From the NCBI GenBank assembly GCA_902802905.1, contig CADCNT010000001.1, positions 62,001 through 126,000 on the forward strand: a stretch of 64,000 nt of DNA. The letters run 5' to 3'. Position 1 is the stretch's first letter. Each line of letters starts with the position of its first letter. Below, piece after piece: positions 1-64,000 of the stretch. A program made the translations under genes and the position numbers. The notes under the pieces are model-generated. The model was not told where the DNA came from. It was given only the letters and a program-made list of their open reading frames with translations, and ran no database searches. The stretch is from an uncultured Erysipelotrichaceae bacterium (GTDB lineage Bacteria > Bacillota_I > Bacilli_A > RFN20 > CAG-826).

Positions 1-401
1 CTGGCAAGATATATGGCTTTGGTCACAAGATTATGAATGCTACATTCCATTATGGAGAAAGATATTACTTTGAAGGACCAACAGACCCTGCTAAGGCTAA
101 TAGAGATCCTAATACTAATAATGTTGGCTTCTTCGGATTCTTTAAAGGACAAATCTATGATGTGGTGTTTGATAATATCAACTCTCGTTCTTATAACTAT
201 GGTGGCTGTTTTGCCGGTAGAATCCTCTCTGGTGGCTTATTAGAAAACGTCATATTTATTAATTCGAAAACTTATTCCACATATACCGAATGTGATTACA
301 CAATCGACGATCTTGTTCAAGGAAGGATAGCCGCACGTAGTGCAGGCACATTTATTGGTGTGACCTATAATGGCACAGGTGTTGGCTTAATTGGTGCATA
401 A
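1..401 (+). CDS. C-terminal fragment of a larger, probably extracellular protein
   Basis: The reading frame is open from base 3 to the TAA at 399-401 and enters from outside the window, so only about 132 C-terminal residues are seen. They are rich in Gly, Asn, Tyr and Phe with an alternating pattern (GFFGFFKGQIYDVVF, then GGLLENVIFIN) that recalls extracellular beta-helix or GLUG-like repeat domains. There is no C-terminal membrane segment or LPXTG motif, unlike the next gene. The stop lies 2 bases before the start of the phosphoesterase, so the two are probably co-transcribed. The ATG at 33 is internal, because coding continues upstream of it. No specific function is recognised; the repeat assignment is inference. 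Confidence 0.6.
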   Translation, partial: GKIYGFGHKIMNATFHYGERYYFEGPTDPAKANRDPNTNNVGFFGFFKGQIYDVVFDNINSRSYNYGGCFAGRILSGGLLENVIFINSKTYSTYTECDYTIDDLVQGRIAARSAGTFIGVTYNGTGVGLIGA

Positions 402-403
402 TT

Positions 404-2338
404 ATGAAAAAGACTTCCTTAATTAAAGTATTATCCATTTCCACTTTATCAGCGTTATTAACTGGTTTAACTCTTTCTTTTGCTTCTAATAAAATAGTGA
501 AAGTTAAAGCAGAAGAAATAGGTGATTATGGTGACGCTGTAAGAATGCCTTCTATGACATTCTATGGAGATACCGCTACGCAAATGGGCTTCTGTTGGAC
601 AACCACAAATATTACTGGTACCGAGCTTCAAGTATTAGATAAGGCAACTTTTGATACTTATGGTAGTTTTGAAGCGGCTAGCCAATATATCAAATATTTT
701 GATGGCACAATCGAGGCTAGCTTAATTGCGGGTGATGGTTTTATTCATCGAGCACACGCTAAAGGATTATCACCTGACACTGAATATGTTTATCGCTTTG
801 GTGATGAAGAATTGTCTCAGTGGTGCGAACAAGGCACTTTTAAGACTAGTGCCAGAAGTAATCGCAACTTCACATTTATGCATATTTCTGACCCACAAGG
901 TGATAATGAACTACATTATGCTTCTTATAATCAATTGTTAAATGATTCATCTGGCCAATTTGACTATGAATGGATTGCTTTAACTGGTGATATCACCGAT
1001 GATTCTCATTTTGGTAAGAGTGTTGACCTTAATGAATGGGAAATGGCATTAACCGACCAATGGGAAGTCTTTAAAGACTATCCGGTCGCTGCGGTAAGCG
1101 GTAACCATGACGGAGCGTTACACGCTTTCCATTCTCGTTATAACTATGATTCACCTGAAGGCAGTGATACCTCTACTGGCGATTATTATTCATTTGATTA
1201 TCAAGGTGTTCATTTCACTTGCTTAAATAGTAATGATACTTCTAATCCAAAAGATCCTGACACAACAGGCATGGGTGAAGAACAATTGGCCTGGGCAGAA
1301 GCGGATTTAGCTAAGCATCAAAATGATAAATTCTTGATCGTGATGATGCATAAAGGCTTATTTGATAGTGGAGGTCACTCTTGTAATGAAGACCATAGTG
1401 ACTACGACATCGAAAAGATGAGAAGACAATTAGCCCCATTATTCACTAAGTATGGTGTTGATCTTGTCTTAGAAGGTCATGACCATTTATATAATTTATC
1501 TTATCCAATGGTGGCAGACACTTATGTTGGCCAAGATGAGTATTATCATATCGATGAAGGATATAAGTATTCTTATCGTGATTATGGTGATCTTAAACAC
1601 GTTTATACATTCTCTAACTTAGAAGGCACATTCTATTTCAATACTGGCACCGCTAGTGGACAAAAATACTACGCTCCAGTTATTGGCGGATCTATGGAGG
1701 ACACCATCTTTGATACCTCTAATCCAAACCAAAAGATGTTTACTATGGTTGATGTTCTAGACGATTCTATCTTGCTTAGAACATACTTATGTACTTCTAA
1801 TGAAGTATCATTATACAAAACTTATGCAATTGCCCATGATGATGAAGGCACACCATCACATGAAGGTGGTGACCACGACACAGATTTTGAAATCGAAGGC
1901 AATTATTCATTCGCCTATCAATTTGCTAGATATAACCACACCGCCAAGGTGAAGATGAAGAGTAAGAAACTCGTTCCTGCTGAGGCAGATTTAGCTGGTA
2001 AATTTGTTGGTACATTCTCTTGTGATGGAGGTAGTGGAACTTCTACTTGTAGACTATATCGCACTGGTAAAGTTACCATGGAAAACGAATTAATAATTGG
2101 TGAAGAAACAATTACATTTGCTACTGGTGGCAGCTGGTTTATGAACGAAAAGAAAGAACTAGTGATTTCCATTAGAGATGAAAAAGAAGTGCTAGTGACA
2201 TATGTTGCTAAAACTGCAAGCGACCAAAAGAGTGGTTGCGGTGGGAATATCGTTACAACTAGTATCTTATTATCATCTCTATCTGGCTTATTAGCGGTGA
2301 TGCTGCTACTTTCCAAAAAGAAAAGAAACGAACAATAG
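404..2338 (+). CDS. Secreted, membrane-anchored calcineurin-like metallophosphoesterase (purple acid phosphatase type)
   Basis: The 644-residue protein starts with a signal peptide (MKK, hydrophobic core, KVKA before EE). An Fn3-like N-terminal domain typical of purple acid phosphatases follows (about 45-150). The dimetal phosphoesterase domain shows DPQ at 163-165, GD..D at 195-199, GNHD at 233-236, a His in VMMHKG, and GHDH at 358-361. About 160 further residues lead to a C-terminal membrane helix and a KKKRNEQ tail, so the protein is probably tethered outside the cell. It should hydrolyse phosphate esters extracellularly; the substrate is unknown. DPQ replaces the usual DxH of motif I. AGGAGG precedes the following ABC gene by a normal distance, which suggests one operon. 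Confidence 0.85.
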   Translation: MKKTSLIKVLSISTLSALLTGLTLSFASNKIVKVKAEEIGDYGDAVRMPSMTFYGDTATQMGFCWTTTNITGTELQVLDKATFDTYGSFEAASQYIKYFDGTIEASLIAGDGFIHRAHAKGLSPDTEYVYRFGDEELSQWCEQGTFKTSARSNRNFTFMHISDPQGDNELHYASYNQLLNDSSGQFDYEWIALTGDITDDSHFGKSVDLNEWEMALTDQWEVFKDYPVAAVSGNHDGALHAFHSRYNYDSPEGSDTSTGDYYSFDYQGVHFTCLNSNDTSNPKDPDTTGMGEEQLAWAEADLAKHQNDKFLIVMMHKGLFDSGGHSCNEDHSDYDIEKMRRQLAPLFTKYGVDLVLEGHDHLYNLSYPMVADTYVGQDEYYHIDEGYKYSYRDYGDLKHVYTFSNLEGTFYFNTGTASGQKYYAPVIGGSMEDTIFDTSNPNQKMFTMVDVLDDSILLRTYLCTSNEVSLYKTYAIAHDDEGTPSHEGGDHDTDFEIEGNYSFAYQFARYNHTAKVKMKSKKLVPAEADLAGKFVGTFSCDGGSGTSTCRLYRTGKVTMENELIIGEETITFATGGSWFMNEKKELVISIRDEKEVLVTYVAKTASDQKSGCGGNIVTTSILLSSLSGLLAVMLLLSKKKRNEQ

Positions 2339-2350
2339 GAGGACTAATTT

Positions 2351-3883
2351 ATGACCAAATTACGTCTTGAACATGTTTATAAAGTATACAAAGGTAAAAA
2401 GAAAGACCAAGAAGTTCTTGCAGTCCAAGATTTTAATCTTGAGAGTGATAAAAAAGAATTTATCGTCTTTGTTGGTCCCTCTGGATGTGGCAAATCCACA
2501 ACTTTAAGAATGATTGCCGGTTTAGAAGATATTACTGCTGGTAAATTATTTATTGATGATGAATTAATGAATCGAGTGGAGCCACGTTATAGAAATGTCG
2601 CAATGGTGTTCCAAAACTACGCCTTATATCCACATATGACTGCCTATAACAATATGGCATTTGGCTTAAGAAATATGAAAGTTCCTACTCCTATATTAGG
2701 AGAAAACGGAGAACCTATTAAAGGCATTGATAATGCTTTAATTAGAAATCTCAAAGCGGATGTTAAACACTTACATAGAGATATTGCTAAATGTCAAAAA
2801 GCCAAAGCAAAAGCTGATGAATTTGCCAAACAAATTGAAGAAGTCGCTTTTAAGATGAAAGGCTTAAGTGAAGAAAACAAAGAACTTAAGAAACTTGAAA
2901 AACAAAAGAAACATTTAGAATTTAAGAAATTACAACAAGATCGTGTCGCCGAAAACGAATCAGTCTATCAGGCACAACTTGAAAGACTAAGTGAAGATAT
3001 TGAATACTTCTCCACACACGAAGTAACTTTATATAAGAATAAGCATTTCAGCAAACAAGAGATTGATCGTCGTATTAAAGAGGCGGCACAAATCCTTGAT
3101 ATCGAACCTCTTTTAAAACGTTTACCTGGTAATATGTCTGGTGGTCAAAGACAACGTGTCGCTTTAGGAAGAGCGATAGTGAGAACTCCTAAACTCTTCT
3201 TATTAGACGAACCATTATCTAACTTAGATGCGAAATTAAGAGCGCAAATGAGAGTGGAAATCACTAAGATTTACGATAAACTCGATACCACATTTATCTA
3301 TGTTACCCATGACCAAGTTGAAGCTTTAACGATGGGAACTAGAATTGTAGTTTTAAATGCCGGTGTTGTTCAACAAATTGATACCCCAACTAGATTATAT
3401 GATTATCCAAAGAATAGATTTGTGGCGGGATTCTTAGGAACCCCACAGATGAACTTCTTTGAAGTTAATGTTCAAAAACAAGGCAAGAACTTACATATTG
3501 ATATCTGCGATGGTAATTCCTTAGACTTACCGCTTTCTAAGATGAGAAAGATGGAAGAAAGTTATTTAGACGGGGAAGTGCACTCTGCAATTCTTGGTAT
3601 TAGAAGTGAAGATATTTCTATTGATGAGAAAGGTGAATTCCAAGTCAAAGTGTGCATTACAGAATCTCTTGGTAGTGATACATTACTCTACACTGACTTC
3701 GCTTTAGATAAAGAAATTGATATTAGACAATCCAAAACTGCTTTAACTGTGAAGGTTCCTGGTAGATTACTCATTGATAGAGAAAGCAAAATTAGAATCA
3801 ACTTCAATAAAGATAAAATCCATCTCTTCAGAAATGATGATGATAAAGAAGATTCATTACTTGGAGAAAGTATCGGTCAATAA
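2351..3883 (+). CDS. msmK: Sugar ABC transporter ATPase (MsmK/UgpC/MalK family) with a coiled-coil insertion
   Basis: This is the ATPase of a CUT1-type carbohydrate importer. Walker A is GPSGCGKST at 42-50, the signature MSGGQ is at 262-266, Walker B is LLDEP with D286 and E287, and the H-loop reads VTHDQ. A C-terminal TOBE/regulatory region (from about 370) is as in MalK. The protein has 510 residues where MalK has about 370. The excess is a Lys/Glu-rich helical stretch at about 125-235, between the Q-loop and the signature, predicted as a coiled coil. I recall long MsmK/UgpC proteins in mycoplasmas, which fits a Mollicutes-allied genome. No permease or binding protein is in view; they may lie to the left, or this ATPase may serve several importers. 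Confidence 0.9.
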   Translation: MTKLRLEHVYKVYKGKKKDQEVLAVQDFNLESDKKEFIVFVGPSGCGKSTTLRMIAGLEDITAGKLFIDDELMNRVEPRYRNVAMVFQNYALYPHMTAYNNMAFGLRNMKVPTPILGENGEPIKGIDNALIRNLKADVKHLHRDIAKCQKAKAKADEFAKQIEEVAFKMKGLSEENKELKKLEKQKKHLEFKKLQQDRVAENESVYQAQLERLSEDIEYFSTHEVTLYKNKHFSKQEIDRRIKEAAQILDIEPLLKRLPGNMSGGQRQRVALGRAIVRTPKLFLLDEPLSNLDAKLRAQMRVEITKIYDKLDTTFIYVTHDQVEALTMGTRIVVLNAGVVQQIDTPTRLYDYPKNRFVAGFLGTPQMNFFEVNVQKQGKNLHIDICDGNSLDLPLSKMRKMEESYLDGEVHSAILGIRSEDISIDEKGEFQVKVCITESLGSDTLLYTDFALDKEIDIRQSKTALTVKVPGRLLIDRESKIRINFNKDKIHLFRNDDDKEDSLLGESIGQ

Positions 3884-3892
3884 TTAAGGTCT

Positions 3893-4966
3893 ATGAAAAA
3901 AGAAGTATTATTCGCGCTAGCGTACGGCTTTAAACTTAACGGAAAAATCGTTGATATCCGTCCTTTTGGTGAAGGTCATATTAATTCTACTTTTGTTATT
4001 GAGACTGAAAGTGAAAAATATATCTTACAAAAAATAAATAGCTATGTCTTCAAGGACATAGATGCTTTGATGAATAACATTGATTTAGTTACTAAATATA
4101 TTAGATTTAAAGGTCAAGAATCTTTAGAGATTATTCCTACTAAAGAAGATAAGTTATATCAAAAATATAAAGGAAAATATTATCGTGTCTACGTCTTTGT
4201 GAAAGACACAGTGTGTTATCAAAAAGTGACGTCTTTAGATTTAGCAAGAAGCGCAGGATCATCCTTTGGCGAGCTTCATTACATTTTAAAAGATTTTCCA
4301 GTTAATCAAATCGTAGAAGTAATTCCAAACTTCCATAATACCGAAAAACGATTCTTAGATTTCCTTGATGCTTATAGCAAAGCGGAAGATTACCTTAAAG
4401 AGGAAGCAAAAGAAGAAATAGATTATGTCCTTAACCATGAATATAGCTACGGCACAATTAATCAAGCTTTAAAAAATGGGGAAGTAAAAGTTAGGGTTAC
4501 TCATAACGACACTAAAATCAATAATATTCTCTTTGATAAAAAAACAGGCCAGTTTCGTTGCGTAATTGATCTAGATACAGTGATGCCTGGTAGTGTCCTA
4601 TACGATATCGGTGACGCTTTTAGAGGGATGTTCACTGGTGAAAACGAAGACAATCCAGACTTATCTAAACAAGTAGTGGATTTCAATATCTATAAAGAAT
4701 ACATCAAAGCCTATTTAGAGAAGATGAACACTGAACTAACTAGTAAAGAAAAAGAACTGATTCCATTTTCTATCTACTTAATGACTATTGAATGTGGAAT
4801 GAGGTTTCTAGAAGACTTCCTTAGAGGCAATGTCTATTTTGCCACTAAATATCGAACACATAATCTAGTAAGAGCAAGAACTCAAATTGCTTTAGCGGAA
4901 CAAGTTTTAAATAATCTTGATAAATTAAATCAAATGACGGAGGAAATAATAAATGAACTCAATTAA
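3893..4966 (+). CDS. nahK: N-acetylhexosamine 1-kinase-like sugar kinase (aminoglycoside phosphotransferase fold)
   Basis: The 357-residue protein is close to the length of bifidobacterial NahK (about 359). The N-lobe begins FGEGHINSTF, followed by YILQKIN with the ATP-binding Lys. The catalytic loop is THNDTKINN with D206, and the metal site is IDLD at 226-228. NahK converts GlcNAc or GalNAc to the 1-phosphate in the cytoplasm. The next gene is a GH20 hexosaminidase overlapping by 14 bases, and a GH94 phosphorylase and a phosphohexomutase are nearby. This supports an N-acetylhexosamine substrate, but the fold alone does not exclude another sugar or choline-type substrate. Confidence 0.75.
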   Translation: MKKEVLFALAYGFKLNGKIVDIRPFGEGHINSTFVIETESEKYILQKINSYVFKDIDALMNNIDLVTKYIRFKGQESLEIIPTKEDKLYQKYKGKYYRVYVFVKDTVCYQKVTSLDLARSAGSSFGELHYILKDFPVNQIVEVIPNFHNTEKRFLDFLDAYSKAEDYLKEEAKEEIDYVLNHEYSYGTINQALKNGEVKVRVTHNDTKINNILFDKKTGQFRCVIDLDTVMPGSVLYDIGDAFRGMFTGENEDNPDLSKQVVDFNIYKEYIKAYLEKMNTELTSKEKELIPFSIYLMTIECGMRFLEDFLRGNVYFATKYRTHNLVRARTQIALAEQVLNNLDKLNQMTEEIINELN

Positions 4967-6803
4967 AGAAATGGTAGAAGCTGCAAGTAAATTCTTAGAC
5001 GAAGAATTATTTTCCTCTATTAAAGTCTCCTATCAAACTTGCAAAGACAAAGATTATTTAAAAGTTGCTCGTAAAGATAGCGAAGTTAGCATTACATATG
5101 GCCAATTATCTTCTTTATTTAGAGGATTAACTTTAGTTAAAGAAAAAGCAAACGAGAAACAATATGAAGTTGAATTTCATAAGCATTTTGATACGAATTG
5201 TTGGATGATTGATGTTTCTCGTAACGCAGTGATGAAACCATCGCAGGTCAAAAAGATCATCATGATTATGGCGCTTTTCGGTCTTAATAGATTAATGCTT
5301 TATACAGAAGACACTTTCCAATTAGACAATAAAAAATACCCATATTTTGGATATTTAAGAGGTGCTTATTCCATCAGAGAACTTCAAGATTTAGATGAAT
5401 ATGCAGCCTCATTAGGTGTGGAACTCGTTCCATGTATTGAAACTCTTGATCATTTAGGAAGAGTAATGCGCTGGGATGCATTTAACAATATTCAAGATGG
5501 TCCATCAAATATCAATCCTGGCGAAGAAGAAACTTATGTTTTTATTGAAGAATTAATTAAAACTTGCCGCAAATGTTATAAAACTAACATCATTCATGTC
5601 GGCATGGATGAAAGCATGAACCTTGGTTTAGGCAAATATTTATTGAAAAATCGTAATAATGTTCCTAACCAAATGGAATTATTTAACAAACACTTACAAA
5701 GAGTAATTGATATTTGTAAAAAATATAATTTTAGGCCAATTATTTGGAGTGATATGTTTTTCCGCTTAATCGATGAAGGTGGCAATTATTACACCAATAA
5801 ACAATTAACACCAGAAATCATTGATATGATTCCAAAAGATGTCGATTTAGTGTATTGGGATTATTATCATGACGATCGTTCTACCTATGAAGTGATGCTT
5901 AAAAAACATCAACAAACACATAATCCAGTTGCGTTTGCTGGTGGTGCTTGGAACTGGGCTACTTTAGCTCCGTTTACTAAACTTGCGAAAAACAGAAGTA
6001 TTATCGCTTTAGAAGTGATGGTAGAAAACAAAGTTAAAGATGTGATGGTCACTACTTGGGGTGATTTTGGTGCTGAATGTTCTAACTTTGCTGCTTTATC
6101 TTCTTTGGCGGTCTATTCTGAATTTGATTTTTTAGGTCGCCATGACCAAACTGCGTTAGAGTCTCTTTTTGAAGCAGTTACTGGTGAAAAACTGTCCTCT
6201 TTCCATTTATTAGACACACCTAATGAACCAGAACACATTGCTAAGGTTGGAGAATTTAATTGCGGTAGATATTATTTCTATCAAGACCCTTTGCTTGGCT
6301 TATTCGATTCTACAGTCAAAGAATCTTATAAAAAGAAATACCTTTCTTATTTGCCATTATTAGAAAAGGCAATAAAAGAAAGTGTTAATTATAAGTATTT
6401 GTATCAATATACTTATGACTTATTGTCTGTTTTAGTGGATAAAGTTGATTTAGGTGTAAATCTAAGAAAATATTACAAAGAAAACAAGCTAGATAAACTG
6501 CAAGAGATTAAAGATGTAGTCTTACCTAGACTAATGGAGAATATCGCTAAATTCGAAAGAACTAGCGAATATCGTTGGCGAAAAGAAAATCGTTCTTTTG
6601 GCTATGAAGTAATTGATGGCAGAATTGGATTTTTAAAGAATCGTCTAAATTCCACATATCGATTATTAGAAGAATATTTATCTAAAAAAATTGATCACAT
6701 CGAAGAGTTAGAAGCGGAACTACTTCCTTATTCTTCTAAAACCCCTGATGATGAATTTGGTGTTGCCCCTTGGATTTATAATGTTTCACCTTGTGAGGTA
6801 TAA
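4953..6803 (+). CDS. Cytoplasmic GH20 beta-N-acetylhexosaminidase
   Basis: The 616-residue protein lacks a signal peptide, so it acts on imported oligosaccharides. A short N-terminal alpha/beta region precedes a TIM barrel from about residue 75 (WMIDVSRNAV, LMLYTED, ELVPCIETLDHLGR). The GH20 catalytic pair lies in HVGMDES, with D219 as the residue that positions the substrate acetamido group and E220 as acid/base. The C-terminal 200 residues are helical. GH20 enzymes release terminal GlcNAc or GalNAc. The start overlaps the kinase gene and has GGAGG upstream inside it, so translation is coupled and the released sugar would feed the kinase directly. Confidence 0.85.
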   Translation: MNSIKEMVEAASKFLDEELFSSIKVSYQTCKDKDYLKVARKDSEVSITYGQLSSLFRGLTLVKEKANEKQYEVEFHKHFDTNCWMIDVSRNAVMKPSQVKKIIMIMALFGLNRLMLYTEDTFQLDNKKYPYFGYLRGAYSIRELQDLDEYAASLGVELVPCIETLDHLGRVMRWDAFNNIQDGPSNINPGEEETYVFIEELIKTCRKCYKTNIIHVGMDESMNLGLGKYLLKNRNNVPNQMELFNKHLQRVIDICKKYNFRPIIWSDMFFRLIDEGGNYYTNKQLTPEIIDMIPKDVDLVYWDYYHDDRSTYEVMLKKHQQTHNPVAFAGGAWNWATLAPFTKLAKNRSIIALEVMVENKVKDVMVTTWGDFGAECSNFAALSSLAVYSEFDFLGRHDQTALESLFEAVTGEKLSSFHLLDTPNEPEHIAKVGEFNCGRYYFYQDPLLGLFDSTVKESYKKKYLSYLPLLEKAIKESVNYKYLYQYTYDLLSVLVDKVDLGVNLRKYYKENKLDKLQEIKDVVLPRLMENIAKFERTSEYRWRKENRSFGYEVIDGRIGFLKNRLNSTYRLLEEYLSKKIDHIEELEAELLPYSSKTPDDEFGVAPWIYNVSPCEV

Positions 6804-6806
6804 ATT

Positions 6807-9293
6807 ATGTTGAATAAATTATTAAAATGCTGCTTCCCTGTTGCGTTATTAAGCTCTTTGTTTCTTTTTGTAGGTAAAGAACCAGTTAAAGCGGAAGCAA
6901 CTGGTAATAGACCAGAATACAGCATTCCTGTTCTAGCAGGAGAAGAATTAGACACCGCTAACATGGTGTTCGATGATTTTAATGATGGTATTAACTCTGA
7001 TAGATGGTGGATTAACAATCGTTCATGGGCCAACGTTAACGGTAGAAAAAATGGTGGAGTTGTTCCTGAAAATATTTTCTATGATTCTACGGAAGGCACC
7101 GCGATTATTAGATCAACAGGCGACTATTACGCTGAAAAAGAAATATCAACTCCAAAAAATGCTTTGGCGGAAGACGGCAAACGTAGTGGTGGTGATTTAG
7201 TCTCTAAATTTCTAACTTATCCTGGTAGATATGAAGTAAGAATGAAAGTGGCTCCTAGATATGGTGTTTGTACCACAATGTGGACATATATTGAATATGG
7301 TGGCTATATCAGCTCTATTGATGGGAGGCATAATCACGAAATTGATATCGAACTGCCATATGATGGCAATTTCAAAAAAGTGAGTTTCGGTAACTACACC
7401 GGTGGTTTTGATTCAATGCATACGTCAGAAAAAATATTTGTGGATAATCCGTTAAATGATGGCGAATATCATACTTATGGGTTCGATTGGTATTATAACG
7501 ATAACACAGGCAATAAACTTATTAGATATTACATTGATGGTGTTGTACTATGTACAATCGACGAAAATGTTCCTTTTTATAAAACCAAAGTCAATATCGG
7601 TTGTTGGATTCCTGATAGTAGACTTGCAGGAACACCTCCGAGATTCGATAAAACCTATGCAGATATTGATTATTTTAAATATGTCCCTTTTAAGAATAAT
7701 CGACATGAAGACGCCCATTTTACTGCTGAAGACGAAGAAAAAGGTAAAAATCCATATAACTTCACTACAGGTGCATCTATTGACCAATATCCAAGCCAAT
7801 CTACTCCAAACATTGTGAGGAACTATTTCCCTAACGGAACATTTGACTTTGTCAAAAAACAAAGTTCATCGCATTGGTTAGACCAAGATGTGACTGGTAT
7901 TGAAAATAGTGATGTTACTATCGCTAAAACGACATATGATCGAAGTTCATCCTCTAATAGTGGTGGCGCATGTATTTCCGCAAACGGATATGTAGCGGGG
8001 TACATTGATTCTTGTTATAAAGGACAAACATTTAATTTGTCTATTGATTATCGTTATCAAGGGACCGCTCAAGTTTATGCTTTTAATAGCTCAGATGCTT
8101 CAACCTTAGTGGATTCTTTTGATTTTGAATATTCTTCATCATGGGCTCATTTTTCCTACGACGTTGAAATAGATGTTAATGACACATGTTATATCATGGT
8201 TGCTATTAGAAATTATACAAGCAGTGATTTATGGGTTGATAATATCACTCTTCTTTTAGGTCAAACTCAAGAACAACCTGTGGATGAATCAAGCAATCAC
8301 TTTATGACTATTTTCCACGAAAATCCAACAGTGCTTTCTGCTTTTAACACAGCTAGTGAAACAACTAGTAGCAGTTACACTAACTCTGTTTTAAATGATT
8401 TAGATTACACTTCCGCTATTGATTGGAAGATAAGCTATGGAAGATATGAAGCCAGGAATAATGACTATATTCATAGTATAACCATGAGTGCCAGCAGTTA
8501 TTCCATCAGTAGTGATGCCTCTGGAGATAACAAAGATATTTATGATGTTATAGCTGCAAATGATTCTTTATCTGGAGATCAATCAGTGATTTATTCCACT
8601 AACGCGATTAAAAACATTAAGGATATTTCATTATCTTGGGGATCTTGCGAGTCAGGAAATGTTTATGTTTTATATAAACTAGAAAATAGTGCTTCGTGGA
8701 ATTATTTGACTTCATTTGTTGCTACGGCTGCTAATAGTGGTAGCAATAGTAAAACATCGTGGAATCGTCGACAACTTGTTGTCGATAGTAGCAATGCAAA
8801 TTTTGCTAATTACTTATATGGAGAAAATGCTCAAATCGCATTTGCTTATTCAAGTCAATCTACTAATACAGACACTATGTATATCAGAATGAATTCTATT
8901 ATTATCAACAAAGTTGAATCAATTAAAGCAAAGATTAACTATTGGAGCGAAAATAACACTAATTTATGTGGCGTATCTGGAAAATTATTAAATGCTAAAT
9001 CTCTTGAACATTTTGATTTAGAAATGGTCAATTATAATTTGACAGTTGCTCAAGCTAATGATTTAAACAGCGAAATCACAATCACCGGTGCCGCTAAAGA
9101 AGCAACATATTATGATCAATTTGTTTATTTGTGTAATATTGCTGGTATCACCCCTAATGCCACTCCAACTAATTTAGTTAAAAATGATTTCATTACTTAT
9201 CGTAGTGGACTCACACTTGCCATTATTATCGCCACATCGTGCATGTTGATTGTTGGAGTAGGATTGTTAATAGCAAAAAGAAGAAAAGATTAA
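6807..9293 (+). CDS. Secreted, membrane-anchored GH16 endo-glycanase with accessory domains
   Basis: The 828-residue protein has a signal peptide ending PVKA, then a GH16 jelly-roll domain (about 50-295). The family motif E-I-D-I-E gives E178 as nucleophile, D180, and E182 as acid/base. A carbohydrate-binding-like beta domain follows (about 330-480, GTFDF to LWVDNITLLLG). A C-terminal module (about 510-720) resembles that of the next gene, and the protein ends in a membrane helix plus KRRKD. GH16 includes beta-glucanases and endo-beta-galactosidases active on mucin-type chains; the latter would fit the N-acetylhexosamine enzymes nearby, but sequence reading cannot decide. GAGG of the preceding gene's end supplies the ribosome site 4 bases after its stop. 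Confidence 0.85.
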   Translation: MLNKLLKCCFPVALLSSLFLFVGKEPVKAEATGNRPEYSIPVLAGEELDTANMVFDDFNDGINSDRWWINNRSWANVNGRKNGGVVPENIFYDSTEGTAIIRSTGDYYAEKEISTPKNALAEDGKRSGGDLVSKFLTYPGRYEVRMKVAPRYGVCTTMWTYIEYGGYISSIDGRHNHEIDIELPYDGNFKKVSFGNYTGGFDSMHTSEKIFVDNPLNDGEYHTYGFDWYYNDNTGNKLIRYYIDGVVLCTIDENVPFYKTKVNIGCWIPDSRLAGTPPRFDKTYADIDYFKYVPFKNNRHEDAHFTAEDEEKGKNPYNFTTGASIDQYPSQSTPNIVRNYFPNGTFDFVKKQSSSHWLDQDVTGIENSDVTIAKTTYDRSSSSNSGGACISANGYVAGYIDSCYKGQTFNLSIDYRYQGTAQVYAFNSSDASTLVDSFDFEYSSSWAHFSYDVEIDVNDTCYIMVAIRNYTSSDLWVDNITLLLGQTQEQPVDESSNHFMTIFHENPTVLSAFNTASETTSSSYTNSVLNDLDYTSAIDWKISYGRYEARNNDYIHSITMSASSYSISSDASGDNKDIYDVIAANDSLSGDQSVIYSTNAIKNIKDISLSWGSCESGNVYVLYKLENSASWNYLTSFVATAANSGSNSKTSWNRRQLVVDSSNANFANYLYGENAQIAFAYSSQSTNTDTMYIRMNSIIINKVESIKAKINYWSENNTNLCGVSGKLLNAKSLEHFDLEMVNYNLTVAQANDLNSEITITGAAKEATYYDQFVYLCNIAGITPNATPTNLVKNDFITYRSGLTLAIIIATSCMLIVGVGLLIAKRRKD

Positions 9294-9294
9294 A

Positions 9295-9347
9295 GTTTTT
9301 TAAGTTTATAAAAAAATATTGAATTATTAGACTATTATTTATAAAAT
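9295..9347 (+). promoter_or_regulatory. Promoter with shared A/T box (copy 1)
   Basis: A T-tract, TTTATAAAAAAAT, is followed directly by -35 TTGAAT (9319-9324), a 17-base spacer and -10 TAAAAT (9342-9347). The same arrangement, with the box ending 23 bases before -10, recurs at 11131 and 15190. It gives the next gene its own promoter although the GH16 gene runs into it. Confidence 0.55.
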
Positions 9348-9406
9348 AAAAGTAATAAAAATGATAGATAACTTTTCCTTTATCATGAAAAAACATGGAG
9401 GTTTTT

Positions 9407-11083
9407 ATGAAAAAAAGAAACTTATTTGCCGTCGCAGCTTTAATGTCTGGACTAGTATGTTCGGCTGTATTTACTTCCACCTTCTCTAAACAAGGCAGCA
9501 ATAAAGTCAAGGCAGATACTCCAATCTTGGATCATTATTTAGGTGCGTTCAACAATGCCAATATTTTAGATAATTGCGGAGCGCCAAAAAGTAACTCGAC
9601 TAATTTTTCTGTCGTTGGTACAGATCCTACAAGTGATGTCTCACTTAAATTCTCATCAGGTAGATATAAGGAAGCAGAACCATACTATCTTAAATTAGGA
9701 TATGATAGCGAGACTGCATCAACTGCTGCCGCTGCTTCAATTAATGTTAGCGAGGACGAAGATTTTCAAGGTGTGTGGTCAGCGGTTTCCAGCAAATTAT
9801 CTTCCTACAGCTATATAAATGCAGTCATCACTGAACAAGCTATCTCCAACATACAAGATATAGCTGTTACATGGAGATATGTTGAAAATGTCGGAGGAGT
9901 AGTTTGTTTTGTTTATCAACTTGAAGATGAGAATTCATGGACTCTTTTGCTTAGGGATGATGGCGAATCCGGTAAAGCGTATTGGAGCTACCCGATTAGA
10001 AGTGCGAATAGTGGAGTAAGTGGAACTTATAATAGGTTTGGTGCATACTCTGCCTCATATAACGGCACATCAGAGCCTGTTTTTCATGGACAATTCAATG
10101 ACTTTTCAAAGAATTTAAGAGGAAAAACTGCAAAAATCGGTTTTGTTTTTGCTTTAAAAAACTCAGATCATAATGCCTATAACTATATGCAAATTGGCTC
10201 TATTCTTATCAATCGCTCTAAATCAATTAAAGCGCTTGTTAGAGCTGTACAAGGTTCGCAAATTGCAAATAGCGGAGACTACTACGAAAGACTAGTTGAT
10301 ATGTGTGGATACAAAATGCTTCAATCGCATGCAAACAGTTTGATTGAAGAACACAATAGCACTACATATTTTGCTGAATTCGATGATATGTATTATGCCT
10401 ATAAGGGCTCTCAAATTGGCTTAACCCCAACATCCCACGATGTTACTCTTTATTATGAGTCAACAGATACTAATTTTACTTATGACGGGAAAAGACATGA
10501 GCCAACATTTTACTTCTTAGATGAAGATAATCATTCAATATATCTTAAATGGAATGCACAATATACTTCTGATGTAAGTGGCTACAATTCTTCTAAAGCT
10601 CCAAAAGATCCGTTTTATTATGCTGCTACTTTCGAAATTGATGAACCATATGCATTTAATTACACGGGCGAGCAAAAATTTGTAGTATTCCATATTGCAG
10701 AGGCAAGTGACGGAAGTGATTTTCTAACTGATTGGTTTGCTGCTAGAACGGCAGGTGGTGAAGCAGGAATGTGTGATATGCTTTCAACTCCTGAAAAACA
10801 AGCACAATTAGATATTTTAATTAAAAGATATAACAACAATTTCTCAGCCGAAGTTAAAGCTACAATTGGTGCTACAGTTGATGCTGGTGAGTACACAATT
10901 GCAGATTCTATCACATATTTCACTGCAGTTTTAAATGGTGAAGTACAAACAACTAATTACAACGTTGTTCTTCTAAGCAACGCCAATAAAAACGTCAACA
11001 CAATTATTGTAATTGCAATAATTGCATTAATAATTGCTTCGGCTGGTTTACTCTTATTCTTAAAAAAGAAGAAAGAAAACTAG
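9407..11083 (+). CDS. Secreted membrane-anchored protein sharing the GH16 C-terminal module
   Basis: The start is placed at ATG 9407. An in-frame ATG at 9395 contains the GGAGG ribosome site (9397-9401) and is therefore too early. The 558-residue protein has a signal peptide (MKKRNLF, ending KVKA before DT), a beta-rich body, a C-terminal membrane helix and a KKKKEN tail. The segments IAVTW-VCFVYQLED-SW and MQIGSILINRSKSIKA match ISLSW-VYVLYKLEN-SW and MNSIIINKVESIKA in the GH16 enzyme, so the two share a module. No catalytic motif is seen. It may bind glycans or the enzyme's substrate at the surface; the function is unknown. Confidence 0.8.
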   Translation: MKKRNLFAVAALMSGLVCSAVFTSTFSKQGSNKVKADTPILDHYLGAFNNANILDNCGAPKSNSTNFSVVGTDPTSDVSLKFSSGRYKEAEPYYLKLGYDSETASTAAAASINVSEDEDFQGVWSAVSSKLSSYSYINAVITEQAISNIQDIAVTWRYVENVGGVVCFVYQLEDENSWTLLLRDDGESGKAYWSYPIRSANSGVSGTYNRFGAYSASYNGTSEPVFHGQFNDFSKNLRGKTAKIGFVFALKNSDHNAYNYMQIGSILINRSKSIKALVRAVQGSQIANSGDYYERLVDMCGYKMLQSHANSLIEEHNSTTYFAEFDDMYYAYKGSQIGLTPTSHDVTLYYESTDTNFTYDGKRHEPTFYFLDEDNHSIYLKWNAQYTSDVSGYNSSKAPKDPFYYAATFEIDEPYAFNYTGEQKFVVFHIAEASDGSDFLTDWFAARTAGGEAGMCDMLSTPEKQAQLDILIKRYNNNFSAEVKATIGATVDAGEYTIADSITYFTAVLNGEVQTTNYNVVLLSNANKNVNTIIVIAIIALIIASAGLLLFLKKKKEN

Positions 11084-11100
11084 TTTAGACACTTAACACA

Positions 11101-11139
11101 AAAGAGCCAATTAATTTTGGCTCTTTTTATTTTTTTTAG
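11101..11139 (+). terminator. Rho-independent terminator
   Basis: AAGAGCCAA (11102-11110) pairs with TTGGCTCTT (11117-11125) across a 6-base loop, followed by a long T-rich tail. It ends the secreted-protein transcript; the tail overlaps the promoter box of the ROK gene. Confidence 0.85.
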
Positions 11140-11183
11140 TATATTAAAAAAATGTTGGATTTTACCTACTTTTTATTTATAAT
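11131..11183 (+). promoter_or_regulatory. ROK-gene promoter with shared A/T box (copy 2)
   Basis: A T-tract and TTAAAAAAATG lead into -35 TTGGAT (11155-11160), a 17-base spacer and -10 TATAAT (11178-11183). The box sits at the same distance from -10 as in copies 1 and 3, which fits autoregulation by the ROK protein or an UP-element-like role. Confidence 0.6.
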
Positions 11184-11204
11184 AAAAATACATAAGGAAT
11201 GATT

Positions 11205-12311
11205 ATGGAAAAGTTAATTGGTAGAAATCAAAGTTACGCTAGAGAAATCAACTTCGAATTAGTGATTGATTTATTAAGAAAAGAACCTCGTTCTGCTACA
11301 CAGTTGTCAGACATTCTTAAACTTTCTAATGCCACAATGTCTTCAATTATCAAAGACTTACTAGAGATCGGCATGATTGACATTGATTCTTCTGGATCTG
11401 TTAAGGGATGTGGAAGAAAACAAGTATTCTACACAATTAATGAAAAATATGGACTTATCTTAGTGGTTAATATTGCTAATAGAAAAGCAGACATCTACTT
11501 AACTAATGTTAAAGAAGAAAGCTTAGCGTTTGCGACTATGCCAGTTGACAAGCTTAATGATGATGTTGTCCAAAAGATTATTCTTAAAGCAAATGAATTA
11601 CTATTTAACTGTGAAAATAAAGCTCCATTAAAGAACATAATTATTTCTTTAACTGGATTAATCAATGAAGACAATAATGAAAAGCATTTTGTTCAAAAAG
11701 CCTTTGAAAAACAATTCCATGGTGTACCAACTTATGTCACTAATGATGGCAACTTATATACTTATGGAGAACTTGCTAAAGGTGCTTTCTCTTCTGAGAA
11801 AAATGGTATTTTCTTATTAATTGATTACGGTATTGGTGGTTCATTTGTTATGAATCATGAGTTATTTAAAGGTGATCACGGTTTCTCTGGAGAAATGGGA
11901 TGCTTACCTTGTGAAGGCGATGGTAGATTCGACTATCTAGAAGATTGTGTCTCTTTGAGAGTTTTGTTACACAAAGCTGAAGACATGTTAGGCCTAAAAG
12001 ACTTAACAATGGAAAAGTTATTTGAACTGTACAAAGGCAACAAAGAAGTTCACGATATGGTCCTAGCTAGTGCAGCTAGAGTAGGAAAGACATTAAAATC
12101 ATTAATTAATGTTCTTGATATATCTAATGTTGTAATTAACGGAAGAATCATTAACTTTGGCGAAGACTATCTTGAAGTATTAAGGAAAGAAACAGAGCGT
12201 AGCTTTAAAAAATCAAATATAATGTTCTCTGAACTAAAAGAAAAAGGATTAGTAATTGGTGGTGCATCCATCGGTGTGGATTACATCTTAAAGAAAGCCT
12301 TAGAGAAGTAG
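11205..12311 (+). CDS. ROK-family transcriptional regulator (NagC/XylR type)
   Basis: The 368-residue protein has an N-terminal winged HTH (about 15-75: SATQLSDILKLSNATMSSII) followed by a sugar-kinase-like ROK domain (about 85-368) with TNDGN near residue 180, GIGGSF and a GDHGFSGEMG zinc-region motif. The zinc-site cysteines are reduced relative to the classical set. ATG 11205 is preferred because AAGGA lies 6 bases upstream; the ATG at 11199 is almost on top of it. ROK repressors usually sense a sugar or sugar phosphate. Its position amid glycan genes and the shared promoter boxes make it the best candidate regulator of this locus. Confidence 0.85.
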   Translation: MEKLIGRNQSYAREINFELVIDLLRKEPRSATQLSDILKLSNATMSSIIKDLLEIGMIDIDSSGSVKGCGRKQVFYTINEKYGLILVVNIANRKADIYLTNVKEESLAFATMPVDKLNDDVVQKIILKANELLFNCENKAPLKNIIISLTGLINEDNNEKHFVQKAFEKQFHGVPTYVTNDGNLYTYGELAKGAFSSEKNGIFLLIDYGIGGSFVMNHELFKGDHGFSGEMGCLPCEGDGRFDYLEDCVSLRVLLHKAEDMLGLKDLTMEKLFELYKGNKEVHDMVLASAARVGKTLKSLINVLDISNVVINGRIINFGEDYLEVLRKETERSFKKSNIMFSELKEKGLVIGGASIGVDYILKKALEK

Positions 12312-12337
12312 CGAGATGATTAAATCGCTACTTTTTA
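12307..12337 (+). terminator. Terminator of the ROK gene
   Basis: AGTAGCGA (12307-12314, containing the stop codon) pairs with TCGCTACT (12325-12332), followed by a T run. Confidence 0.75.
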
Positions 12338-12434
12338 TTAAATAGTATTTATATCTTATAAATAGATGTTATAATATAAATAGATTTTTAGGAAAGTTAA
12401 AAAATGAAACTCCCTAAACAGAAAGGACAAATTT

Positions 12435-15122
12435 ATGCTTTTTAAAAAGAACAAATTTTTTGTTGCTTTAGCATGTTTTGCAATGTCCCTTGTGGCTTGT
12501 GGTGGTGGCGGAAATAATCCTAAACCAAAAGATCCAACAGTGGACTCTATTGCAGTTAAAGCAAACTCAGTTCCTACTGAATTCACAGTTGGAGATCAAT
12601 TCTCTATCACTGGAGGTAAACTCATCGTTGGTTATAGTGATAACTCCACTGAAGAAGTTGATATGACGATGGATATGATTAAAAATCCACCTGCCATGAC
12701 TGAAGCAGTAGAAAGCTACACTGTTAATGTTGAATATTTGGAAAAACAAACAAGCTACAACATTACCATTAATGCTCCTGTAGTGACTGTTACCGAAATC
12801 AGAATTAAAAATCCTGAAGTTTTGAAGACTTCATACTACACTGGTGAAGAATTCACAGTTGAAGGTGGTATCTTAACAGTTATTAAGAGTGATAGCACTC
12901 GTGAAGAGGTCAACATGACTCTTCAAATGATTAAGAACGCTCCCGATATGTCAGAGGTTCATGAAAACTATGTAGTACAAGTTGAATATGAAGGTTGCCA
13001 AACCACATATACAATTAATGTCTTACAAGCTGACACAAGAGCAGAAGTCTCCATCGGTATTAGCTATGCTTATAATAAGGGCGACTATATTGAAATCGAA
13101 GACTTTACAAAAGAATTAGTGTTTACCCAAGGCAAACAATATGAATTTACCTATGGTTGCCGTCCAAGCGAAGCAAAAGAATCTTTAGGTTATCAATATT
13201 GGACACGTGGTGAAGAACCAGCTAGACTGGATGAAAAACCAACTGCGATTGGTGAATATACCTACAAGGTAATTCTTCCAGAAGGTGATGAAGCTTATAA
13301 ACCAGGTGAACAAAGTGTTAACTTTAAGATTATTGAACCGGTTATAAAAGAATTTGTCTTAGACAAAGATAATGTTAGTTTGGATAACGACACCCAAGAA
13401 ATTGAAGGTATCACTATCAATTATAAAGGCGCTGAAGCTGCAGAAGACGCAGTTGCTAAATTAACTAGAGTCGCTGCTAGTAAACCAGCTGCTGATGATA
13501 ACTATATTGAAATTGCCACCGCTGTTAGTATCACCGAAGGTATTACAGTTGAATTTAAAGGTATTAATAGATACGTTTATATTTACGGTTCATTCGATGG
13601 TGAGAACTTTACATTATTAGATACCTTAACCAGAGCGAAACAAACGTCTTATAGAGTTAGTAGACATTTCTATTTCCGATTAGTTTGTGCATCGGCTGGC
13701 GAAGAATCCATTGTTATTGTTGAAAAAGTATCATTCAAATATGAAGTTGGCGATGTTCCAGAAGAACTCGTCAAAAGAGCTGAACGATCTGACTTAATTA
13801 ATGACATGACACCTAATGAAGATGGTGCATTCTACAGTGATAAGGAGAACTTATTTGATAGCAATCTTTCTACAAACGCAATTAAAATCAATAATATTCA
13901 AATTAGTTCCCGCATTCATCTTGGCTTTGAAGTTACTCATTTTCACACTAGATATGTTTTATTCTCATTTAAATTTAAACTCGATTCTGGTGTAACATTT
14001 GAAGGATATAATGATGAAGAAACCCAATTAGAGCCAAAAACTGATATGAGCTTCTATGCAGGTCTCCCTCGTCGCGATGGCAAAAGAGTAGGTGTTAACT
14101 ACAAAATTAATAAATTCTCTGTTCAAGAAGACTGGGCTACTGCAGAGTTCTATCTTGGTGACTTATTGGGTGACGATATTGTCGATGTCACAGAAATCAA
14201 TTTCTGGATTAATAGAAAATTAACTGGTGGTTTTGTCCATGTTGATGATTTCAGAGTCGAACAAGTAAATAGATTCCCAATTGAAAACACTATCGATCGC
14301 TTAGAATTAGTGGAAGGCAGTGTTACCAAGACTGAATTCCAAGCTGGCGAAGAATTTGTTTTCGGTGGACAAGTTAAAGCAATGTTTACCGATTATACTA
14401 TCGAAACAATCGATGAAAGCGATGAAAGACTATCTGTTAAAGCTCCTGATATGACCACTAATGGTACAAAAGATGTTACAGTCACTTTCACATATTATGG
14501 AATAGCAAAATCAGTTACATATAAGATTACTATTACAGGTGGAGTTAATCCTAAAGACGAGGAAACTCTACCGATTGTTGCAGAGGAAAATGATTTAGCA
14601 AAAGTTTCCTGTAGACAACGCAATCAATCATCTATGGACTCTGCTGTTGTAAAGAATGAAACCGAAATGACTTATGGCAATTCTACCAATTCTTTAAAAG
14701 TTTCTAATCTTAAAGCCGCTGATGCAAGCTTCTTCTTAAAATTACCTACCCCTCTTGCTGAAAATGTTGCAAAAACAAAAGTAAAATTCTTTGCAAAGAA
14801 TTTACCAGCAGGTGAAAAAGATAATGGTATTTACATTCAATTGCTCAAACAATTAGAAGAAAACGCAGAAGGTAAGGGAGCAAAGCCTAGCTCCACAACT
14901 GAAAAGAGTGCAAAAGCATATGCTAGTACAACAAAAACCCCAGCATTTACTGCAACAGATGCAGGTAATGGTTGGACGCTATTTGAATATGAATTTGATA
15001 CCTCAATGATTACATCTGGAGTTGGTACAATTTGGTTTGCAATTCCAAGTGGATGTGTACAGAGCGATAACAGTGTTTACTATCTTGTTGACGGTCTTGA
15101 AATCACAAGTGTAGTAGCATAA
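12435..15122 (+). CDS. Large surface lipoprotein with bacterial Ig-like repeats
   Basis: The 895-residue protein has a lipoprotein signal with lipobox SLVAC (Cys about 22) followed by a Gly-rich spacer. Two tandem Ig-like units, each about 75 residues (TEFTVGDQFSITGGKL; TSYYTGEEFTVEGGIL), follow, and a third related unit (TEFQAGEEFVFGGQV) lies near residues 615-705. Between and after them are beta-sandwich-like regions that may bind carbohydrate. There is no visible catalytic motif. It is monocistronic, with AAAGGA upstream of the start and hairpins on both sides, and lies amid glycan genes. A role as surface glycan-binding protein or adhesin is plausible; no specific function is recognised. 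Confidence 0.8.
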   Translation: MLFKKNKFFVALACFAMSLVACGGGGNNPKPKDPTVDSIAVKANSVPTEFTVGDQFSITGGKLIVGYSDNSTEEVDMTMDMIKNPPAMTEAVESYTVNVEYLEKQTSYNITINAPVVTVTEIRIKNPEVLKTSYYTGEEFTVEGGILTVIKSDSTREEVNMTLQMIKNAPDMSEVHENYVVQVEYEGCQTTYTINVLQADTRAEVSIGISYAYNKGDYIEIEDFTKELVFTQGKQYEFTYGCRPSEAKESLGYQYWTRGEEPARLDEKPTAIGEYTYKVILPEGDEAYKPGEQSVNFKIIEPVIKEFVLDKDNVSLDNDTQEIEGITINYKGAEAAEDAVAKLTRVAASKPAADDNYIEIATAVSITEGITVEFKGINRYVYIYGSFDGENFTLLDTLTRAKQTSYRVSRHFYFRLVCASAGEESIVIVEKVSFKYEVGDVPEELVKRAERSDLINDMTPNEDGAFYSDKENLFDSNLSTNAIKINNIQISSRIHLGFEVTHFHTRYVLFSFKFKLDSGVTFEGYNDEETQLEPKTDMSFYAGLPRRDGKRVGVNYKINKFSVQEDWATAEFYLGDLLGDDIVDVTEINFWINRKLTGGFVHVDDFRVEQVNRFPIENTIDRLELVEGSVTKTEFQAGEEFVFGGQVKAMFTDYTIETIDESDERLSVKAPDMTTNGTKDVTVTFTYYGIAKSVTYKITITGGVNPKDEETLPIVAEENDLAKVSCRQRNQSSMDSAVVKNETEMTYGNSTNSLKVSNLKAADASFFLKLPTPLAENVAKTKVKFFAKNLPAGEKDNGIYIQLLKQLEENAEGKGAKPSSTTEKSAKAYASTTKTPAFTATDAGNGWTLFEYEFDTSMITSGVGTIWFAIPSGCVQSDNSVYYLVDGLEITSVVA

Positions 15123-15141
15123 GCTTGATTCAAATTATTAT

Positions 15142-15173
15142 GGCCTACTTGCCTAGCGTAAGTAGGTCTTTTC
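15142..15173 (+). terminator. Terminator of the Ig-like lipoprotein gene
   Basis: GGCCTACTT (15142-15150) pairs with AAGTAGGTC (15160-15168), with one G-T pair, followed by TTTTCCT. Confidence 0.75.
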
Positions 15174-15189
15174 CTATACTCTAAAAATA

Positions 15190-15242
15190 GTTTTTTAACT
15201 TTGTAAAAAAATGTTGTTTATTGAATAATTATATTATAAAAT
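15190..15242 (+). promoter_or_regulatory. Phosphohexomutase promoter with shared A/T box (copy 3)
   Basis: The box (T-tract, AACTTTGTAAAAAAATG) runs into -35 TTGTTT (15214-15219), a 17-base spacer and -10 TAAAAT (15237-15242). It is nearly identical to copy 1 over more than 20 positions. Confidence 0.6.
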
Positions 15243-15269
15243 AAAAGTAAGAAAAGAGGCTAGTTGTCT

Positions 15270-16709
15270 ATGGAGAAAAAGATTCAATTCGGCACTGGTG
15301 GATTTAGAGGTGTAATTGGTGATGATTTCAACAAAGAAAATATTCAACTTATCGCCCAAGCTTTAGCGGACATTATTATTGAAAACGATCAACAAACTCG
15401 ACCAATCATTGTTGGTTACGATAACAGATTCATGTCTGATTTTGCTGCGAAGTGGTTTGTCGAAGTTCTTAACGGAAACGGCATTAGAACTTACTTATAT
15501 ACCCATGTTGTTCCTACCCCTGCTGTAATGTCTACCACCAAAGATATGCAAAACTATTATGGAGTAATGATGACAGCCTCTCATAATCCATATTATTTCA
15601 ACGGCATTAAAGTCTTTACAAAAGACGGATATGACGCTGATGTGCACTTTACTACTCTACTTGAAAAGAAAGTGGCGGAAGTTAAAGAAGTTAAAACTTT
15701 AAATGAGCGTTTAGCCAGGAAAAAAGACTTGTTAGAGGATTATGATAACCTTGGCAGCTATTTATCCCATATTAAGTCATTTATCGACCCTAGCGTCACT
15801 AAAAACAACTTACAAGTGTTATACAACAATATGAATGGCGTTGGTGTTATTGGTCTTAAACCATTAAGCGAAAGATTACATATTCATCGATTCACCATTA
15901 TTAATGAAGAACATGACGCTTTCTTTGGCTTTACTTTACCAAATCCAACCAAAGAAGCTTTAATAGGTGAATTCTCAGAAACAGTATTTAATCAAAATTA
16001 TGATTTAGGTATGGCCACTGATAGTGATGGTGACCGTTTAGGTATCATCGACGAAAGAGGACAATATGTCTCCGCAAATGAAATTTTAGCGGCAATTTAT
16101 CATTATCTTATTACTGTAAGAGGCTATAAAGGAGATATCGTTAAAAACTGTGCAACTTCTGTTTTAGTGGATTTAGTAGCAGAATCTCTTGGTTATAAAT
16201 GTCATGAAGTCGATGTTGGCTTTAAAAATATCACCGCTGGCATGAAAGAATATGATGCCTTATTAGGCGGAGAAAGTAGCGGCGGTCTTACCATGAGAGG
16301 ATATATCTATGGAAAAGATGCAACATTCTCTGGCGCTTTATTCTTAGAAATGGTTATTAAACTAAATAAGCCTGTCTCTAGAATCATTAGAGATCTTAAA
16401 AAGAGTGTTTATTATGATTATCACTTCTCTGAAGATTACATTGTCTTAGATGTAGACGCTCAAAAAGTCTTGGATTATATGAGAAATAATCTTCCAGAGT
16501 TGTCATTAAAATATGAAGATGTAAAGATCTTCGGAAGAAACATCAAATTCCTCTTTGAGGAAAGACAATGGTTACTTTTAAGATTATCTGGCACCGAGCC
16601 AGCCTTTAGAGTGTTCTCTGAGTTCGAAGACGAAGAACAAGGAAAAGTCCTTGTAAAAGAACTCAAGGACTACATTGAACAAGTACAAAATAAAATTGCA
16701 GAGTGTTAA
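15270..16709 (+). CDS. Phosphohexomutase (PGM/PMM family), candidate GlcNAc-1-phosphate mutase
   Basis: ATG 15270 lies 10 bases after GAGG; a TTG at 15264 would leave only 4 bases. The 479-residue alpha-D-phosphohexomutase shows FGTGGFRG at the N-terminus, the phosphoserine loop TASHNP with S104, the metal loop DSDGDR at 251-256, GGESSGG for sugar binding, and RLSGTEP for phosphate binding. It interconverts sugar 1- and 6-phosphates. A second, longer member of the family lies at 48894, so this one is probably specialised. Beside a GH94 phosphorylase and a NahK-like kinase, conversion of GlcNAc-1-P to GlcNAc-6-P is the likely job, by analogy with chitobiose operons of Vibrio. It converges on the GH94 gene with a 4-base stop overlap. 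Confidence 0.85.
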   Translation: MEKKIQFGTGGFRGVIGDDFNKENIQLIAQALADIIIENDQQTRPIIVGYDNRFMSDFAAKWFVEVLNGNGIRTYLYTHVVPTPAVMSTTKDMQNYYGVMMTASHNPYYFNGIKVFTKDGYDADVHFTTLLEKKVAEVKEVKTLNERLARKKDLLEDYDNLGSYLSHIKSFIDPSVTKNNLQVLYNNMNGVGVIGLKPLSERLHIHRFTIINEEHDAFFGFTLPNPTKEALIGEFSETVFNQNYDLGMATDSDGDRLGIIDERGQYVSANEILAAIYHYLITVRGYKGDIVKNCATSVLVDLVAESLGYKCHEVDVGFKNITAGMKEYDALLGGESSGGLTMRGYIYGKDATFSGALFLEMVIKLNKPVSRIIRDLKKSVYYDYHFSEDYIVLDVDAQKVLDYMRNNLPELSLKYEDVKIFGRNIKFLFEERQWLLLRLSGTEPAFRVFSEFEDEEQGKVLVKELKDYIEQVQNKIAEC

Positions 16710-19174
16710 TTAAACACTTCAATTAAAATCTTGTTTGAATATTTACTTAAATCAATTTGATTGTTATCAATCTTATTAGAATTAACTAAGATATAACGAC
16801 TTCCCTTGTGGAGGTCTTTATATTTTATGGTCACTTTTTTGCCTTTAACATTAACAGTTAAACTAGCTTCTTCACATGGGAAATAGTTGCTAGGATTGAT
16901 GTTTAAATTATTATCTAATCCTGGATTAACTCCAAACATATCAAAGATAATAGCCTTCAATAATGTATTAGAACTACCTGTATACCAGTCAGACATTGAT
17001 TCCCCGTCAATTCCTAATTCTATATTCTCTCCATACGAATTAGGCATTACGAATGGAGAAGTGGAGATTTTACTATGTGTAATTGGAATAAGCTTATAGA
17101 TTTGATCAAATGCTTTCTTACCTTCGTTCATTTGGAATAACGCTCTTACGAAGAACATTCCAGCGTGAATATATGTCGCTGCGTTTTCCGCGGTTCCTTT
17201 AGGAAGATTAACAATTCTTCCAACTTTATAGGCATCAGCTTTATCAAAATATTGGTCAAAAGTTTTTAGACCATATTTGCTATCTAAAGCATTGTATGCT
17301 TCTATAATTGAGGATTTATATTCAGGATGTTTTTCAAACAAACCGGAAATTACAAAGAATGAATTAGAAGTGGAGCTATGTCTATCTTTGTGGTCAACGT
17401 CATTTTTACTGCCAACATAGAAGGAACGATCTTCTCCCCAACCGTGAACGATTCGATTATCTTCAATTCCATGTTTAAGGATTCCTTCTTCTAGTTTAGA
17501 AGCGATGTCTAAGTATTCCTTTTTATCTTCTTTTTTGAATGTTTTAGTTATTTCAAACATTTCGAATAAGTTTTTATATAAGTGGCAGCTAGCCATGATA
17601 GAGACACCATTACCAAATTGCTGATCTTCTCTAGAAGTGGCACCAAGCCCATCAACAGCGTCATTCCAATCACCATAATTGGCTTTTAAACAATTGGTGT
17701 CGCTATCAATATTAGAAATAAGGAAGTTAATAATTCTTACTAAATGCTCAAATACAGTTTCTTGAATAACAAGTTTAACCCCGCCTTTTCTACCTTCTAA
17801 TTTGCAGTATGAACATTTTTCTTTTAATAGTGAATAGTCATTAGTGAACGCTAAATATTTGTAAATAGTAGAAATAATCCATTGCCCTTGATCAATAAAT
17901 TCACGATTATCAAATAAAGGATTACTTCCTTCTGTTTCTTTTGAATATTGTCTTGGAGCTCTTCCTGATATATCAATATAAGATAGGGTTTCTAAGATTT
18001 TTTCTCTTGCTTGATCTTTATCCCACAAAAGTGATGCTTCAAGCATCTGATAAACATCTCTAATTCCCAGCAACATTAAAGAAGAATTTTTGGTCTTGGA
18101 ACTATAGGTAACTTGTTCCATAACGCTCTTAATAAAAGCATTAAATAACTGAGCATTTAATGGATATTCTTGTTTAAATGCGCCAAATTCAATTTTTAAA
18201 TTATCGGTGTGTTTATTTTCTTTTGGAAACACATTATCTTCTAGAGAAAATGGTTTAGATTTAAGCTCATTGAATTTAACCTTATCAAACGCAATATCAA
18301 TCTTATAATTACTCAATAATTCTTCATCTTTATTTAATGTTTTTTTGACTAGATCACCATATACCGCCATATCAACAAAAGAAGCGGTTTCTAACTTTTG
18401 AATGAATCTTCCTTCTTTTAAAGATGTGGATAAGGAAATAGAACGATTCTTATCTCCTACATAATCCATTCTTCTAGAAGCAACTTCTTTTTCGCTTCCA
18501 TTATTTGCGTTCTTTAAAACTAAATAGTTATATAGATGGATTTCGCGCGAAATATCCTCTACCGAAGTAAAACTAGCTCCATCTTTTTCTTGTTTAACAG
18601 TTCTAAACCATTTGGTTTCTTCGTCTTCTGACCCACTATGTGTGAGAAGTGGATTAAAGTAGAAAGAGACAAATGCGTCTGTTGGTTTACGATTTTTATT
18701 TATAACAGTGGTGTTAATTAAAATGCTCTTTTTATTTGATATCGAAATCTTAACTGCAAAATATAAGCCTTTTATATAGCGGATATAGTAGCAATATGAT
18801 TTAGTGAAAATAGTGTACGTTTCACTTTGCATGCCAAATTCTGTATCCGCGTTGCCGCTAATAGAAAAATAATCATATTTATCTTTGCTATTTTTAATTC
18901 CTGCATAGAAATTGATATATGGTTCTTTTCCTTCAATGGTTAAAGGAGAAATAAAGAAGTTAGATTGATTGATCACAATATTTCCAGATGCATATGCCCA
19001 TAAAGTTAAGCCATCAACTGAATACGGATAACGGGAATCACCATAAGGATTTCTTAACGCTAAAATCTTATTATCTTTTAGATAAAAACAATTAGAAACA
19101 AGGGAGCTATTTGGATTTCTTTCTTTAACAGCTTTTTTGGCTTCTTTAAATAATTTGATGATTTCGTTTTGCAT
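16706..19174 (-). CDS. GH94 disaccharide phosphorylase (chitobiose/cellobiose phosphorylase family)
   Basis: The 822-residue protein has no signal peptide. An N-terminal beta-sandwich (about 1-310) is followed by an (alpha/alpha)6 barrel carrying YGDWNDAVDG, with GDWND at 501-505 and D505 the likely general acid. Further family motifs are HGWGEDRSFYVG, KGTAENAATYIHAG and SMSDWYTGSSNTLLKA. GH94 enzymes cleave beta-linked disaccharides with phosphate, giving a sugar 1-phosphate and a free sugar without spending ATP. Neighbouring GH20, NahK-like and mutase genes favour N,N'-diacetylchitobiose or a related N-acetylhexosamine disaccharide, but cellobiose, laminaribiose or cellobionate cannot be excluded. 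No clear Shine-Dalgarno precedes the ATG. Confidence 0.85.
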   Translation of the reverse strand: MQNEIIKLFKEAKKAVKERNPNSSLVSNCFYLKDNKILALRNPYGDSRYPYSVDGLTLWAYASGNIVINQSNFFISPLTIEGKEPYINFYAGIKNSKDKYDYFSISGNADTEFGMQSETYTIFTKSYCYYIRYIKGLYFAVKISISNKKSILINTTVINKNRKPTDAFVSFYFNPLLTHSGSEDEETKWFRTVKQEKDGASFTSVEDISREIHLYNYLVLKNANNGSEKEVASRRMDYVGDKNRSISLSTSLKEGRFIQKLETASFVDMAVYGDLVKKTLNKDEELLSNYKIDIAFDKVKFNELKSKPFSLEDNVFPKENKHTDNLKIEFGAFKQEYPLNAQLFNAFIKSVMEQVTYSSKTKNSSLMLLGIRDVYQMLEASLLWDKDQAREKILETLSYIDISGRAPRQYSKETEGSNPLFDNREFIDQGQWIISTIYKYLAFTNDYSLLKEKCSYCKLEGRKGGVKLVIQETVFEHLVRIINFLISNIDSDTNCLKANYGDWNDAVDGLGATSREDQQFGNGVSIMASCHLYKNLFEMFEITKTFKKEDKKEYLDIASKLEEGILKHGIEDNRIVHGWGEDRSFYVGSKNDVDHKDRHSSTSNSFFVISGLFEKHPEYKSSIIEAYNALDSKYGLKTFDQYFDKADAYKVGRIVNLPKGTAENAATYIHAGMFFVRALFQMNEGKKAFDQIYKLIPITHSKISTSPFVMPNSYGENIELGIDGESMSDWYTGSSNTLLKAIIFDMFGVNPGLDNNLNINPSNYFPCEEASLTVNVKGKKVTIKYKDLHKGSRYILVNSNKIDNNQIDLSKYSNKILIEVFN

Positions 19175-19178
19175 ATTT

Positions 19179-19227
19179 TTTTAATTTTGTGAAAAAACTT
19201 TCTAACCTTATTATATTATATTGTCAA
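19179..19227 (-). promoter_or_regulatory. GH94 promoter with an inverted copy of the A/T box in the leader
   Basis: On the minus strand a perfect -35 TTGACA (19227-19222) is followed 17 bases later by TAGAAA (19204-19199). The box (plus-strand TTTAATTTTGTGAAAAAA, 19180-19197) lies just downstream, between the start site and the ATG, a typical repressor position. Overlapping TATAAT hexamers at 19210-19220 offer an alternative -10. Confidence 0.5.
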
Positions 19228-19264
19228 AAAAATTAAACACTTTATTTGCTTAATTAGATGAATT

Positions 19265-19312
19265 ATTTAATTTTGTAAAAAAATGATTAATCTTACGTAA
19301 ATAGAGTATAAT
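19265..19312 (+). promoter_or_regulatory. PIG-L deacetylase promoter with shared A/T box (copy 4)
   Basis: TTTAATTTTGTAAAAAAATG (19266-19285) is a direct repeat of the box at 19180. -10 TATAAT is at 19307-19312 and the -35 is poor, which suggests that activation or release from repression matters here. Confidence 0.55.
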
Positions 19313-19330
19313 ATAGGCGAGGTAAGTACT

Positions 19331-20158
19331 ATGAAACTCAATAAAGGCTTTATCTATTATCCAAAATCAAGAAAAGAAGGAGCGGTTAAATGGCTCTGTA
19401 TTTGCGCTCATCAAGATGACTGCGAAATAATGGCGATTGATGGCATCCTTAAAGGCTATTATTCAAAAAAATATTCCTTTGCATTAGTAGAAACCACTGA
19501 TGGTGGCGGTTCGGCAAGAACTGGTGAATTTGCTAACTATTCTGATGAAGACATGAAAATAGTAAGAATCAAAGAGCAACAGGAAGCTAGTGAAATTGGA
19601 AGATACAACTCACTTTACATGCTTAACTATTCTTCTAAAGAAGTAAAAGATAGAAAAAATGAATCTATAGTAAATGACTATATTCAAATCATTAAAGAAT
19701 TAAAACCACAAGTGATTTACACTCATTCAATTTTGGACAAACATCCTACTCATATTGGAGTGGTTCTTAAAGTTATTGAAGCATTAAGATTGTTAGACAA
19801 AGAATATAGACCGAAATTATTCTTAGGCTGTGAAGTCTGGAGAGGACTGGATTGGATTAGCGACGAAAGAAAAATCGGTTTTGATGTTTCTAGAAATGAA
19901 AAATTACAAAAGAGAATATTAAATGTCTTCAAGAGCCAAATTGCCGGAGGCAAGGAATACACAAAAGCCAGTATTGGCAGAAGATATGCGAACGCTACAT
20001 ATTATCAATCTCATTCTGTTGATACCTATAAAATGGTGGGATATGGAATTGACTTAATGCCACTAATTAAAAATCAACAAATGTCCATTAGAGGCTATGC
20101 TCTATCATTCGTTGATGATTTAAGAAATGAAATCTCAGAAGTAATCGGAAACGAATAG
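19331..20158 (+). CDS. PIG-L family zinc-dependent N-deacetylase
   Basis: The 275-residue cytoplasmic protein carries the PIG-L zinc motif AHQDDCE (about 27-33) and the second His site HSILDKHPTHIGV, with ETTDGGGSARTGE between them. The family removes acetyl groups from GlcNAc-containing substrates, including diacetylchitobiose in archaea, GlcNAc-malate in bacillithiol synthesis and GlcNAc-PI. There is no BshA or BshC nearby, and the gene shares its promoter box with the glycan genes, so a deacetylation step on GlcNAc or chitobiose is the better guess. GAGG at 19319-19322 sets the start. Confidence 0.8.
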   Translation: MKLNKGFIYYPKSRKEGAVKWLCICAHQDDCEIMAIDGILKGYYSKKYSFALVETTDGGGSARTGEFANYSDEDMKIVRIKEQQEASEIGRYNSLYMLNYSSKEVKDRKNESIVNDYIQIIKELKPQVIYTHSILDKHPTHIGVVLKVIEALRLLDKEYRPKLFLGCEVWRGLDWISDERKIGFDVSRNEKLQKRILNVFKSQIAGGKEYTKASIGRRYANATYYQSHSVDTYKMVGYGIDLMPLIKNQQMSIRGYALSFVDDLRNEISEVIGNE

Positions 20159-20171
20159 AAAATTATAGCAA

Positions 20172-20203
20172 TAAAAAAGCCTAAGCGTAGCTTAGGTTTT
20201 TTT
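20172..20203. terminator. Bidirectional terminator
   Basis: CCTAAGC (20180-20186), loop GTA, GCTTAGG (20190-20196), with an A run on the left and a T run on the right. It serves the deacetylase gene and the convergent membrane pair. Confidence 0.85.
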
Positions 20204-20212
20204 GATGCTTGA

Positions 20213-20509
20213 TTATTTAACTTCTTTAGCTTTTTGACGATTGTTAAGAATGAAGCTGAGGACTACCCAGAGGAAGATGCCTCCTCCAAAGGTCCATAAT
20301 GAGATCCATCCATCAAATTCTCTAACTTCATCAAAGCTAATGAATGGTTCACCGCCAGCAGCACTCATAATGCAGTCACCGAACCACATAAGGGCAGCGG
20401 CGCCAAAGATGATGGCTAAGATATCTAAGTGAAGTGCCTTACGATCTCTAAAGAAGAACCATAAGACTGCTGCGAGAATTGCTAAGCCTAATGCGATAAG
20501 GAAGTACAT
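20213..20509 (-). CDS. Small membrane protein of unknown function (second of a pair)
   Basis: 98 residues with three hydrophobic segments (about 2-18, 30-48 and 70-90), a charged FRDRK loop and a basic C-terminus. Its start overlaps the stop of the 140-residue partner by one base (TAATG), so the two are translationally coupled. Local GC looks higher than in the neighbours, which may mean high expression. I do not recognise a function. Confidence 0.75.
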   Translation of the reverse strand: MYFLIALGLAILAAVLWFFFRDRKALHLDILAIIFGAAALMWFGDCIMSAAGGEPFISFDEVREFDGWISLWTFGGGIFLWVVLSFILNNRQKAKEVK

Positions 20510-20931
20510 TATTTGGCCTCCTCAAGCTTTTTGGCTTCAACCTTTTTATGTTTACGATATTTGATAAAGTCAACTAATAAGACTCCAACAGCCCATGCTG
20601 CGACTAATAAGCCAAGCATAAGTACGCCTGTGGTCCCCATTTCATGAAGCATTTCTGTGGCGTCAGCGGGACTTGACATTGCAGTAAGGAATGGTGGGAA
20701 AGGAACAACTTCCCCATGAATCATATGTTCACCTGCTAAAATAAAGGAGCCAGTGAATAACACTAATTCTAAATAAGCAAGTTTTTTACTCCATTTAACT
20801 TCGGAACCAAACTTATATTCTTTTGGTTCTTCTGAAACTTTTAATGAGTTTTTCTTTTCATGATGTTTAACGATATATTTTGCAGCAGCAACACCAACAC
20901 CAGCTGCAGCGGATACTAAGAAACAGGCCAT
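20509..20931 (-). CDS. Small membrane protein with MACFLV N-terminus (first of a pair)
   Basis: 140 residues: an N-terminal hydrophobic Ala/Gly-rich segment beginning MACFLV, a charged loop, a helix (LELVLFTGSFILAG), the motif EHMIHGEVVPFPPFLTA, then EMLHEMGTTG and a last helix with a KKVEAKK tail. From memory, proteins with this MACFLV start and EH-HGEVVP-PFLTA core are widespread in anaerobic Firmicutes and uncharacterised; that is recollection, not a search. GGAG lies in the right place before the ATG. The two conserved His residues next to Glu could bind metal or a quinone-like partner, but nothing proves it. Confidence 0.75.
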   Translation of the reverse strand: MACFLVSAAAGVGVAAAKYIVKHHEKKNSLKVSEEPKEYKFGSEVKWSKKLAYLELVLFTGSFILAGEHMIHGEVVPFPPFLTAMSSPADATEMLHEMGTTGVLMLGLLVAAWAVGVLLVDFIKYRKHKKVEAKKLEEAK

Positions 20932-21102
20932 AGTAAATCTCCTTTAACAAATATATTTTATAATATAAATTATCTTTTTCAATCAATATATCAGAGCGCA
21001 CTTATCAAATGTCGACTGAGCAGTTGATTTCAAATAGATAGATATTAACATTGTAAAAAGAATATTTCTTTTTTCTGCGATAATGTATTAATATTTTTAT
21101 TG

Positions 21103-23364
21103 ATGGTATCTATGGAAAAAGATAAACCTGTAGAAAACATTCATTCTAAAAAGAAGAAATTAACTAGAATTATCACCATTGCTTTAGTGATTCTTGTTAA
21201 CTTAGGCATTGTTGCTTTTATTGTGGTTAGAGAACTAACTAGCAACAAAGGTGGTACATCCAGATTAGATGTTACAAATCTTAATCTTTGGTTCCTCTTT
21301 TTTGGTATAGCTTTATTTGGAGTTGCTTTATTTGCTGAGTTTATGAAATACCGCAGAATGATTCTTTCTAGCTGTGGCAGATTAGATAAACGTGGTGCTT
21401 TCCAAGTTGCTGTATATGGTAAATATGCAGATAATATCACCCCTTTAGGCGCTGGTGGTCAGCCGTTCCAAATACATTTCCTACATAAAAGAGGATATCC
21501 AGGCGGAGCTTCAACTAGCGTTACTTTAAACGGATTTTTATCTCAACAAATCTCATTTATTATCATCTCTGTGGTGGTTTTAATTGTTGCTCCTTTTACC
21601 ACGACGATTCCTGAAGAAGTTTTAGCGCTTAAAATCATGGCCTATATCGGCTTAGCGTTTTACTCATTCTTCCCATTATTAATTATCTTTTTTGCTATAT
21701 TTCCAAAACCAGTTAACGCGATGCTTCTTGGCATATTAAAGCTTGGTTATAAGATGCACATAGTTAAAAACTATGAAGCCGCTCACGCTAGAGCAGTTAA
21801 TGGCATGAACGAATACGTGGTTTTAATTAAACAAGCAATTAAAAAGCCAACTTATATGATTCCGACCATGTTTTGGTCTTTTGTCTATCAATTCGCTATT
21901 TTAACTATTCCATATTTTGCCATTATGGCTTTTGGCGGATCTGTTGATTGGTGGACCACATTCGTTATTACTGTAAATATTTATCTAGCAATTACAATTA
22001 TTCCTACTCCTGGCAATGCTGGAGTAGCAGAAACATCCTTCTTCTTAGTTTTCTCTACTCTTCCTGCTGGTGCTTTATTCTGGGCCATGATTTATTGGCG
22101 CGCTCTTGTTTATTATTCATGGATAATTATTGGCTTAATCGTTGTGCTTAAAACCACAGTGAGAAATAGTTACATGCATAAAAAAGAAGTGCCTAATGAT
22201 AGACCTTTAAACATCTGTTTAGTGTGTGACACTTATTTCCCAATTATTGATGGAGTGGTACGCACTGTAGATCAATACGCTCGAGAAATGACAAAGTTGG
22301 GGCATAAAGTGGTTGTGGTGGTTCCTGATTTAGAAGGAAACGATGATTCTAAGCTTCCTTACGAAGTGTATCGTATGCCTCTATTGAAACTAAGAAGTAT
22401 TCCTTTTGATACAGTTAAGCCTTTTATGAATAGAAAAGCTGCAAAGTATTTTAAGGAATGTAAGTTTGATGTTATTCACTGTCATTCACCAATGTTTTTA
22501 GGAATGATGATGTCTAGATTTGGAAGAAAACATAAGATTCCAGTATTTACCACATTTCACTCCAAATATTATGATGACACGATTAATGTTACTCATAGCA
22601 AATTATTAGCTACTTTAATGGTGAAAATAATTCTTTATTTCTACCATCGTGTCGATAATGTATGGGCATGTAGTGCTTCTACCGGAGAAACGCTTAGGTC
22701 TTATGGTTATAACGGCCATATCGGTGTTATGGAAAATGGTGTGGAAGATCTACCAAAAGGTAACATTGAAGAATATAAAAAAGAAGCGGTTGAGCATTAT
22801 AATATTCCAACTGATAAACACTTGTTCTTGTTTGTTGGCCAACAAATATGGCATAAAAATCTAAAACTTGTTTTAGATACCACTAAAAAGATAAACGAAG
22901 AAGATGATAAATACCATGCAGTAATTGTTGGCACTGGTTATGATGAAGAGGCGATTAAAAAGTATGCTTCTGAAATAGGTATAAGCGACAAAGTGACATT
23001 TGTGGGCAAGATCAGAAGTCGTAAAACCTTATTTGGTTTATATAAAGCTTCAGACATTTTCTTCTTCCCATCTTTATATGATAACGCGCCACTTGTAGTT
23101 AGAGAGGCTGCATTAGCAGAATTACCTTCTTTATTAGTTAAAGGTAGCAACGCTGCTGAAATTGTTATCGACGGGGAAAACGGCTATTTAGCGGACAATG
23201 ATGTTGATTCAATGTGCGCCAGAATTAAAGCAGCCTATGAAGCCAAAAACATGAAAGAAGTGGGTAAAAAGGCTGCGGAGACCATCCCAATTCCTTGGAG
23301 TGTAATCGCTAAACAAGTCATAGAAAGATATGTTTTAGAAACAAAACATATTAAAAAAGTGTAA
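21103..23364 (+). CDS. Flippase-like membrane domain fused to a GT4 glycosyltransferase
   Basis: The N-terminal half (about 20-355) is an LPG_synthase_TM/UPF0104-type domain with about eight helices and the motif TPLGAGGQPFQIHFL. The C-terminal half (from about 370) is a GT-B family 4 transferase: NICLVCDTYFPIIDGVVRTV, HCHSPMFLG, HSKYYDDTI, ENGVED, VGQQIWHKN, then PSLYDNAPLVVREAALAE with the donor-binding Glu residues. It probably glycosylates a lipid on the inner leaflet and may help move it outward. No strong Shine-Dalgarno is visible; ATG 21103 and ATG 21112 are both possible. Only 22 bases separate it from the PPTase gene, so it may head the NRPS operon. Confidence 0.8.
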   Translation: MVSMEKDKPVENIHSKKKKLTRIITIALVILVNLGIVAFIVVRELTSNKGGTSRLDVTNLNLWFLFFGIALFGVALFAEFMKYRRMILSSCGRLDKRGAFQVAVYGKYADNITPLGAGGQPFQIHFLHKRGYPGGASTSVTLNGFLSQQISFIIISVVVLIVAPFTTTIPEEVLALKIMAYIGLAFYSFFPLLIIFFAIFPKPVNAMLLGILKLGYKMHIVKNYEAAHARAVNGMNEYVVLIKQAIKKPTYMIPTMFWSFVYQFAILTIPYFAIMAFGGSVDWWTTFVITVNIYLAITIIPTPGNAGVAETSFFLVFSTLPAGALFWAMIYWRALVYYSWIIIGLIVVLKTTVRNSYMHKKEVPNDRPLNICLVCDTYFPIIDGVVRTVDQYAREMTKLGHKVVVVVPDLEGNDDSKLPYEVYRMPLLKLRSIPFDTVKPFMNRKAAKYFKECKFDVIHCHSPMFLGMMMSRFGRKHKIPVFTTFHSKYYDDTINVTHSKLLATLMVKIILYFYHRVDNVWACSASTGETLRSYGYNGHIGVMENGVEDLPKGNIEEYKKEAVEHYNIPTDKHLFLFVGQQIWHKNLKLVLDTTKKINEEDDKYHAVIVGTGYDEEAIKKYASEIGISDKVTFVGKIRSRKTLFGLYKASDIFFFPSLYDNAPLVVREAALAELPSLLVKGSNAAEIVIDGENGYLADNDVDSMCARIKAAYEAKNMKEVGKKAAETIPIPWSVIAKQVIERYVLETKHIKKV

Positions 23365-23386
23365 AATTAAAAAGGCTAATTAATAA

Positions 23387-23980
23387 ATGAAATCATTAGA
23401 AGTGATATTCTTCGACACTAATAAGATTGATTTAAATCATCTTTTAGGTTCGACATTTCTAAGTGATGCTAATTTAGAGGAATTATCTAGATTTAAAATG
23501 GACGAGACCAAAAAGGAAAAGGCCTGTTCATTTATTTTAAAGAATAAATATGTAAGAGATTATCACGTTAACAAGTTTGATAAACCTGTTAGTGATGTCT
23601 GCTATTTTAATGTCAGTCATTCAAAAGGCTTAGTGGTTTTTATTAAGGATGAAGTTCCTGTTGGAATTGATATTGAAAAAGTTAGACCAGTTAGTAATGA
23701 CTTAATTGACTATATCTCCTCTATAGAGGAAAATAAATATATTAAGAGCGAGTCGAACTTCTATGAAGTTTGGACCAATAAAGAATCTTTGAGTAAGTGC
23801 ATTGGAACAGGTATTAAAGACAAGATTAAAGAAATACCTGCTTTACCAATTAATGGAAAAAAAGAATATAAAAATAGAGTATTTTATTGTTTTACAATAA
23901 ATTATAGTGACGCAATTATATCTATCACAAGAGAAAGCGATGAACCATTTGTAGTAAAAATCGTGGAGGAAAAGTTATGA
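23387..23980 (+). CDS. Sfp-type 4'-phosphopantetheinyl transferase
   Basis: The 197-residue protein has the Sfp family motifs in order: CYFNVSHSKG, VGIDIEK (G93, D95, with E97 binding magnesium) and WTNKES (W129, K132, E133) followed by Lys. It transfers phosphopantetheine from CoA to carrier-protein serines. The stop overlaps the NRPS start (ATGA), so its role is activation of the two T domains of that synthetase. The arrangement recalls aureusimine-type loci, where a PPTase accompanies the dimodular NRPS. Confidence 0.9.
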   Translation: MKSLEVIFFDTNKIDLNHLLGSTFLSDANLEELSRFKMDETKKEKACSFILKNKYVRDYHVNKFDKPVSDVCYFNVSHSKGLVVFIKDEVPVGIDIEKVRPVSNDLIDYISSIEENKYIKSESNFYEVWTNKESLSKCIGTGIKDKIKEIPALPINGKKEYKNRVFYCFTINYSDAIISITRESDEPFVVKIVEEKL

Positions 23981-26900
23981 ACAAGTATTATCCATTATCT
24001 AGTAGTGAGCAAGGACTATACATCTCTTCTTTAAATTCTGGAGATGCCTATAATCTTGCTAACGTTGTTAATCTTGGTAAAGATGTAACTCTCGAGCAAG
24101 TTAATAAAGCACTTAATGCGATATTTGAAGCTCACCCATATCTTTTCACGGTCCTTTCTATTGATGAAGACGGCAATATCCTAAAGCACATTGAAAAAGA
24201 AGAATTCAAACTTAAACTCAAAGAAGTTAAAGAAGTTAAGATTGATTCTAAACCATATGAATTACTCAATAAGCATTTATATCGCTTTGAACTTTACAAA
24301 GTAAAAGATGAATATGTTTTCTATTTTGATTTCCATCACATCATTATGGATGGTAGCTCTATTGCTATCTTTATTAGTGATTTCTTCTTAGCGCTCGAAG
24401 GTAAAGAATTAACTAAAGAAGCTAGTGACGCTAACGAATTTTCTAATAAAGAAAAAGCAGATTTAAAATCGAAAAAATATCAAGAAGCAAAAGATTATTT
24501 TGAAAAATTAGTGGGAGGAGTGGAAACTGACTCTACCCCAGTAGAAGATAAAGCAGATCAAGACGTTAGTTATGGCAACATTCGTGTTCCATTAAAAGTC
24601 ACTAACGATGAAGTAAAGAAAATAACTAAGAGAGTTGGTGTTAAAACCTCTACCTTCTTCCTTAGTGCTTTCTCTTATTTATTAAGCAAAATTAACATGG
24701 AAAATGAATCTCTTTTCCTTACTGTGCATAACGGAAGAGATGAATCAGTTAAACATAGTTTTGGCTCTTATGTTAAAACTTATCCTATATATTTGAATTT
24801 TACAGACGAAGATAAAATTAGCGATTATTTGTTAAAAACAAATGAACAAGTGATCGAAAGTGTAAATCACGATATTTATCCTTTCTCAGACATGAATAAA
24901 GATTTAGGTACCAGCGCTGATGTCTTATTCGCTTATCAAGGTGACTATTTCTATTCTGGAACCTACAAAGGAAAATTTGTTGAAGTTACTCCTTTGCTTA
25001 GAAAAGACGGTAAAGAAAAGCTAAGTATCGAATTACATCGTATTCAAAACAATTTCATGATTTGGGTGGAGTATCGTAGTGATTTATATCTTGAATCCAC
25101 AATTAAGCATTTGATTAAAGAATATGATGTCATTCTTTCCGAATTCTTGAAGAAAGAAAAACTAATCGATATTGACTTACTCGATAAAGAAGAAACTAGA
25201 CTATTAGATTCATTTAATGAAACTAACTTCCCATATATTGAAGAAGGAAAGACTATTTTAGATGACTTCTTAGAAGTGGTAAAAAAGTATCCTGATGAAA
25301 TAGCGGTGGTCTATAAAGATAAAAAGTACACCTATAAACAAGTTGATGAGATAAGTACTAGAATCGCTAACGAACTTATTAAGCTAGGAGCAAAAAGAGA
25401 AAAGGTGGTTTCTGTTTTAGCTAAGAAATCTGAATATATTGTTTTAGCTAGTTTAGGTGTTATTAAATCTGGAGCAGCTTATCAACCATTAGATCCATCA
25501 TATCCAAAAGATAGATTGACCTTCATGGTAAAAGATTCCAGCGCCATCATCTTAATTAGAGACAAGGAATTAGATGATTTAGTGGATGATTTTAAAGGAC
25601 ATGTCTTATTTACCGAAGACTTGTTATCTTTAAAAGATAATAGTGAAATCAAAACCCGTCCAGAACCAAAAGATTTGTTTATCATGCTTTATACGTCTGG
25701 CTCAACCGGTGTTCCTAAAGGCGTCATGCTTGAACACGGTAACATCTTTGCCTTCTGTAGATACTATCGAGATAAATTCAAATTTGGTGCTGGTTGTAGA
25801 AATGCTGCCTATGCTTCATATGGCTTTGATGCAGATATGATGGATTTATATCCAACTCTCACTAGTGGAGCAACTGTATATATCATTCCTGATGAAATGA
25901 GACTCAATCTTGTTGAACTTGGTCAATACTATAACGACAATAAGATTACCCATGCATTTATGACTACCCAAGTTGGTCGTCAATTCGCCAGTGAAATTGA
26001 AGTAAAATCACTTAAATATTTTATGGTTGGTGGAGAAAAGCTTGTCCCTATGGATTCACCAAAAGGCTATGACTTCTATAATTTATACGGCCCTACCGAA
26101 GGTACAGTCTTCTGCACCGCCCAAATCGTTGATAAATATTATCACCGTATTCCAATTGGTAAGTGCTTATCAGACTATAAAGTCTATGTATTAGACAAAA
26201 ACAAAAAGAGACTTCCAACTCTTATGAGTGGAGAACTCTATATTTCTGGTCCACAAGTGGCAAGAGGTTACTTAAATAGAGAAAAAGAAAATAAAGAAGC
26301 CTTCCTTACCAACTGGTTTACAAAAGAAGAAAAATTTACAAGATTATATAAAACTGGTGACATTGTGCGTTTATTAGAAGATGGCACGATTGATTTTATT
26401 GGTAGAAAAGACGGACAAGTGAAGATCCGCGGCTTTAGAGTGGAACTTTCTGAAGTAGAAAAAGTGATTCGTGACTATCCAGGAATCAAAGACGCGACTG
26501 TTAAAGATTTCACTGACCCAAGCGGCGTGAAATATATTGTTGCTTATGTTGTTAGCGACTCTAAAGTCGATGTCGAAAAACTCAACGCTTTCATTTTAGA
26601 AAGAAAGCCACCATATATGGTTCCGGCTTACACCATGCAGATTGATAAGATTCCACTCAATCAAAATCAAAAGGTTAATAAAAGAGCGCTTCCTGTTCCA
26701 GAACTTAAAGTGGAAGAGAAGGTGGCTCCAAGAAATCAAGATGAGCAAGATATCTTCGATATCTTAAAAGGTATATTAGGGCACGACCAATTCGGTGTCA
26801 CTAATGACATGTTTGAGGTTGGTTTAACTTCTGTTTCTTCAATTAGATTTACTATTCTTTTGTCTAAAAAATACAATAAATCCGTTGATAATGGAGACTT

Positions 26901-29900
26901 AAAAGAACATCCAACCATCGCCTCTTTAGCAGATTTCCTTGCTTCTAAAGAAGAAGATAAGACTTATGAAGTGCTAGATGAATATCCATTAACCAAGACT
27001 CAAGAAGGCATCTTTGTTGAATGCGTATCTAAAGCTAATTCCACAAACTATAACATTCCATACTTATTCAAATTAGATAAGAAAATGGATTTAGAGAAGT
27101 TAAATAGTGCTGTAGTGAAGGCAATTGATAATCATCCATATCTCAAATCAATTTTACATATGAATGATGATGGCGATATTCTTGCTAGACGTAATAATGA
27201 GCCTGCTAAAGTGGAAATGATAGAAAAAGAAATCGATATCAAGTCTTTAGTAAGACCTTTTGCGATTTTAGATTCAACTCTTTATCGAGTAGAAATCTAT
27301 AAAGGCAAGGATAACTATCTCTTCTTGGATTTCCATCATATCCTTTGTGATGGCTCTTCTGAAGCGATTATCTTAAATGACATCAATAAAGCATACTTAG
27401 GAGAAGAATTAACTCCTGAAACTTATAGTGGCTACGAAGTAGCACTCAAAGAGAAAGATGATTTAGCAAGCGATAAACTAAGCAAAGCAAAAGAGTTCTA
27501 TCAAAACGTGCTTAAAGATGTAGATGGAGAATACACTTTAAAGAAAGATTTGAAAGTTAAAGACGAATCTAAACTTAAATCCATCGACTATGAATTGAAA
27601 TTAGATAATAAGTTAGTAAGTGATTATGTTTCAAATAATAAACTTACAAATAACGCTTTATTTAACTTTGCGTTTGCGTTTACTTTATCTAAGTTTATCT
27701 ACAAGAGTGATAGCCTTTATGAAACTATCTATAACGGCAGAAAATCATCCAAAGTGATGAACACTGTTTCAATGTTAGTAAAGACTTTACCAATCTATAT
27801 CAAATATGCAGAAGAAGATTTAGTTCTTAACAAAGTTAAAGAGATGCAAGAGTTGCTCTCTAGCTCTGAAGAATATGACTTGTATTCTTTCGGAGACATC
27901 GCTAACGACTATAACTTAAAAGCCAATATCATCTTTGCTTATCAAGGTGACAACTTTAACTTTGATGAGATTGGTGGATATCCTGTCACTCCGATCCTTA
28001 TGGAAAGTGAGACTCCTAAGAGTGATTTTGGTTTAGATATCTTCTTAGAAAACGGTGTCTATAGAGCCCATTATGAATGGGATGAAGCTATTTATAATGA
28101 TGAGACAATCGCTTCATTCAATCGTTTGTTTGAACTTGTCTTAAATGAACTTTTAAGCAAACAAAATATCAAAGATATTAATTGCTTGCCAAGGACTGAT
28201 GAAGATTTATATGTGAAATTTAACAACACTAAAGTTGAAATTCCAAACGTTACAGTTAATCAACTTTTAGAAGCTCATGCAGAGTCTAAAGCAAATAAAG
28301 TAGCGGTCATCGCTAAAAACGGCAAACTTACTTATAAAGAGTTAAATGAATCCGCAAACAAGGTGGCTCATAAACTCCTTGATAGTGGAGTAAAACTCGC
28401 TGAATGTGTGGTCATGCTTATGCCTAGAATAAAAGAAGCATATGTAGTTAGACAAGGTATTGTAAAATCTGGAGCAGCTTTTGTTCCTGTTGATCCTAAA
28501 TATCCTGATGACCGTGTGAGCTATATTATCACTGATTCTGGCAGCAAATATTTGATTTCCACTAAAGAAATCATTGCTCAAAAAGCGGATTTGATTAAAT
28601 CAACTAAAGTTAAAGCATTTGCGATTGAAGATATTTTAGAATCTAACAAAGTGAATAATCCTAATGTGAAGATTCCTCAATCATCCATGGCCTATGTGAT
28701 TTATACTTCTGGCTCTACCGGAAGACCAAAAGGCGTGATGATTGCCCATAGAAACTTACTTAACTATGTGGTTGATGACACTAATTTAGCGACCTCAGCT
28801 TATCGTGATATTGGAGTTGATTGCGTTAGCTGTTCATTTGCGTCATTATCATTTGATGCTTCTTTACAAGAAGAGTTTGTTCCTTTAACACATGGTTACA
28901 CCGCAGTGATTGCTAGCGAAGAAGAGATTGAAAATCCATTACTTCTAGCTAAGACCTTAAAAGAAAACAATGTTAAATACATGTTCATGACTCCATCATT
29001 TGTATCTAACTTGTTAGATATTGATGTCTTCGTGGACGCTCTTAAGGGATTTAAATATTTAGACATGGGTGCTGAAGCAGTACCAATGGAACTTTGTAAT
29101 CGCTTAAGAAGTTTAGGCGTAAACGCTAATATCTTAAATGGCTATGGTCCAACTGAAACAACAATTACTGCTACCTATTGTTTAGTAAAAGATAAATACA
29201 TGACTATCGGTACTCCAGTAGCAAACACCAAAGCATACATCCTCGATAAAGCAGGACACATCTTACCAATTAATACGATTGGTGATTTAACTCTTGCTGG
29301 TGAATCCGTTGGTTTAGGCTATCTTGGTATGCCAGATAAAACTAAAGAAGCCTTTATTGAAGTAAAAGGTGAAAAAGCATATCGCAGTGGTGATATGGCA
29401 AGAATTAACTCTGAAGGCAAGATTGAATTCTTTGGTCGACTTGATAACCAAGTAAAACTTAGAGGTTTAAGAGTTGAACTCGATGAAATTGAAAGAGTCT
29501 TAAATTCTTATCCAAGTGTCACAAGAAGTATTATCTTAGTGAAGACAAACGCGACGGAGGGCGACTATTTAGCTGCTTACTTTACCGCTAGCACTAATGT
29601 TGACAAGGATGATTTATTAGCACATATGGCAAAATATCTCACCCCATACATGGTGCCAAAAGTGGTGATGCAATTAGATAAGTTCCCACTTACACCAAAC
29701 GGTAAGATTGATAAAAAATCACTTCCTGAAATCGAAGTGAAAGTGGAACAAAAAGAAATCAAAGCCGCTTCTAACGAACTAGAAGAAAAACTCCTTGGCT
29801 TATTTAAGAAAGCTCTTGGAAAAGAAAACGTCGGAGTGGATGACGACTTCTTTGAATTAGGCGGAACATCCTTAAGTGTTTCTAAAGTGGCAATGTTAGC

Positions 29901-31200
29901 ACTTAACATGGGCTTACCTATCGCTTATGGCGATGTCTTTGAATATTCCACTGTTTTAGAATTAGAAGCTCATATTAATTCATTGAATAAAGATAATTCA
30001 CCGGTTGTTGAAGAAAAGAAACAACAAGCAGAAATTACTAGCCTTGCTCATAACGTAGTGGAAGAAGTTAATGATGTAAAAATTGACTTTGAAACTAAGA
30101 GAGTGCTTTTAACTGGTTCTACTGGATTCTTAGGAATTCACATTCTTAAAGAATTATTAGACCAAAAAGTTGAAGTGATTGCTCTTATTAGAGGTGGCAA
30201 ACTTGATCCAAAACAAAGATTATTAGGCTTATTAACTTATTACTTTGATTCACCTCTTATCGATGAAGTGGATAAATATGTCACCATCGTGGACGGTGAT
30301 GTCACTGATGAGACACTATATGACAAGTTAAAAGATCATGATTTCAATTTAATCATTAACTCGGCAGCGATTGTTAAGCATTTCGCTAACGACGACATTA
30401 TTGAAACAGTTAATGTTGGTGGCTTGAAGAATTTAATTGAAATCGCCAAGAAGAAATCGTCTCGATTAATTCAAATCTCGACCCTGTCTGTTGCTGGAGA
30501 AAACATTGATAATAGGTTCCCTGCATCCTTTAGGATGAAAGAAGATATGTTAGACTTTGGTCAAGATGTATCTAATAAGTATGTCCATTCTAAATTTGAT
30601 GCTGAAAAAGCATTATTAGAAGCGGTAAAGAATGATGGATTGGACGGCAAAGTCATCCGTGTTGGCAACTTGATGAGTAGACAAAGCGATGGAGAATTCC
30701 AAGCCAACTCCATCACCAATGGCTTTATGCGTGACTTAAAAGGCTATGTTACTTTACATAAATTCCCAGTGAATTCAATGGATGTGGAGGTTGATTTCTC
30801 ACCAATCGATGAAGTTGCAAAAACCATACTTTTACTTGCAAAAACTCCACGCAAGTTCACTGTTTTCCATTCTGCTAACTCTCACATGGTGCAGATGGGA
30901 GATATCGTTTATGTGTTAAATGAACTCGGATTTGATATTGAAGTAGTAAGCGATGACGACTTCCTTAAATCAATGAAAGAAATGATGATGGATGACTCTA
31001 AGAGCATGCTTGTATCTTCACTTATTTCTTATTCATCTAGTGATATGCATACTCACTCATTTATTCTTTCTGATAATGAGTTCTCTAATAAGAGTCTGTA
31101 TCATTTAGGATACAAATGGCCAATTACTGACTATAATTATCTAAAGAACGCAATTGATTCCCTTGCAACACTCGACTTCTTTAACAGGACTGATGTATGA
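23977..31200 (+). CDS. Dimodular NRPS with terminal reductase (C-A-T-C-A-T-R)
   Basis: 2407 residues. C1 (1-425) has HHIIMDG with H120, H121 and D125. A1 (430-905) has TSGSTG at 573-578 and A10 Lys899. T1 carries Ser952 in GLTSV. C2 (985-1420) has HHILCDG with H1120, H1121 and D1125. A2 (1427-1915) has TSGSTG at 1577-1582 and Lys1910. T2 has GGTSL with Ser1965. The reductase (2040-2407) has TGSTGFLG at 2046-2053 and catalytic Y2202/K2206. All catalytic motifs look intact. The product should be a dipeptide released by NAD(P)H as aldehyde or alcohol. The leading C domain, unlike A-first aureusimine synthetases, suggests N-acylation as in the gut dipeptide-aldehyde protease inhibitors. My by-eye specificity residues (A1 about DAMFMGLVFK, A2 about DAQFLMGITK) are tentative; A1 looks hydrophobic. 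Confidence 0.95.
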   Translation: MNKYYPLSSSEQGLYISSLNSGDAYNLANVVNLGKDVTLEQVNKALNAIFEAHPYLFTVLSIDEDGNILKHIEKEEFKLKLKEVKEVKIDSKPYELLNKHLYRFELYKVKDEYVFYFDFHHIIMDGSSIAIFISDFFLALEGKELTKEASDANEFSNKEKADLKSKKYQEAKDYFEKLVGGVETDSTPVEDKADQDVSYGNIRVPLKVTNDEVKKITKRVGVKTSTFFLSAFSYLLSKINMENESLFLTVHNGRDESVKHSFGSYVKTYPIYLNFTDEDKISDYLLKTNEQVIESVNHDIYPFSDMNKDLGTSADVLFAYQGDYFYSGTYKGKFVEVTPLLRKDGKEKLSIELHRIQNNFMIWVEYRSDLYLESTIKHLIKEYDVILSEFLKKEKLIDIDLLDKEETRLLDSFNETNFPYIEEGKTILDDFLEVVKKYPDEIAVVYKDKKYTYKQVDEISTRIANELIKLGAKREKVVSVLAKKSEYIVLASLGVIKSGAAYQPLDPSYPKDRLTFMVKDSSAIILIRDKELDDLVDDFKGHVLFTEDLLSLKDNSEIKTRPEPKDLFIMLYTSGSTGVPKGVMLEHGNIFAFCRYYRDKFKFGAGCRNAAYASYGFDADMMDLYPTLTSGATVYIIPDEMRLNLVELGQYYNDNKITHAFMTTQVGRQFASEIEVKSLKYFMVGGEKLVPMDSPKGYDFYNLYGPTEGTVFCTAQIVDKYYHRIPIGKCLSDYKVYVLDKNKKRLPTLMSGELYISGPQVARGYLNREKENKEAFLTNWFTKEEKFTRLYKTGDIVRLLEDGTIDFIGRKDGQVKIRGFRVELSEVEKVIRDYPGIKDATVKDFTDPSGVKYIVAYVVSDSKVDVEKLNAFILERKPPYMVPAYTMQIDKIPLNQNQKVNKRALPVPELKVEEKVAPRNQDEQDIFDILKGILGHDQFGVTNDMFEVGLTSVSSIRFTILLSKKYNKSVDNGDLKEHPTIASLADFLASKEEDKTYEVLDEYPLTKTQEGIFVECVSKANSTNYNIPYLFKLDKKMDLEKLNSAVVKAIDNHPYLKSILHMNDDGDILARRNNEPAKVEMIEKEIDIKSLVRPFAILDSTLYRVEIYKGKDNYLFLDFHHILCDGSSEAIILNDINKAYLGEELTPETYSGYEVALKEKDDLASDKLSKAKEFYQNVLKDVDGEYTLKKDLKVKDESKLKSIDYELKLDNKLVSDYVSNNKLTNNALFNFAFAFTLSKFIYKSDSLYETIYNGRKSSKVMNTVSMLVKTLPIYIKYAEEDLVLNKVKEMQELLSSSEEYDLYSFGDIANDYNLKANIIFAYQGDNFNFDEIGGYPVTPILMESETPKSDFGLDIFLENGVYRAHYEWDEAIYNDETIASFNRLFELVLNELLSKQNIKDINCLPRTDEDLYVKFNNTKVEIPNVTVNQLLEAHAESKANKVAVIAKNGKLTYKELNESANKVAHKLLDSGVKLAECVVMLMPRIKEAYVVRQGIVKSGAAFVPVDPKYPDDRVSYIITDSGSKYLISTKEIIAQKADLIKSTKVKAFAIEDILESNKVNNPNVKIPQSSMAYVIYTSGSTGRPKGVMIAHRNLLNYVVDDTNLATSAYRDIGVDCVSCSFASLSFDASLQEEFVPLTHGYTAVIASEEEIENPLLLAKTLKENNVKYMFMTPSFVSNLLDIDVFVDALKGFKYLDMGAEAVPMELCNRLRSLGVNANILNGYGPTETTITATYCLVKDKYMTIGTPVANTKAYILDKAGHILPINTIGDLTLAGESVGLGYLGMPDKTKEAFIEVKGEKAYRSGDMARINSEGKIEFFGRLDNQVKLRGLRVELDEIERVLNSYPSVTRSIILVKTNATEGDYLAAYFTASTNVDKDDLLAHMAKYLTPYMVPKVVMQLDKFPLTPNGKIDKKSLPEIEVKVEQKEIKAASNELEEKLLGLFKKALGKENVGVDDDFFELGGTSLSVSKVAMLALNMGLPIAYGDVFEYSTVLELEAHINSLNKDNSPVVEEKKQQAEITSLAHNVVEEVNDVKIDFETKRVLLTGSTGFLGIHILKELLDQKVEVIALIRGGKLDPKQRLLGLLTYYFDSPLIDEVDKYVTIVDGDVTDETLYDKLKDHDFNLIINSAAIVKHFANDDIIETVNVGGLKNLIEIAKKKSSRLIQISTLSVAGENIDNRFPASFRMKEDMLDFGQDVSNKYVHSKFDAEKALLEAVKNDGLDGKVIRVGNLMSRQSDGEFQANSITNGFMRDLKGYVTLHKFPVNSMDVEVDFSPIDEVAKTILLLAKTPRKFTVFHSANSHMVQMGDIVYVLNELGFDIEVVSDDDFLKSMKEMMMDDSKSMLVSSLISYSSSDMHTHSFILSDNEFSNKSLYHLGYKWPITDYNYLKNAIDSLATLDFFNRTDV

Positions 31201-32957
31201 CATTAGAGAGAAATTCTAAGTTGATTAATAAAAAGTTCATTCAATATTTGATTCCTTCAATTTTGATGATTTTTGCTATGCAATTTGGTTCTCTTATTGA
31301 TGGTATTTTAGTTGGAAACATGATTGGTAATGACGCTCTTAGTGCGACAGCCTTGGTTGTGCCAATACTCTATGTTATTCAATTACCAGGATTTGCTTTA
31401 GGCATTGGTGGATCAATTGTGATAGCTAATTTTCTAGGAAAAAGAGATTTAGTAAGCGCTAAAAAAGCATTTTCTATTTCTTTAATTATCGGAACAGGCA
31501 TCTCACTATTATTTACAATAATCGCTTTTCCAGTATCAAAACCTTTAGCAAGCTTATTCTCAATTGATTTGCTTGATTATTCGTATCAATACATTCTTGG
31601 CTATTTATTGACCGATCCATTTATTGCTTTAGCATTAATGCTTGGTTCATTTATGGCTGTCGATAATAATCCTAGATTATCTTCAGCGCTATTTATAGTT
31701 TCTAATATCGCAAAAGTCGGGCTAGAAGTATTATTCATTTACACCTTTAAATCTTGGGCAACTTTTGGTGCTGCTATTAGTACTGGGGTTGGTTATTTAG
31801 TTGGCTTATTAACTGTCATTCTTTATGTTAGAAGTAGTAAACGAAATTTAACCTTTTCATTTAATATAAAAGGTAGTGGTTTTAAAGGGATCGTTAGATC
31901 TAGCAGCACAACAGCATTAAACATGGCGCTTACCGCTATTCAAAGCATTATCGTTAATATTTTTATTGGTCGATTAATTACCGAACCTATAGAGTTAATT
32001 ACCTTTGGTCTTGTTGCCAATATGGTGTTCCTATTTGATTTAGCGTGTGGAGGAATTATAAATATTATTCCAACGATTTGCGGTATATTTTACGGCGAAA
32101 AAGACTTTTATTCTTTAAAAAAGCTTACAAGAAAAATCTTCTTTATTAATGTTGGAGTAACCGCAGTTTTGACTGCTATTATTGCTGTATTCCCAAATTT
32201 CTACTCTTTGATTTTTGGCTATCCAAATCCAACTAATCCAGATTATACTTTTAGAATTCTTAGACTATATTTGATTTCGTTTATTCCTTATGAAATAAGC
32301 AAATTCTCCATGGAATATTATCCTTCAATCGAAAAGAATTTGCCTTCTTTGGTCACTGTGTTATTACGTGAGTTAATTATTGTTTTACCTGTGACATTAG
32401 GATTATTATTCACTATGGGACTTGAAGGATATGTATTAGCCTGTGCTATTACAGAAATTACCACAGTCATTATTACTTATGCGTTTATTTTGATTTATGA
32501 AAAGGTGAAGAAAAAGAATTGTCATGGCATTTTCATGTTTGAAAAAGAAGACTATAAAACTTTTGATGTTTCTATAACTAATGAATTAGATAATGCTTCA
32601 ATCATTTCAGAACAATTATCAAAGTTTGCTTTAGAAAATGGTGTTCCTAACCGTGAAAGTCAGATTGTGGGTCTTGCTTGTGAAGAGATGGTGGACAACA
32701 TTGTCGAATTTGGTTATAAGAAAGAAAAACGTAATTATATCGATGTTTCTCTTAAAATCAATAATGATTTGTTATTATTAAGGGTAAGAGATGACGGAGT
32801 GCCTTTTGATCCTACTAAATCTCAAAAGGAAGAAAATGAAGAATACTCAACTAACGGCATTGAGTTAATTAGTAAAATGGTTACTAAGATGTCATATATG
32901 CGTGTTTTGAGTTTAAATAATACAGTTTTTGAAATCAGTTTAGGAGGAAATAATTGA
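31197..32957 (+). CDS. MATE-family exporter fused to an RsbW/SpoIIAB-like HATPase domain
   Basis: Residues 1-440 form a twelve-helix MATE/MOP transporter (KFIQYLIPSILMIFAMQFGSL, IDGILVGNMIGNDALSA, GSIVIANFLGKRD). Residues about 455-586 are a GHKL ATPase domain of the anti-sigma kinase type: N-box EEMVDN with E497 and N501, G1 RDDGVPF with D532 and G534, and G2 NGIELI. The start overlaps the NRPS stop (ATGA), so it is the likely exporter of the peptide. The kinase-like domain should bind ATP and a STAS partner, and the next gene encodes one. Regulation of transport by partner switching is inference from this architecture. Confidence 0.9.
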   Translation: MTLERNSKLINKKFIQYLIPSILMIFAMQFGSLIDGILVGNMIGNDALSATALVVPILYVIQLPGFALGIGGSIVIANFLGKRDLVSAKKAFSISLIIGTGISLLFTIIAFPVSKPLASLFSIDLLDYSYQYILGYLLTDPFIALALMLGSFMAVDNNPRLSSALFIVSNIAKVGLEVLFIYTFKSWATFGAAISTGVGYLVGLLTVILYVRSSKRNLTFSFNIKGSGFKGIVRSSSTTALNMALTAIQSIIVNIFIGRLITEPIELITFGLVANMVFLFDLACGGIINIIPTICGIFYGEKDFYSLKKLTRKIFFINVGVTAVLTAIIAVFPNFYSLIFGYPNPTNPDYTFRILRLYLISFIPYEISKFSMEYYPSIEKNLPSLVTVLLRELIIVLPVTLGLLFTMGLEGYVLACAITEITTVIITYAFILIYEKVKKKNCHGIFMFEKEDYKTFDVSITNELDNASIISEQLSKFALENGVPNRESQIVGLACEEMVDNIVEFGYKKEKRNYIDVSLKINNDLLLLRVRDDGVPFDPTKSQKEENEEYSTNGIELISKMVTKMSYMRVLSLNNTVFEISLGGNN

Positions 32958-33253
32958 TGGAAATTAGTATTAAACATGATGGAGCGTTAATTTTTGCGCT
33001 CAGCGGAAGATTAGACACAATTACTTCTCAACAACTTCTTCAAGCATTTGCTAAAGAAAAAGTGGAAGAAGAACTTTTAATTGTCGACATGAAAGATCTT
33101 GAATACATCTCTTCTGCCGGCTTAAGAGCTCTTTTAGCAATGAAAAAAGAGTTAGCGAGCAAAAACAAAGAACTCGAAGTTCATAATTTGAACGATATTT
33201 GTAAAGAAGTATTTAGAGTGACAGGAATGGGGAACATTCTTACTGTCAAATAA
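32957..33253 (+). CDS. STAS-domain anti-anti-sigma factor-like protein
   Basis: 98 residues forming a single STAS domain (ALIFALSGRLD, LIVDMKDLEYISSAGLRALL). The phosphorylatable serine is in ISSAGLR (S52/S53), as in SpoIIAA and RsbV. The ATG at 32957 overlaps the stop of the MATE-HATPase gene by one base and has AGGAGG upstream; a TTG three bases earlier is not needed. By family knowledge the protein would be phosphorylated by an RsbW-like domain and dephosphorylated by a PP2C. The two neighbours supply exactly these, one of them fused to a transporter. Confidence 0.9.
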   Translation: MEISIKHDGALIFALSGRLDTITSQQLLQAFAKEKVEEELLIVDMKDLEYISSAGLRALLAMKKELASKNKELEVHNLNDICKEVFRVTGMGNILTVK

Positions 33254-33261
33254 TTAAATTT

Positions 33262-35427
33262 ATGAAACGTCGTTTCCCAATTTTATTAAAGGTAATTCTG
33301 TTAGGCATCGGTGTGTCTATTTTAACTTCGGGCACCGCTGTCACAGTTTCGTATTTCAACCAAGTAAATAGAGGGGAACAAAATTTAATTGATTCTATTG
33401 ATAATACTTTGGAAGCTGCCAATGATGTATTTTCGGACTTGGATGGACAAAATACATTGCTTTATGTCGAATATTTAAACGACATTAGAAATTATGTTCA
33501 AAACATTTTTATTAATGATACTGATAAAAAGACAATTGATGATTTTAATACATTTGATGAATTTGCCGCCTATTACCAAACAAAATATCGTTGGATATAT
33601 CCTCACGATCCAAGATTTGGATTATTAGAACCTGGTGAAGCTGAATTCAAATTAGCGTATTATACAATTCTTAATTTATTAGATAATTTCCAAATTTCAT
33701 CTGGTTCTGTATCTGCGTTTTTATCTTATGAGGACGTAGATAAAACCTTAGTCTTTTTAGCAGATTCCCGCATGGATAATAGCGATCGAAAAGCAAATGA
33801 TTATTTCCATGTTCCTGGATATTATTACCATATAAAGAGTTCGGATTATTTTGTGGATTCATCTCATAATAAGCATATGGGCTGCAGGCTAGATGGATAT
33901 TTAACTAGATTCATTGAAATTCGTGAACCAGCATCCACTCCTGATGAACCACAAAGATTGATCGCTAATTTATACATTCAATACGATTTATCAAAAGTTC
34001 ATAAACAGTCACTTGATGTTCTTTATAAAGAGTTATTGATTATCGGTTTATCGGCATTGGCCCTTATTGCTATTTATACCGCGTTTTCATATTTGCTATT
34101 TGTGAAAAATATTAATAAGCTTTCAAAATCATCTAGTGAAATTAGACAAAGATTAGTTGATAAAAACATGAATGAAATCGTGGATATCCCTATTAAATCT
34201 AACGATGAGATGAGTGTATTAAAAGATTCATTGATTGAGATGGAAAAAGCAATTATCAACTATGTTGATATTATTCATAAAGAAGCCCAAGAAAAAGAAA
34301 GAAATAATGCTGAACTTATGGTGGCAAGTAAGATTCAGTTAGATTCTCTACCTCCAGAGAAACTAGAAGATAAAAACGCCTCCTTAAGAGCGTTTATTAA
34401 AACCGCTAAAGAAGTGGGTGGCGATTTCTATGATTACTTCTATCTTGATGACCACCGTTTAGCTGTGCTCATTTCTGATGTTTCCGGTAAAGGCATTCCT
34501 GCCTCATTATTCATGATGAAAGGCAAGGAACTTATTAAATCCGCAGTGCAATCATATAAGTCGCTAGTGGAAGCCGTTAACGGAGTCAATAATATGCTTG
34601 TTAAGAATAATGAAGAATTATTATTCATTACCTCCTTTGTTGCAATTATTGACTTTGAAAAAGGTGAAATTAAATATGTTAATGCTGGACATGAAAAACC
34701 TTATATTGTCTCTAAAGACAAGGTGATAAAATTGGATGGCGAATCTAACATAATGTTAGGAGTTGAAGCCAACTATCAATTCAAACAAGAGTCACATAAA
34801 TTTAATGAAGGTGATTATCTCTTCTTATTTACGGACGGCTTAAATGAATCCATTAATGATAGTGAAGAAGAATTTGGCTATCAAAGAATTGAAGAATCAC
34901 TAAAAGACACTGGTGATAGCCATTTAGATGATGTGATTAATAAATTAATCAATAATCTTGATTCATTTACTGGTTGTAGAGAACAGTTCGATGATATTAC
35001 TATGCTTGCAGTCAAATGCAAAAAGAACGAATTGCATTTACGCTATGAGCAAAAAGATTACTCTATCATTAGTGATGCAACCGATAAGTTTAATGAATAC
35101 TTCTCCTTTATTGCCGACGATAAAAAAGCCTCTATCGGCATTATTATCGATGAAATAGTTAATAACTATGTATCTTATGAAGAAAGAGAAGATTTGGTTA
35201 TTGAAGTCAACTTTAAACTTGTTGATAACGATTTAGAAATTGTCTTTTCCTGTAACGGCAATGATTACGATCCTTTTAAAAACCATAAAGAAAAATTCCT
35301 TGAGACATTCCATTCGGAAATCGAACTTGGTGGTTTTGGCTTATCAATTGTTAAAGATTTATCTAAATCACATAAATATCACTATAAAGACGGACATTCA
35401 TATATTGAAATTGTTGTTGCTTTATAA
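33262..35427 (+). CDS. Membrane sensor PP2C phosphatase (SpoIIE/RsbU type) with C-terminal HATPase domain
   Basis: 721 residues. TM1 (about 8-28) and TM2 (about 255-275) enclose an extracytoplasmic sensor of about 225 residues. A HAMP-like linker follows, then a SpoIIE-type PP2C (about 340-595) with metal aspartates D388 (VGGDFY), D406 (ISDVSGKG), D525 (FTDGLNE) and D577/D578 (QFDDIT). A second GHKL domain (about 600-721) has an E631-xxx-N635 N-box and GGFGLSIV. It should dephosphorylate the STAS protein in response to an outside signal, perhaps the peptide itself, and may also bind or phosphorylate it through its HATPase. No clear Shine-Dalgarno is seen. It ends the six-gene run; no strong terminator follows. 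Confidence 0.9.
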   Translation: MKRRFPILLKVILLGIGVSILTSGTAVTVSYFNQVNRGEQNLIDSIDNTLEAANDVFSDLDGQNTLLYVEYLNDIRNYVQNIFINDTDKKTIDDFNTFDEFAAYYQTKYRWIYPHDPRFGLLEPGEAEFKLAYYTILNLLDNFQISSGSVSAFLSYEDVDKTLVFLADSRMDNSDRKANDYFHVPGYYYHIKSSDYFVDSSHNKHMGCRLDGYLTRFIEIREPASTPDEPQRLIANLYIQYDLSKVHKQSLDVLYKELLIIGLSALALIAIYTAFSYLLFVKNINKLSKSSSEIRQRLVDKNMNEIVDIPIKSNDEMSVLKDSLIEMEKAIINYVDIIHKEAQEKERNNAELMVASKIQLDSLPPEKLEDKNASLRAFIKTAKEVGGDFYDYFYLDDHRLAVLISDVSGKGIPASLFMMKGKELIKSAVQSYKSLVEAVNGVNNMLVKNNEELLFITSFVAIIDFEKGEIKYVNAGHEKPYIVSKDKVIKLDGESNIMLGVEANYQFKQESHKFNEGDYLFLFTDGLNESINDSEEEFGYQRIEESLKDTGDSHLDDVINKLINNLDSFTGCREQFDDITMLAVKCKKNELHLRYEQKDYSIISDATDKFNEYFSFIADDKKASIGIIIDEIVNNYVSYEEREDLVIEVNFKLVDNDLEIVFSCNGNDYDPFKNHKEKFLETFHSEIELGGFGLSIVKDLSKSHKYHYKDGHSYIEIVVAL

Positions 35428-35563
35428 TTTAGATGGGTTATGTCACTGATAAGAATATGGTGATAGTTTTTACTTCACTAGTATAGTGCAATCGCTATGA
35501 CATTACTACTTGATATTGCCACCTATTCCTTAGCCTCCGCTATTGAAAAGAAAAACAATTGTA

Positions 35564-37057
35564 TTAATTTTGTGAAGGCTCTAACTGATTCTCTTTTTTC
35601 TTTGTCAATAATTTGAAGATATAAAAACCAGATAGTAATAGTGTAATGATGGATCCAATAATGATAGCGATATTATAAGGAATAAAACGGCCCAACGCTA
35701 ATTCTGGTTCTGCAAATAAATATGTGGAGACAACCATAGTCATAAATATCGCAGGTAAAGCGGTAAATAATGAAAGATATTTATTCTTTTTAGTTTTAAA
35801 CAAAAATCCTGTAGCGACCCACAAACTAATTGCCGCTAACGTTTGATTAGACCACGCAAACCACCGCCATAAGATATTAAAATTATGCGGATTTAGGAAA
35901 TTCCATAAACTGATGCCGATAACCGCGGCAAATAAAGGAATGGTTAACAAGATTCTTTTCTTCTTATTTTTAGGATCGATATGTAGCCATTCTCCAACGA
36001 TCAATCGACAGCTCCTTAAAGCGGTATCTCCACTGGTAATCGGGCAAATAATAACACCTACAATTGCTAAAACCGTTCCGACTGGCCCTAATACTCCTTT
36101 TGCAATTTGATTAACAGAAGTGGAACTTCCTCCTAATTCCGCTAATATGCCCCAGCCATCAACAGTATTGACTCTAAAATATGCCATTGCCGCAGCGGCC
36201 CAGATTAAAGCAATAACCCCTTCTGCCACCATTGCACCATAGAATATTTGTCTACCTTCTTTTTCACTTTTAATACATTTAGCAATCATTGGTGATTGTG
36301 TCGCATGGAAGCCGCTTACCGCCCCACAAGCGACTGTTGTCATCATAAATGGCCACCATGGTAAAGAGCCATTCGCTTTAGAGAAGTCTTTTAAATTACC
36401 AATTAGTTCCAGCATTGGATAAGAATCGGATTTGACCATAACACCAACAATAATGGCGACAGCCATACCGATTAAAATGACACCGAACACAGGATAGATT
36501 TTACCGATGATTTTATCGATAGGAACAATAGTTGAAACAAAATAATAAACAAGAATAATAATCATCCAAATCCATGCTTTGATGTTGCCACTAGTTAATG
36601 ATTCTAGAAGAGTGGAAGGAGAAACAACAAATACCGCTGTAACAAGTATTAATAAAACAATAGAGAAAATTCTCATAATTATTTCAATTACTTTGCCAGA
36701 GTATTTACCTGCTAGTCTAACGATCGATTCTCCATTGTTTCTTGAAGAAATCATACCAGAGAAATAGTCATGTACTGCTCCACCTAATATGCAACCTAAA
36801 ACAATCCAAACAAAGACTATTGGACCAAATAAAGCGCCGCTAATTGCACCAAATATTGGCCCTGTGCCGGCAATATTTAATAGTTCAATTAAAAAAGCTT
36901 TCCATTTAGGTAGTGGAGTAATATCGACCCCATCAGGATTAGCGATTGCTGGTGTTTTTCTATCATCGATAGCAAACACTTTTTCGCTGACTCGACTATA
37001 AATTAAATAACCACCAATTAGTACTGCTAAAGCAATGAAAAATGAAATCATAGCCAT
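35564..37057 (-). CDS. cstA: CstA-family carbon starvation / peptide-pyruvate transporter
   Basis: 497 residues, about 13 membrane helices. CstA family signatures are visible: FLIELLNIAGTGPIFGAISG, GGAVHDYFSGMIS, CGAVSGFHATQSP, and CPITSGDTALRSCR. Family members take up peptides or pyruvate. The 136 bases between this gene and the PP2C gene on the other strand hold no convincing terminator. An extended dyad sits in its promoter region. Confidence 0.9.
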   Translation of the reverse strand: MAMISFFIALAVLIGGYLIYSRVSEKVFAIDDRKTPAIANPDGVDITPLPKWKAFLIELLNIAGTGPIFGAISGALFGPIVFVWIVLGCILGGAVHDYFSGMISSRNNGESIVRLAGKYSGKVIEIIMRIFSIVLLILVTAVFVVSPSTLLESLTSGNIKAWIWMIIILVYYFVSTIVPIDKIIGKIYPVFGVILIGMAVAIIVGVMVKSDSYPMLELIGNLKDFSKANGSLPWWPFMMTTVACGAVSGFHATQSPMIAKCIKSEKEGRQIFYGAMVAEGVIALIWAAAAMAYFRVNTVDGWGILAELGGSSTSVNQIAKGVLGPVGTVLAIVGVIICPITSGDTALRSCRLIVGEWLHIDPKNKKKRILLTIPLFAAVIGISLWNFLNPHNFNILWRWFAWSNQTLAAISLWVATGFLFKTKKNKYLSLFTALPAIFMTMVVSTYLFAEPELALGRFIPYNIAIIIGSIITLLLSGFYIFKLLTKKKENQLEPSQN

Positions 37058-37064
37058 ATATTAG

Positions 37065-37105
37065 CACTAAGTACTATTTTAAAATAGTAAAAAACTAATT
37101 TAGTG
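37065..37105 (-). promoter_or_regulatory. Nested dyads upstream of cstA
   Basis: CACTAA (37065-37070) pairs with TTAGTG (37100-37105), and inside lies the perfect palindrome ACTATTTTAAAATAGT (37073-37088). The position just before the cstA start suits an operator or a leader hairpin. Confidence 0.4.
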
Positions 37106-37119
37106 AATATCTTTTGCTT

Positions 37120-37160
37120 TTAAACCTCGCGTCCGTCCAGATTTTTCGTGAGGTTTTTAT
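37120..37160 (+). terminator. Orphan terminator-like hairpin
   Basis: AACCTCGCG pairs with CGTGAGGTT (one G-T pair) across a loop of about 14 bases, followed by TTTTTA. On this strand no gene precedes it, since cstA runs the other way, so it may end an unannotated short transcript or stop read-through toward the next gene. Confidence 0.45.
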
Positions 37161-37314
37161 GCTGCTAGTTACTATTGGCTTGTTGATTCATTAACGTTGT
37201 TAAATATAACGATAGATATTTTATGGAGATCATTGCCGATTTTCATAATTTTTGTTTATAAGAACTAATATTTGATAAAATAAATACAAAGATTAAACTG
37301 AGGTAATTAATTGT

Positions 37315-37758
37315 ATGAAAAAAATTAAAGAAAATAGCGGAATTATTTCTCTTATTATTTCTTCTATAACATTAGTGCTTGTAGTAGTGTTATCTATTCT
37401 CTTTTTCACTAATTTAAATAAGAAAGATGTCAAAGATTATTCGCAATTTAGGATGTATGTTGGCACGAATGATAAGGACACAAATTTACCAATGGACAAA
37501 GATGTTGCCAGAGGCAAAGTTGATAATATCTGTTTAGAATATTTTAATGATGGATTTACTTTATATGAAGCCACTGGTGCGTGGAAAAACGAGGATGAAA
37601 CAATTACTCACGAATACACATTAGTCGTTTTTGTTTCTGGAGTGACGTTAGAAATAGTTCATCAAGCCTGCGATAAGATGATTGTAGAACTTAATCAAAG
37701 TTCAATTTTAATCGAATCATATAAATTGCCAGTCGAATTCTATAGTGGCTCAAACTAA
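37315..37758 (+). CDS. Membrane-anchored DUF3574-like protein
   Basis: 147 residues: one N-terminal membrane helix (about 8-32) and a small extracytoplasmic alpha/beta domain (FRMYVGTNDKD, DGFTLYEATGAWKNEDE, EYTLVVFVSG). The order of these blocks resembles DUF3574, whose function is unknown. GAGG lies 11 bases before the ATG and a plausible -10 (TAAAAT) lies upstream. It is monocistronic. Confidence 0.65.
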   Translation: MKKIKENSGIISLIISSITLVLVVVLSILFFTNLNKKDVKDYSQFRMYVGTNDKDTNLPMDKDVARGKVDNICLEYFNDGFTLYEATGAWKNEDETITHEYTLVVFVSGVTLEIVHQACDKMIVELNQSSILIESYKLPVEFYSGSN

Positions 37759-37805
37759 TAAAAAATATATTAAGGTTTATTTTATTTGGCTGATTCGCTA
37801 ACTTA

Positions 37806-37855
37806 TCTATCTAATCTCTGACCTCATATTTAGCTGGGGTTTAAGATTTTTTTGC
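37806..37855 (+). terminator. Weak terminator after the DUF3574-like gene
   Basis: GACCTCA pairs with TGGGGTT using two G-T pairs across an 8-base loop, then TAAG and a T run. Confidence 0.4.
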
Positions 37856-37880
37856 TTTGCTAATTAAGATAAAAATACTA

Positions 37881-38906
37881 TCACTGCATTAGGTTTTTCT
37901 TTATTTTTATCGCTTTTTTATAAATTTCCAACACTCTCAGGTTAGACGTCCAATCAACTGGATCCTTCTCAAATAAGTTAGGCCTATGTTTAGCCCCATA
38001 TTCTTGCCCCATATAAAGGAATAAAGGACCTTTCAATTTCGAAAGTTCAAGAACTATTTTTTCTAATTTGTTTTCATCTAGATAAGACGCCACTCTTTCG
38101 GTGTCATGGTTTTCAAAACAAACAATTCTTAATCCTTTGTTACCTATGTATTTGTAATCTTCTTCAATAACGGAATATAGCGTGTCATAAGATATTTCGT
38201 TTCTAAGGTATTTTTCAAAATGCCTAAACCAGGAATAGTTATATAAAAGATCAAAAGTTGGATACATATCTATATCAGCAGTGGAACTATATCCCATTGA
38301 TTTAAGATAATTCACAAAGTCATAATCAATTGATTCTGCAAAAAAGATAACATCTTTTCCAAGCTCTTTTCTGGCTTTTTTAAAGAAGTCAAAGCTAATC
38401 ATGCTTGCGACATCAAAGCGGAAACCATCCACACCAAGTGATAGCCAATATTTAAGCACATCCATTAAATATGCTTGTGTATCTTCTCTTTGGGTATCTA
38501 AATCAATGATGTCTGACCAATCTCCCACTCGATTACCTAGTTTGCCTTCCTTATAAAAATAGAATTCTGGATGTTTTTCTAGGAGAACCGAATCAGGTGA
38601 GGTGTGATTAAACACCATATCCATGATAATTCTCATACCCATTTTATGTGTGGCGTTTATCAAAGATAAAAAGTCTTCTTTAGTCCCTAAATCTTTGCTA
38701 ATAGAATAATAATCTTTTATCGCATAAGGAGAACCCCAAGAACCTTTACGATTCTTAATCCCAATTTCATGAATAGGCATTAAATAGATAATATCTACAC
38801 CCAGTTCTTTTAATCTTAGTAGGTCTTTTTCGACCATTTTAAAAGTACCTTCGTTAGAATAGTTTCTTACGAATATTTGATATATTATCTCGTTTCCTTT
38901 AATCAT
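37881..38906 (-). CDS. Cytoplasmic GH13 alpha-amylase-family enzyme
   Basis: The start is set at 38906 (MIKGNEIIYQIFVRNY), where homologous barrels begin. An upstream in-frame ATG at 38957 would overlap the preceding gene by 32 bases and adds a basic stretch. The 341-residue protein has the GH13 triad D165 (GFRFDVAS), E191 (FFAES) and D268 (ENHDTER), plus FNHT. It is short for the family, a TIM barrel with little or no C-terminal beta domain. No signal peptide is present, so it acts on imported or stored alpha-glucans. It follows the membrane-protein gene by 19 bases on the same strand. Confidence 0.8.
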   Translation of the reverse strand: MIKGNEIIYQIFVRNYSNEGTFKMVEKDLLRLKELGVDIIYLMPIHEIGIKNRKGSWGSPYAIKDYYSISKDLGTKEDFLSLINATHKMGMRIIMDMVFNHTSPDSVLLEKHPEFYFYKEGKLGNRVGDWSDIIDLDTQREDTQAYLMDVLKYWLSLGVDGFRFDVASMISFDFFKKARKELGKDVIFFAESIDYDFVNYLKSMGYSSTADIDMYPTFDLLYNYSWFRHFEKYLRNEISYDTLYSVIEEDYKYIGNKGLRIVCFENHDTERVASYLDENKLEKIVLELSKLKGPLFLYMGQEYGAKHRPNLFEKDPVDWTSNLRVLEIYKKAIKIKKNLMQ

Positions 38907-38925
38907 TTTTAATTCTCGAATTGCT

Positions 38926-39873
38926 CTATTTTTCTTTAGTTTTTGGTTCTTTAACATGGATGTTCAATAAATAATTTTCGAGATAAATATCATATTGAAT
39001 ATCTAATGGAAGAGTATCTGTATTATATCTTTCAGATAATAGTTTAATGATATCGACAGGAATATATATTTCATCCCCTTGGGAATAGTATTTAGATTCT
39101 TCTTTAGCTAGTTTAGCAATCGCATTTGTTATCTTTTCAAATTTGTAATCAGGTGATTCTTTATAGTATCTTTCAATACCTTTTTTCACGTGTACATTTG
39201 TTAAGTTATGGAGAAATCTAAGAAGGAAAGAAAGACCAAAAGCAGCCGCTAAAATGGCGATAAATGCGACTGGCCAGGGCATGATATCTTGGATGTGATA
39301 GTGATCTCTCCAAACATTCGCTACGAACGCTAAAATAAAGTAGAGAAGTCCATAAATGACAGTTGGAATAATCGAATAAAAAATGCGATTAAATTTTATT
39401 TTTGCGTCAGAAATAGCAACTGTGAATAAAAGAATAATAAATATTGGATTAAGAGTGTGCATAAATAGATTGGAACGCTCGAACATCGCATAAACAAATC
39501 CGGCATTCGGAGCAATCGTTGCTAAAGCAATTACAAGCGTTAAGAACACTCCACATGTGCCGACATACATCACTTCAACAACCCATACTGGAAGTTTGAA
39601 TCTATTTTTTCTTAATCCTTCGATTTGGAAAGGAACACAAATAGAAGCCGCAAGAGCAGCAAGAATATTACTTAAAGTGGTGTACATTCTCAAAGTGCCA
39701 ATTCCGGCTTCTGGAGAATCTTCTTGATAAAAATTAATAATGTTTAGAATTAAAGAGACGACTGTAAGAATGATAACAATCGAACAAATAATTAGAGCGA
39801 CAATACATCTCATCTTATTAATCGTTCTAGCATTAGTAATCTTTGTAGTTTTCTCTTTTTGCATTTCACTCAT
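38926..39873 (-). CDS. Polytopic membrane protein, possibly Pr6Pr-like
   Basis: 315 residues with about six helices (from about 20 to 235) and a cytoplasmic tail of about 80 residues. The segment GTLRMYTTLSNILAALAA resembles the Thr-x-x-Ser-Asn signature of Pr6Pr/FAR-17a-type membrane proteins, and a conserved-looking WRDHYH lies in a loop. The function is unknown. It is divergent from the GT2 gene across 85 bases. Confidence 0.65.
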   Translation of the reverse strand: MSEMQKEKTTKITNARTINKMRCIVALIICSIVIILTVVSLILNIINFYQEDSPEAGIGTLRMYTTLSNILAALAASICVPFQIEGLRKNRFKLPVWVVEVMYVGTCGVFLTLVIALATIAPNAGFVYAMFERSNLFMHTLNPIFIILLFTVAISDAKIKFNRIFYSIIPTVIYGLLYFILAFVANVWRDHYHIQDIMPWPVAFIAILAAAFGLSFLLRFLHNLTNVHVKKGIERYYKESPDYKFEKITNAIAKLAKEESKYYSQGDEIYIPVDIIKLLSERYNTDTLPLDIQYDIYLENYLLNIHVKEPKTKEK

Positions 39874-39917
39874 TATACCACAGCCCGCTATTAGCTAATA
39901 AATATTCATATTTGTGG

Positions 39918-39946
39918 CACTTATGTGGCAGAAATAAGTGTATTAT
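39918..39946 (+). promoter_or_regulatory. GT2 promoter region with inverted repeat
   Basis: CACTTAT (39918-39924) and ATAAGTG (39934-39940) form a 7-9-7 inverted repeat directly before -10 TATTAT (39941-39946). The ATG at 39959 would be only about 6 bases from the predicted start site, so the message is almost leaderless. Confidence 0.4.
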
Positions 39947-39958
39947 TAATAACGCAAT

Positions 39959-41269
39959 ATGAATTACGTTGAAATTGTTAATCTTACTTTCTTCATCATC
40001 AGTATTTTAGTTACTGTTTACCTTTTTCATTTCTTTTTCTTTATGATCGTGGGTGTTGTTCATAAAAGAAGATTTCCAAAAGCACTAGAAAAATGTCGAT
40101 ATGGTATCATAGTTTCCGCTAAAGATGAAGAGAATGTGATTTCTCGATTGATTAATAGCATTAGAGATGCTGATTATCCAAAGGATAAATTAGATATTTA
40201 TCTTATTGCTCATAACTGCAAAGACAAAACAGCGGATGTCGCTAAATCTATGGGTGTGAATGTCATTGTTTATAACGATGAAAATGCGCGTACTGTAGGA
40301 GCAGCGTATAAGTACGCTTTTAATCACATAAATGTTAAAGACTATGATGGATTCATCATTTTTAACGCTGATAACGTAGTGAGCAAAGATTATTTTGAAA
40401 AACTCAATGATGCTTTTGTCTATCATAAGAAAGATAGTGTGGTGACAACTTTCCGTCATGCATTAAATATCAAAGATGGCACTATGCCAGCTATATATAG
40501 TTATTATTTTGCGACTAGCTGTCTACTATGTTATATCGGAAGAGAATGTTTTAATGTCTCCGCCAGAGTCACTGGTTGTGGGTTTGTTATTCCAGTTCGT
40601 TTATTAGAAAATGGATGGAATTATACAACCATTACTGAAGATATCGAATTCAGTGCGGACAAAATATTAAATGGAGAAAAAATCCGTTATTGTGATGATG
40701 CGGTATTTTACGATGAACAACCTTGTAATTTTAAAACGATGTGGTTTCAACGTTTAAGATGGTCTAAAGGACAAAATATCACTAGTAGGAAATACTTAGG
40801 TAAACTCTTCAAAGCTCTTTTTGACAAAAACAAGAAAAATAAATTTACAATTTACACTGCGATGACATTTAATTCTTTTATTCCTTTACTATATTTCTTT
40901 CTTTTTGTTCTTCAAAACATCATCTTGCTTTTCTCTCCTTTCGCCGGTGTTTCTTTGCAAGAAGCATTCCTATATTGGAATTATGAGCAGAATTGGTTCC
41001 AAAATCTATTTATGTCTTTTAACACTGGTGCCTTATTTGGAATGGCTAAAACACTTATTTGGTTCTTCCTAGCCTCATATTTGACCGTTTTTATGGTTTT
41101 AATTGCCTCAAGAGGAAAATATAAGGGTCAAGCTAAATTACCAATGATTAAAGGGTTTATTATGTTTCCTTTATTCGTGCTACTTCAGATTCCTTTAGAT
41201 ATCGTTTCGTTATTTATTCGCGAAGTGAAGTGGAGAAAAATTCCTCACGGAGTTAACAAGCAGAAATAA
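39959..41269 (+). CDS. Membrane GT2 processive-type glycosyltransferase
   Basis: 436 residues: an N-terminal membrane helix (about 5-32), a GT-A domain (YGIIVSAKDEENVISRLINS, FNADN as the DxD equivalent, TITEDIEF, and QRLRWSKG as the QxxRW motif), then three or four C-terminal helices. This layout is that of membrane glycosyltransferases making polysaccharide or glycolipid from nucleotide sugars. The product cannot be told. No Shine-Dalgarno is visible. An acyltransferase gene converges on it and shares its terminator. Confidence 0.85.
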   Translation: MNYVEIVNLTFFIISILVTVYLFHFFFFMIVGVVHKRRFPKALEKCRYGIIVSAKDEENVISRLINSIRDADYPKDKLDIYLIAHNCKDKTADVAKSMGVNVIVYNDENARTVGAAYKYAFNHINVKDYDGFIIFNADNVVSKDYFEKLNDAFVYHKKDSVVTTFRHALNIKDGTMPAIYSYYFATSCLLCYIGRECFNVSARVTGCGFVIPVRLLENGWNYTTITEDIEFSADKILNGEKIRYCDDAVFYDEQPCNFKTMWFQRLRWSKGQNITSRKYLGKLFKALFDKNKKNKFTIYTAMTFNSFIPLLYFFLFVLQNIILLFSPFAGVSLQEAFLYWNYEQNWFQNLFMSFNTGALFGMAKTLIWFFLASYLTVFMVLIASRGKYKGQAKLPMIKGFIMFPLFVLLQIPLDIVSLFIREVKWRKIPHGVNKQK

Positions 41270-41287
41270 TAACATGGCTGCAATATG

Positions 41288-41320
41288 AAAAAACACGTAC
41301 AAGATTTTACGTGTTTTTTT
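41288..41320. terminator. Strong bidirectional terminator
   Basis: AAAAAACACGTA (41288-41299) pairs perfectly with TACGTGTTTTTT (41308-41319), with T or A runs on both sides. It serves the GT2 and acyltransferase genes. Confidence 0.9.
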
Positions 41321-41322
41321 AA

Positions 41323-42342
41323 TTAATTTCTGCCTCCTAAAAATTTATAGACCGGATTAGCAAATCTTTTTAAGATGTAGCTTAATCCAACACATACTAA
41401 AGAAGAAATAGTCCAATCGGCGAAAAAGAATAATACGCATTTATAATTTGAATCTAAAGGTGTTATTTTCTGCAACAAGAAACCGAAGAACCAAGCGATA
41501 AAAATGTGAGAAAAGAATAAAAATGCGGATATCTTAAATATTCCTTTTATTTCTTCTTTATAGAAGAAAGAATAGAAGATGTCAAGCGAAAGCCAGATGA
41601 GAACAATTGATAAATGACGATAACAAAAATATAAAGTTCCTGCTTCTTTGACATCAAAGATTGATAGCAAAATAGCAACACTAAAGAGTGCCACCATTGA
41701 AATGATTGACACTATTCGTGGTTTATATTTATTTAATACCGGAATATCAAAGTAAGATAAATACGATCCAACAAAGAAAGCTGGTATCCAAAATAATATT
41801 CCAGAATAATCTGGTCTAAAAAATATATAGACAACAAAAACTATGACGGGAATAAAAATGGACCATTTTTTTAAAAACTTAAATACAAAATATAAAATAG
41901 GTGAAGCGATAAAGAAGACCATCAAGGTTCTAACAAACCATAAATGTAGACTACATTTTGATAGCAATATATCTAAAGACACAGATTGAAAAGTTAATTC
42001 TATGGATTCATGGTTCAATAAAGGGATGAAAATTCTTGTAAATAAAAAACCTAAAACGCTCCATATAAAATAGGGAATTACAAGCGAGAAAACCTTCTTT
42101 AGTAGCATCTTAGGATACTTTGCTAAGGTAAATTTAGAAAAAAGAAGGTAACCAGAAATAACGAAGAAGGTTGGAACCGCAGCGTCTCCAATGGTGAGAA
42201 AAACTCTTTGAAAAGATAATGAAAAAGAATAACCACCAAGATTAGGGTCTAAAAAACCCACGAAAGAGGAGTGGAGACCAATTACCAGTATTGCTAGAAC
42301 AAAGGTTGAATAATATATTTTAAAAGACAATTCTTTCTTCAT
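41323..42342 (-). CDS. Acyltransferase 3 family membrane protein
   Basis: About ten membrane helices over 339 residues. The family features are IGLHSS with the conserved His near the first helix, AAVPTFFVISGYLLF, and LHLWFVRTL. Members O-acylate surface sugars or peptidoglycan. ATG 42342 (MKKELSFKIYYSTF) is preferred; a GTG at 42429 would add 29 residues with no membrane or family match. No clear ribosome site is seen. It converges on the GT2 gene. Confidence 0.75.
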   Translation of the reverse strand: MKKELSFKIYYSTFVLAILVIGLHSSFVGFLDPNLGGYSFSLSFQRVFLTIGDAAVPTFFVISGYLLFSKFTLAKYPKMLLKKVFSLVIPYFIWSVLGFLFTRIFIPLLNHESIELTFQSVSLDILLSKCSLHLWFVRTLMVFFIASPILYFVFKFLKKWSIFIPVIVFVVYIFFRPDYSGILFWIPAFFVGSYLSYFDIPVLNKYKPRIVSIISMVALFSVAILLSIFDVKEAGTLYFCYRHLSIVLIWLSLDIFYSFFYKEEIKGIFKISAFLFFSHIFIAWFFGFLLQKITPLDSNYKCVLFFFADWTISSLVCVGLSYILKRFANPVYKFLGGRN

Positions 42343-42518
42343 TGTTAATATTCTATAGTAAAGATTAACAAAATAATACGTCCAGGTTTTACGCTCATAG
42401 CTAATGCCTTTTAGATGAATAAAAAACACGCACTTTTTCGTACGTTTCTACTCAATCGATTGTGTCTTTAATTGTCCGTACACACAAGGATTTGAAACGC
42501 CAATTGTCATGATACGCA

Positions 42519-42587
42519 TATCGGCAAAATAAAATTTACTTTTTCTTATCAAGTTTTGCTTTATAAATTGCCGATAGATGATATAAT
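42519..42587 (+). promoter_or_regulatory. Fic-gene promoter with inverted repeat
   Basis: TATCGGCAA (42519-42527) and TTGCCGATA (42568-42576) are perfect 9-base inverted arms 40 bases apart. The right arm lies in the spacer before -10 TATAAT (42582-42587). The predicted start site coincides with the ATG at 42594, so the message looks leaderless. Binding to both arms would occlude the promoter. Confidence 0.5.
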
Positions 42588-42593
42588 AATGCC

Positions 42594-43487
42594 ATGAAGT
42601 ATTTAACAAGTACAGAGATAAGTATGATATGGGGAGTTTCTGAAAGAAGTGTGCGAAACTATTGTGCTTCCGGAAGAGTCATTGGCGCATATTTAAAAGG
42701 GAAAACATGGATGATTCCTGAAAATGCAGCAAAACCAAAAAGGCAGATTAGACATACAAACAAAATGCCGTCATTATTAGATGTTCTCTATAGAGAAAAA
42801 GAACATTCAGTGAAAGGCGGAATATATCACAAACTCCAAATTGAATTGACTTATAATTCAAATCATATTGAGGGTAGTAAACTAACTCATGATGAAACCA
42901 GATCTATTTATGAAACCAAAACAATTGGTTTAGAGAACAAAAGTGTTAAGGTCGATGACATTATCGAAACAGTTAACCATTTTAGATGCGTGGATTTATC
43001 TATCGAATCGGCAAAAAGGAAATTGTCTGAATCGTTTATTAAACAATTACATTTAGTTTTGAAAACCGGAACGAGCGATTCAAGAGAATCGTGGTTTAAA
43101 GTTGGTGATTATAAGTTATTAGCGAATGAAGTTGGCGACAGAACAACAACTGATCCAAAACAAGTAAAGACAGAAATGAAAAAACTGCTTGATAACTATA
43201 ATCAAAAAGAAAAGCATTCATTTGAGGAAATAGTGGAGTTCCATGTCAAGTTTGAACAAATCCATCCTTTTCAAGATGGCAATGGAAGAGTTGGGCGACT
43301 TATTGCATTTAAAGAATGCCTTAAAAACGATATTGTTCCATTTATCATTTTAGATAGTAAAAAAGAATTCTATTACAGGGGTCTTAAAAACTGGAACCTA
43401 GAACGTGGCTGGCTTATCGATACTTGTTTAGATGGCCAAGACACTGTTAAGACATATTTAGATTACTTCAATATTCCATATAAATAA
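42594..43487 (+). CDS. Fic/DOC protein with N-terminal HTH domain
   Basis: 297 residues. Residues 1-55 resemble a MerR/excisionase-type HTH (LTSTEISMIWGVSERSVRNY, wing GKTWMIP). The Fic core has the full catalytic motif HPFQDGNGRVGR at 224-235. The inhibitory helix motif SNHIEG (S89, E93, G94) sits before the core, so the enzyme should be self-inhibited until released. Fic proteins transfer AMP or another nucleotide moiety to target hydroxyl groups. No antitoxin partner gene is adjacent. The HTH plus the inverted repeat in the promoter suggest autoregulation. Confidence 0.85.
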   Translation: MKYLTSTEISMIWGVSERSVRNYCASGRVIGAYLKGKTWMIPENAAKPKRQIRHTNKMPSLLDVLYREKEHSVKGGIYHKLQIELTYNSNHIEGSKLTHDETRSIYETKTIGLENKSVKVDDIIETVNHFRCVDLSIESAKRKLSESFIKQLHLVLKTGTSDSRESWFKVGDYKLLANEVGDRTTTDPKQVKTEMKKLLDNYNQKEKHSFEEIVEFHVKFEQIHPFQDGNGRVGRLIAFKECLKNDIVPFIILDSKKEFYYRGLKNWNLERGWLIDTCLDGQDTVKTYLDYFNIPYK

Positions 43488-43501
43488 AAAGTTAGAAACA
43501 G

Positions 43502-45952
43502 TTATTCTGAAGATCTTAAATTATTAGCGATATCTATTCTTTTGACTTTATACATTGCAAATATATGACATAGAGCGATAACAAGAATAATGAAAAGCAA
43601 GGCGAGCAAGACTATTGGGAAAGAAAATATAAACGGGTAAGTCTGTCTTAAGCTTGATGCGAGATTAAAAAGGATATTGCTACTTAAAACACTTAAAGGA
43701 ATAGCTATGATTGTTGCAATTACAAATTGAACGAGGTGTTGGAAAATAAATATCTTTGAGATAGTACTAATCTTAAATCCAATAGCACGATATAGAGATA
43801 ATTGATATATTTGCTCAATAAGTGCGTTTTTGTTCATCACAAACAAAATCACTAAAGTGATTGATAAAGAGAACACGATCATGATTATTAAGAAAACATC
43901 TAATGTATCAAAGATGCGATGTAGTTCTTTTCTTAATGAGGAAGTAAACACTAATAGTGATTGTTTAGTTTTGCTACTTAATACTTGAGACAACTTGACT
44001 TCATCATTTGTGTTTATAAGTAAAGAAGAAACATAGTCTACTGATAAAGCGTCAAACTGCGTTTTTGATAAATATGTAATTGCGTGAAAATATTGGTTTG
44101 ATATTCCGCTAACTTTAACTTCTACATTATTAATGTAGATATAGTCTCCTTGATTGATATTCATCTCTTTAGCGTAGTTTTTAGGAATGATGATTCCTTC
44201 TTCTGGTAAAGATAGATAATTATTGCCGCTTATATCGGGTATATTTATCATTCCATCATTTTCGCTTGGATTGAACGCTAAACATTCTAAAAACTGAGAT
44301 TGACCATTTTTCGTTTTGACTTCTAAATATGAATAATAACAATCTAGGTATTTATTAACGCATTCTTCGTTCTTAATATAATTAATCAACTCTTCATCGT
44401 TGTTATTATTCAGATAGACTTGGCAATCATAATTCATCCTTCTGTTACATCCTTGATTTATTAGTTCGGTTTTAGATATTTGGAAGAATCCACAGATCAA
44501 AATCATGGTCAAAGAAGTACATATAGAGAATGTGGATATGAAGAATCGCCTTTTATTTTGTAACATCGAATTAGTAGCGTTTTGAGCAATAAACGGCATT
44601 CTTTGTATTCTTTTTTCTATTTTAAGCGGTAGTGATTTTCGATTTGATTCATTATTAATGGATGCGTCTTTAGGAGTGATTTTAAAAATAGAAATAGATG
44701 CAAGCAAAGTGGCTAAAGCAACAAGCGTTAATAAAGAAAAACTACTAATCAAAACGACAGGAAGACTTAAGGAACTACTAATTATAGGGATGTAATATGT
44801 TTTTATCATCGAATAAGTGACTAAAGAAGAAACGCCATAGCCAATCGGGATAGATATAAGAATCGCTATAATAGCTATTAATAAAGAAAACGCTAATAGT
44901 ACAGATATGATTTCTTTTCTTGAAACACCATTAGAGAGCATAATACCGATATTTCTTGTGGTCTGTCGGATGATTTGCCCGATAAATAGGGCGACTAAAA
45001 TCATAGTAACAGCATAAAAGAAAACGGGTAGAAATATAAAAGGCACTCCCAATTGACGATTGACGCTTGTCATATACTTCCTTGGGGCTGTATCTTCGCC
45101 TTTAATAATGTTTAGTGGTTCTATTCCCTTATCTTTGAAATATTCGTCTATTCTTTCTTTTATAACATCTTCGCTATATCCGGGAGCGTTTTTGATGATT
45201 AATTCATTAACAATTTTGCTTGCAAAATTATCATCGAAATTATCTAAATCAATTGGTGATAGATTAGTGGACGCAATAAGGTTATCGAAGGATTCTTTTA
45301 AAGATGGATTAATATTTATTAAAGCCGATAATTTTGGTGCGTATTCTTTAAAGATAGCGTTTAAATCACTTTCTAATAAATAGATGTAGCCAAAATCATA
45401 ATCATCGCTCCAAACGTATTGATTAAAAACTGGATAGACTCCTTCAACTGTATCAACAATTGAATTGATATAAAAACTATATGAAAAACTATATAAAGTT
45501 AACTTTATTTTATCGCCGACTTTAAAGCCGTTATTTTGGGCGTATTTATTAGAAACGGCAACATTATATTCGTTCTCTTTTCGTGGTAGTTCACTAACAA
45601 CATAACGTTTCATTATTTCATCTTTGTGATTACTATAAGTCACGATTCTACTATTTATTGTTCTGCCATCATCTTTCTCTAGATGTACATCAAAAGACAA
45701 ACGCATATCAATGGACGCAACACCTTCAACATCATATAGATTCATATATTCTTCTCGCTCATCTATAGTGAGAGAGACTTGTTCGTTAATATAGCCATAT
45801 TCATTAAAAAAACGACTTGGGTCGTGAACTAAATGCTCTTTAGCGGATAAAAAGGCATTAAATATTCCGGCGGACACCCCACCTATAATGATCAAAGCAA
45901 GAAAAACGGATATGAAGCGTTTGATATAGGAACGTAGTAATAATCTAATCAT
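43502..45952 (-). CDS. MacB/FtsX-type ABC exporter permease
   Basis: 816 residues: a first membrane helix (about 12-32), a large extracytoplasmic domain (about 35-300), three helices (about 310-440), a second extracytoplasmic domain, and a last set of helices (about 680-800). This is the duplicated FtsX-like layout with two soluble domains. It overlaps the ATPase stop by one base (TAATG). Such pairs export peptides or lipoproteins, or confer resistance to cell-envelope peptides. The substrate is unknown. Confidence 0.85.
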   Translation of the reverse strand: MIRLLLRSYIKRFISVFLALIIIGGVSAGIFNAFLSAKEHLVHDPSRFFNEYGYINEQVSLTIDEREEYMNLYDVEGVASIDMRLSFDVHLEKDDGRTINSRIVTYSNHKDEIMKRYVVSELPRKENEYNVAVSNKYAQNNGFKVGDKIKLTLYSFSYSFYINSIVDTVEGVYPVFNQYVWSDDYDFGYIYLLESDLNAIFKEYAPKLSALININPSLKESFDNLIASTNLSPIDLDNFDDNFASKIVNELIIKNAPGYSEDVIKERIDEYFKDKGIEPLNIIKGEDTAPRKYMTSVNRQLGVPFIFLPVFFYAVTMILVALFIGQIIRQTTRNIGIMLSNGVSRKEIISVLLAFSLLIAIIAILISIPIGYGVSSLVTYSMIKTYYIPIISSSLSLPVVLISSFSLLTLVALATLLASISIFKITPKDASINNESNRKSLPLKIEKRIQRMPFIAQNATNSMLQNKRRFFISTFSICTSLTMILICGFFQISKTELINQGCNRRMNYDCQVYLNNNNDEELINYIKNEECVNKYLDCYYSYLEVKTKNGQSQFLECLAFNPSENDGMINIPDISGNNYLSLPEEGIIIPKNYAKEMNINQGDYIYINNVEVKVSGISNQYFHAITYLSKTQFDALSVDYVSSLLINTNDEVKLSQVLSSKTKQSLLVFTSSLRKELHRIFDTLDVFLIIMIVFSLSITLVILFVMNKNALIEQIYQLSLYRAIGFKISTISKIFIFQHLVQFVIATIIAIPLSVLSSNILFNLASSLRQTYPFIFSFPIVLLALLFIILVIALCHIFAMYKVKRIDIANNLRSSE

Positions 45953-46659
45953 TACCAGTGGACCTCTTTAACAGGTATTGGATTATTATCCTTATCAGAA
46001 ATAATCTTTCCATCTTTCATTGTGATGATTCGATCAGAAATAAGCCCGATTTCTTTAGTGTGAGTCACTAAAACAATAGTTTTACCTTCTTTATGAAGTT
46101 CTTTAATTAATTCTAAAATACTAATTCCAGATGCTTCATCTAAAGCACCAGTAGGTTCGTCGAATAAGAGAAGTTCCCCTTCTTTATTTAAAGCTCTAGC
46201 GATAGCGATTCTTTGCTGCTGCCCTCCACTTAATTGTCGTGGAAACTTATCTTGTTTATCTAGTAGATTTACTTTGTCTAATAATTCTTGCGCTCTTTCT
46301 TTATTTTTATAACGGGTTACAATCATTACGTTTTGTAAAGCGGTGATATCGTTAATTAAATTAAAGAACTGATAAACAAAGCCAACATCATTTTTACGAT
46401 AATTAGTTAACTCTTTTTCTTTGAATTTAGTGATATCTTTTCCGTTAACAATCACTTCGCCTTTAGTTGGGTAATCTATCGCCCCTAAGATATTTAAAAG
46501 CGTTGTTTTTCCAGAGCCGGATTCTCCAACGATAGTGACAAACTCGCCCTTTTTAATATTTAAAGAAATGTCATTTAAAGCATAGGCGAGTCCTTCACCT
46601 TCACCATAAACTTTAGTGACATTTTTAATTTCAACGTAAAAATTATTTTCCATAATCAT
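45952..46659 (-). CDS. MacB/LolD-type ABC transporter ATPase
   Basis: 235 residues with Walker A GESGSGKTT, Q-loop YQFFNL, signature LSGGQQQR, Walker B LLLFDEPTGALDE and an H-loop VTHTKE. The start overlaps the upstream membrane-protein stop (ATGA), and the stop overlaps the permease start, so the three genes are one coupled operon. It powers the FtsX-type permease. Confidence 0.9.
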   Translation of the reverse strand: MIMENNFYVEIKNVTKVYGEGEGLAYALNDISLNIKKGEFVTIVGESGSGKTTLLNILGAIDYPTKGEVIVNGKDITKFKEKELTNYRKNDVGFVYQFFNLINDITALQNVMIVTRYKNKERAQELLDKVNLLDKQDKFPRQLSGGQQQRIAIARALNKEGELLLFDEPTGALDEASGISILELIKELHKEGKTIVLVTHTKEIGLISDRIITMKDGKIISDKDNNPIPVKEVHW

Positions 46660-47468
46660 TGATTATTTTCTACTAGTTTATCTGATTTATCTTCTTTCTT
46701 TTTTCTATAACGTCTAATCAAATAGAAGACAAGGAATTCGATTCCAAATAATAAGAAGGTAATTGCCGCGAACACACCAAATCTAGCAAATTGGTTACTA
46801 GGAATAATTCTTGTAATAGCTTCGCCTAAAGTGTCGCCTTGCAAATACATGTAATTCGCTTCTGGGATATAGTAATTCGCTAGCATTGATAATCCAGCAA
46901 GGATCAATAAGAAGATTATTGGCTTATATATTTTTTTGACGTCATAACGGAAACCCTTAACAAACATCATATAAAATACTGAATAAATAGGAATGATATG
47001 CTCAAGCCAGAACTGATAATAACGGAAATACCTTGGACCTGAATCTAAAATAACAGCAGGTAAGAATAGTGGAGCAATTCCAAGGGTGAGACAGATAGTT
47101 ACATCAATGTCGAAAAGGTGTCTACTTTCTGTTAAAACCATTAAAACCGCAAAGATGCATGTCCATTCGCAAACTTGAATCGGAAGTTTAGTCATCATCG
47201 TGTGGAGATCATTTGTTCCTGGTCCAACATATAGGAGTCTCCAGAAAAAACCGAACTCCGCAAGAAGCATTGTGCATCCAAGAATAAATCTAAATGTTTT
47301 TTCATGCTTAGAATTCGCGATTTTTTCTCTAAAGATATAGGTCAATATAATTCCAGTAATTAAGATCAATATTGGAAGGAAATGCCAAAAAGAAAAATAT
47401 TGGAAATCTCCCTTTTTACCATATCCGAAAAATCCATCGCTAAAAAATTCACTCCAAACTTCTGGCAT
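46656..47468 (-). CDS. YwaF/TIGR02206-like integral membrane protein
   Basis: 270 residues with about seven helices; characteristic blocks are LPIQVCEWTCIFA and FRYYQFWLEHIIPIYSVF. The start at 47468 has AAGG 8 bases upstream; an in-frame ATG at 47498 has no ribosome site. The family has no firmly known function. It leads the operon with the MacB-type exporter, so a role in sensing or processing at the membrane is conceivable. Confidence 0.75.
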   Translation of the reverse strand: MPEVWSEFFSDGFFGYGKKGDFQYFSFWHFLPILILITGIILTYIFREKIANSKHEKTFRFILGCTMLLAEFGFFWRLLYVGPGTNDLHTMMTKLPIQVCEWTCIFAVLMVLTESRHLFDIDVTICLTLGIAPLFLPAVILDSGPRYFRYYQFWLEHIIPIYSVFYMMFVKGFRYDVKKIYKPIIFLLILAGLSMLANYYIPEANYMYLQGDTLGEAITRIIPSNQFARFGVFAAITFLLFGIEFLVFYLIRRYRKKKEDKSDKLVENNQ

Positions 47469-47580
47469 ATAATTTACCTTCGTTTTATTAGTTAACATTA
47501 TAATTTGATAGGCTAGAAAAATCTATTTGTTTTATAAAACAATTCTCTTCGTTCATGATGTTTTAGGAGCGTTATTTATT

Positions 47581-47690
47581 ATGAAATTTATAAAAAAAGT
47601 AAACAAATTGCGGAATTAGAAAAAGGCGACCCATCCTAGGATGAGATAAAAGAGCAAGAAGAAGAAAAAACAGAAAGCCAAGCATCTTAA
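47581..47690 (+). pseudogene. Degenerate small ORF
   Basis: A ribosome site (TAGGAG, 47564-47569) precedes ATG 47581, but the frame stops after 12 codons. Shifting frame near the A7 run at 47592-47598 gives KQIAELEKGDPS, a TAG, then DEIKEQEEEKTESQAS and TAA at 47688-47690. This reads like a small charged protein broken by a frameshift and a nonsense codon. Sequencing error or chance cannot be excluded. Apart from it, the 47469-47740 stretch holds only the tRNA terminator. Confidence 0.3.
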
Positions 47691-47694
47691 AAAA

Positions 47695-47733
47695 ATAAAA
47701 ACCCTGTTTCAACTTAATGAATCAGGGATTTTT
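47695..47733 (-). terminator. Terminator of tRNA-Ser
   Basis: CCCTG (47702-47706) pairs with CAGGG (47723-47727), flanked by A/T pairs with one bulge. In the minus direction a long T run follows. Confidence 0.6.
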
Positions 47734-47740
47734 TCAATCG

Positions 47741-47831
47741 TGGCGGAGGAACAGGGATTTGAACCCTGGCACCGAGTTACCAGTCTACGAGCTTTCCAAG
47801 CCCGCCCCTTCAGCCTCTTGGGTATTCCTCC
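47741..47831 (-). tRNA. tRNA-Ser (anticodon GGA)
   Basis: The minus strand folds as a class II tRNA: acceptor GGAGGAA pairs with TTCCTCC, the anticodon arm is CGGGC-TTGGAAA-GCTCG with GGA at the anticodon, a long variable arm follows, the T arm contains GGTTCAAAT, and the discriminator G is followed by encoded CCA. It reads UCC and UCU serine codons. Length is 91 bases. Confidence 0.97.
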
Positions 47832-47853
47832 GAATCTTGGCTGTGCGATATGT

Positions 47854-47883
47854 ATTATAAACTAAATAATTCTTAACTGTAAA
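47854..47883 (-). promoter_or_regulatory. tRNA-Ser promoter
   Basis: On the minus strand -35 TTTACA (47883-47878), an 18-base spacer and -10 TATAAT (47859-47854), about 23 bases before the mature tRNA 5' end. Confidence 0.55.
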
Positions 47884-47925
47884 CTTTATTTATCAATAAT
47901 TTTTAGTAAAATATTATTGAAGTAA

Positions 47926-48891
47926 ATGATTACCCTTATTGTTAAAAAAGAAGAATCTGGTCAAACATTAGAAAAATATGTAAAGAAGGCCTTCCCTTTA
48001 GCGCCTCTGTCTTTTATTTATAAATTATTTAGAAAAAAAGATGTAAAAGTTAACGGACATTGGCAAAACACTAAGTACATTATTTCTGATGGTGACAAGA
48101 TTACGATTTATGCAGAAGAAAGTGCGCTTTTAGAATTTAAAAGAAAAGTAATGAATAAATCCTATGAAGATGTCTCTTCTTGGATTGTTTATGAAGATGA
48201 TAACGTTTTAATTATCAATAAACCTAGAGGTGTACTCGTACAAAAAGGTAATTCCGATGATAATGCTTTAGATGCGATGGTGATACTTTATCTAACTAAA
48301 AACGGCGAATATGATATAGATGAGAATATAGGTTATACTCCTGCACCAGTACATAGATTAGACAGGAATACGGCAGGACTTATTATCTTTGGTAAGAATA
48401 TCAAAACTCTTAGATATCTCGCTAATGTCATTCAAGATAAAAAAATAGTGGAAAAGAAATATTTAACACTAGTTAAAGGTCATGTCGAAAAAGATGGAAT
48501 AGTGGATTCTCCGCTTTTAAAAAATACGAAAACTGGTATGGTCTTTATCTCAGAAAAAGGTAAAGAAGCTTTAACGAAGTATTGTGTTAAAGAATATGTG
48601 GGTGACTATACTTTATTGGAAGTGGAACTTTTAACTGGTAGAACTCATCAAATTAGAGTGCATCTTGCAAGTATTGGCCATCCTGTAATTGGCGACTCTA
48701 AATATGGTGACTTTGCTTTAAATAAACAAATAGAAGATGAATACGGATTTAAGAATCAATTCTTAGTGGCGTATTCGCTTAAATTTGGAAAACTAGAAAA
48801 ACCACTAGAAGAATTAAGCAATAAATCTTTTAAGATAGATTTACCATTAGAAATGAATGAACTAAAATTGAAGTTAGGAAAGAAGGATTAA
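47926..48891 (+). CDS. RluC/RluD-family 23S rRNA pseudouridine synthase
   Basis: 321 residues: an S4 RNA-binding domain (about 15-75) and a catalytic domain with HRLDRNTAGL, whose Asp is the catalytic residue, and LLTGRTHQIRVH. It isomerises specific uridines in rRNA; which of the RluC/RluD sites it modifies cannot be told. Two bases separate its stop from the phosphoglucomutase start. Confidence 0.9.
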   Translation: MITLIVKKEESGQTLEKYVKKAFPLAPLSFIYKLFRKKDVKVNGHWQNTKYIISDGDKITIYAEESALLEFKRKVMNKSYEDVSSWIVYEDDNVLIINKPRGVLVQKGNSDDNALDAMVILYLTKNGEYDIDENIGYTPAPVHRLDRNTAGLIIFGKNIKTLRYLANVIQDKKIVEKKYLTLVKGHVEKDGIVDSPLLKNTKTGMVFISEKGKEALTKYCVKEYVGDYTLLEVELLTGRTHQIRVHLASIGHPVIGDSKYGDFALNKQIEDEYGFKNQFLVAYSLKFGKLEKPLEELSNKSFKIDLPLEMNELKLKLGKKD

Positions 48892-48893
48892 AG

Positions 48894-50594
48894 ATGAAAA
48901 CTTTAAAGAATTATCAAAGATGGTTAAACTCTCCTAAAGTATCTTCTAAAGACAAAGAAATCTTAAAAAAGATGTCACAAGCAGAAATTGATGATGCGTT
49001 CTTTAAGGATGTAGAATTTGGCACTGCTGGTATGAGAGGGATTTTAGGTCCTGGCACTAATAGATTAAATGAATTCACAGTGAAAAAAGCCACGATCGGT
49101 TTTGCTAGATATTTATTAGAAAAATATCCAAACGTGAAAAAAGATGGAGTGGTGATTTCTCATGATAATCGTCACATGTCTCGTGAATTCACTTTGTTAA
49201 GTGCTAAAGTGCTATCTGAACACGGTATTAAAGCTTATATCTTTGACTCTTTAAGACCAACTCCTGAACTTTCTTACGCTGTAAGATATATGAAAGCTTC
49301 TGGCGGTATCATGATTACTGCTAGCCATAATCCAAAAGAACATAATGGCTATAAAGTTTACGATGAAACCGGATGTCAACTCGTTCCTGAAAAGATTGAA
49401 CGTTTAGTAGAAATCATTGCTTCTTTACCAAATGAATTAGACGCTGATTATACTCCAGTAGAAAAACCAGCAGAAGTCATTACCTTAGGTAAAGATGTCG
49501 ATGACACTTATGTTAAGTTATGCGAAGGCATTACCTTAAATAATGATTTAAATAAAAAAGGATTTAAAATTGTTTTTACTCCAAATCACGGTACCTCTTA
49601 TGTTAATGCAATGAGAGTGTATAAAGATTTAGGTTATGAAGTATATCCACTTTTAAAACAATGCACTCCTGACCCAGATTTCTCAGGCACTTTATCTCCT
49701 AACCCAGAAGATCAAAGAAGTTATATTGAACCAATAAAGTACGCTAAAGAATTAGACGCTCAATTAGTGGTGATGACAGATCCTGATGGAGATAGATGTG
49801 GTTTAGCGTATCGAGATAGAGACGGGGAATATCATACCTTAACCGGTAATCAAAGCGCTGCTATGTTGATGGACTATATCTTCAAAGTGAGAAAAGATAG
49901 AGGATTATTACACAGTAATGGTGTGATGTATAACACCATCGTGACCTCTTCACTAGGCAAAGAAGTCGCTACTAGCTATGGCATTACCACTGAGCAATTC
50001 CTAACTGGATTTAAATTTATTGGTAATCGTATTGACCACTATGAAAAACTTGGTATCGATAAACCATTTGAATTTGGCTATGAAGAAAGTTATGGCTGCT
50101 TAATTGCTCCATTTGCTAGAGACAAAGACGGCATTCAAGCTATCTTAATGTATTCTGAAATGGCGTTATATTATTATTTACAAGGCAAAAACTTAGGTGA
50201 TGTTTGGGAAGATCTTGGAAGACGCTTTGGCTATCACGAAGATAGATGCTTCTCTATTGCTTTTGAAGGCTCTGCTGGCGCCGAAACCATGAATAAGCTC
50301 ATGAGCGGATTAAGAAATAATCCATTCGTGGAACTTGACGGCAAAAAACCATTTAAATTTGATGATTATCAACTCTCAGTTTCTAAAGAAAACGGTAAAG
50401 AAGAGAAGATTGATTTACCAAAGAGCAATGTTATTAAGATGTATTATGAAGATGGCACCACAATTGGTGTGAGACCAAGTGGTACAGAAGCCAAAGTTAA
50501 ATTCTATATTGGTGTAGTTGGTAGCTCCTTGAAGGACGCAGAAAGCAAACCAAAAGTCATCTACGACAAATTAATGGAAATCTTAGGTTTATGA
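48894..50594 (+). CDS. pgcA: Phosphoglucomutase / phosphopentomutase family (PgcA-like)
   Basis: 566 residues, the long PgcA/PGM2 type. Motifs are FGTAGMRG, ITASHNPKEHNG (phosphoserine), TDPDGDRCG (metal), GYEESYG (sugar) and RPSGTEAK (phosphate). It interconverts glucose-1-P and glucose-6-P for glycolipid and polysaccharide precursors. Its stop overlaps the gpsA start (ATGA), which links sugar-nucleotide and glycerolipid supply in one transcript. Confidence 0.9.
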   Translation: MKTLKNYQRWLNSPKVSSKDKEILKKMSQAEIDDAFFKDVEFGTAGMRGILGPGTNRLNEFTVKKATIGFARYLLEKYPNVKKDGVVISHDNRHMSREFTLLSAKVLSEHGIKAYIFDSLRPTPELSYAVRYMKASGGIMITASHNPKEHNGYKVYDETGCQLVPEKIERLVEIIASLPNELDADYTPVEKPAEVITLGKDVDDTYVKLCEGITLNNDLNKKGFKIVFTPNHGTSYVNAMRVYKDLGYEVYPLLKQCTPDPDFSGTLSPNPEDQRSYIEPIKYAKELDAQLVVMTDPDGDRCGLAYRDRDGEYHTLTGNQSAAMLMDYIFKVRKDRGLLHSNGVMYNTIVTSSLGKEVATSYGITTEQFLTGFKFIGNRIDHYEKLGIDKPFEFGYEESYGCLIAPFARDKDGIQAILMYSEMALYYYLQGKNLGDVWEDLGRRFGYHEDRCFSIAFEGSAGAETMNKLMSGLRNNPFVELDGKKPFKFDDYQLSVSKENGKEEKIDLPKSNVIKMYYEDGTTIGVRPSGTEAKVKFYIGVVGSSLKDAESKPKVIYDKLMEILGL

Positions 50595-51586
50595 AAAGAG
50601 TTGGCATTTTAGGATCAGGTACTTGGGGTACCGCGATTGCTAATATGTTAGCAATTCATGACCATCAAGTTACCTTATATTCTACATTTTCAAAAGAAAC
50701 AGCGTCTTATTTAAAAACATATAGACATCCACATTTAGAATGTGAATTATCACATAAGATTCACTTTACCGACTATGTAGATGAGGCATGTAAAGATAAA
50801 GATATTGTAATTTTTGCTTCCCCTTCTCCGTATATTAGAGCCTCAGTAGAAAAGGCTAAACCATATTTAAGTAAAGACACGATTTTAGTGACAGTCGCTA
50901 AAGGTATTGAGCCAGGCACCTTATTCTTTATGAGTGAAATCATCGAAGATGTGATGGGAAAAGGTTATCGCATTGTTGCTTTATCAGGACCAACTCACGC
51001 GGAAGAGGTTGCGGTTTGTCTTCCAACTTTAATCGTTTCTGCTTCTATAGATAAAGAAGCGGCAGAAATTGTGCAAAAAGAATTCTCTAATGAAACTTTA
51101 AGAGTGTACACCAACGATGATATTAGAGGTGTAGAACTTTGTGGCGCTTTAAAGAATATTGTTGCTCTAGCAGCAGGTATGTCGGAAGGTTTAGGATATG
51201 GTGATAACGCCAAAGCTGCAATTATTACCCGTGGTTTAGTAGAAATCACTAGACTTGGCTTGGCTATGGGGTGTGATGAAAGAACATTCTCAGGTTTAGC
51301 AGGAATTGGTGATATCGTCGTTACCGCGACCAGTTTGCATTCTCGTAACCATAATGCTGGTGTCTTGTTAGGCCAAGGAAAATCTTTAGAAGAAACCTTA
51401 GAAGAAATCGGCATGGTAGTGGAAGGTGTTAATGCTTTAGAGGCCGCTAAACAATTAGAAGTTAAATATAATGTCGAATTACCTATTATCGACGCTGCAT
51501 ATAATATTATTCATGGTCATCTTAGACCTGGAGATGTTCTGCCAACCTTATTCGGTAGAAAACCGCAATCTGAAACGGAAAAGTAA
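50591..51586 (+). CDS. gpsA: Glycerol-3-phosphate dehydrogenase [NAD(P)+]
   Basis: 331 residues with the N-terminal Rossmann motif GSGTWGTAIA, VAKGIE, SGPTHAEE, and the catalytic Lys in GALKNIVALAAG. It reduces dihydroxyacetone phosphate to sn-glycerol-3-phosphate for phospholipid synthesis. Translation is coupled to pgcA. Confidence 0.95.
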   Translation: MKRVGILGSGTWGTAIANMLAIHDHQVTLYSTFSKETASYLKTYRHPHLECELSHKIHFTDYVDEACKDKDIVIFASPSPYIRASVEKAKPYLSKDTILVTVAKGIEPGTLFFMSEIIEDVMGKGYRIVALSGPTHAEEVAVCLPTLIVSASIDKEAAEIVQKEFSNETLRVYTNDDIRGVELCGALKNIVALAAGMSEGLGYGDNAKAAIITRGLVEITRLGLAMGCDERTFSGLAGIGDIVVTATSLHSRNHNAGVLLGQGKSLEETLEEIGMVVEGVNALEAAKQLEVKYNVELPIIDAAYNIIHGHLRPGDVLPTLFGRKPQSETEK

Positions 51587-51592
51587 ATTAAA

Positions 51593-51616
51593 AGACCACT
51601 ATAGTGGTCTCTTATT
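51593..51616. terminator. Bidirectional terminator between gpsA and trpS
   Basis: The perfect palindrome AGACCACTATAGTGGTCT (51593-51610) is followed by a T-rich tail. Confidence 0.75.
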
Positions 51617-52603
51617 TTATAAAGCTAATAAGCCAACGGCTTTTTTCACTCTATTTAATGTATTGTTAGCAACTTCACTTGCGCGTTTAGCACCATCGCG
51701 AAGTACTTGCTCATAAATCTTTGAGTCTTTAATTTCTTGATATTTCTTTTGGAACATTTCCATTTCCGCACAGACAACATCAGCAACGGCTTTTTTGAAA
51801 TCGCCGTATCTTTTGCCTTCAAATTCTTTTTCTGCTTCTTCAATGCTGATTTCTTTTAAGCAGGCATAGATGGTTAATAAGTTAGAGATACCTGGCTTAT
51901 TTTCTACGTCATATTTAACTTCGCTTCCAGAATCGGTAACTGCAGACATGATTTTCTTACGGATTGTTGCTAGGTCATCTTTTAAGAAGATATCACCTTT
52001 TGGATCACTTTTTGACATCTTTTTAGTAGGGTCACTAAGTGACATAATTCTCGCACCAACTTTTCTCATTTCTGGTCGTGGCATTGTTAAGATGTCTCCA
52101 TAGCGGTGGTTGAATCTATTAACTAAATCTCTTGTTAATTCGACGTGTTGCTTTTGGTCATCACCAACTGGAACGATAGAAGCATCATATAAAATGATGT
52201 CACTTGCCATTAATACAGGATAGGCAAATAAACCTAATCCGATAGCAGATTCATTCATTTTGGCAGATTTATCTTTAAACTGTGTCATTCTGCTTAGCTC
52301 GCCCATGTATAAATAGTTTTGCATGATGGCGTTCATCTCTGCATGAGCGGATACAGCGCTTTGTAAGAAAAGTGTAACTTTGTTAGGGTCTAATCCTGCA
52401 GCGAGATAAAAACAGGCTAAATCGATTGAGTTTCCTCTTAAATAATCAGGATCGATTGGTAAAGTTAAAGCATGTAAGTCAGCGATAAAATAGAAACACT
52501 CTCCGCGACTTGTCTCTTTGTGGAGGTTTTTTAAAACTCCGATATAGTTGCCTAGTGTTAATTGTCCAGTAGGCTTAATTCCTGTTAATATTCTTTCTGC
52601 CAT
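51617..52603 (-). CDS. trpS: Tryptophanyl-tRNA synthetase
   Basis: 328 residues, class I. The HIGH-like signature is in GIKPTGQLTLGNYIG and the KMSKS loop is KKMSKSD. It charges tRNA-Trp. The leader is too short for a T-box; an extended dyad lies between the ribosome site and the upstream promoter area. Confidence 0.95.
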   Translation of the reverse strand: MAERILTGIKPTGQLTLGNYIGVLKNLHKETSRGECFYFIADLHALTLPIDPDYLRGNSIDLACFYLAAGLDPNKVTLFLQSAVSAHAEMNAIMQNYLYMGELSRMTQFKDKSAKMNESAIGLGLFAYPVLMASDIILYDASIVPVGDDQKQHVELTRDLVNRFNHRYGDILTMPRPEMRKVGARIMSLSDPTKKMSKSDPKGDIFLKDDLATIRKKIMSAVTDSGSEVKYDVENKPGISNLLTIYACLKEISIEEAEKEFEGKRYGDFKKAVADVVCAEMEMFQKKYQEIKDSKIYEQVLRDGAKRASEVANNTLNRVKKAVGLLAL

Positions 52604-52617
52604 AACTAATCCTCTCG

Positions 52618-52644
52618 ATATAGTTTAATCAAATTGAACTATAT
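52618..52644. promoter_or_regulatory. Dyad between divergent trpS and spx genes
   Basis: Arms ATATAGTTTAA and TTGAACTATAT (11 bases, one mismatch) flank a 5-base centre. It may be an operator or a leader hairpin just upstream of the trpS ribosome site (GAGAGGA). Confidence 0.35.
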
Positions 52645-52697
52645 TTTCCATATTAAAAAATAGAATATTTGTAGTATGATATTTGCAGGTAAAAACA

Positions 52698-53123
52698 ATG
52701 ATTAAGATTTATACCTCTCCAAGTTGTAGCTCATGCCGTAAGGCTAAAGAATTTTTCAAGAATGAAGAAATTCCTTTTCAAGAAAAAAATATTTTGGTCA
52801 CGGATTTAAGCGAAGAAGAGCTTAGAGACATCTTAGAGAAAAGTGAAAATGGCACTGATGATATCATCTCTACTAGAAGTAAGATTATCAAAGAACAAAA
52901 TGTTGATCTTGAAAACATGACCATCAGTCAACTCATTGAATTTATTAGAAACAATCCTACAGTTTTAAAACGACCAATAATGGTGGATGATAGAAAGATT
53001 CAAGTAGGTTATAATCCTGAAGAGATTAGAGTTTTCATTCCACATGAAAAAAGGATGGCTCAATGGTCTTGTAAGAAGACGGAATGTCCAACCTATAATT
53101 CTTGCGAAGAAAGCAATAGTTAA
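52698..53123 (+). CDS. spx: Spx/ArsC-family redox regulator
   Basis: 141 residues with the thiol switch CSSC in SPSCSSCRKA and the Spx-type KRPIMVDDRKIQVGYN. Spx binds the RNA polymerase alpha C-terminal domain and redirects transcription under disulfide stress. ATG 52698 has CAGG 8 bases upstream; the TTG at 52683 is not needed. Two further Cys near the C-terminus (KKTECPTYNSC) are unusual for the family. It converges on the CYTH gene with a 4-base overlap. Confidence 0.85.
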   Translation: MIKIYTSPSCSSCRKAKEFFKNEEIPFQEKNILVTDLSEEELRDILEKSENGTDDIISTRSKIIKEQNVDLENMTISQLIEFIRNNPTVLKRPIMVDDRKIQVGYNPEEIRVFIPHEKRMAQWSCKKTECPTYNSCEESNS

Positions 53124-53713
53124 AGATTTTTAATAGCGCGTTTTGCTTTATTGATATAGTTAGTTCGATACTCGATTCCAAATGAGTCGAGTATTTCTTT
53201 TAATATGCGTTTTGCTTCGTTTTCACTACTGGATTCCACCTCAATGTTATAATCCACTTTATTTCGATAATAGTTTTTATCAAGCACAAATAGATAGTTT
53301 TTAAATGGAATTTCAATACGTTCAGTTTTTAAAGTGGTGATGTATTTAATATCTCTTAATCTAACCGCACTATCTAGCAACATGCCTCTAATTGGTTGAT
53401 TGGGAATTCTTCCATTTTCGTATAAATCTTTTTCCTGCTCAGGGGTTAAATTATGGTTAATTTCAATGCATACATCTGAGCGTTGAATTTTTAGTGTTAA
53501 TTCTTTTTTATCTTCGTTAATTTTTCTAACTCGAAGCACCATGTGGTGATCAGTAATATAAAAATCTGGTGTATCAAAATAAGCATTCTCATTTACTAAA
53601 AACACTGCGTTATTATGTTTCTTCAGATATTCATCTTTAATCAATAAATATTCTTGCTCGGTTAGCATTGCTCGAGCTTCATATTCAAGATTTACATTGT
53701 CGATTACACCCAT
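53120..53713 (-). CDS. CYTH-domain triphosphate tunnel metalloenzyme (YjbK-like)
   Basis: 197 residues beginning with the CYTH signature EYEAR, then alternating charged strands (VLRVRKI, LTLKIQR, ERIEIPF, NIEVES) that line the tunnel. The family binds triphosphates and often hydrolyses inorganic triphosphate. In Bacillus, yjbK lies near nadF and spx; the same neighbours are seen here. Predicted leader length is only a few bases. Confidence 0.8.
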   Translation of the reverse strand: MGVIDNVNLEYEARAMLTEQEYLLIKDEYLKKHNNAVFLVNENAYFDTPDFYITDHHMVLRVRKINEDKKELTLKIQRSDVCIEINHNLTPEQEKDLYENGRIPNQPIRGMLLDSAVRLRDIKYITTLKTERIEIPFKNYLFVLDKNYYRNKVDYNIEVESSSENEAKRILKEILDSFGIEYRTNYINKAKRAIKNL

Positions 53714-53755
53714 ATAATAATTATGCTATAATACAAAAACGAGTTGAATCAATTT

Positions 53756-54532
53756 ATGAAAATTGCCTTAGTATTCAAAAGCGAAAAAGTTGATGAAAAA
53801 TTTGTCTCTAACATTAAAGAGCAAATTGTTTCTCGCGGTCATCAAATAGTGGACGCTAATCCGGAAGTGGTTATTTTTATTGGTGGTGATGGCACTTTTT
53901 TAAAGGCTGTTCATCAATTTGTTGATAATCTTAATAACGTCAAATTTATCGGTTTATGTACTGGACACTTAGGATTTTTCTTTGATTACGCTCAAAATGA
54001 TATTGAATTACTCTTACAAGATTTAGAAAAGCAAAACTACAAAGCTGTTGATCTTCATCTTTTAAAAGCACAAGTTGGCAAGCAAGAATTCTACGCCGTT
54101 AATGAAATTAGAATTGAATCTCCATTCCATTCATTAATTAGCGAAGTTTATGTAAATGATGAATATTTGGAAACCTTTAGAGGAAACGGATTAGTTGTTT
54201 GCTCCTCTATCGGCAGTACCGCCTATAATAAATCTCTTTCTGGAGCAGTGGTTAGCCCAACTGTGGAAACTTTACAATTATCAGAAATCGCTCCAATTAA
54301 TAATGTGATTTATAGTTCGCTTCACTCATCTCTTGTCTTAGACAAGAATTCTAAGATCACTTTAAAAACCAAGACAGATAACATCCTTATTGGTTATGAC
54401 CAATTAGTGAGTGATTCTCACCCTGCTTGCAGTGTGGAATTCTCCTTGTCTGACAAAAAAGTATCTTTGCTTTTTAAGAGTGATTATTCATACATTAAGT
54501 TATTAAATAGTAAGTTCATTGGTAAAAAATAA
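53756..54532 (+). CDS. nadK: NAD kinase
   Basis: 258 residues from ATG 53756 (MKIALVFKSEKV); a TTG at 53744 would only add MNQF. The family motifs GGDGTFLKA and NEIRIES are present. It makes NADP from NAD and ATP. Its TATAAT (about 53728) overlaps that of the divergent CYTH gene. A small membrane ORF begins on its stop codon. Confidence 0.9.
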   Translation: MKIALVFKSEKVDEKFVSNIKEQIVSRGHQIVDANPEVVIFIGGDGTFLKAVHQFVDNLNNVKFIGLCTGHLGFFFDYAQNDIELLLQDLEKQNYKAVDLHLLKAQVGKQEFYAVNEIRIESPFHSLISEVYVNDEYLETFRGNGLVVCSSIGSTAYNKSLSGAVVSPTVETLQLSEIAPINNVIYSSLHSSLVLDKNSKITLKTKTDNILIGYDQLVSDSHPACSVEFSLSDKKVSLLFKSDYSYIKLLNSKFIGKK

Positions 54533-54669
54533 TGATATTAGTTACATTCAAAGATGAAGTTAATGCATTTTTAAAATCTGGTGCATTTTATATCGCTCTT
54601 GCTTTAGCGATACTAATTGTGGCTGGTATAATATTCCTGCTCGTCTTCAATCATAAAAAAAAGAAGTAA
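54532..54669 (+). CDS. 45-residue single-pass membrane protein coupled to nadK
   Basis: The ATG overlaps the nadK stop (TAATG), giving 45 codons: a polar N-terminus (MILVTFKDEVNAFLKSG), one membrane helix (about 18-39) and a KKKK tail. The stop is followed by a strong terminator, so the ORF fills the operon end exactly. No family is recognised. The positive tail predicts a cytoplasmic C-terminus. Confidence 0.6.
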   Translation: MILVTFKDEVNAFLKSGAFYIALALAILIVAGIIFLLVFNHKKKK

Positions 54670-54690
54670 TCAATTGATTACTTTTTTTAT
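54664..54690. terminator. Bidirectional terminator
   Basis: The perfect palindrome AAGTAATCAATTGATTACTT (54664-54683) has an A run before it and a T run after it. It serves the nadK unit and the convergent maf gene. Confidence 0.9.
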
Positions 54691-55230
54691 CGCTTCTTTG
54701 ATTTCTTTAACTGGGAAGCCAATGACATTATCAATGCTTCCCGTGACTTTAAACACTAGTGGAAACCCTCCATTATCTTGGATTCCATACGCTCCAGCTT
54801 TATCTAAAACAGTATGAGTGGATATATAAGAGTCAATAACAGTGTCATCATAATTATTGAACTGAACTTGTGATTCGACATAATCAACAATCTCTTTATC
54901 TAAATATTTAATCCTAAACCCAGTATAGACGTAGTGTGTTCTGCCTGATAATTTCCTTAACATATTTTTAGCATCTTCTATGTCTTTTGGCTTTCCAATG
55001 ATTTCGTTATTAAGAACCACAATTGTGTCAGCGGAAATAATTAAGTCGTTAGGATAAAATGGGTCAACAGCTTCACCTTTTCTTCGAGCAATATCTTTTA
55101 CCGCTTCGATTGGTGATAAAGCATAAGAAGATGATTCATCGATGTCTTCGGTGGCAATCTCAAAATCTGATGAGATAAATTTCATCAATTGTTTTCTTCT
55201 TGGGGATTTAGACGCTAAAATGTATTTCAT
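54670..55230 (-). CDS. maf: Maf-family nucleoside triphosphate pyrophosphatase
   Basis: 186 residues with ASKSPRRKQL at the N-terminus, ISADTIVVLN and DKAGAYGIQ. Maf enzymes hydrolyse dTTP, UTP and modified nucleotides. Its start overlaps the RNase J stop by one base. Confidence 0.9.
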   Translation of the reverse strand: MKYILASKSPRRKQLMKFISSDFEIATEDIDESSSYALSPIEAVKDIARRKGEAVDPFYPNDLIISADTIVVLNNEIIGKPKDIEDAKNMLRKLSGRTHYVYTGFRIKYLDKEIVDYVESQVQFNNYDDTVIDSYISTHTVLDKAGAYGIQDNGGFPLVFKVTGSIDNVIGFPVKEIKEAIKKVIN

Positions 55231-56900
55231 TAATTTTTCGACATGATTACCGGAATAATCATTGGATAACGTTTTGTTCTAGCATAAATAAATTTGCTTG
55301 CTACATCTTTAACCTCAGTTTTTAGTTCTGCAAAGTTTGGCTTAGATGTTAACTTTTCTCTAATGGCAGAAGTAATAACGGTTTTTAGCTCTTCTAAAGC
55401 TTTTTCATTATGCTTTTGGACAATGCCTCTATTGTATATAGCTGGTTCGATAATCAAATTATTATTTCTAGTATCAATTGCGACAGCGATAATAAGCATG
55501 CCATCATCATTTAAGATACGACGATCACTCATCACAGATTCTGCTAAGCCGTTTATATCTTTGCCATCGATATAAGAAACGCCGTGTTCCACTTGATAAC
55601 CTAGTTTTACTTTATGTTTAGCAAGAGTAAGTGTATCGCCGTTATCTAAAACAAAGCAGTTCTCAGCTGGAATGCCTAAAGAGGTGGCGAGTTCAGCATG
55701 TAGTCTTAACATACGATATTCACCGTGCATAGGCATAAAATACTTAGGATTAAACAACTTTAAGACGAGTCTTAATTCTTGTCTAGAAGGGTGTCCTGAA
55801 GAGTGGATATCAGCAAGAATAGAATTGGTGATGCATTCAGCGCCGCATCTTGTTAATAAGTTTACGATATGGGCAATCATAATGCCATTTCCTGGAATAG
55901 CGCTACTAGAGAAAACAACAGTGTCTCCTGGCATAACTCTAATATCTTTATGTTCGCCACTGGCAATTCTACTTAAAGCAGCATTTGGTTCACCTTGGCT
56001 ACCAGTACAAAGGATTAATATCTCACTAGCTTTATATCTTTTGATATCTTCTGTGGCTATAATGGCGCTATCTGTAATATGGATATAACCGAAGTTACGA
56101 GAAATATCGACGGCTTTTTCCATACTCTTTCCGACAATAGCGATATATCTTTTGTGTCTCACAGCGGATTCACAGATTTGCTGAATACGGGAAATGTTGC
56201 TAGAGAATGTAGAAGCAATAATTCTTCCTTGAGCGTCATTAAATATCTCATTAATTGAATCGTTAACATTTTTCTCGCTAGGAGTGTATCCTTCATTTTC
56301 TGCATTAGTGGAGTCGCTTAAAAGAAGATCAACGCCTTCTCTACCGAGTTCGGCAATTCTTTGAAGTTCGATATCTGGTCCGATTGGAGTAAGGTCAACT
56401 TTGAAGTCGCCAGTAGAGACGATTCTTCCTTCAGGAGAATCGATAACCACACCAAAAGAATCTGGAATGGAGTGGGTTACTCTAAAGAAAGAGATATCAA
56501 ATTCGCCAATATTTACTTTAGTGGAACTATCATATTCCACGATTTTGACGCGATCGAGCATACGATATTCTTCTAATCTGTTTTTAATTAAAGCACTAGC
56601 AAGTCTTGGGGCGTAAATGACAGGGATATTAACATTTTGGATAAGGAAAGGAATACCACCAATATGGTCTTCATGGCCGTGTGTGATAATTAAAGCTCTA
56701 ATTTTGTTTTTGTTGTTTTTTAAGTGTGTGAAGTCTGGAACGATGTAGTCAATTCCTGGGAATTCCACTCCTGGAAATTTAACACCACAGTCAATAATTA
56801 CAATTTGTGTTTCGTTTTCGAAACAATACATGTTTTTACCGACCTCTCCTAAACCTCCGAGGGCATAAATCGAAATCGGCTTGGAAATATTCTTATCCAT
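55230..56900 (-). CDS. rnjA: Ribonuclease J
   Basis: 556 residues: metallo-beta-lactamase domain with HGHEDHIGG, the beta-CASP region (SDSTNAENEGYT, ASTFSSNISRIQQ) and MPMHGEYRML, then a C-terminal domain. It is the 5'-3' exo/endoribonuclease of Bacilli. GGAGG lies before the ATG. It is followed without a gap by maf and preceded by def, 92 bases away, an order resembling rnjA-def in Bacillus. Confidence 0.95.
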   Translation of the reverse strand: MDKNISKPISIYALGGLGEVGKNMYCFENETQIVIIDCGVKFPGVEFPGIDYIVPDFTHLKNNKNKIRALIITHGHEDHIGGIPFLIQNVNIPVIYAPRLASALIKNRLEEYRMLDRVKIVEYDSSTKVNIGEFDISFFRVTHSIPDSFGVVIDSPEGRIVSTGDFKVDLTPIGPDIELQRIAELGREGVDLLLSDSTNAENEGYTPSEKNVNDSINEIFNDAQGRIIASTFSSNISRIQQICESAVRHKRYIAIVGKSMEKAVDISRNFGYIHITDSAIIATEDIKRYKASEILILCTGSQGEPNAALSRIASGEHKDIRVMPGDTVVFSSSAIPGNGIMIAHIVNLLTRCGAECITNSILADIHSSGHPSRQELRLVLKLFNPKYFMPMHGEYRMLRLHAELATSLGIPAENCFVLDNGDTLTLAKHKVKLGYQVEHGVSYIDGKDINGLAESVMSDRRILNDDGMLIIAVAIDTRNNNLIIEPAIYNRGIVQKHNEKALEELKTVITSAIREKLTSKPNFAELKTEVKDVASKFIYARTKRYPMIIPVIMSKN

Positions 56901-56992
56901 AAGATTCCTCCATTTACATCATTATGCTATGTGAAAAAAGGTACTTTCATTGTACCACAATTCTTAAAATGTGAAACAATAAAATTTATTGT

Positions 56993-57535
56993 TTATAATA
57001 TAATTTCGTTGTTTAGTTCTTGGTTTGGATTGATTTTATCAATATGGTCATAGAAGAACATGCCGTTTAAGTGGTCATATTCGTGTTGTAAGACTATAGC
57101 GTCAAATCCAGTCGCAGTAATAGTGATTTCTTTATCACTCAAAGCGTCATAAGCTTTTAATTTGATTTTGTAGTAGCGGTGGACCAATCCTTCATGAACT
57201 GTATCAACACTTAAGCAACCTTCTCCAGCTTCAAGCGCACATTTTCTCACTGATGTCTCTGTTATAACAGGATTCACTAGTTGATATTGCACAACTGAAT
57301 CCTTGGTTGGATAGTAGATGACAAACATTCTCTTTAATAAACCAATTTGGATAGCGGCTAAACCAACACCAGCTTTAATGTTGTGCTTTTTAGCGTATTC
57401 ATCATCTTGGGATTTTTTAAGATAATCAAGCATCCAATCTAAAGTTTCTTTATCTTCTTTGGATAAAGGGAGATCAACAGGAAGTGATCTTTTTCTCATG
57501 ATTGGGTTGCTGTCTTTGACAATTTTAAATTTCAT
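56993..57535 (-). CDS. def: Peptide deformylase
   Basis: 180 residues with the three family motifs: GVGLAAIQIG, EGCLSV and the metal site QHEYDHLNG. It removes the formyl group from nascent proteins. No clear ribosome site is seen. It faces the ylbF gene across 58 bases. Confidence 0.95.
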   Translation of the reverse strand: MKFKIVKDSNPIMRKRSLPVDLPLSKEDKETLDWMLDYLKKSQDDEYAKKHNIKAGVGLAAIQIGLLKRMFVIYYPTKDSVVQYQLVNPVITETSVRKCALEAGEGCLSVDTVHEGLVHRYYKIKLKAYDALSDKEITITATGFDAIVLQHEYDHLNGMFFYDHIDKINPNQELNNEIIL

Positions 57536-57593
57536 ACTATGGAATAGTTTACTCTATATCTTTTTGCAAAGCAAACAAGTATAATACTAACGT

Positions 57594-57944
57594 ATGGATG
57601 AGAAAATCTATAATCTTGCTTCTTCTTTATCAGAATCACTGAATAATGAGCCTGATGTTATTTTGCTTAATAAGTTAGAAAAAGAACTGAATGATTCTTA
57701 TGAAGTCTATTCTTTAAGTAATAAAAAAGATGAATGTTTAGAAACCTATACTAGACTTAAAGATGCATATGGTGATGATCATCCAGAAGTAATCGAAGCG
57801 TTAAAAGCATTAAAGACCGCTAAAGAAAATCTTAATAACCATCCTATAGTTAAGAAATATCTAGAAGTATATTCAAGAGTGAGAAATCTCTATATGGAAA
57901 TAGATAATATATTATTTGGTGATTTTAAAAGAGGTAGCTGCTAA
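57594..57944 (+). CDS. ylbF: YlbF/RicF-family helical protein
   Basis: 116 residues, all helical, with the family C-terminal block HPIVKKYLEVYSRVRNLY. In B. subtilis YlbF belongs to the Y-complex that guides RNase Y. The gene order ylbF-rsmD-coaD is the Bacillus order, without ylbG. Its stop overlaps the rsmD start. Confidence 0.8.
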   Translation: MDEKIYNLASSLSESLNNEPDVILLNKLEKELNDSYEVYSLSNKKDECLETYTRLKDAYGDDHPEVIEALKALKTAKENLNNHPIVKKYLEVYSRVRNLYMEIDNILFGDFKRGSC

Positions 57945-58492
57945 TGGGAATGAGAGTTATTGCTGGTAAATATCGTCATCGTCCTTTAGCGTATCCAGAT
58001 TCTAATACTAGTATTAGACCAACGAAGGACAGAATTAGAGAAGCGCTTTTTTCTATACTTGGTCCTTTAGACAATAAAGTTTTCTTAGATTTATATGCAG
58101 GAAGCGGCTCAATTGGTGTTGAATCTATTTCTAGAGGCGCTAAAAAAACTTACTTTGTTGACCACGATAAAGAGGCAATAAATTATGTAAAAAAGAACCT
58201 TACTTCTTTAAATGTGGAAGAAGAATATGAAGTCTTACTTTTAGATGATTTCCAAGCACTAGAATCTTTCGAAGATAAAGGTCTTAAATTTGATGTTATC
58301 TTTATCGACCCACCATATGAATTAGGTAAATACGAAGAATTGATTTCTTATATATATAATAATGATTTAGTGAACTCTAAAGCGATTATCGCTACTGAAA
58401 GTAATCGTAAGATTGATACTAATCAACTTTTAGATAAAACAATTAAAGAGTATCATTATGGTGAAATCACCCTTACCGTGATTAGGAGCTAA
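57944..58492 (+). CDS. rsmD: 16S rRNA (guanine966-N2)-methyltransferase
   Basis: 182 residues with RVIAGKYRHRPL, RPTKDRIREALF, the SAM motif LDLYAGSGSIG and catalytic DPPY (FIDPPYE). It methylates G966 of 16S rRNA. It starts within the ylbF stop (TAATG) and ends 2 bases before coaD. Confidence 0.93.
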   Translation: MGMRVIAGKYRHRPLAYPDSNTSIRPTKDRIREALFSILGPLDNKVFLDLYAGSGSIGVESISRGAKKTYFVDHDKEAINYVKKNLTSLNVEEEYEVLLLDDFQALESFEDKGLKFDVIFIDPPYELGKYEELISYIYNNDLVNSKAIIATESNRKIDTNQLLDKTIKEYHYGEITLTVIRS

Positions 58493-58494
58493 TT

Positions 58495-58959
58495 ATGAAA
58501 ATTGCAATTTATCCAGGAAGCTTTGATCCAATTACTAACGGGCATTTAGATATTTTAAATCGTGCATGTAAAGTTTTTGATAAAGTAATCGTCCTTGTTG
58601 CTCATAACAACAATAAGAAATCTAACTTCTCTGCTGAAGAAAGAGTGGAAATGATTAAAGAGGCAACACAAGATAATCCTCAAGTTGAAGTGTATAGCGA
58701 TAGTGGATTAACTGTTGAATTTGCTAAAAAACATCACGCAACCCATTTAATTAGAGGCTTAAGAGCGGTATCAGATTTCGAATATGAATTCCAACTTGCC
58801 AGTGCGAACGAATATATTGATCCTTCAATTGATATGGTCTTCTTTATGTCTCGTGGTGATAAAACATTTATCTCCAGTAGCGCGATTCTAGAGATGCATA
58901 AATCAGGTGTAGATGTTTCTAGCTTAGTTCCTATTAGTGTAACCAAAAGATTAAAATAA
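58495..58959 (+). CDS. coaD: Phosphopantetheine adenylyltransferase
   Basis: 154 residues with the nucleotidyltransferase motif YPGSFDPITNGHLD and ISSSAI. It makes dephospho-CoA and so supplies CoA, which is also the donor for the PPTase that primes the NRPS in this window. Confidence 0.95.
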   Translation: MKIAIYPGSFDPITNGHLDILNRACKVFDKVIVLVAHNNNKKSNFSAEERVEMIKEATQDNPQVEVYSDSGLTVEFAKKHHATHLIRGLRAVSDFEYEFQLASANEYIDPSIDMVFFMSRGDKTFISSSAILEMHKSGVDVSSLVPISVTKRLK

Positions 58960-58966
58960 GTAAGAA

Positions 58967-58993
58967 AAAAGACCCGTCGGGTCTTTTATTTTA
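58967..58993. terminator. Bidirectional terminator after coaD
   Basis: AAAAGACCC (58967-58975), loop GTC, GGGTCTTTT (58979-58987), then TATTTTA. Confidence 0.9.
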
Positions 58994-59003
58994 ACTACGT
59001 TAA

Positions 59004-59822
59004 TTAGTCGATTTTGTATTCTGGATCAAAGAGATTTGAATATGTCCATAAATCTCTAACGGTGGCACCTTTACTTGCGGAGTTAATGGTGTCGCCTTCA
59101 ACATAATCAATATAATTGAAGAAGAATTGAGTAATACCATTGATGCCGAATCTTCCGTTTTCATATTCATCGATATCAATCATGAAGGTGGTTGGAGTTT
59201 CCATACCTTCGGTAGTGATACCAGATAATTCTTTTAATTTGGAGATAACACCATCAGCAACTGATGACTTATTCTTGAAGATTGGATAATCTTCTTTAAC
59301 AGCGTCATCTTCGAATAAACCAGCAATAACATCGAATAAGTCGTTGTGTTTTTCAACGATTGGTTTTGCTAAGTATTCGCCATCATCATCGGTTTTGTCG
59401 ACTAAGATAGTGTACATCTTAAATTTGTTTGTGAATTTGCTATTGTAATTATTGGCGGCGTATTTGTAACCTTCGACTGCATCTTTACAGTTTTGGCAAT
59501 TTTGTTTAACAAAGGAGAGTAAGAATTGGCTGCCGAATTCCTTTTTAATGTTTTCTTTGTTATCTTCATAATCTTCAAGATAACCAAGTAATTTATCGGC
59601 TTTACCTCCATCCTTAAGGTCAAGAGCTCTATCTTTATAGTATTTATACTTATAATCGGTTGTGTCAGTTTGTAATCCTTCGATACCTTTTTTGATGTAA
59701 GGAATAGAGAAGATGACAGCAAAGATGCCACCAACGATTAATAATGGTTGAACCCATGCGGTAGAAGCGATCCAACGACCGATTTTCGCAAAGAATCCAC
59801 CAATAGCTCTTAAAATTTTCAT
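59004..59822 (-). CDS. Membrane-anchored thioredoxin-like protein
   Basis: 272 residues: a basic N-terminus, one membrane helix (about 24-44), then a soluble domain with SFVKQNCQNCKDAV (C109-x-x-C112) and TPTTFMIDID, which places a cis-proline-like TP before a strand as in thioredoxins. An insertion of about 60 residues between them is helical. It probably handles disulfides or reduced thiols on the outer face. GGAGG precedes the ATG. The family is not identified with certainty. Confidence 0.65.
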   Translation of the reverse strand: MKILRAIGGFFAKIGRWIASTAWVQPLLIVGGIFAVIFSIPYIKKGIEGLQTDTTDYKYKYYKDRALDLKDGGKADKLLGYLEDYEDNKENIKKEFGSQFLLSFVKQNCQNCKDAVEGYKYAANNYNSKFTNKFKMYTILVDKTDDDGEYLAKPIVEKHNDLFDVIAGLFEDDAVKEDYPIFKNKSSVADGVISKLKELSGITTEGMETPTTFMIDIDEYENGRFGINGITQFFFNYIDYVEGDTINSASKGATVRDLWTYSNLFDPEYKID

Positions 59823-60009
59823 AATAAATTGCCTCCTATATTTACATATAGCGAATAAATCTTATCACTTATCATATTTATTTTCAATAAAATAATATAG
59901 AAATTTTAGTTCAACTTAATTTCATAGAAATTAAAATATTTTTCTAACCTTGTTTTTGTATACTTGTTGCTATTTGAAAAGAGTATGTATAAAATACATT
60001 CAGCGAATT

Positions 60010-61029
60010 ATGAAGAAAATTGAGCGTTTTAAACGTAAGTTAAATAATTTCATGTTTGATCACATCCATCTTGCGGAAAGCGTGCGCTTTACTAAAGGTC
60101 TTTTTATCGCTGCTTTAACTGCGTTTTTATATGCCTTTGGCTTCTATTGCTTTGTTGCCCCATTTCAAGTGGATCACTTAACATTACCTGGCTCCGCCAT
60201 TACCACTGGTGGTGTTGGTGGTATTTCTCAAGTCATTTGGATGATATTTAATCTGTGTGGAATCACAATTGACTTATTCACCTTGCAATCTATTTTCTAC
60301 TTCGCTCTCAATATTCCAATTCTCATTTTTGCTTTCTTCAAGATTGGAAAGAAATTCGCAATCATCACTTTAATTAATGTTGGTTTATCTTCCCTTTTCA
60401 TTCAGCTATTTAAACCTGAATACGGGTTCACACTCATGAGCGAAATTGCATGCTTGCTCCAGGACCAACATGTAGCACGTGTCTTATTTGCAGGCGTAGC
60501 AATTGGTCTTGCTTCATCTATTGCTTTTAGAAGCGAAGTGTCTTGTGGCGGAATCGATGTTATTTCCTATTATTTTGCTTTAAGAAAATCAACCAGTGTA
60601 GGTAAATACGCTACTGCATTAAATAGTGTAATTATTATCACATATTCTTTACTTACAATTGCGTACAACAAAGGTGAAAATATTGCCCTTGCATTTGTGA
60701 ATATGCTCTTCTCGTTCTTGTACTTATTTACCGTCATGTTGGTGGTGGATTTCGTCAACATCAGAAATAAGAAAGTACAAATTCAAATTATTACGAGTTT
60801 TAAAGATATATCAGCAGTTTTGATAGCGAATTTCCCGCATTCTACTACAACTGTCGAAGGTAAAGGTGGATACTCCCACGCTGAAAAAACCATCGTTTAT
60901 ATGGTGGTCTCATCTAATGAAGTTAAACGTGTAGTTCCTCTGGTCAAGAAAGTTGATCAGCATGCATTTATTACCGTTACTTCTTTAGTACAAGCATACG
61001 GCAATTTCTTTATTAAACCAATTGAATAA
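60010..61029 (+). CDS. YitT family membrane protein with DUF2179
   Basis: 339 residues from ATG 60010; an upstream TTG at 59950 precedes the promoter-like TATAAA at 59988 and is unlikely. Five to six helices (about 25-250) with the family-like LPGSAITTGGVGGISQ and SCGGIDVISYY, then a DUF2179 cytoplasmic domain (about 255-335). The function is unknown; members are often linked to transport. The leader is only about 10 bases. Confidence 0.85.
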   Translation: MKKIERFKRKLNNFMFDHIHLAESVRFTKGLFIAALTAFLYAFGFYCFVAPFQVDHLTLPGSAITTGGVGGISQVIWMIFNLCGITIDLFTLQSIFYFALNIPILIFAFFKIGKKFAIITLINVGLSSLFIQLFKPEYGFTLMSEIACLLQDQHVARVLFAGVAIGLASSIAFRSEVSCGGIDVISYYFALRKSTSVGKYATALNSVIIITYSLLTIAYNKGENIALAFVNMLFSFLYLFTVMLVVDFVNIRNKKVQIQIITSFKDISAVLIANFPHSTTTVEGKGGYSHAEKTIVYMVVSSNEVKRVVPLVKKVDQHAFITVTSLVQAYGNFFIKPIE

Positions 61030-61050
61030 ATTTTGAATTAAGTAGTATAA

Positions 61051-61082
61051 AAAAATACTGGCGATTTCTTGCCAGTATTTTT
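61051..61082. terminator. Bidirectional terminator
   Basis: AAAAATACTGGC (61051-61062) pairs perfectly with GCCAGTATTTTT (61071-61082). It serves the YitT and COG0523 genes. Confidence 0.9.
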
Positions 61083-61083
61083 G

Positions 61084-62358
61084 TTAAATCTGATCGAGTT
61101 CTTCTTTGATTTTTTCTTTCTTCAAGTTTTGACCAATGAAGACTAATTTGATTAATTTGTCGCCATATGTTTCGTCCCAGTCATGAGCGAAGTTTTTATC
61201 ATTTTTAACCAACATTTGAAGTTGTTGTTTTGATAAGGTGACGCTATACCACTTGCCGGATTGATTAAGTGATTGTTGTCTTCCGGCTTGTTCATAAACA
61301 TAAGCGAATTTTGGTTCTTCTTCAAAGTATAGGATACCTTTTGATCTAATGAGATGATGTTTGTTTTCATTTGCCCATTTGATGAACAATTCTTTTTTAA
61401 ATGGTCTTCTACGGAAATAGACAAATGTATTTACATCATATTCATCAGCGGTACCCTCATCATCGTTTTCATCCATGCCATGTTCGTGGTGGTGATGGTG
61501 ATGATGGTGGTGCTCATGTTCTTCATGTTCATGATGATGTTCATGTTCATCTTCGTCGTCATCATCATCGTCATCATCATCGTGATGGTGATGATGATCC
61601 TCATCTGCGTCAACTTCGTTGTCCCAGTCTTCAAATTCTCTAATCCACGCAGCGGAAGTGGAAGCTTCTTCAAATTTGAATAATTTTGTGTCCACCAATT
61701 CGTCGATATCAACATCACAGAAATCAGTTCTAATGATTTTTGCTTTTGGCTGAATGGCTCTAATGGTCTTTTCAACTCTTTCTAGTTCTGATTTAGAGAT
61801 TTCACTTACTTTATTCAAAAGAATAATGTCACAGAATTCGATTTGTTGAATCACAAGATTCTCTAAATCTTCTTCTCCTCTTTCTGCACTTTCAAGAGCT
61901 TCTCCACAACCGAATTCATCTCTTAATCTAAAAGCGTCAGTAACAGAGATAATTGCGTCAAGCGTATAGAACTTTGGTAATTTCTTTTTATTGAATTCCT
62001 CTTCCATAAAGGAGATGGTTTGGGCAATTGGCACTGGTTCACAAATACCACTGGCTTCAATTAAGATATGGTCGAATTTTTGTGACTGCACTAAATCCGC
62101 TAATTGTTCAATTAAATCTTTCTTTAATGTACAGCAGATACATCCATTTTGAAGAGAGACTAGGTTATCTCCTTTAGAAGAAACAACCCCACCCTTTTCA
62201 ATGAGCTCGGCGTCGATATTAACTTCGCCTAAGTCATTAACAATAACTGCCATCTTATGGCTTTTCGCATTTTTTAAAATGTGGTTGATTAAAGTGGTTT
62301 TACCACTCCCTAAATATCCTGTAATCAAGGTAATAGGTACTGTTTTAAATTCTGACAT
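61084..62358 (-). CDS. COG0523 G3E GTPase / metallochaperone with His/Asp-rich loop
   Basis: 424 residues from ATG 62358, which has GGAGG at 62365-62369; the ATG at 62379 encodes that ribosome site and is rejected. Walker A is GYLGSGKT (14-21), the metal motif is CICC (C73, C75, C76), and LLNKVSE gives the guanine-specificity region. A stretch of about 45 residues (about 249-293) is almost only His, Asp and Glu, and a CobW C-terminal domain follows. Such proteins deliver zinc or another metal under scarcity. The promoter carries a FUR-like dyad, which supports zinc control. The acidic/His loop should buffer divalent metal. Confidence 0.9.
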   Translation of the reverse strand: MSEFKTVPITLITGYLGSGKTTLINHILKNAKSHKMAVIVNDLGEVNIDAELIEKGGVVSSKGDNLVSLQNGCICCTLKKDLIEQLADLVQSQKFDHILIEASGICEPVPIAQTISFMEEEFNKKKLPKFYTLDAIISVTDAFRLRDEFGCGEALESAERGEEDLENLVIQQIEFCDIILLNKVSEISKSELERVEKTIRAIQPKAKIIRTDFCDVDIDELVDTKLFKFEEASTSAAWIREFEDWDNEVDADEDHHHHHDDDDDDDDDEDEHEHHHEHEEHEHHHHHHHHHEHGMDENDDEGTADEYDVNTFVYFRRRPFKKELFIKWANENKHHLIRSKGILYFEEEPKFAYVYEQAGRQQSLNQSGKWYSVTLSKQQLQMLVKNDKNFAHDWDETYGDKLIKLVFIGQNLKKEKIKEELDQI

Positions 62359-62373
62359 ATAAAACCTCCATGC

Positions 62374-62408
62374 ATTCATTATTATAATGAATATTATTTA
62401 TTATTCAA
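62374..62408 (-). promoter_or_regulatory. FUR-family-like operator over the COG0523 promoter
   Basis: ATTCATTAT-T-ATAATGAAT (62374-62392) is a perfect 9-1-9 inverted repeat. On the minus strand -35 TTGAAT (62408-62403), a 16-base spacer and -10 TATAAT (62386-62381) place -10 inside the dyad, so a bound repressor would block transcription. The geometry suits Fur, Zur or PerR proteins. Confidence 0.6.
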
Positions 62409-62474
62409 ATAAATTGATTTGGAAAAAACGTGCAAAATATATTAAGATTAGAATAATCTAAGAGGGAATATTTT

Positions 62475-63890
62475 ATGCGTAAGACCAAGATTATTTGTAC
62501 GATTGGTCCAGCTAGTGATAAAGAAGAAACGCTTATCGCGATGGCAAAGGCTGGAATGAATGTTGCTAGAGCCAACTTTTCTCATGGTAATCACGAACAA
62601 CACAAAGCCCGTTTTGACATGATTAAAAAAGTTAGAGAAGAGTTAAATCTTCCAATCGCTATCATGTTAGACACTAAAGGACCTGAATATCGTATCGGTT
62701 TATTCGAACATGATGAAATCAACTTAAATAATGGTGACGAATTTGTTTTTACTACAAAAGATATCATGGGCAATGAAAAAATGGTCTCAGTCTCTTATAA
62801 AAATTTGCCTGAAGAATTAGAAGTAGGAAATCTTATTTTAGTTAATAATGGATTAGTGGTTTTTAAAGTCACAAAAATTGAAAAAGACAACATTTATACC
62901 ATTGTTATTAATAGTGGTAAACTTAGCAACTGTAAATCGATGTCATTCCCTGGTAAGCATTTACAACAGGCCTTCTTATCCGAAGCTGATAAAAGTGATT
63001 TATTATTCGGCATTGAAAACGATGTCGACTTTGTCGCGGCTTCATTCGTCTCATGCAAACAAGATATGCTCGATATGCGTCGTTTTTTAGATGAAAATGG
63101 TGGAAAAGATATCGAAATTATCGCTAAGATCGAAAACCGTTTTGGTGTTGATAATATTGAAGAGATTTGTGAGATTGCTGATGGCATTATGGTTGCCCGT
63201 GGTGACTTAGGCGTTGAAGTTCCATTTATTGAAGTTCCTAGCATTCAAAAGCACTTAATCAAAAAGTGTAGATTAATGGGCAAGGTAGTTATAACCGCTA
63301 CTGAAATGCTTGAATCAATGATTCAAAACCCTAGACCAACAAGAGCCGAAATCTCTGATGTTGCTAATGCAGTTTATGATGGTAGCAGTGCCATCATGCT
63401 TTCTGGAGAATCGGCATCTGGTAAATATCCAGTTGAAGCTACTAAGAATATGGCGGATATTGCCGAATTTACTGAAAAGACAATTAACTATGCTAGATTA
63501 TTTAGAGAAACAAACTTTGAAATTAGGAATGCAACTGACGCCGTTTCTCACGCAACCTGCGAGATGGCAATTGATGTTGATGCTAAAGCAATTGTGGTTT
63601 CTTCTATTTCTGGAAAAACCGTACGCATGGTTGCTAGATTTAGAGCGCCTGTAGATATTTTAGGCGTTACCACAAGTGAAAAAGTTTGGTATAAACTTGC
63701 TCTTTCTTGGGGTGTAACTCCTGCTATTACCGGAAGATTTGAGCATACTACCCCAATGTTTAACAACGCCCTTAATTTAGCAAAAGTTACATTTAATCTC
63801 AAACCAGGAAATCATGTGGTTTTAACTGGTGGCAGTGTAGGCGCTAAAGCCTCTGCTACTAATTTAATAAAATTAGAAACAATTGCGTAG
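62475..63890 (+). CDS. pyk: Pyruvate kinase
   Basis: 471 residues with TKIICTIGPAS, ANFSHG, MLDTKGPEYR, the active-site IAKIENRFGVDNI, MVARGDLGVE and ATEMLESM. It makes pyruvate and ATP from phosphoenolpyruvate and ADP. It lacks the extra C-terminal PEP-utiliser domain found in many Bacillus enzymes. AAGAGGG lies upstream of the ATG. Confidence 0.95.
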   Translation: MRKTKIICTIGPASDKEETLIAMAKAGMNVARANFSHGNHEQHKARFDMIKKVREELNLPIAIMLDTKGPEYRIGLFEHDEINLNNGDEFVFTTKDIMGNEKMVSVSYKNLPEELEVGNLILVNNGLVVFKVTKIEKDNIYTIVINSGKLSNCKSMSFPGKHLQQAFLSEADKSDLLFGIENDVDFVAASFVSCKQDMLDMRRFLDENGGKDIEIIAKIENRFGVDNIEEICEIADGIMVARGDLGVEVPFIEVPSIQKHLIKKCRLMGKVVITATEMLESMIQNPRPTRAEISDVANAVYDGSSAIMLSGESASGKYPVEATKNMADIAEFTEKTINYARLFRETNFEIRNATDAVSHATCEMAIDVDAKAIVVSSISGKTVRMVARFRAPVDILGVTTSEKVWYKLALSWGVTPAITGRFEHTTPMFNNALNLAKVTFNLKPGNHVVLTGGSVGAKASATNLIKLETIA

Positions 63891-63904
63891 AAAAGAGGAT
63901 ATTT

Positions 63905-64000
63905 ATGAGATCGACATTAGAAAAAGGCGTATTAACAATTTACTTAGAAGGTGAACTTAATTCCTATAGTGCTGAACCTATGGGGAAAGAAATCGACCAA
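63905..64000 (+). CDS. STAS-domain protein, N-terminal part
   Basis: The first 32 codons of a gene cut by the window end. GVLTIYLEGELNSYSAEPMG has the strand-loop-helix start of a SpoIIAA/RsbV STAS domain (compare ALIFALSGRLDTITSQ in the NRPS-operon protein). GAGG lies upstream. A second partner-switching system may begin here. Confidence 0.65.
   Translation, partial: MRSTLEKGVLTIYLEGELNSYSAEPMGKEIDQ

Follow-up and report, generated by a model that had tools for sequence, protein, structure and literature searches.

The question raised by this locus is why an NRPS gene in a rumen lineage of Bacilli is followed by genes for an exporter, a STAS protein and a phosphatase, what the enzymes make, and what the adjoining proteins control. 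The window analysed here is a stretch of 64,000 nucleotides from an uncultured Erysipelotrichaceae bacterium, whose genome (1.54 Mb, 25 contigs, 95.6% complete) fits the "small-genome-like" description given in an earlier note on this DNA. That note had recognised, at 23387-31200, a complete dimodular NRPS that ends in a reductase and is coupled to a PPTase; both were confirmed, with motifs intact, by Pfam, HMMs and motif reading (Table 1). These limits hold for the PPTase and NRPS genes but not for the end of the unit, as three more genes of the conserved unit, encoding a MATE-kinase, a STAS protein and a membrane PP2C phosphatase, lie beyond 31200 and run to 35427. On the upstream side, an LPG_synthase_TM-glycosyltransferase gene (21100-23364) was considered as a cluster member and placed outside the unit, since it is found in none of the loci L003-L059. 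The locus is not a chance assembly, given that long orthologs of the synthetase, with 58-86% identity, are present in many rumen Bacilli MAGs.

Table 1. Features of the biosynthesis and partner-switch genes, in window positions
Feature	Position	Strand	Evidence
Sfp-type 4'-phosphopantetheinyl transferase (PPTase), 197 aa	23387..23980	+	Pfam ACPS 39.4 bits (gathering 25)
Dimodular NRPS C-A-T-C-A-T-R, 2407 aa, without internal stop	23977..31200	+	Pfam, HMMs
C1 domain, intact HHIIMDGSS, most similar to elongation-type domains	23983..25236	+	HMM, motif, profile, fold
A1 domain, specificity code read DAMFFVLVFK	25294..26721	+	HMM, presumed code positions
T1 domain, VGLTSVSS	26740..26952	+	HMM, motif
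C2 domain, HHILCDGSS	26983..28191	+	HMM, motif
A2 domain, specificity code read DAQFLMGITK	28234..29721	+	HMM, presumed code positions
T2 domain, LGGTSLS	29740..29946	+	HMM, motif
Terminal thioester reductase R (NAD_binding_4), TGSTGFLG and YVHSK	30064..31176	+	Pfam, HMM, motifs
MATE exporter (roughly aa 1-445) carrying a fused RsbW-like kinase (HATPase_c_2, aa 461-569)	31197..32957	+	Pfam MatE 91.2, HATPase_c_2 46.6 bits
STAS protein, 98 aa, ..YISSAGLR..	32957..33253	+	Pfam STAS 55.0 bits
Membrane PP2C (SpoIIE-type) phosphatase, 721 aa, Cache-like extracellular sensor (weak match)	33262..35427	+	Pfam SpoIIE 145.9 bits, sensor model, fold search

The PPTase and synthetase genes overlap by 4 bases. 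Motifs GIDIE and WTNKESLSK can be read directly in the PPTase, whose best NCBIfam model is the AusB PPTase (NF047349; 70.1 bits, below the cut-off of 225), and the synthetase best matches AusA (NF047350; 1086.8 bits, under the curated cut-off of 2500). Pfam detects two Condensation, two AMP-binding, two AMP-binding_C, two PP-binding and one NAD_binding_4 domain in the synthetase, and HMMs built for this analysis place them in the order C1-A1-T1-C2-A2-T2-R. The carrier motifs are MFEVGLTSVSSIR in T1 and FFELGGTSLSVSK in T2. Both A-domain codes were read at what we take to be the specificity-code positions, the known codes used for comparison being likewise presumed, and neither code was assigned to an amino acid with confidence; the A2 code is identical in 27 of 28 close rows, the window's own row included. 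The R domain (NAD_binding_4, 110 bits) has the features of reductase release, namely the nucleotide-binding motif TGSTGFLG and the Tyr-Lys motif YVHSK. In operation, the PPTase would prime both T domains, the NRPS would join two amino acids, the second chosen by an A2 pocket that hardly varies within the clade, and reduction with NAD(P)H at the R domain would free the chain, an aldehyde being its most likely form.

Taken alone, the synthetase is ordinary, belonging to a known enzyme type. The AusA/AusB pair is likewise dimodular and R-terminated with a coupled PPTase, whereas AusA starts with an A domain in the order A-T-C-A-T-R, without the leading C domain found here. Gut dipeptide aldehydes and ruminopeptin are reportedly treated by Guo (2017) and Schneider. 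According to two publications (PMC12327764, PMC8210680), NRPSs of gut Firmicutes yield dipeptide aldehydes in which an N-acyl tail is a stabilising feature; the likeness is one of description, between clusters of gut Firmicutes and a rumen Bacilli lineage. An aldehyde product, as the earlier note had proposed, is a fair inference from a complete synthetase of this kind and is quite likely. To our knowledge, motifs alone do not distinguish two- from four-electron R domains, which leaves some room for continued reduction to a peptide alcohol. Such an outcome appears very unlikely, as the nearest named model, AusA, is described in a review as releasing its product by two-electron reduction to an aldehyde (PMC8210680).

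The N terminus of the product depends on C1. An acyl cap had previously been deduced from the intact HHxxxDG motif of the leading C domain, with placement in a starter clade as the proposed check, and as written this deduction is unsupported. A profile built from 25 family C1 domains scores the elongation-type domains of BacC, LgrA and TycC at 163.8, 160 and 148.8 bits, against 43.6 bits for the RzmA starter and 33 for the CDA starter, and fold comparison gives the same order (Z of 42 for LgrA, 37.9 for RzmA-Cs and 36.8 for CDA-C1). In a midpoint-rooted tree of family members only, without outside reference, C1 joins the C2 domains (98/98), apart from the first C domains that lie downstream of acyl-type ligases; the expectation that the window's C1 would be sister to C domains following the extra N-terminal ligase-like domains of Clostridia disagrees with this tree, under the same rooting. 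A plain starter domain is thus not borne out by profile scores, fold or tree, and C1 leans to the elongation type, being closer to ordinary domains of that kind than to starters.

A partner carrier protein might hand an elongation-type C1 an aminoacyl or peptidyl group, giving a longer peptide. Against this stands a genome (95.6% complete) without any Condensation domain beyond the two hits in this gene, so that the upstream NRPS partner envisaged by the earlier note as the counterpart of an ordinary C1 is also absent. Only two further AMP-binding proteins are encoded, their best NCBIfam models being acyl-CoA ligases, all under cut-off, and a longer peptide is accordingly given very little credence. 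A somewhat unlikely alternative is that C1 is idle or accepts no acyl group, the free-amine dipeptide aldehyde cyclising to a dihydropyrazinone or pyrazinone as with AusA. It draws on the AusA model being the top NCBIfam match and on a C1 that is not starter-like and whose conservation (median 63%) is lower than that of the other large NRPS domains A1, C2, A2 and R (73-81%), but every one of the 25 aligned C1 domains retains the second His, the Asp and the Gly of the motif, and AusA begins with A rather than C.

Under the reading favoured here, C1 would most likely attach to the N terminus a carboxylic acid that a carrier protein supplies in trans. One candidate acyl donor is a stand-alone ligase-ACP (ligase-PP-binding) fusion encoded elsewhere in the genome. 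It is present in all 19 NRPS-bearing family genomes (at just 30% identity in G093) and in 91 of 146 family genomes overall, most of them NRPS-free; it therefore need not serve the NRPS and was rejected as an NRPS-specific donor. An acyl donor is favoured by the Clostridia relatives, whose extra N-terminal ligase-like domains lack the amino-acid Asp in 11 of 11 cases, and the absence of Ketoacyl-synt_C from a profile search of the genome was also counted in favour of the overall explanation. An acyl cap is, on balance, slightly favoured, and the product could lack one.

The exporter-linked partner switch is the less studied and interesting part of the cluster. The MATE-kinase start overlaps the NRPS stop (ATGA), and the STAS gene overlaps the MATE-kinase stop by one base. 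The kinase domain contains an N-box (EEMVDN) and a G1 box (RDDG); all 38 fusions retain the G1 Asp, and 36 of them the N-box Asn. The STAS Ser is kept in 32/32 STAS ORFs and the PP2C metal Asp residues in 27/27. All three components of partner switching are thus present: a STAS protein with conserved Ser, an RsbW-like kinase with N-box and G1 box, and a PP2C phosphatase with metal Asp residues. They are shared with SpoIIAA/SpoIIAB/SpoIIE and RsbV/RsbW/RsbU, although in the window the kinase is fused to a MATE exporter and the genome has no second Sigma70_r3 protein. By motif reading, the C-terminal HATPase of the phosphatase is degenerate. Its extracellular sensor appears Cache-like from a weak match: the best Foldseek hit is the RsbU periplasmic domain (E 9.4e-3), and the comparison with DctB gives Z 8.7-9.0. 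With none of 413 Foldseek matches to the sensor under E 0.001, the case for a Cache domain comes from topology and from VIA Z values of about 8-9.

Across the family, the MATE-kinase fusion occurs in 18 of 146 genomes, in each directly beside the NRPS ortholog, and in none of the 127 family genomes lacking the synthetase. The ortholog is found in 19 genomes, and the contig of the sole fusion-less one (G067) ends in the NRPS. A fusion lies within 3 kb in 24/25 close loci with at least 2 kb downstream and in 11/17 distant loci. As many of the MAGs are closely related, neither the genome counts nor the locus counts consist of independent cases; the tallies leave out L059 (weak match) and L001-L002 (pieces of the same genome). 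NRPS loci without an adjoining MATE-kinase are L007, L019, L036, L037, L045, L053 and L054, and among the others L014 and L016 lack both STAS and PP2C, and L009 and L028 lack PP2C. In Clostridia, the fusion also occurs away from this synthetase: both domains are present in all 16 further loci taken, 10 of which show no STAS, PP2C or R-NRPS in the fetched stretch.

In 2010 a comparable gene set was reported for the mru_0068 cluster of Methanobrevibacter ruminantium M1, also from the rumen (PMC2812497). By that description, mru_0068 is C-A-T-C-A-T with a terminal thioester reductase (so named in the Fig. S8 legend; thioesterase in the main text) and adjoins a MatE efflux protein, an anti-sigma factor antagonist and serine phosphatases, a content matched by the window, with its C-A-T-C-A-T-R NRPS beside MatE, STAS and a serine phosphatase. 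The methanogen cluster differs, in the same text, in its archaeal host and in a PPTase located elsewhere, whereas the bacterial PPTase gene overlaps the NRPS gene.

The observed gene content, motif integrity and linkage are best explained by a biosynthesis-export unit with an exporter-directed partner switch, a whole to which we assign roughly an even chance. The MATE protein would export the NRPS product, its likely cargo; STAS would be phosphorylated by the fused RsbW-like kinase and dephosphorylated by the membrane phosphatase when the latter senses a small molecule outside the cell; and unphosphorylated STAS would bind the kinase domain and alter exporter activity, a step whose chance we put a little short of even. 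Since a search of the host genome (95.6% complete) for region-3 sigma factors returned a single Sigma70_r3 protein of 434 aa and no second or alternative one, the switch is more likely to act on the exporter than on a sigma factor. In the openly licensed literature, subscription papers lying mostly outside it, no paper found names a MATE-kinase fusion as a partner-switch target.

Control of cluster transcription through anti-sigma activity of the kinase domain, as with SigB or SigF, would suit a STAS/kinase/phosphatase trio that is a textbook set, and Leahy et al. suggest such control of NRPS expression in M. ruminantium (PMC2812497). This reading is lowered to an unlikely one by the lone Sigma70_r3 protein, and the membrane exporter fused to the kinase also speaks against it. 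Bacterial sigma factors are not known from Archaea. A comparable set is nevertheless carried by an archaeon (PMC2812497). Equally unlikely is a scheme in which the MATE domain is itself the sensor, its transport state setting the kinase and phospho-STAS acting elsewhere, for example on another kinase-like domain or enzyme: the fusion fits either direction, and the degenerate HATPase of the phosphatase could bind STAS, but the phosphatase already has a putative extracellular Cache-like domain, and no separate output gene was seen conserved with the set among neighbours viewed non-systematically in the fetched loci.

More broadly and more tentatively, exporter-directed partner switching may define a class of MATE proteins for specialised metabolites, in which a sensing PP2C acts through STAS on the fused kinase and phosphorylation gates release without a sigma factor; its members would occur in rumen Bacilli and Clostridia, perhaps also in methanogens, and would act for NRPS, GH3 and ligase-ACP pathways. 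If exporter gating is correct, a circuit best known for transcription would directly gate a natural-product pump in organisms nearly devoid of alternative sigma factors, and the STAS, kinase and phosphatase genes beside NRPS genes, that of the methanogen included, would be explained. Many ruminant gut Bacilli would make this product, which is likely to inhibit proteases and could affect protein breakdown in the rumen and influence relations among rumen microbes.

Pfam searches and HMMs built in this analysis gave the synthetase the domain order C1-A1-T1-C2-A2-T2-R (condensation, adenylation, carrier and terminal reductase domains), and motif reading found all core motifs intact, bearing out the earlier note's complete C-A-T-C-A-T-R NRPS with an Sfp-type PPTase. 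The synthetase is a further member of a known NRPS type. Three genes lying 3' of it, absent from that note, encode a MATE exporter with a fused RsbW-like kinase (MATE-kinase), a STAS protein and a PP2C phosphatase, which are components of a partner-switching circuit. The source genome spans 1.54 Mb in 25 contigs and is 95.6% complete. On the 5' side, a gene fusing an LPG_synthase_TM domain to a GT4 glycosyltransferase (window 21100-23364) ends 22 bases before the PPTase gene, and it has no conserved position beside the NRPS among relatives' loci.

Genes of the NRPS region and the adjoining switch
Feature	Window position	Basis or remark
Sfp-type PPTase	23387-23980	Four-base overlap with synthetase
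Synthetase, 2407 aa	23977-31200	
MATE transporter with C-terminal HATPase_c_2 (RsbW-like), 586 aa	31197-32957	Pfam; start overlaps synthetase stop
STAS gene, 98 aa	32957-33253	Own-genome STAS search; Pfam 55.0 bits
Membrane protein, 721 aa, SpoIIE-type PP2C domain and C-terminal HATPase	33262-35427	Pfam

With the R domain intact by motif reading, the product is likely an aldehyde, by analogy with AusA (PMC8210680, a review) and gut dipeptide aldehydes (PMC12327764). The A2 code (DAQFLMGITK) is identical in 27 of 28 close rows, window included, and the A1 code (DAMFFVLVFK) is more variable; read at the usual specificity-code positions, neither assigns a residue confidently.

The earlier note had also proposed an acyl cap, and we lean slightly towards C1 adding one. 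In favor, no Condensation domain was found in the genome beyond this NRPS, the same search revealing no upstream NRPS partner, and the second His, the Asp and the Gly of the C1 motif are invariant in 25/25 C1 domains (the first His differs in 6). The genome also encodes a fusion of an AMP-ligase with a PP-binding domain, as well as a second, long-chain-type ligase. There is precedent for carrier-bound acyl delivery, since a gut system is described as making fatty acid amides with a stand-alone ligase, ACP and C domain (PMC13142362). On the other hand, the ligase-ACP fusion occurs in 91/146 family genomes, and C1 itself is not starter-like: elongation-type domains score far higher than starters by profile, fold comparison ranks them likewise, though every Z is high, and in the C-domain tree the window C1 joins the C2s (98/98), apart from C1s behind ligase-like domains. 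Two further points favor the cap: the extra N-terminal ligase-like domains in Clostridia relatives carry Val or Ile in place of the amino-acid-domain Asp in 11/11 cases, some of them near copies, and Ketoacyl-synt_C had zero matches in the source genome. The ligase-ACP fusion (667 aa; L071:1396-3399, contig C3 of source genome G000) possibly serves in fatty-acid uptake.

Key residues of the switch are widely retained: the kinase G1 Asp in 38/38 MATE-kinase fusions and the N-box Asn in 36/38, the Ser in all 32 STAS ORFs, and the PP2C Asp residues in 27/27. The C-terminal HATPase of the phosphatase may be inactive, because its G1 Asp is missing in 17 of 19 Bacilli-type rows. The N-terminal part of the phosphatase is the fastest-evolving region (median 35% identity to the window over 16 loci; PP2C reaches 58%, and A1, A2 and R 76-81%). 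Its structure model (pLDDT 83.9) comprises a domain of helices and five to six strands between two long helices that are membrane-spanning at their ends. In Foldseek the top match, at E 9.4e-3, was the periplasmic domain of Chlamydia trachomatis RsbU; VIA gave Z 8.7-9.0 for DctB and 7.9 for WalK. The modeled part is thus Cache-like, though this assignment is not firm.

Scanning public genomes with the synthetase yielded 57 loci; the tallies cover 33 close (at least 57% identity; apparently mostly rumen or ruminant MAGs) and 23 more distant ones. MATE-kinase lies within 3 kb in 24 of 25 close and is found in 11 of 17 distant loci with at least 2 kb downstream (absent from L019, L036, L037, L045, L053 and L054). 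Where at least 4.5 kb was available, STAS was found within 6 kb in 17/20 close and 5/13 distant loci, and PP2C in 15/20 and 4/13. The gene set stays together through rearrangement, as some Clostridia have STAS and MATE-kinase upstream and PP2C downstream of the NRPS. The close exception, L007 (732-7958, synthetase 70% identical), has no PPTase, MATE-kinase, STAS or PP2C within the DNA examined. In L019, L036 and L054 a 324-aa transporter lies directly 5' of the NRPS (Mem_trans, AEC-type, by Pfam in L036); L019 retains STAS and PP2C downstream.

Across whole genomes, a synthetase match (E 1e-50 or better) was present in 29/146 of the family; in 19 of these it is a long ortholog at least 46% identical, and in the others it is partial or distant. 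MATE-kinase (E 1e-30) occurs in 18/146, always directly adjoining an NRPS ortholog, and in 0/127 genomes without a long ortholog; in G128, whose NRPS is split, both pieces share one contig with the C-terminal NRPS part, and in G067, the nineteenth ortholog genome, which lacks a match, the contig stops inside the NRPS. Phylum-wide, 5/392 genomes matched, 3 with fusions in NRPS genomes and 2 with MATE without the kinase part. Against exclusive NRPS linkage, 15 of 17 genomes reached via Clostridia-type loci and L007 held matches at 29 places, many away from an NRPS. The fusion was confirmed in 16/16 stretches taken, with a STAS or PP2C gene in 5, an R-NRPS in one further and neither in 10. Neighbors include an A-T-C NRPS, STAS, PP2C and carboxylesterase (L086), a GH3 enzyme and PP2C (L092), and an ACP and AMP ligase (L079). 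As an architecture the fusion is therefore more widespread in Clostridia, and genes for small-molecule synthesis are often, though not always, nearby.

Other STAS genes occur in the source genome. Outside the window, a second STAS and PP2C-HATPase pair (L073:6985-9343; G000:C1:22984-25342) precedes a 63-aa peptide whose match to a Nif11 leader is weak (Pfam 23.7 vs 23.8 bits). L076 (1-5552; G000:C10), also outside, is a further exporter locus with a STAS protein: besides the STAS gene it contains the end of a SPASM-domain gene and two NHLM-type ABC exporters that score just below their NCBIfam cut-offs (840.2 of 853.3; 653.7 of 709.4). A fourth STAS match lies in a 398-aa open frame crossing the window edge (~63923-64000 and beyond).

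SigB/SigF-type targets contain sigma region 3, and the only Sigma70_r3 protein in the genome has 434 aa, a housekeeping-sigma size. Because the kinase is fused to a membrane exporter, we read the exporter as the putative target of STAS binding; in the CC-licensed literature searched, we found no description of MATE-kinase as target of a sigma-free partner switch. Bacterial sigma factors are not known from archaea. Outside support comes from the archaeon M. ruminantium, where a comparable gene set adjoining mru_0068 was reported already in 2010, its authors suggesting sensing, control of NRPS expression and export (PMC2812497); an M. millerae SM9 protein is given as 81% identical to mru_0068 (PMC4987999). 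On the plain reading, STAS binding to the fused kinase would alter the exporter.

Follow-up and report, generated by a model that had tools for sequence, protein, structure and literature searches.

A MATE exporter carrying an RsbW-type kinase domain, encoded with a STAS protein and a PP2C phosphatase beside an NRPS

Partner switching has a few other outputs but is chiefly known for switching transcription. What, then, would a phosphatase, a STAS antagonist and an RsbW-type kinase control when the kinase forms the tail of a membrane pump and no sigma factor is encoded beside it? The question is raised by a 64,000-nucleotide stretch of DNA from an uncultured Erysipelotrichaceae bacterium (contig C1:62001-126000, hereafter the window), part of a 1.54-Mb genome that is 95.6% complete.

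The locus and its gene products

Five tightly packed, co-directional genes at 23387-35427 encode a PPTase, an NRPS, a MATE exporter with a C-terminal HATPase domain (MATE:HATPase), a STAS protein and a PP2C phosphatase. The NRPS stop and MATE start overlap, the MATE TGA and STAS ATG share a single base (TGATG), and the phosphatase gene begins 9 nt after the STAS stop. The STAS start was taken as the ATG at 32957, with a TTG one codon upstream. Genes and functional elements are as follows.

23387..23980, plus strand: PPTase, AusB-like (Pfam ACPS 7.1e-10; NCBIfam AusB 1.7e-19, below cut-off)
23977..31200, plus strand: NRPS, C-A-T-C-A-T-R, 2407 aa (Pfam domains; NF047350 AusA)
31197..32957, plus strand: MATE exporter with C-terminal RsbW/SpoIIAB-type ATPase domain, 586 aa (Pfam MatE, HATPase_c_2)
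32556..32942, plus strand: fused kinase domain, aa 454-582, presumed cytosolic C-terminus (HATPase_c_2, RsbW profile, model)
32682..32699, plus strand: N box of the fused kinase, E496-E497-M-V-D-N501 (general base and Mg ligand by RsbW alignment)
32790..32813, plus strand: G1 box of the fused kinase, D532-D-G-V-P-F-D-P539 (invariant columns)
32847..32861, plus strand: degenerate G2 box of the fused kinase, S551-T-N-G554-I (last Gly only)
32957..33253, plus strand: STAS-domain antagonist, 98 aa (Pfam STAS 7.7e-15; SpoIIAA/RsbV profile matches)
33113..33115, plus strand: phosphorylatable Ser53 of STAS, equivalent to SpoIIAA Ser58 and RsbV Ser56 (alignments to 1auz and 1th8)
33262..35427, plus strand: membrane sensor phosphatase, 721 aa, TM - extracytoplasmic - TM - PP2C - HATPase (Pfam, AF2)
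34357..35022, plus strand: PP2C catalytic domain, aa 366-587 (SpoIIE 1.9e-42; invariant Asp; SiaA Z 28.1)
35044..35424, plus strand: second HATPase, on the phosphatase, aa 595-721 (HATPase_c 8.7e-5, below cut-off)

A glycosyltransferase/flippase gene upstream (21100-23364) had no match beside the clusters of relatives and was not counted as part of the cluster. Promoter-like sites were rarer than in shuffled sequence, terminator-like sites were ~2 SD above the shuffled expectation, and neither kind of site entered the analysis.

By its Pfam domains, the NRPS consists of two modules ending in a reductase (C-A-T-C-A-T-R); it scored 1086.8 bits against NF047350 AusA, below the curated cut-off of 2500. 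It is aureusimine-synthetase-like and is the presumed source of the cargo, a dipeptide aldehyde or pyrazinone whose identity we infer. The PPTase, which occupies the same position in the annotated flanks of most relatives, is predicted from its likeness to AusB to activate the NRPS. The MATE protein is the predicted exporter of the adjoining NRPS product, on the basis of gene adjacency and of an NRPS in 86 of the 91 fusion loci described below.

Both family profile and fold place the pump in the MATE class: Pfam MatE matched at 7.6e-26, and the MATE part of the AF2 model (pLDDT 83.4) aligned to DinF-BH 4lz6 with Z 34.8 over 430 residues (rmsd 3.3) in a fold search. Behind it, HATPase_c_2 matched at 4.4e-12 (aa 461-569) and NCBIfam RsbW at 4.6e-6, a profile of the fused-domain relatives matched RsbW 6m36 (E 0.003), and the model contains a compact alpha/beta domain whose strands and helices follow an RsbW-like order. 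The fold search with the pump model listed the MATE part only, so the assignment of the kinase fold rests on the profiles and on the model's element order. The STAS protein is a single domain whose profile matches SpoIIAA, RsbV structures and relatives. In the AF2 model of the phosphatase (pLDDT 83.6), an extracytoplasmic domain spans about aa 59-243; for the PP2C domain, SiaA 6k4e came first in the structural comparison (Z 28.1), and RssB, SpoIIE and Rv1364c also scored high. Its HATPase is sub-threshold in Pfam, and 3ke6 (Rv1364c RsbU-RsbW) aligns over aa 360-721.

An earlier note on this DNA had placed a MATE:HATPase, a STAS protein and a PP2C at 31197-35427, directly after the NRPS, and its coordinates were exact. 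Its description of the MATE C-terminus as an RsbW/SpoIIAB-like ATPase agrees with the profile matches above, its STAS protein with a phosphorylatable serine is borne out by the Pfam match and the alignment of Ser53, and its membrane PP2C of the SpoIIE/RsbU type with a HATPase domain is what the profiles returned, the HATPase lying below the Pfam cut-off. The same note saw no sigma factor; none is encoded at the locus, and genome-wide we found only the housekeeping one.

That genome-wide search returned three HATPase_c_2, two SpoIIE-type and four STAS matches and one sigma-70 protein. The sole sigma70_r2 protein has 429 aa and is of the housekeeping RpoD/SigA type; no alternative sigma factor was found in this 95.6% complete genome, in which a gene may have been missed. 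The genome's two PP2C modules are therefore both without an alternative sigma factor as target, and the cognate alternative sigma that would mark an anti-sigma factor is lacking in this genome.

Conservation and co-occurrence of the gene set

We searched for the kinase domain in 245 genomes of the order, and fetched and annotated the flanks. Besides the window's fusion, 31 were found, one of them cut by a contig end, and most fusion loci of the order read NRPS - MATE:HATPase - STAS - PP2C:HATPase. Six genomes (G239, G143, G038, G202, G204 and G152) have no STAS or PP2C gene beside the fusion, and two (G118 and G209) have STAS without PP2C. All eight carry an orthologous STAS (112-146 bits against the STAS profile) and a STAS-PP2C pair elsewhere; in G204, one contig has NRPS-STAS-PP2C in that order and the fusion is on a different one. 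Genera g22, g12 and g5, as well as g51 of another family, all show such separation with retention. A STAS of at least 105 bits was present in 32/32 fusion genomes versus 9/213 others (hypergeometric 3e-32, uncorrected for phylogeny). Co-occurrence with STAS-PP2C is obligate for the fusion within the order, and dispensability of the pair to the fusion is ruled out there by its retention in 8/8 unlinked cases. Random association of these genes, which the earlier note had named as grounds for abandoning its reading, is contradicted by the same eight genomes.

An orthologous STAS-PP2C pair with no fusion is present in about nine genomes: in two of them it directly follows another C-A-T-C-A-T-R NRPS, and in some others an NRPS-like gene is nearby. 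In the order, then, the fusion depends on the pair, the pair can do without the fusion, and the transporter is not the sole partner of this STAS family. The fusionless pairs, in particular the two directly after another NRPS, point to another partner or output for STAS and so speak for a reading that we consider doubtful, if still a serious contender: the pump would be a transport-coupled sensor, whose cycling or load alters the fused kinase, and STAS, its phosphorylation set by that kinase together with the PP2C, would act elsewhere, so that the module reports export. SypA, RbaV and CapS offer precedents. STAS is a downstream component in SypA/SypE (PMC10120452), and the CapK kinase has a STAS-like repressor, CapS, as its output (PMC13373217). 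Against this reading, no candidate downstream target travels with the module, whose companions are the NRPS, PPTase, pump and PP2C; moreover, the fusion always occurs with STAS-PP2C (32 genomes) and the pair sometimes without the fusion, a pattern that fits the pump better as effector than as sole input.

A wider contig scan with the patterns RDDGxxFDPT and a C-terminal NNT yielded 155 relatives, of which 80 were kept; these come from Bacilli and Clostridia, almost all are MAGs, and many are named as rumen samples. Merging and de-duplication left 91 distinct fusions, with an NRPS in 86 loci (within 150 nt in 82), STAS in 66, PP2C in 61, both in 58 and neither in 22. Where at least 6 kb was available on both sides (40 loci), the counts were 39 for NRPS, 29 for STAS and 31 for PP2C. 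For roughly one quarter of fusion loci, the fetched DNA lacked both STAS and PP2C; these loci are mostly from Clostridia, whose large genomes carry many STAS genes. The survey of MATE-HATPase fusions and their neighbours that the earlier note called for thus gave STAS and PP2C together in 58/91 and an NRPS in 86/91. Among 392 sampled genomes of the phylum, high-scoring fused matches came from the window's genus alone, and the distribution farther out is accordingly patchy; for a second, Lachnospiraceae MATE with a degenerate C-terminal domain, the same 392 genomes gave weak matches to first-class fusions only. Recurrence in 91 distinct fusion loci rules out chance or mis-annotation.

A patchy distribution in Bacilli and Clostridia is what a mobile cluster would produce, and the genes could in principle be merely co-located, an NRPS cluster having acquired an unrelated STAS-PP2C module with which it moves as a block. 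We give this very little credence: STAS-PP2C has repeatedly been separated from the fusion with both retained, and the kinase is covalently fused to the pump in every locus. These data support the view that the exporter, the NRPS and all three partner-switching components belong to one conserved unit.

Sigma factors vary more among the relatives. A single sigma70_r2 match was also found in fusion genomes G034, G168, G127, G115, G224 and G209, while several relatives have 2-8 sigma-70-type matches, mostly ECF-sized, and in genus g22 a sigma-70-type gene lies ~2 kb upstream of the PPTase-NRPS genes (locus L115). The latter two observations would suit a conventional pathway in which the fused domain or STAS binds a distantly encoded sigma factor and the pump serves as a membrane anchor. 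Such a pathway is highly improbable in our estimation, given the single sigma70_r2 match in the window's genome, where it is the housekeeping factor, and in the six just named, the replacement of the RsbW Arg23 equivalent in most fusions (see below), and the fusion loci examined, in which no sigma gene was seen as part of the conserved cluster.

Catalytic residues, the STAS partner and a proposed switch

In the fused domain, E497 aligns to RsbW Glu49, the general base, and N501 to RsbW Asn53, the Mg ligand, so the domain has the general-base Glu and Mg-ligand Asn of a GHKL serine kinase. All 91 distinct fusions have E496, E497 and N501, an invariance free of selection bias because neither search pattern (RDDGxxFDPT or the C-terminal NNT) covers these three residues. 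D532, D533, G534, F537, D538 and P539 are invariant in the order's fusions, which were found by plain protein search with no motif bait; in the wider set, G1 invariance is partly a product of selection, RDDGxxFDPT having been a search pattern. The G2 box of the window's fused domain reads STNGI and retains the last glycine only (G554, kept in 91/91). A second G2 glycine, at 553, occurs in 33/91 fusions, and the complete ATP-lid glycine motif is absent from the window protein. Of the N, G1 and G2 boxes reported earlier for this domain, N and G1 therefore stand intact and G2 is degenerate.

The other components keep their functional residues. The phosphorylatable serine is present in 66/66 STAS proteins of fusion loci, and STAS Asp20, Tyr50 and Ser53 (RsbV Asp23, Tyr53 and Ser56) are invariant. 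The PP2C metal-binding residues D388, D406, D525 and D578 are invariant in 22/22 sequences. The phosphatase HATPase in the window keeps its N box and G2 and has lost the G1 Asp; in the alignment of near relatives N box and G2 are likewise intact and the G1 Asp usually lost, and the genus g5 clade also keeps G1. The two HATPase domains thus have complementary defects, in G2 of the fused domain and G1 of the other.

Because G2 is degenerate in most fusions, ATP turnover by the fused domain could be weak. In addition, genomes with STAS-PP2C and no fusion must have another STAS partner, for which the phosphatase's own HATPase is the obvious candidate kinase. Both points, with the N box and G2 of that HATPase (and G1 in the g5 clade) and the union of RsbU and RsbW domains in one chain in Rv1364c, would fit a pseudokinase on the pump that merely docks STAS, the true kinase being the phosphatase HATPase in a two-way enzyme like SypE or Rv1364c. 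We judge this unlikely. The invariance of the general base and Mg ligand in 91/91 fusions is unexpected for a dead domain, in the window's clade it is the phosphatase HATPase that usually lacks the G1 Asp, and the divergence of STAS follows that of the fused domain better than that of the phosphatase HATPase.

The last point comes from mirror-tree partial correlations over 40 loci that have all parts, which gave 0.35 for STAS-kinase (0.37 +/- 0.09 when subsampled), 0.23 for STAS-PP2C, 0.10 for STAS and the PP2C's HATPase and 0.06 for STAS and the membrane part of the pump; partial correlation corrects only partly for the common history of linked genes. On these values, STAS co-evolves most closely with the transporter's kinase domain.

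Contacts between RsbW and RsbV include RsbW Asp42 with RsbV Arg84/87, and RsbW Arg23 is a further STAS contact (PMC7340262). The Arg23 equivalent is replaced in 80/91 fusions, the Asp42 equivalent is hydrophobic in nearly all, and the RsbV Arg87 position is occupied by STAS Glu84. In SpoIIAB, the equivalent of RsbW Arg23 also contacts sigma. By analogy with the RsbW-RsbV complex, Glu84 would be placed near kinase residue 486, one helical turn from the Asp42 position. Residues 486 and 84 pair as R/K with E in 55/66 loci, E/D with T/N/G in 10/66 and K with S in one, never acid with acid, and are thus charge-complementary. This pair ranks sixth of ~12,600 kinase-STAS pairs by corrected mutual information, and the charge swap may reflect one or two evolutionary events only. 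Across global kinase-STAS residue coupling, enrichment at the interface was not significant (shift control 0.10).

The gene set is conserved, and the STAS serine and the catalytic residues in both kinase and phosphatase are intact. We propose, with roughly even confidence, that it constitutes a partner switch of RsbU/RsbV/RsbW logic that lacks a sigma factor and in which the kinase is covalently joined to its effector, the exporter of the NRPS product. The HATPase in the pump's cytosolic tail would bind STAS and phosphorylate Ser53, whereupon phospho-STAS would leave the tail. The membrane PP2C, sensing a signal through its extracytoplasmic domain (the exported peptide, perhaps, or a cue from the envelope), would dephosphorylate STAS, and unphosphorylated STAS would re-dock on the tail and so switch the pump between two activity states. 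Binding, phosphotransfer, the signal, and pump activity as the output, including its sign, are steps that we infer. The data lean towards gating by this in-cis switch over reporting of export, without being decisive. The earlier reading, in which STAS binds the transporter's own kinase domain, gains from the conserved unit, the retained co-occurrence, the lack of an alternative sigma in this genome, the co-evolution of STAS with the kinase and the charge complementarity of residues 486 and 84; it needs correcting in that STAS has other partners.

On this proposal, direct post-translational control of a secondary transporter would be exerted through serine phosphorylation of a bound protein, and a class of NRPS clusters would gain an exporter, a regulator and a candidate sensor. 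The unit is kept in Bacilli and Clostridia of animal guts, beside NRPSs like the makers of protease-inhibiting dipeptide aldehydes and pyrazinones. Tentatively, and at somewhat less than even chances, these loci may represent a widespread class in which a kinase built into a secondary transporter lets STAS phosphorylation control secretion of a nonribosomal peptide directly, without transcription, and in which the phosphatase may read the product, closing a feedback loop at the membrane.

Relation to known systems

We found no description of MATE/RsbW/STAS fusions, nor of a serine kinase of this type joined to a transporter and accompanied by its STAS and PP2C, in the open-licence literature searched, and within that literature the claim that no described system has this logic holds. 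The set works like partner switching, and departs from that class in having neither a sigma factor nor a full G2 box. RsbU-RsbV-RsbW and SpoIIE-SpoIIAA-SpoIIAB of Bacillus subtilis share with it a PP2C, a STAS protein with the same serine and a GHKL kinase with N and G1 boxes; here, in contrast, the kinase sits on a MATE pump, there is no sigma factor, Arg23 is replaced and G2 is degenerate.

Partner switching without sigma factors exists in SypA-SypE (PMC10120452), SiaABCD (PMC8457831) and CapK-CapS (PMC13373217). SypA-SypE (Vibrio fischeri), SiaABCD (Pseudomonas aeruginosa) and CapK-CapS likewise combine a kinase with a STAS or STAS-like partner and have non-sigma outputs; Syp and Sia also include a PP2C, and it is SiaA that the window's PP2C most resembles in structure. 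Their outputs differ, being biofilm control, a diguanylate cyclase and a DNA-binding repressor, and none is described as transporter-fused (PMC10120452, PMC8457831, PMC13373217). Rv1364c (Mycobacterium tuberculosis) RsbU-RsbW joins PP2C and HATPase in one chain, as the 721-aa phosphatase does (3ke6, Z 27.3 but rmsd 9.3), and has no transporter. Rv1364c is a regulator of the sigma-F pathway. Compared with a two-way enzyme like SypE or Rv1364c, the 721-aa protein has the HATPase, with the G1 Asp lost here and kept in some relatives.

Among transporters, MlaB is a STAS protein that belongs to the MlaFEDB ABC transporter complex and bears on the complex's post-translational regulation (PMC7367683). 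MlaFEDB differs in using an ABC ATPase and not a GHKL kinase, and in lipid transport and not NRPS export. We know of no kinase or phosphatase cassette for MlaFEDB. MATE pumps serve NRPS/PKS clusters, an example being ClbM of the colibactin cluster, which shares the MATE fold (4z3n, Z 27.7) and is encoded with an NRPS; to our knowledge, ClbM has no fused kinase domain. Aureusimine AusA/AusB and the gut dipeptide-aldehyde/pyrazinone NRPS clusters share the terminal-reductase NRPS and AusB-like PPTase; the locus described here differs in its AusA score (1087 versus a cut-off of 2500 bits) and adds a fused exporter, a STAS protein and a PP2C.

Complementary ATPase defects in the exporter module

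In an alignment of the exporter module (window 31197-35427) with its relatives, the two HATPase domains had lost different parts of the ATP-binding site. The kinase-type domain fused to the MATE pump retains the N and G1 boxes and has a degenerate G2, whereas the domain on the membrane PP2C phosphatase retains N and G2 and usually lacks the G1 Asp. Judged from these motifs, the defects of the two domains are complementary.

Further STAS genes in the same genome

Three additional STAS loci are encoded by the window's bacterium (C1 and C10, contigs; L numbers, fetched loci):

C1:22984-25130 (L017:8985-11131): STAS protein and multi-TM PP2C with a C-terminal HATPase
Window 63905-end (L018:1906-5072): fusion of STAS with an aminoglycoside-phosphotransferase-like (APH) domain, encoded by a gene that extends past the window end
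C10 (L016:3080-9552): Radical-SAM/SPASM protein, small membrane protein and two ABC exporters, the first of the C39-peptidase type, with a STAS gene immediately downstream

The first is a second sigma-free module, ~70 kb upstream of the exporter module. Only one sigma-70-family factor is found in the 1.54-Mb genome, against two PP2C/HATPase/STAS modules. The STAS-APH gene lies between those for pyruvate kinase (just before) and an EAL-domain protein. In relative G115 (L059), genes for a STAS protein like that of the second module, a protein of STAS-APH size and a PP2C-HATPase lie immediately behind the exporter module.

The C10 cluster represents a further peptide exporter that ends with a STAS protein. 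Among relatives from genera g12 and g22 of the same order (L065, L066 and L104), exporter-kinase or STAS-PP2C genes adjoin a Radical-SAM/C39-type exporter cluster.

Variant gene orders and a second transporter

At L205:7107-16781 and L207:1416-11052, a different C-A-T-C-A-T-R NRPS is directly followed by STAS and PP2C genes without the MATE:HATPase fusion.

Three Lachnospiraceae/Eubacterium contigs (L158, L165 and L169) carry an NRPS, MATE:HATPase and STAS, then a second MATE protein, with a GH3-family enzyme, a PP2C and a stand-alone HATPase downstream. The second MATE of L165 ends in what resembles a dead HATPase, with the N-box Asn and G1 Asp gone. This second transporter seems to be linked to a switch of the type that acts with the MATE:HATPase fusion.
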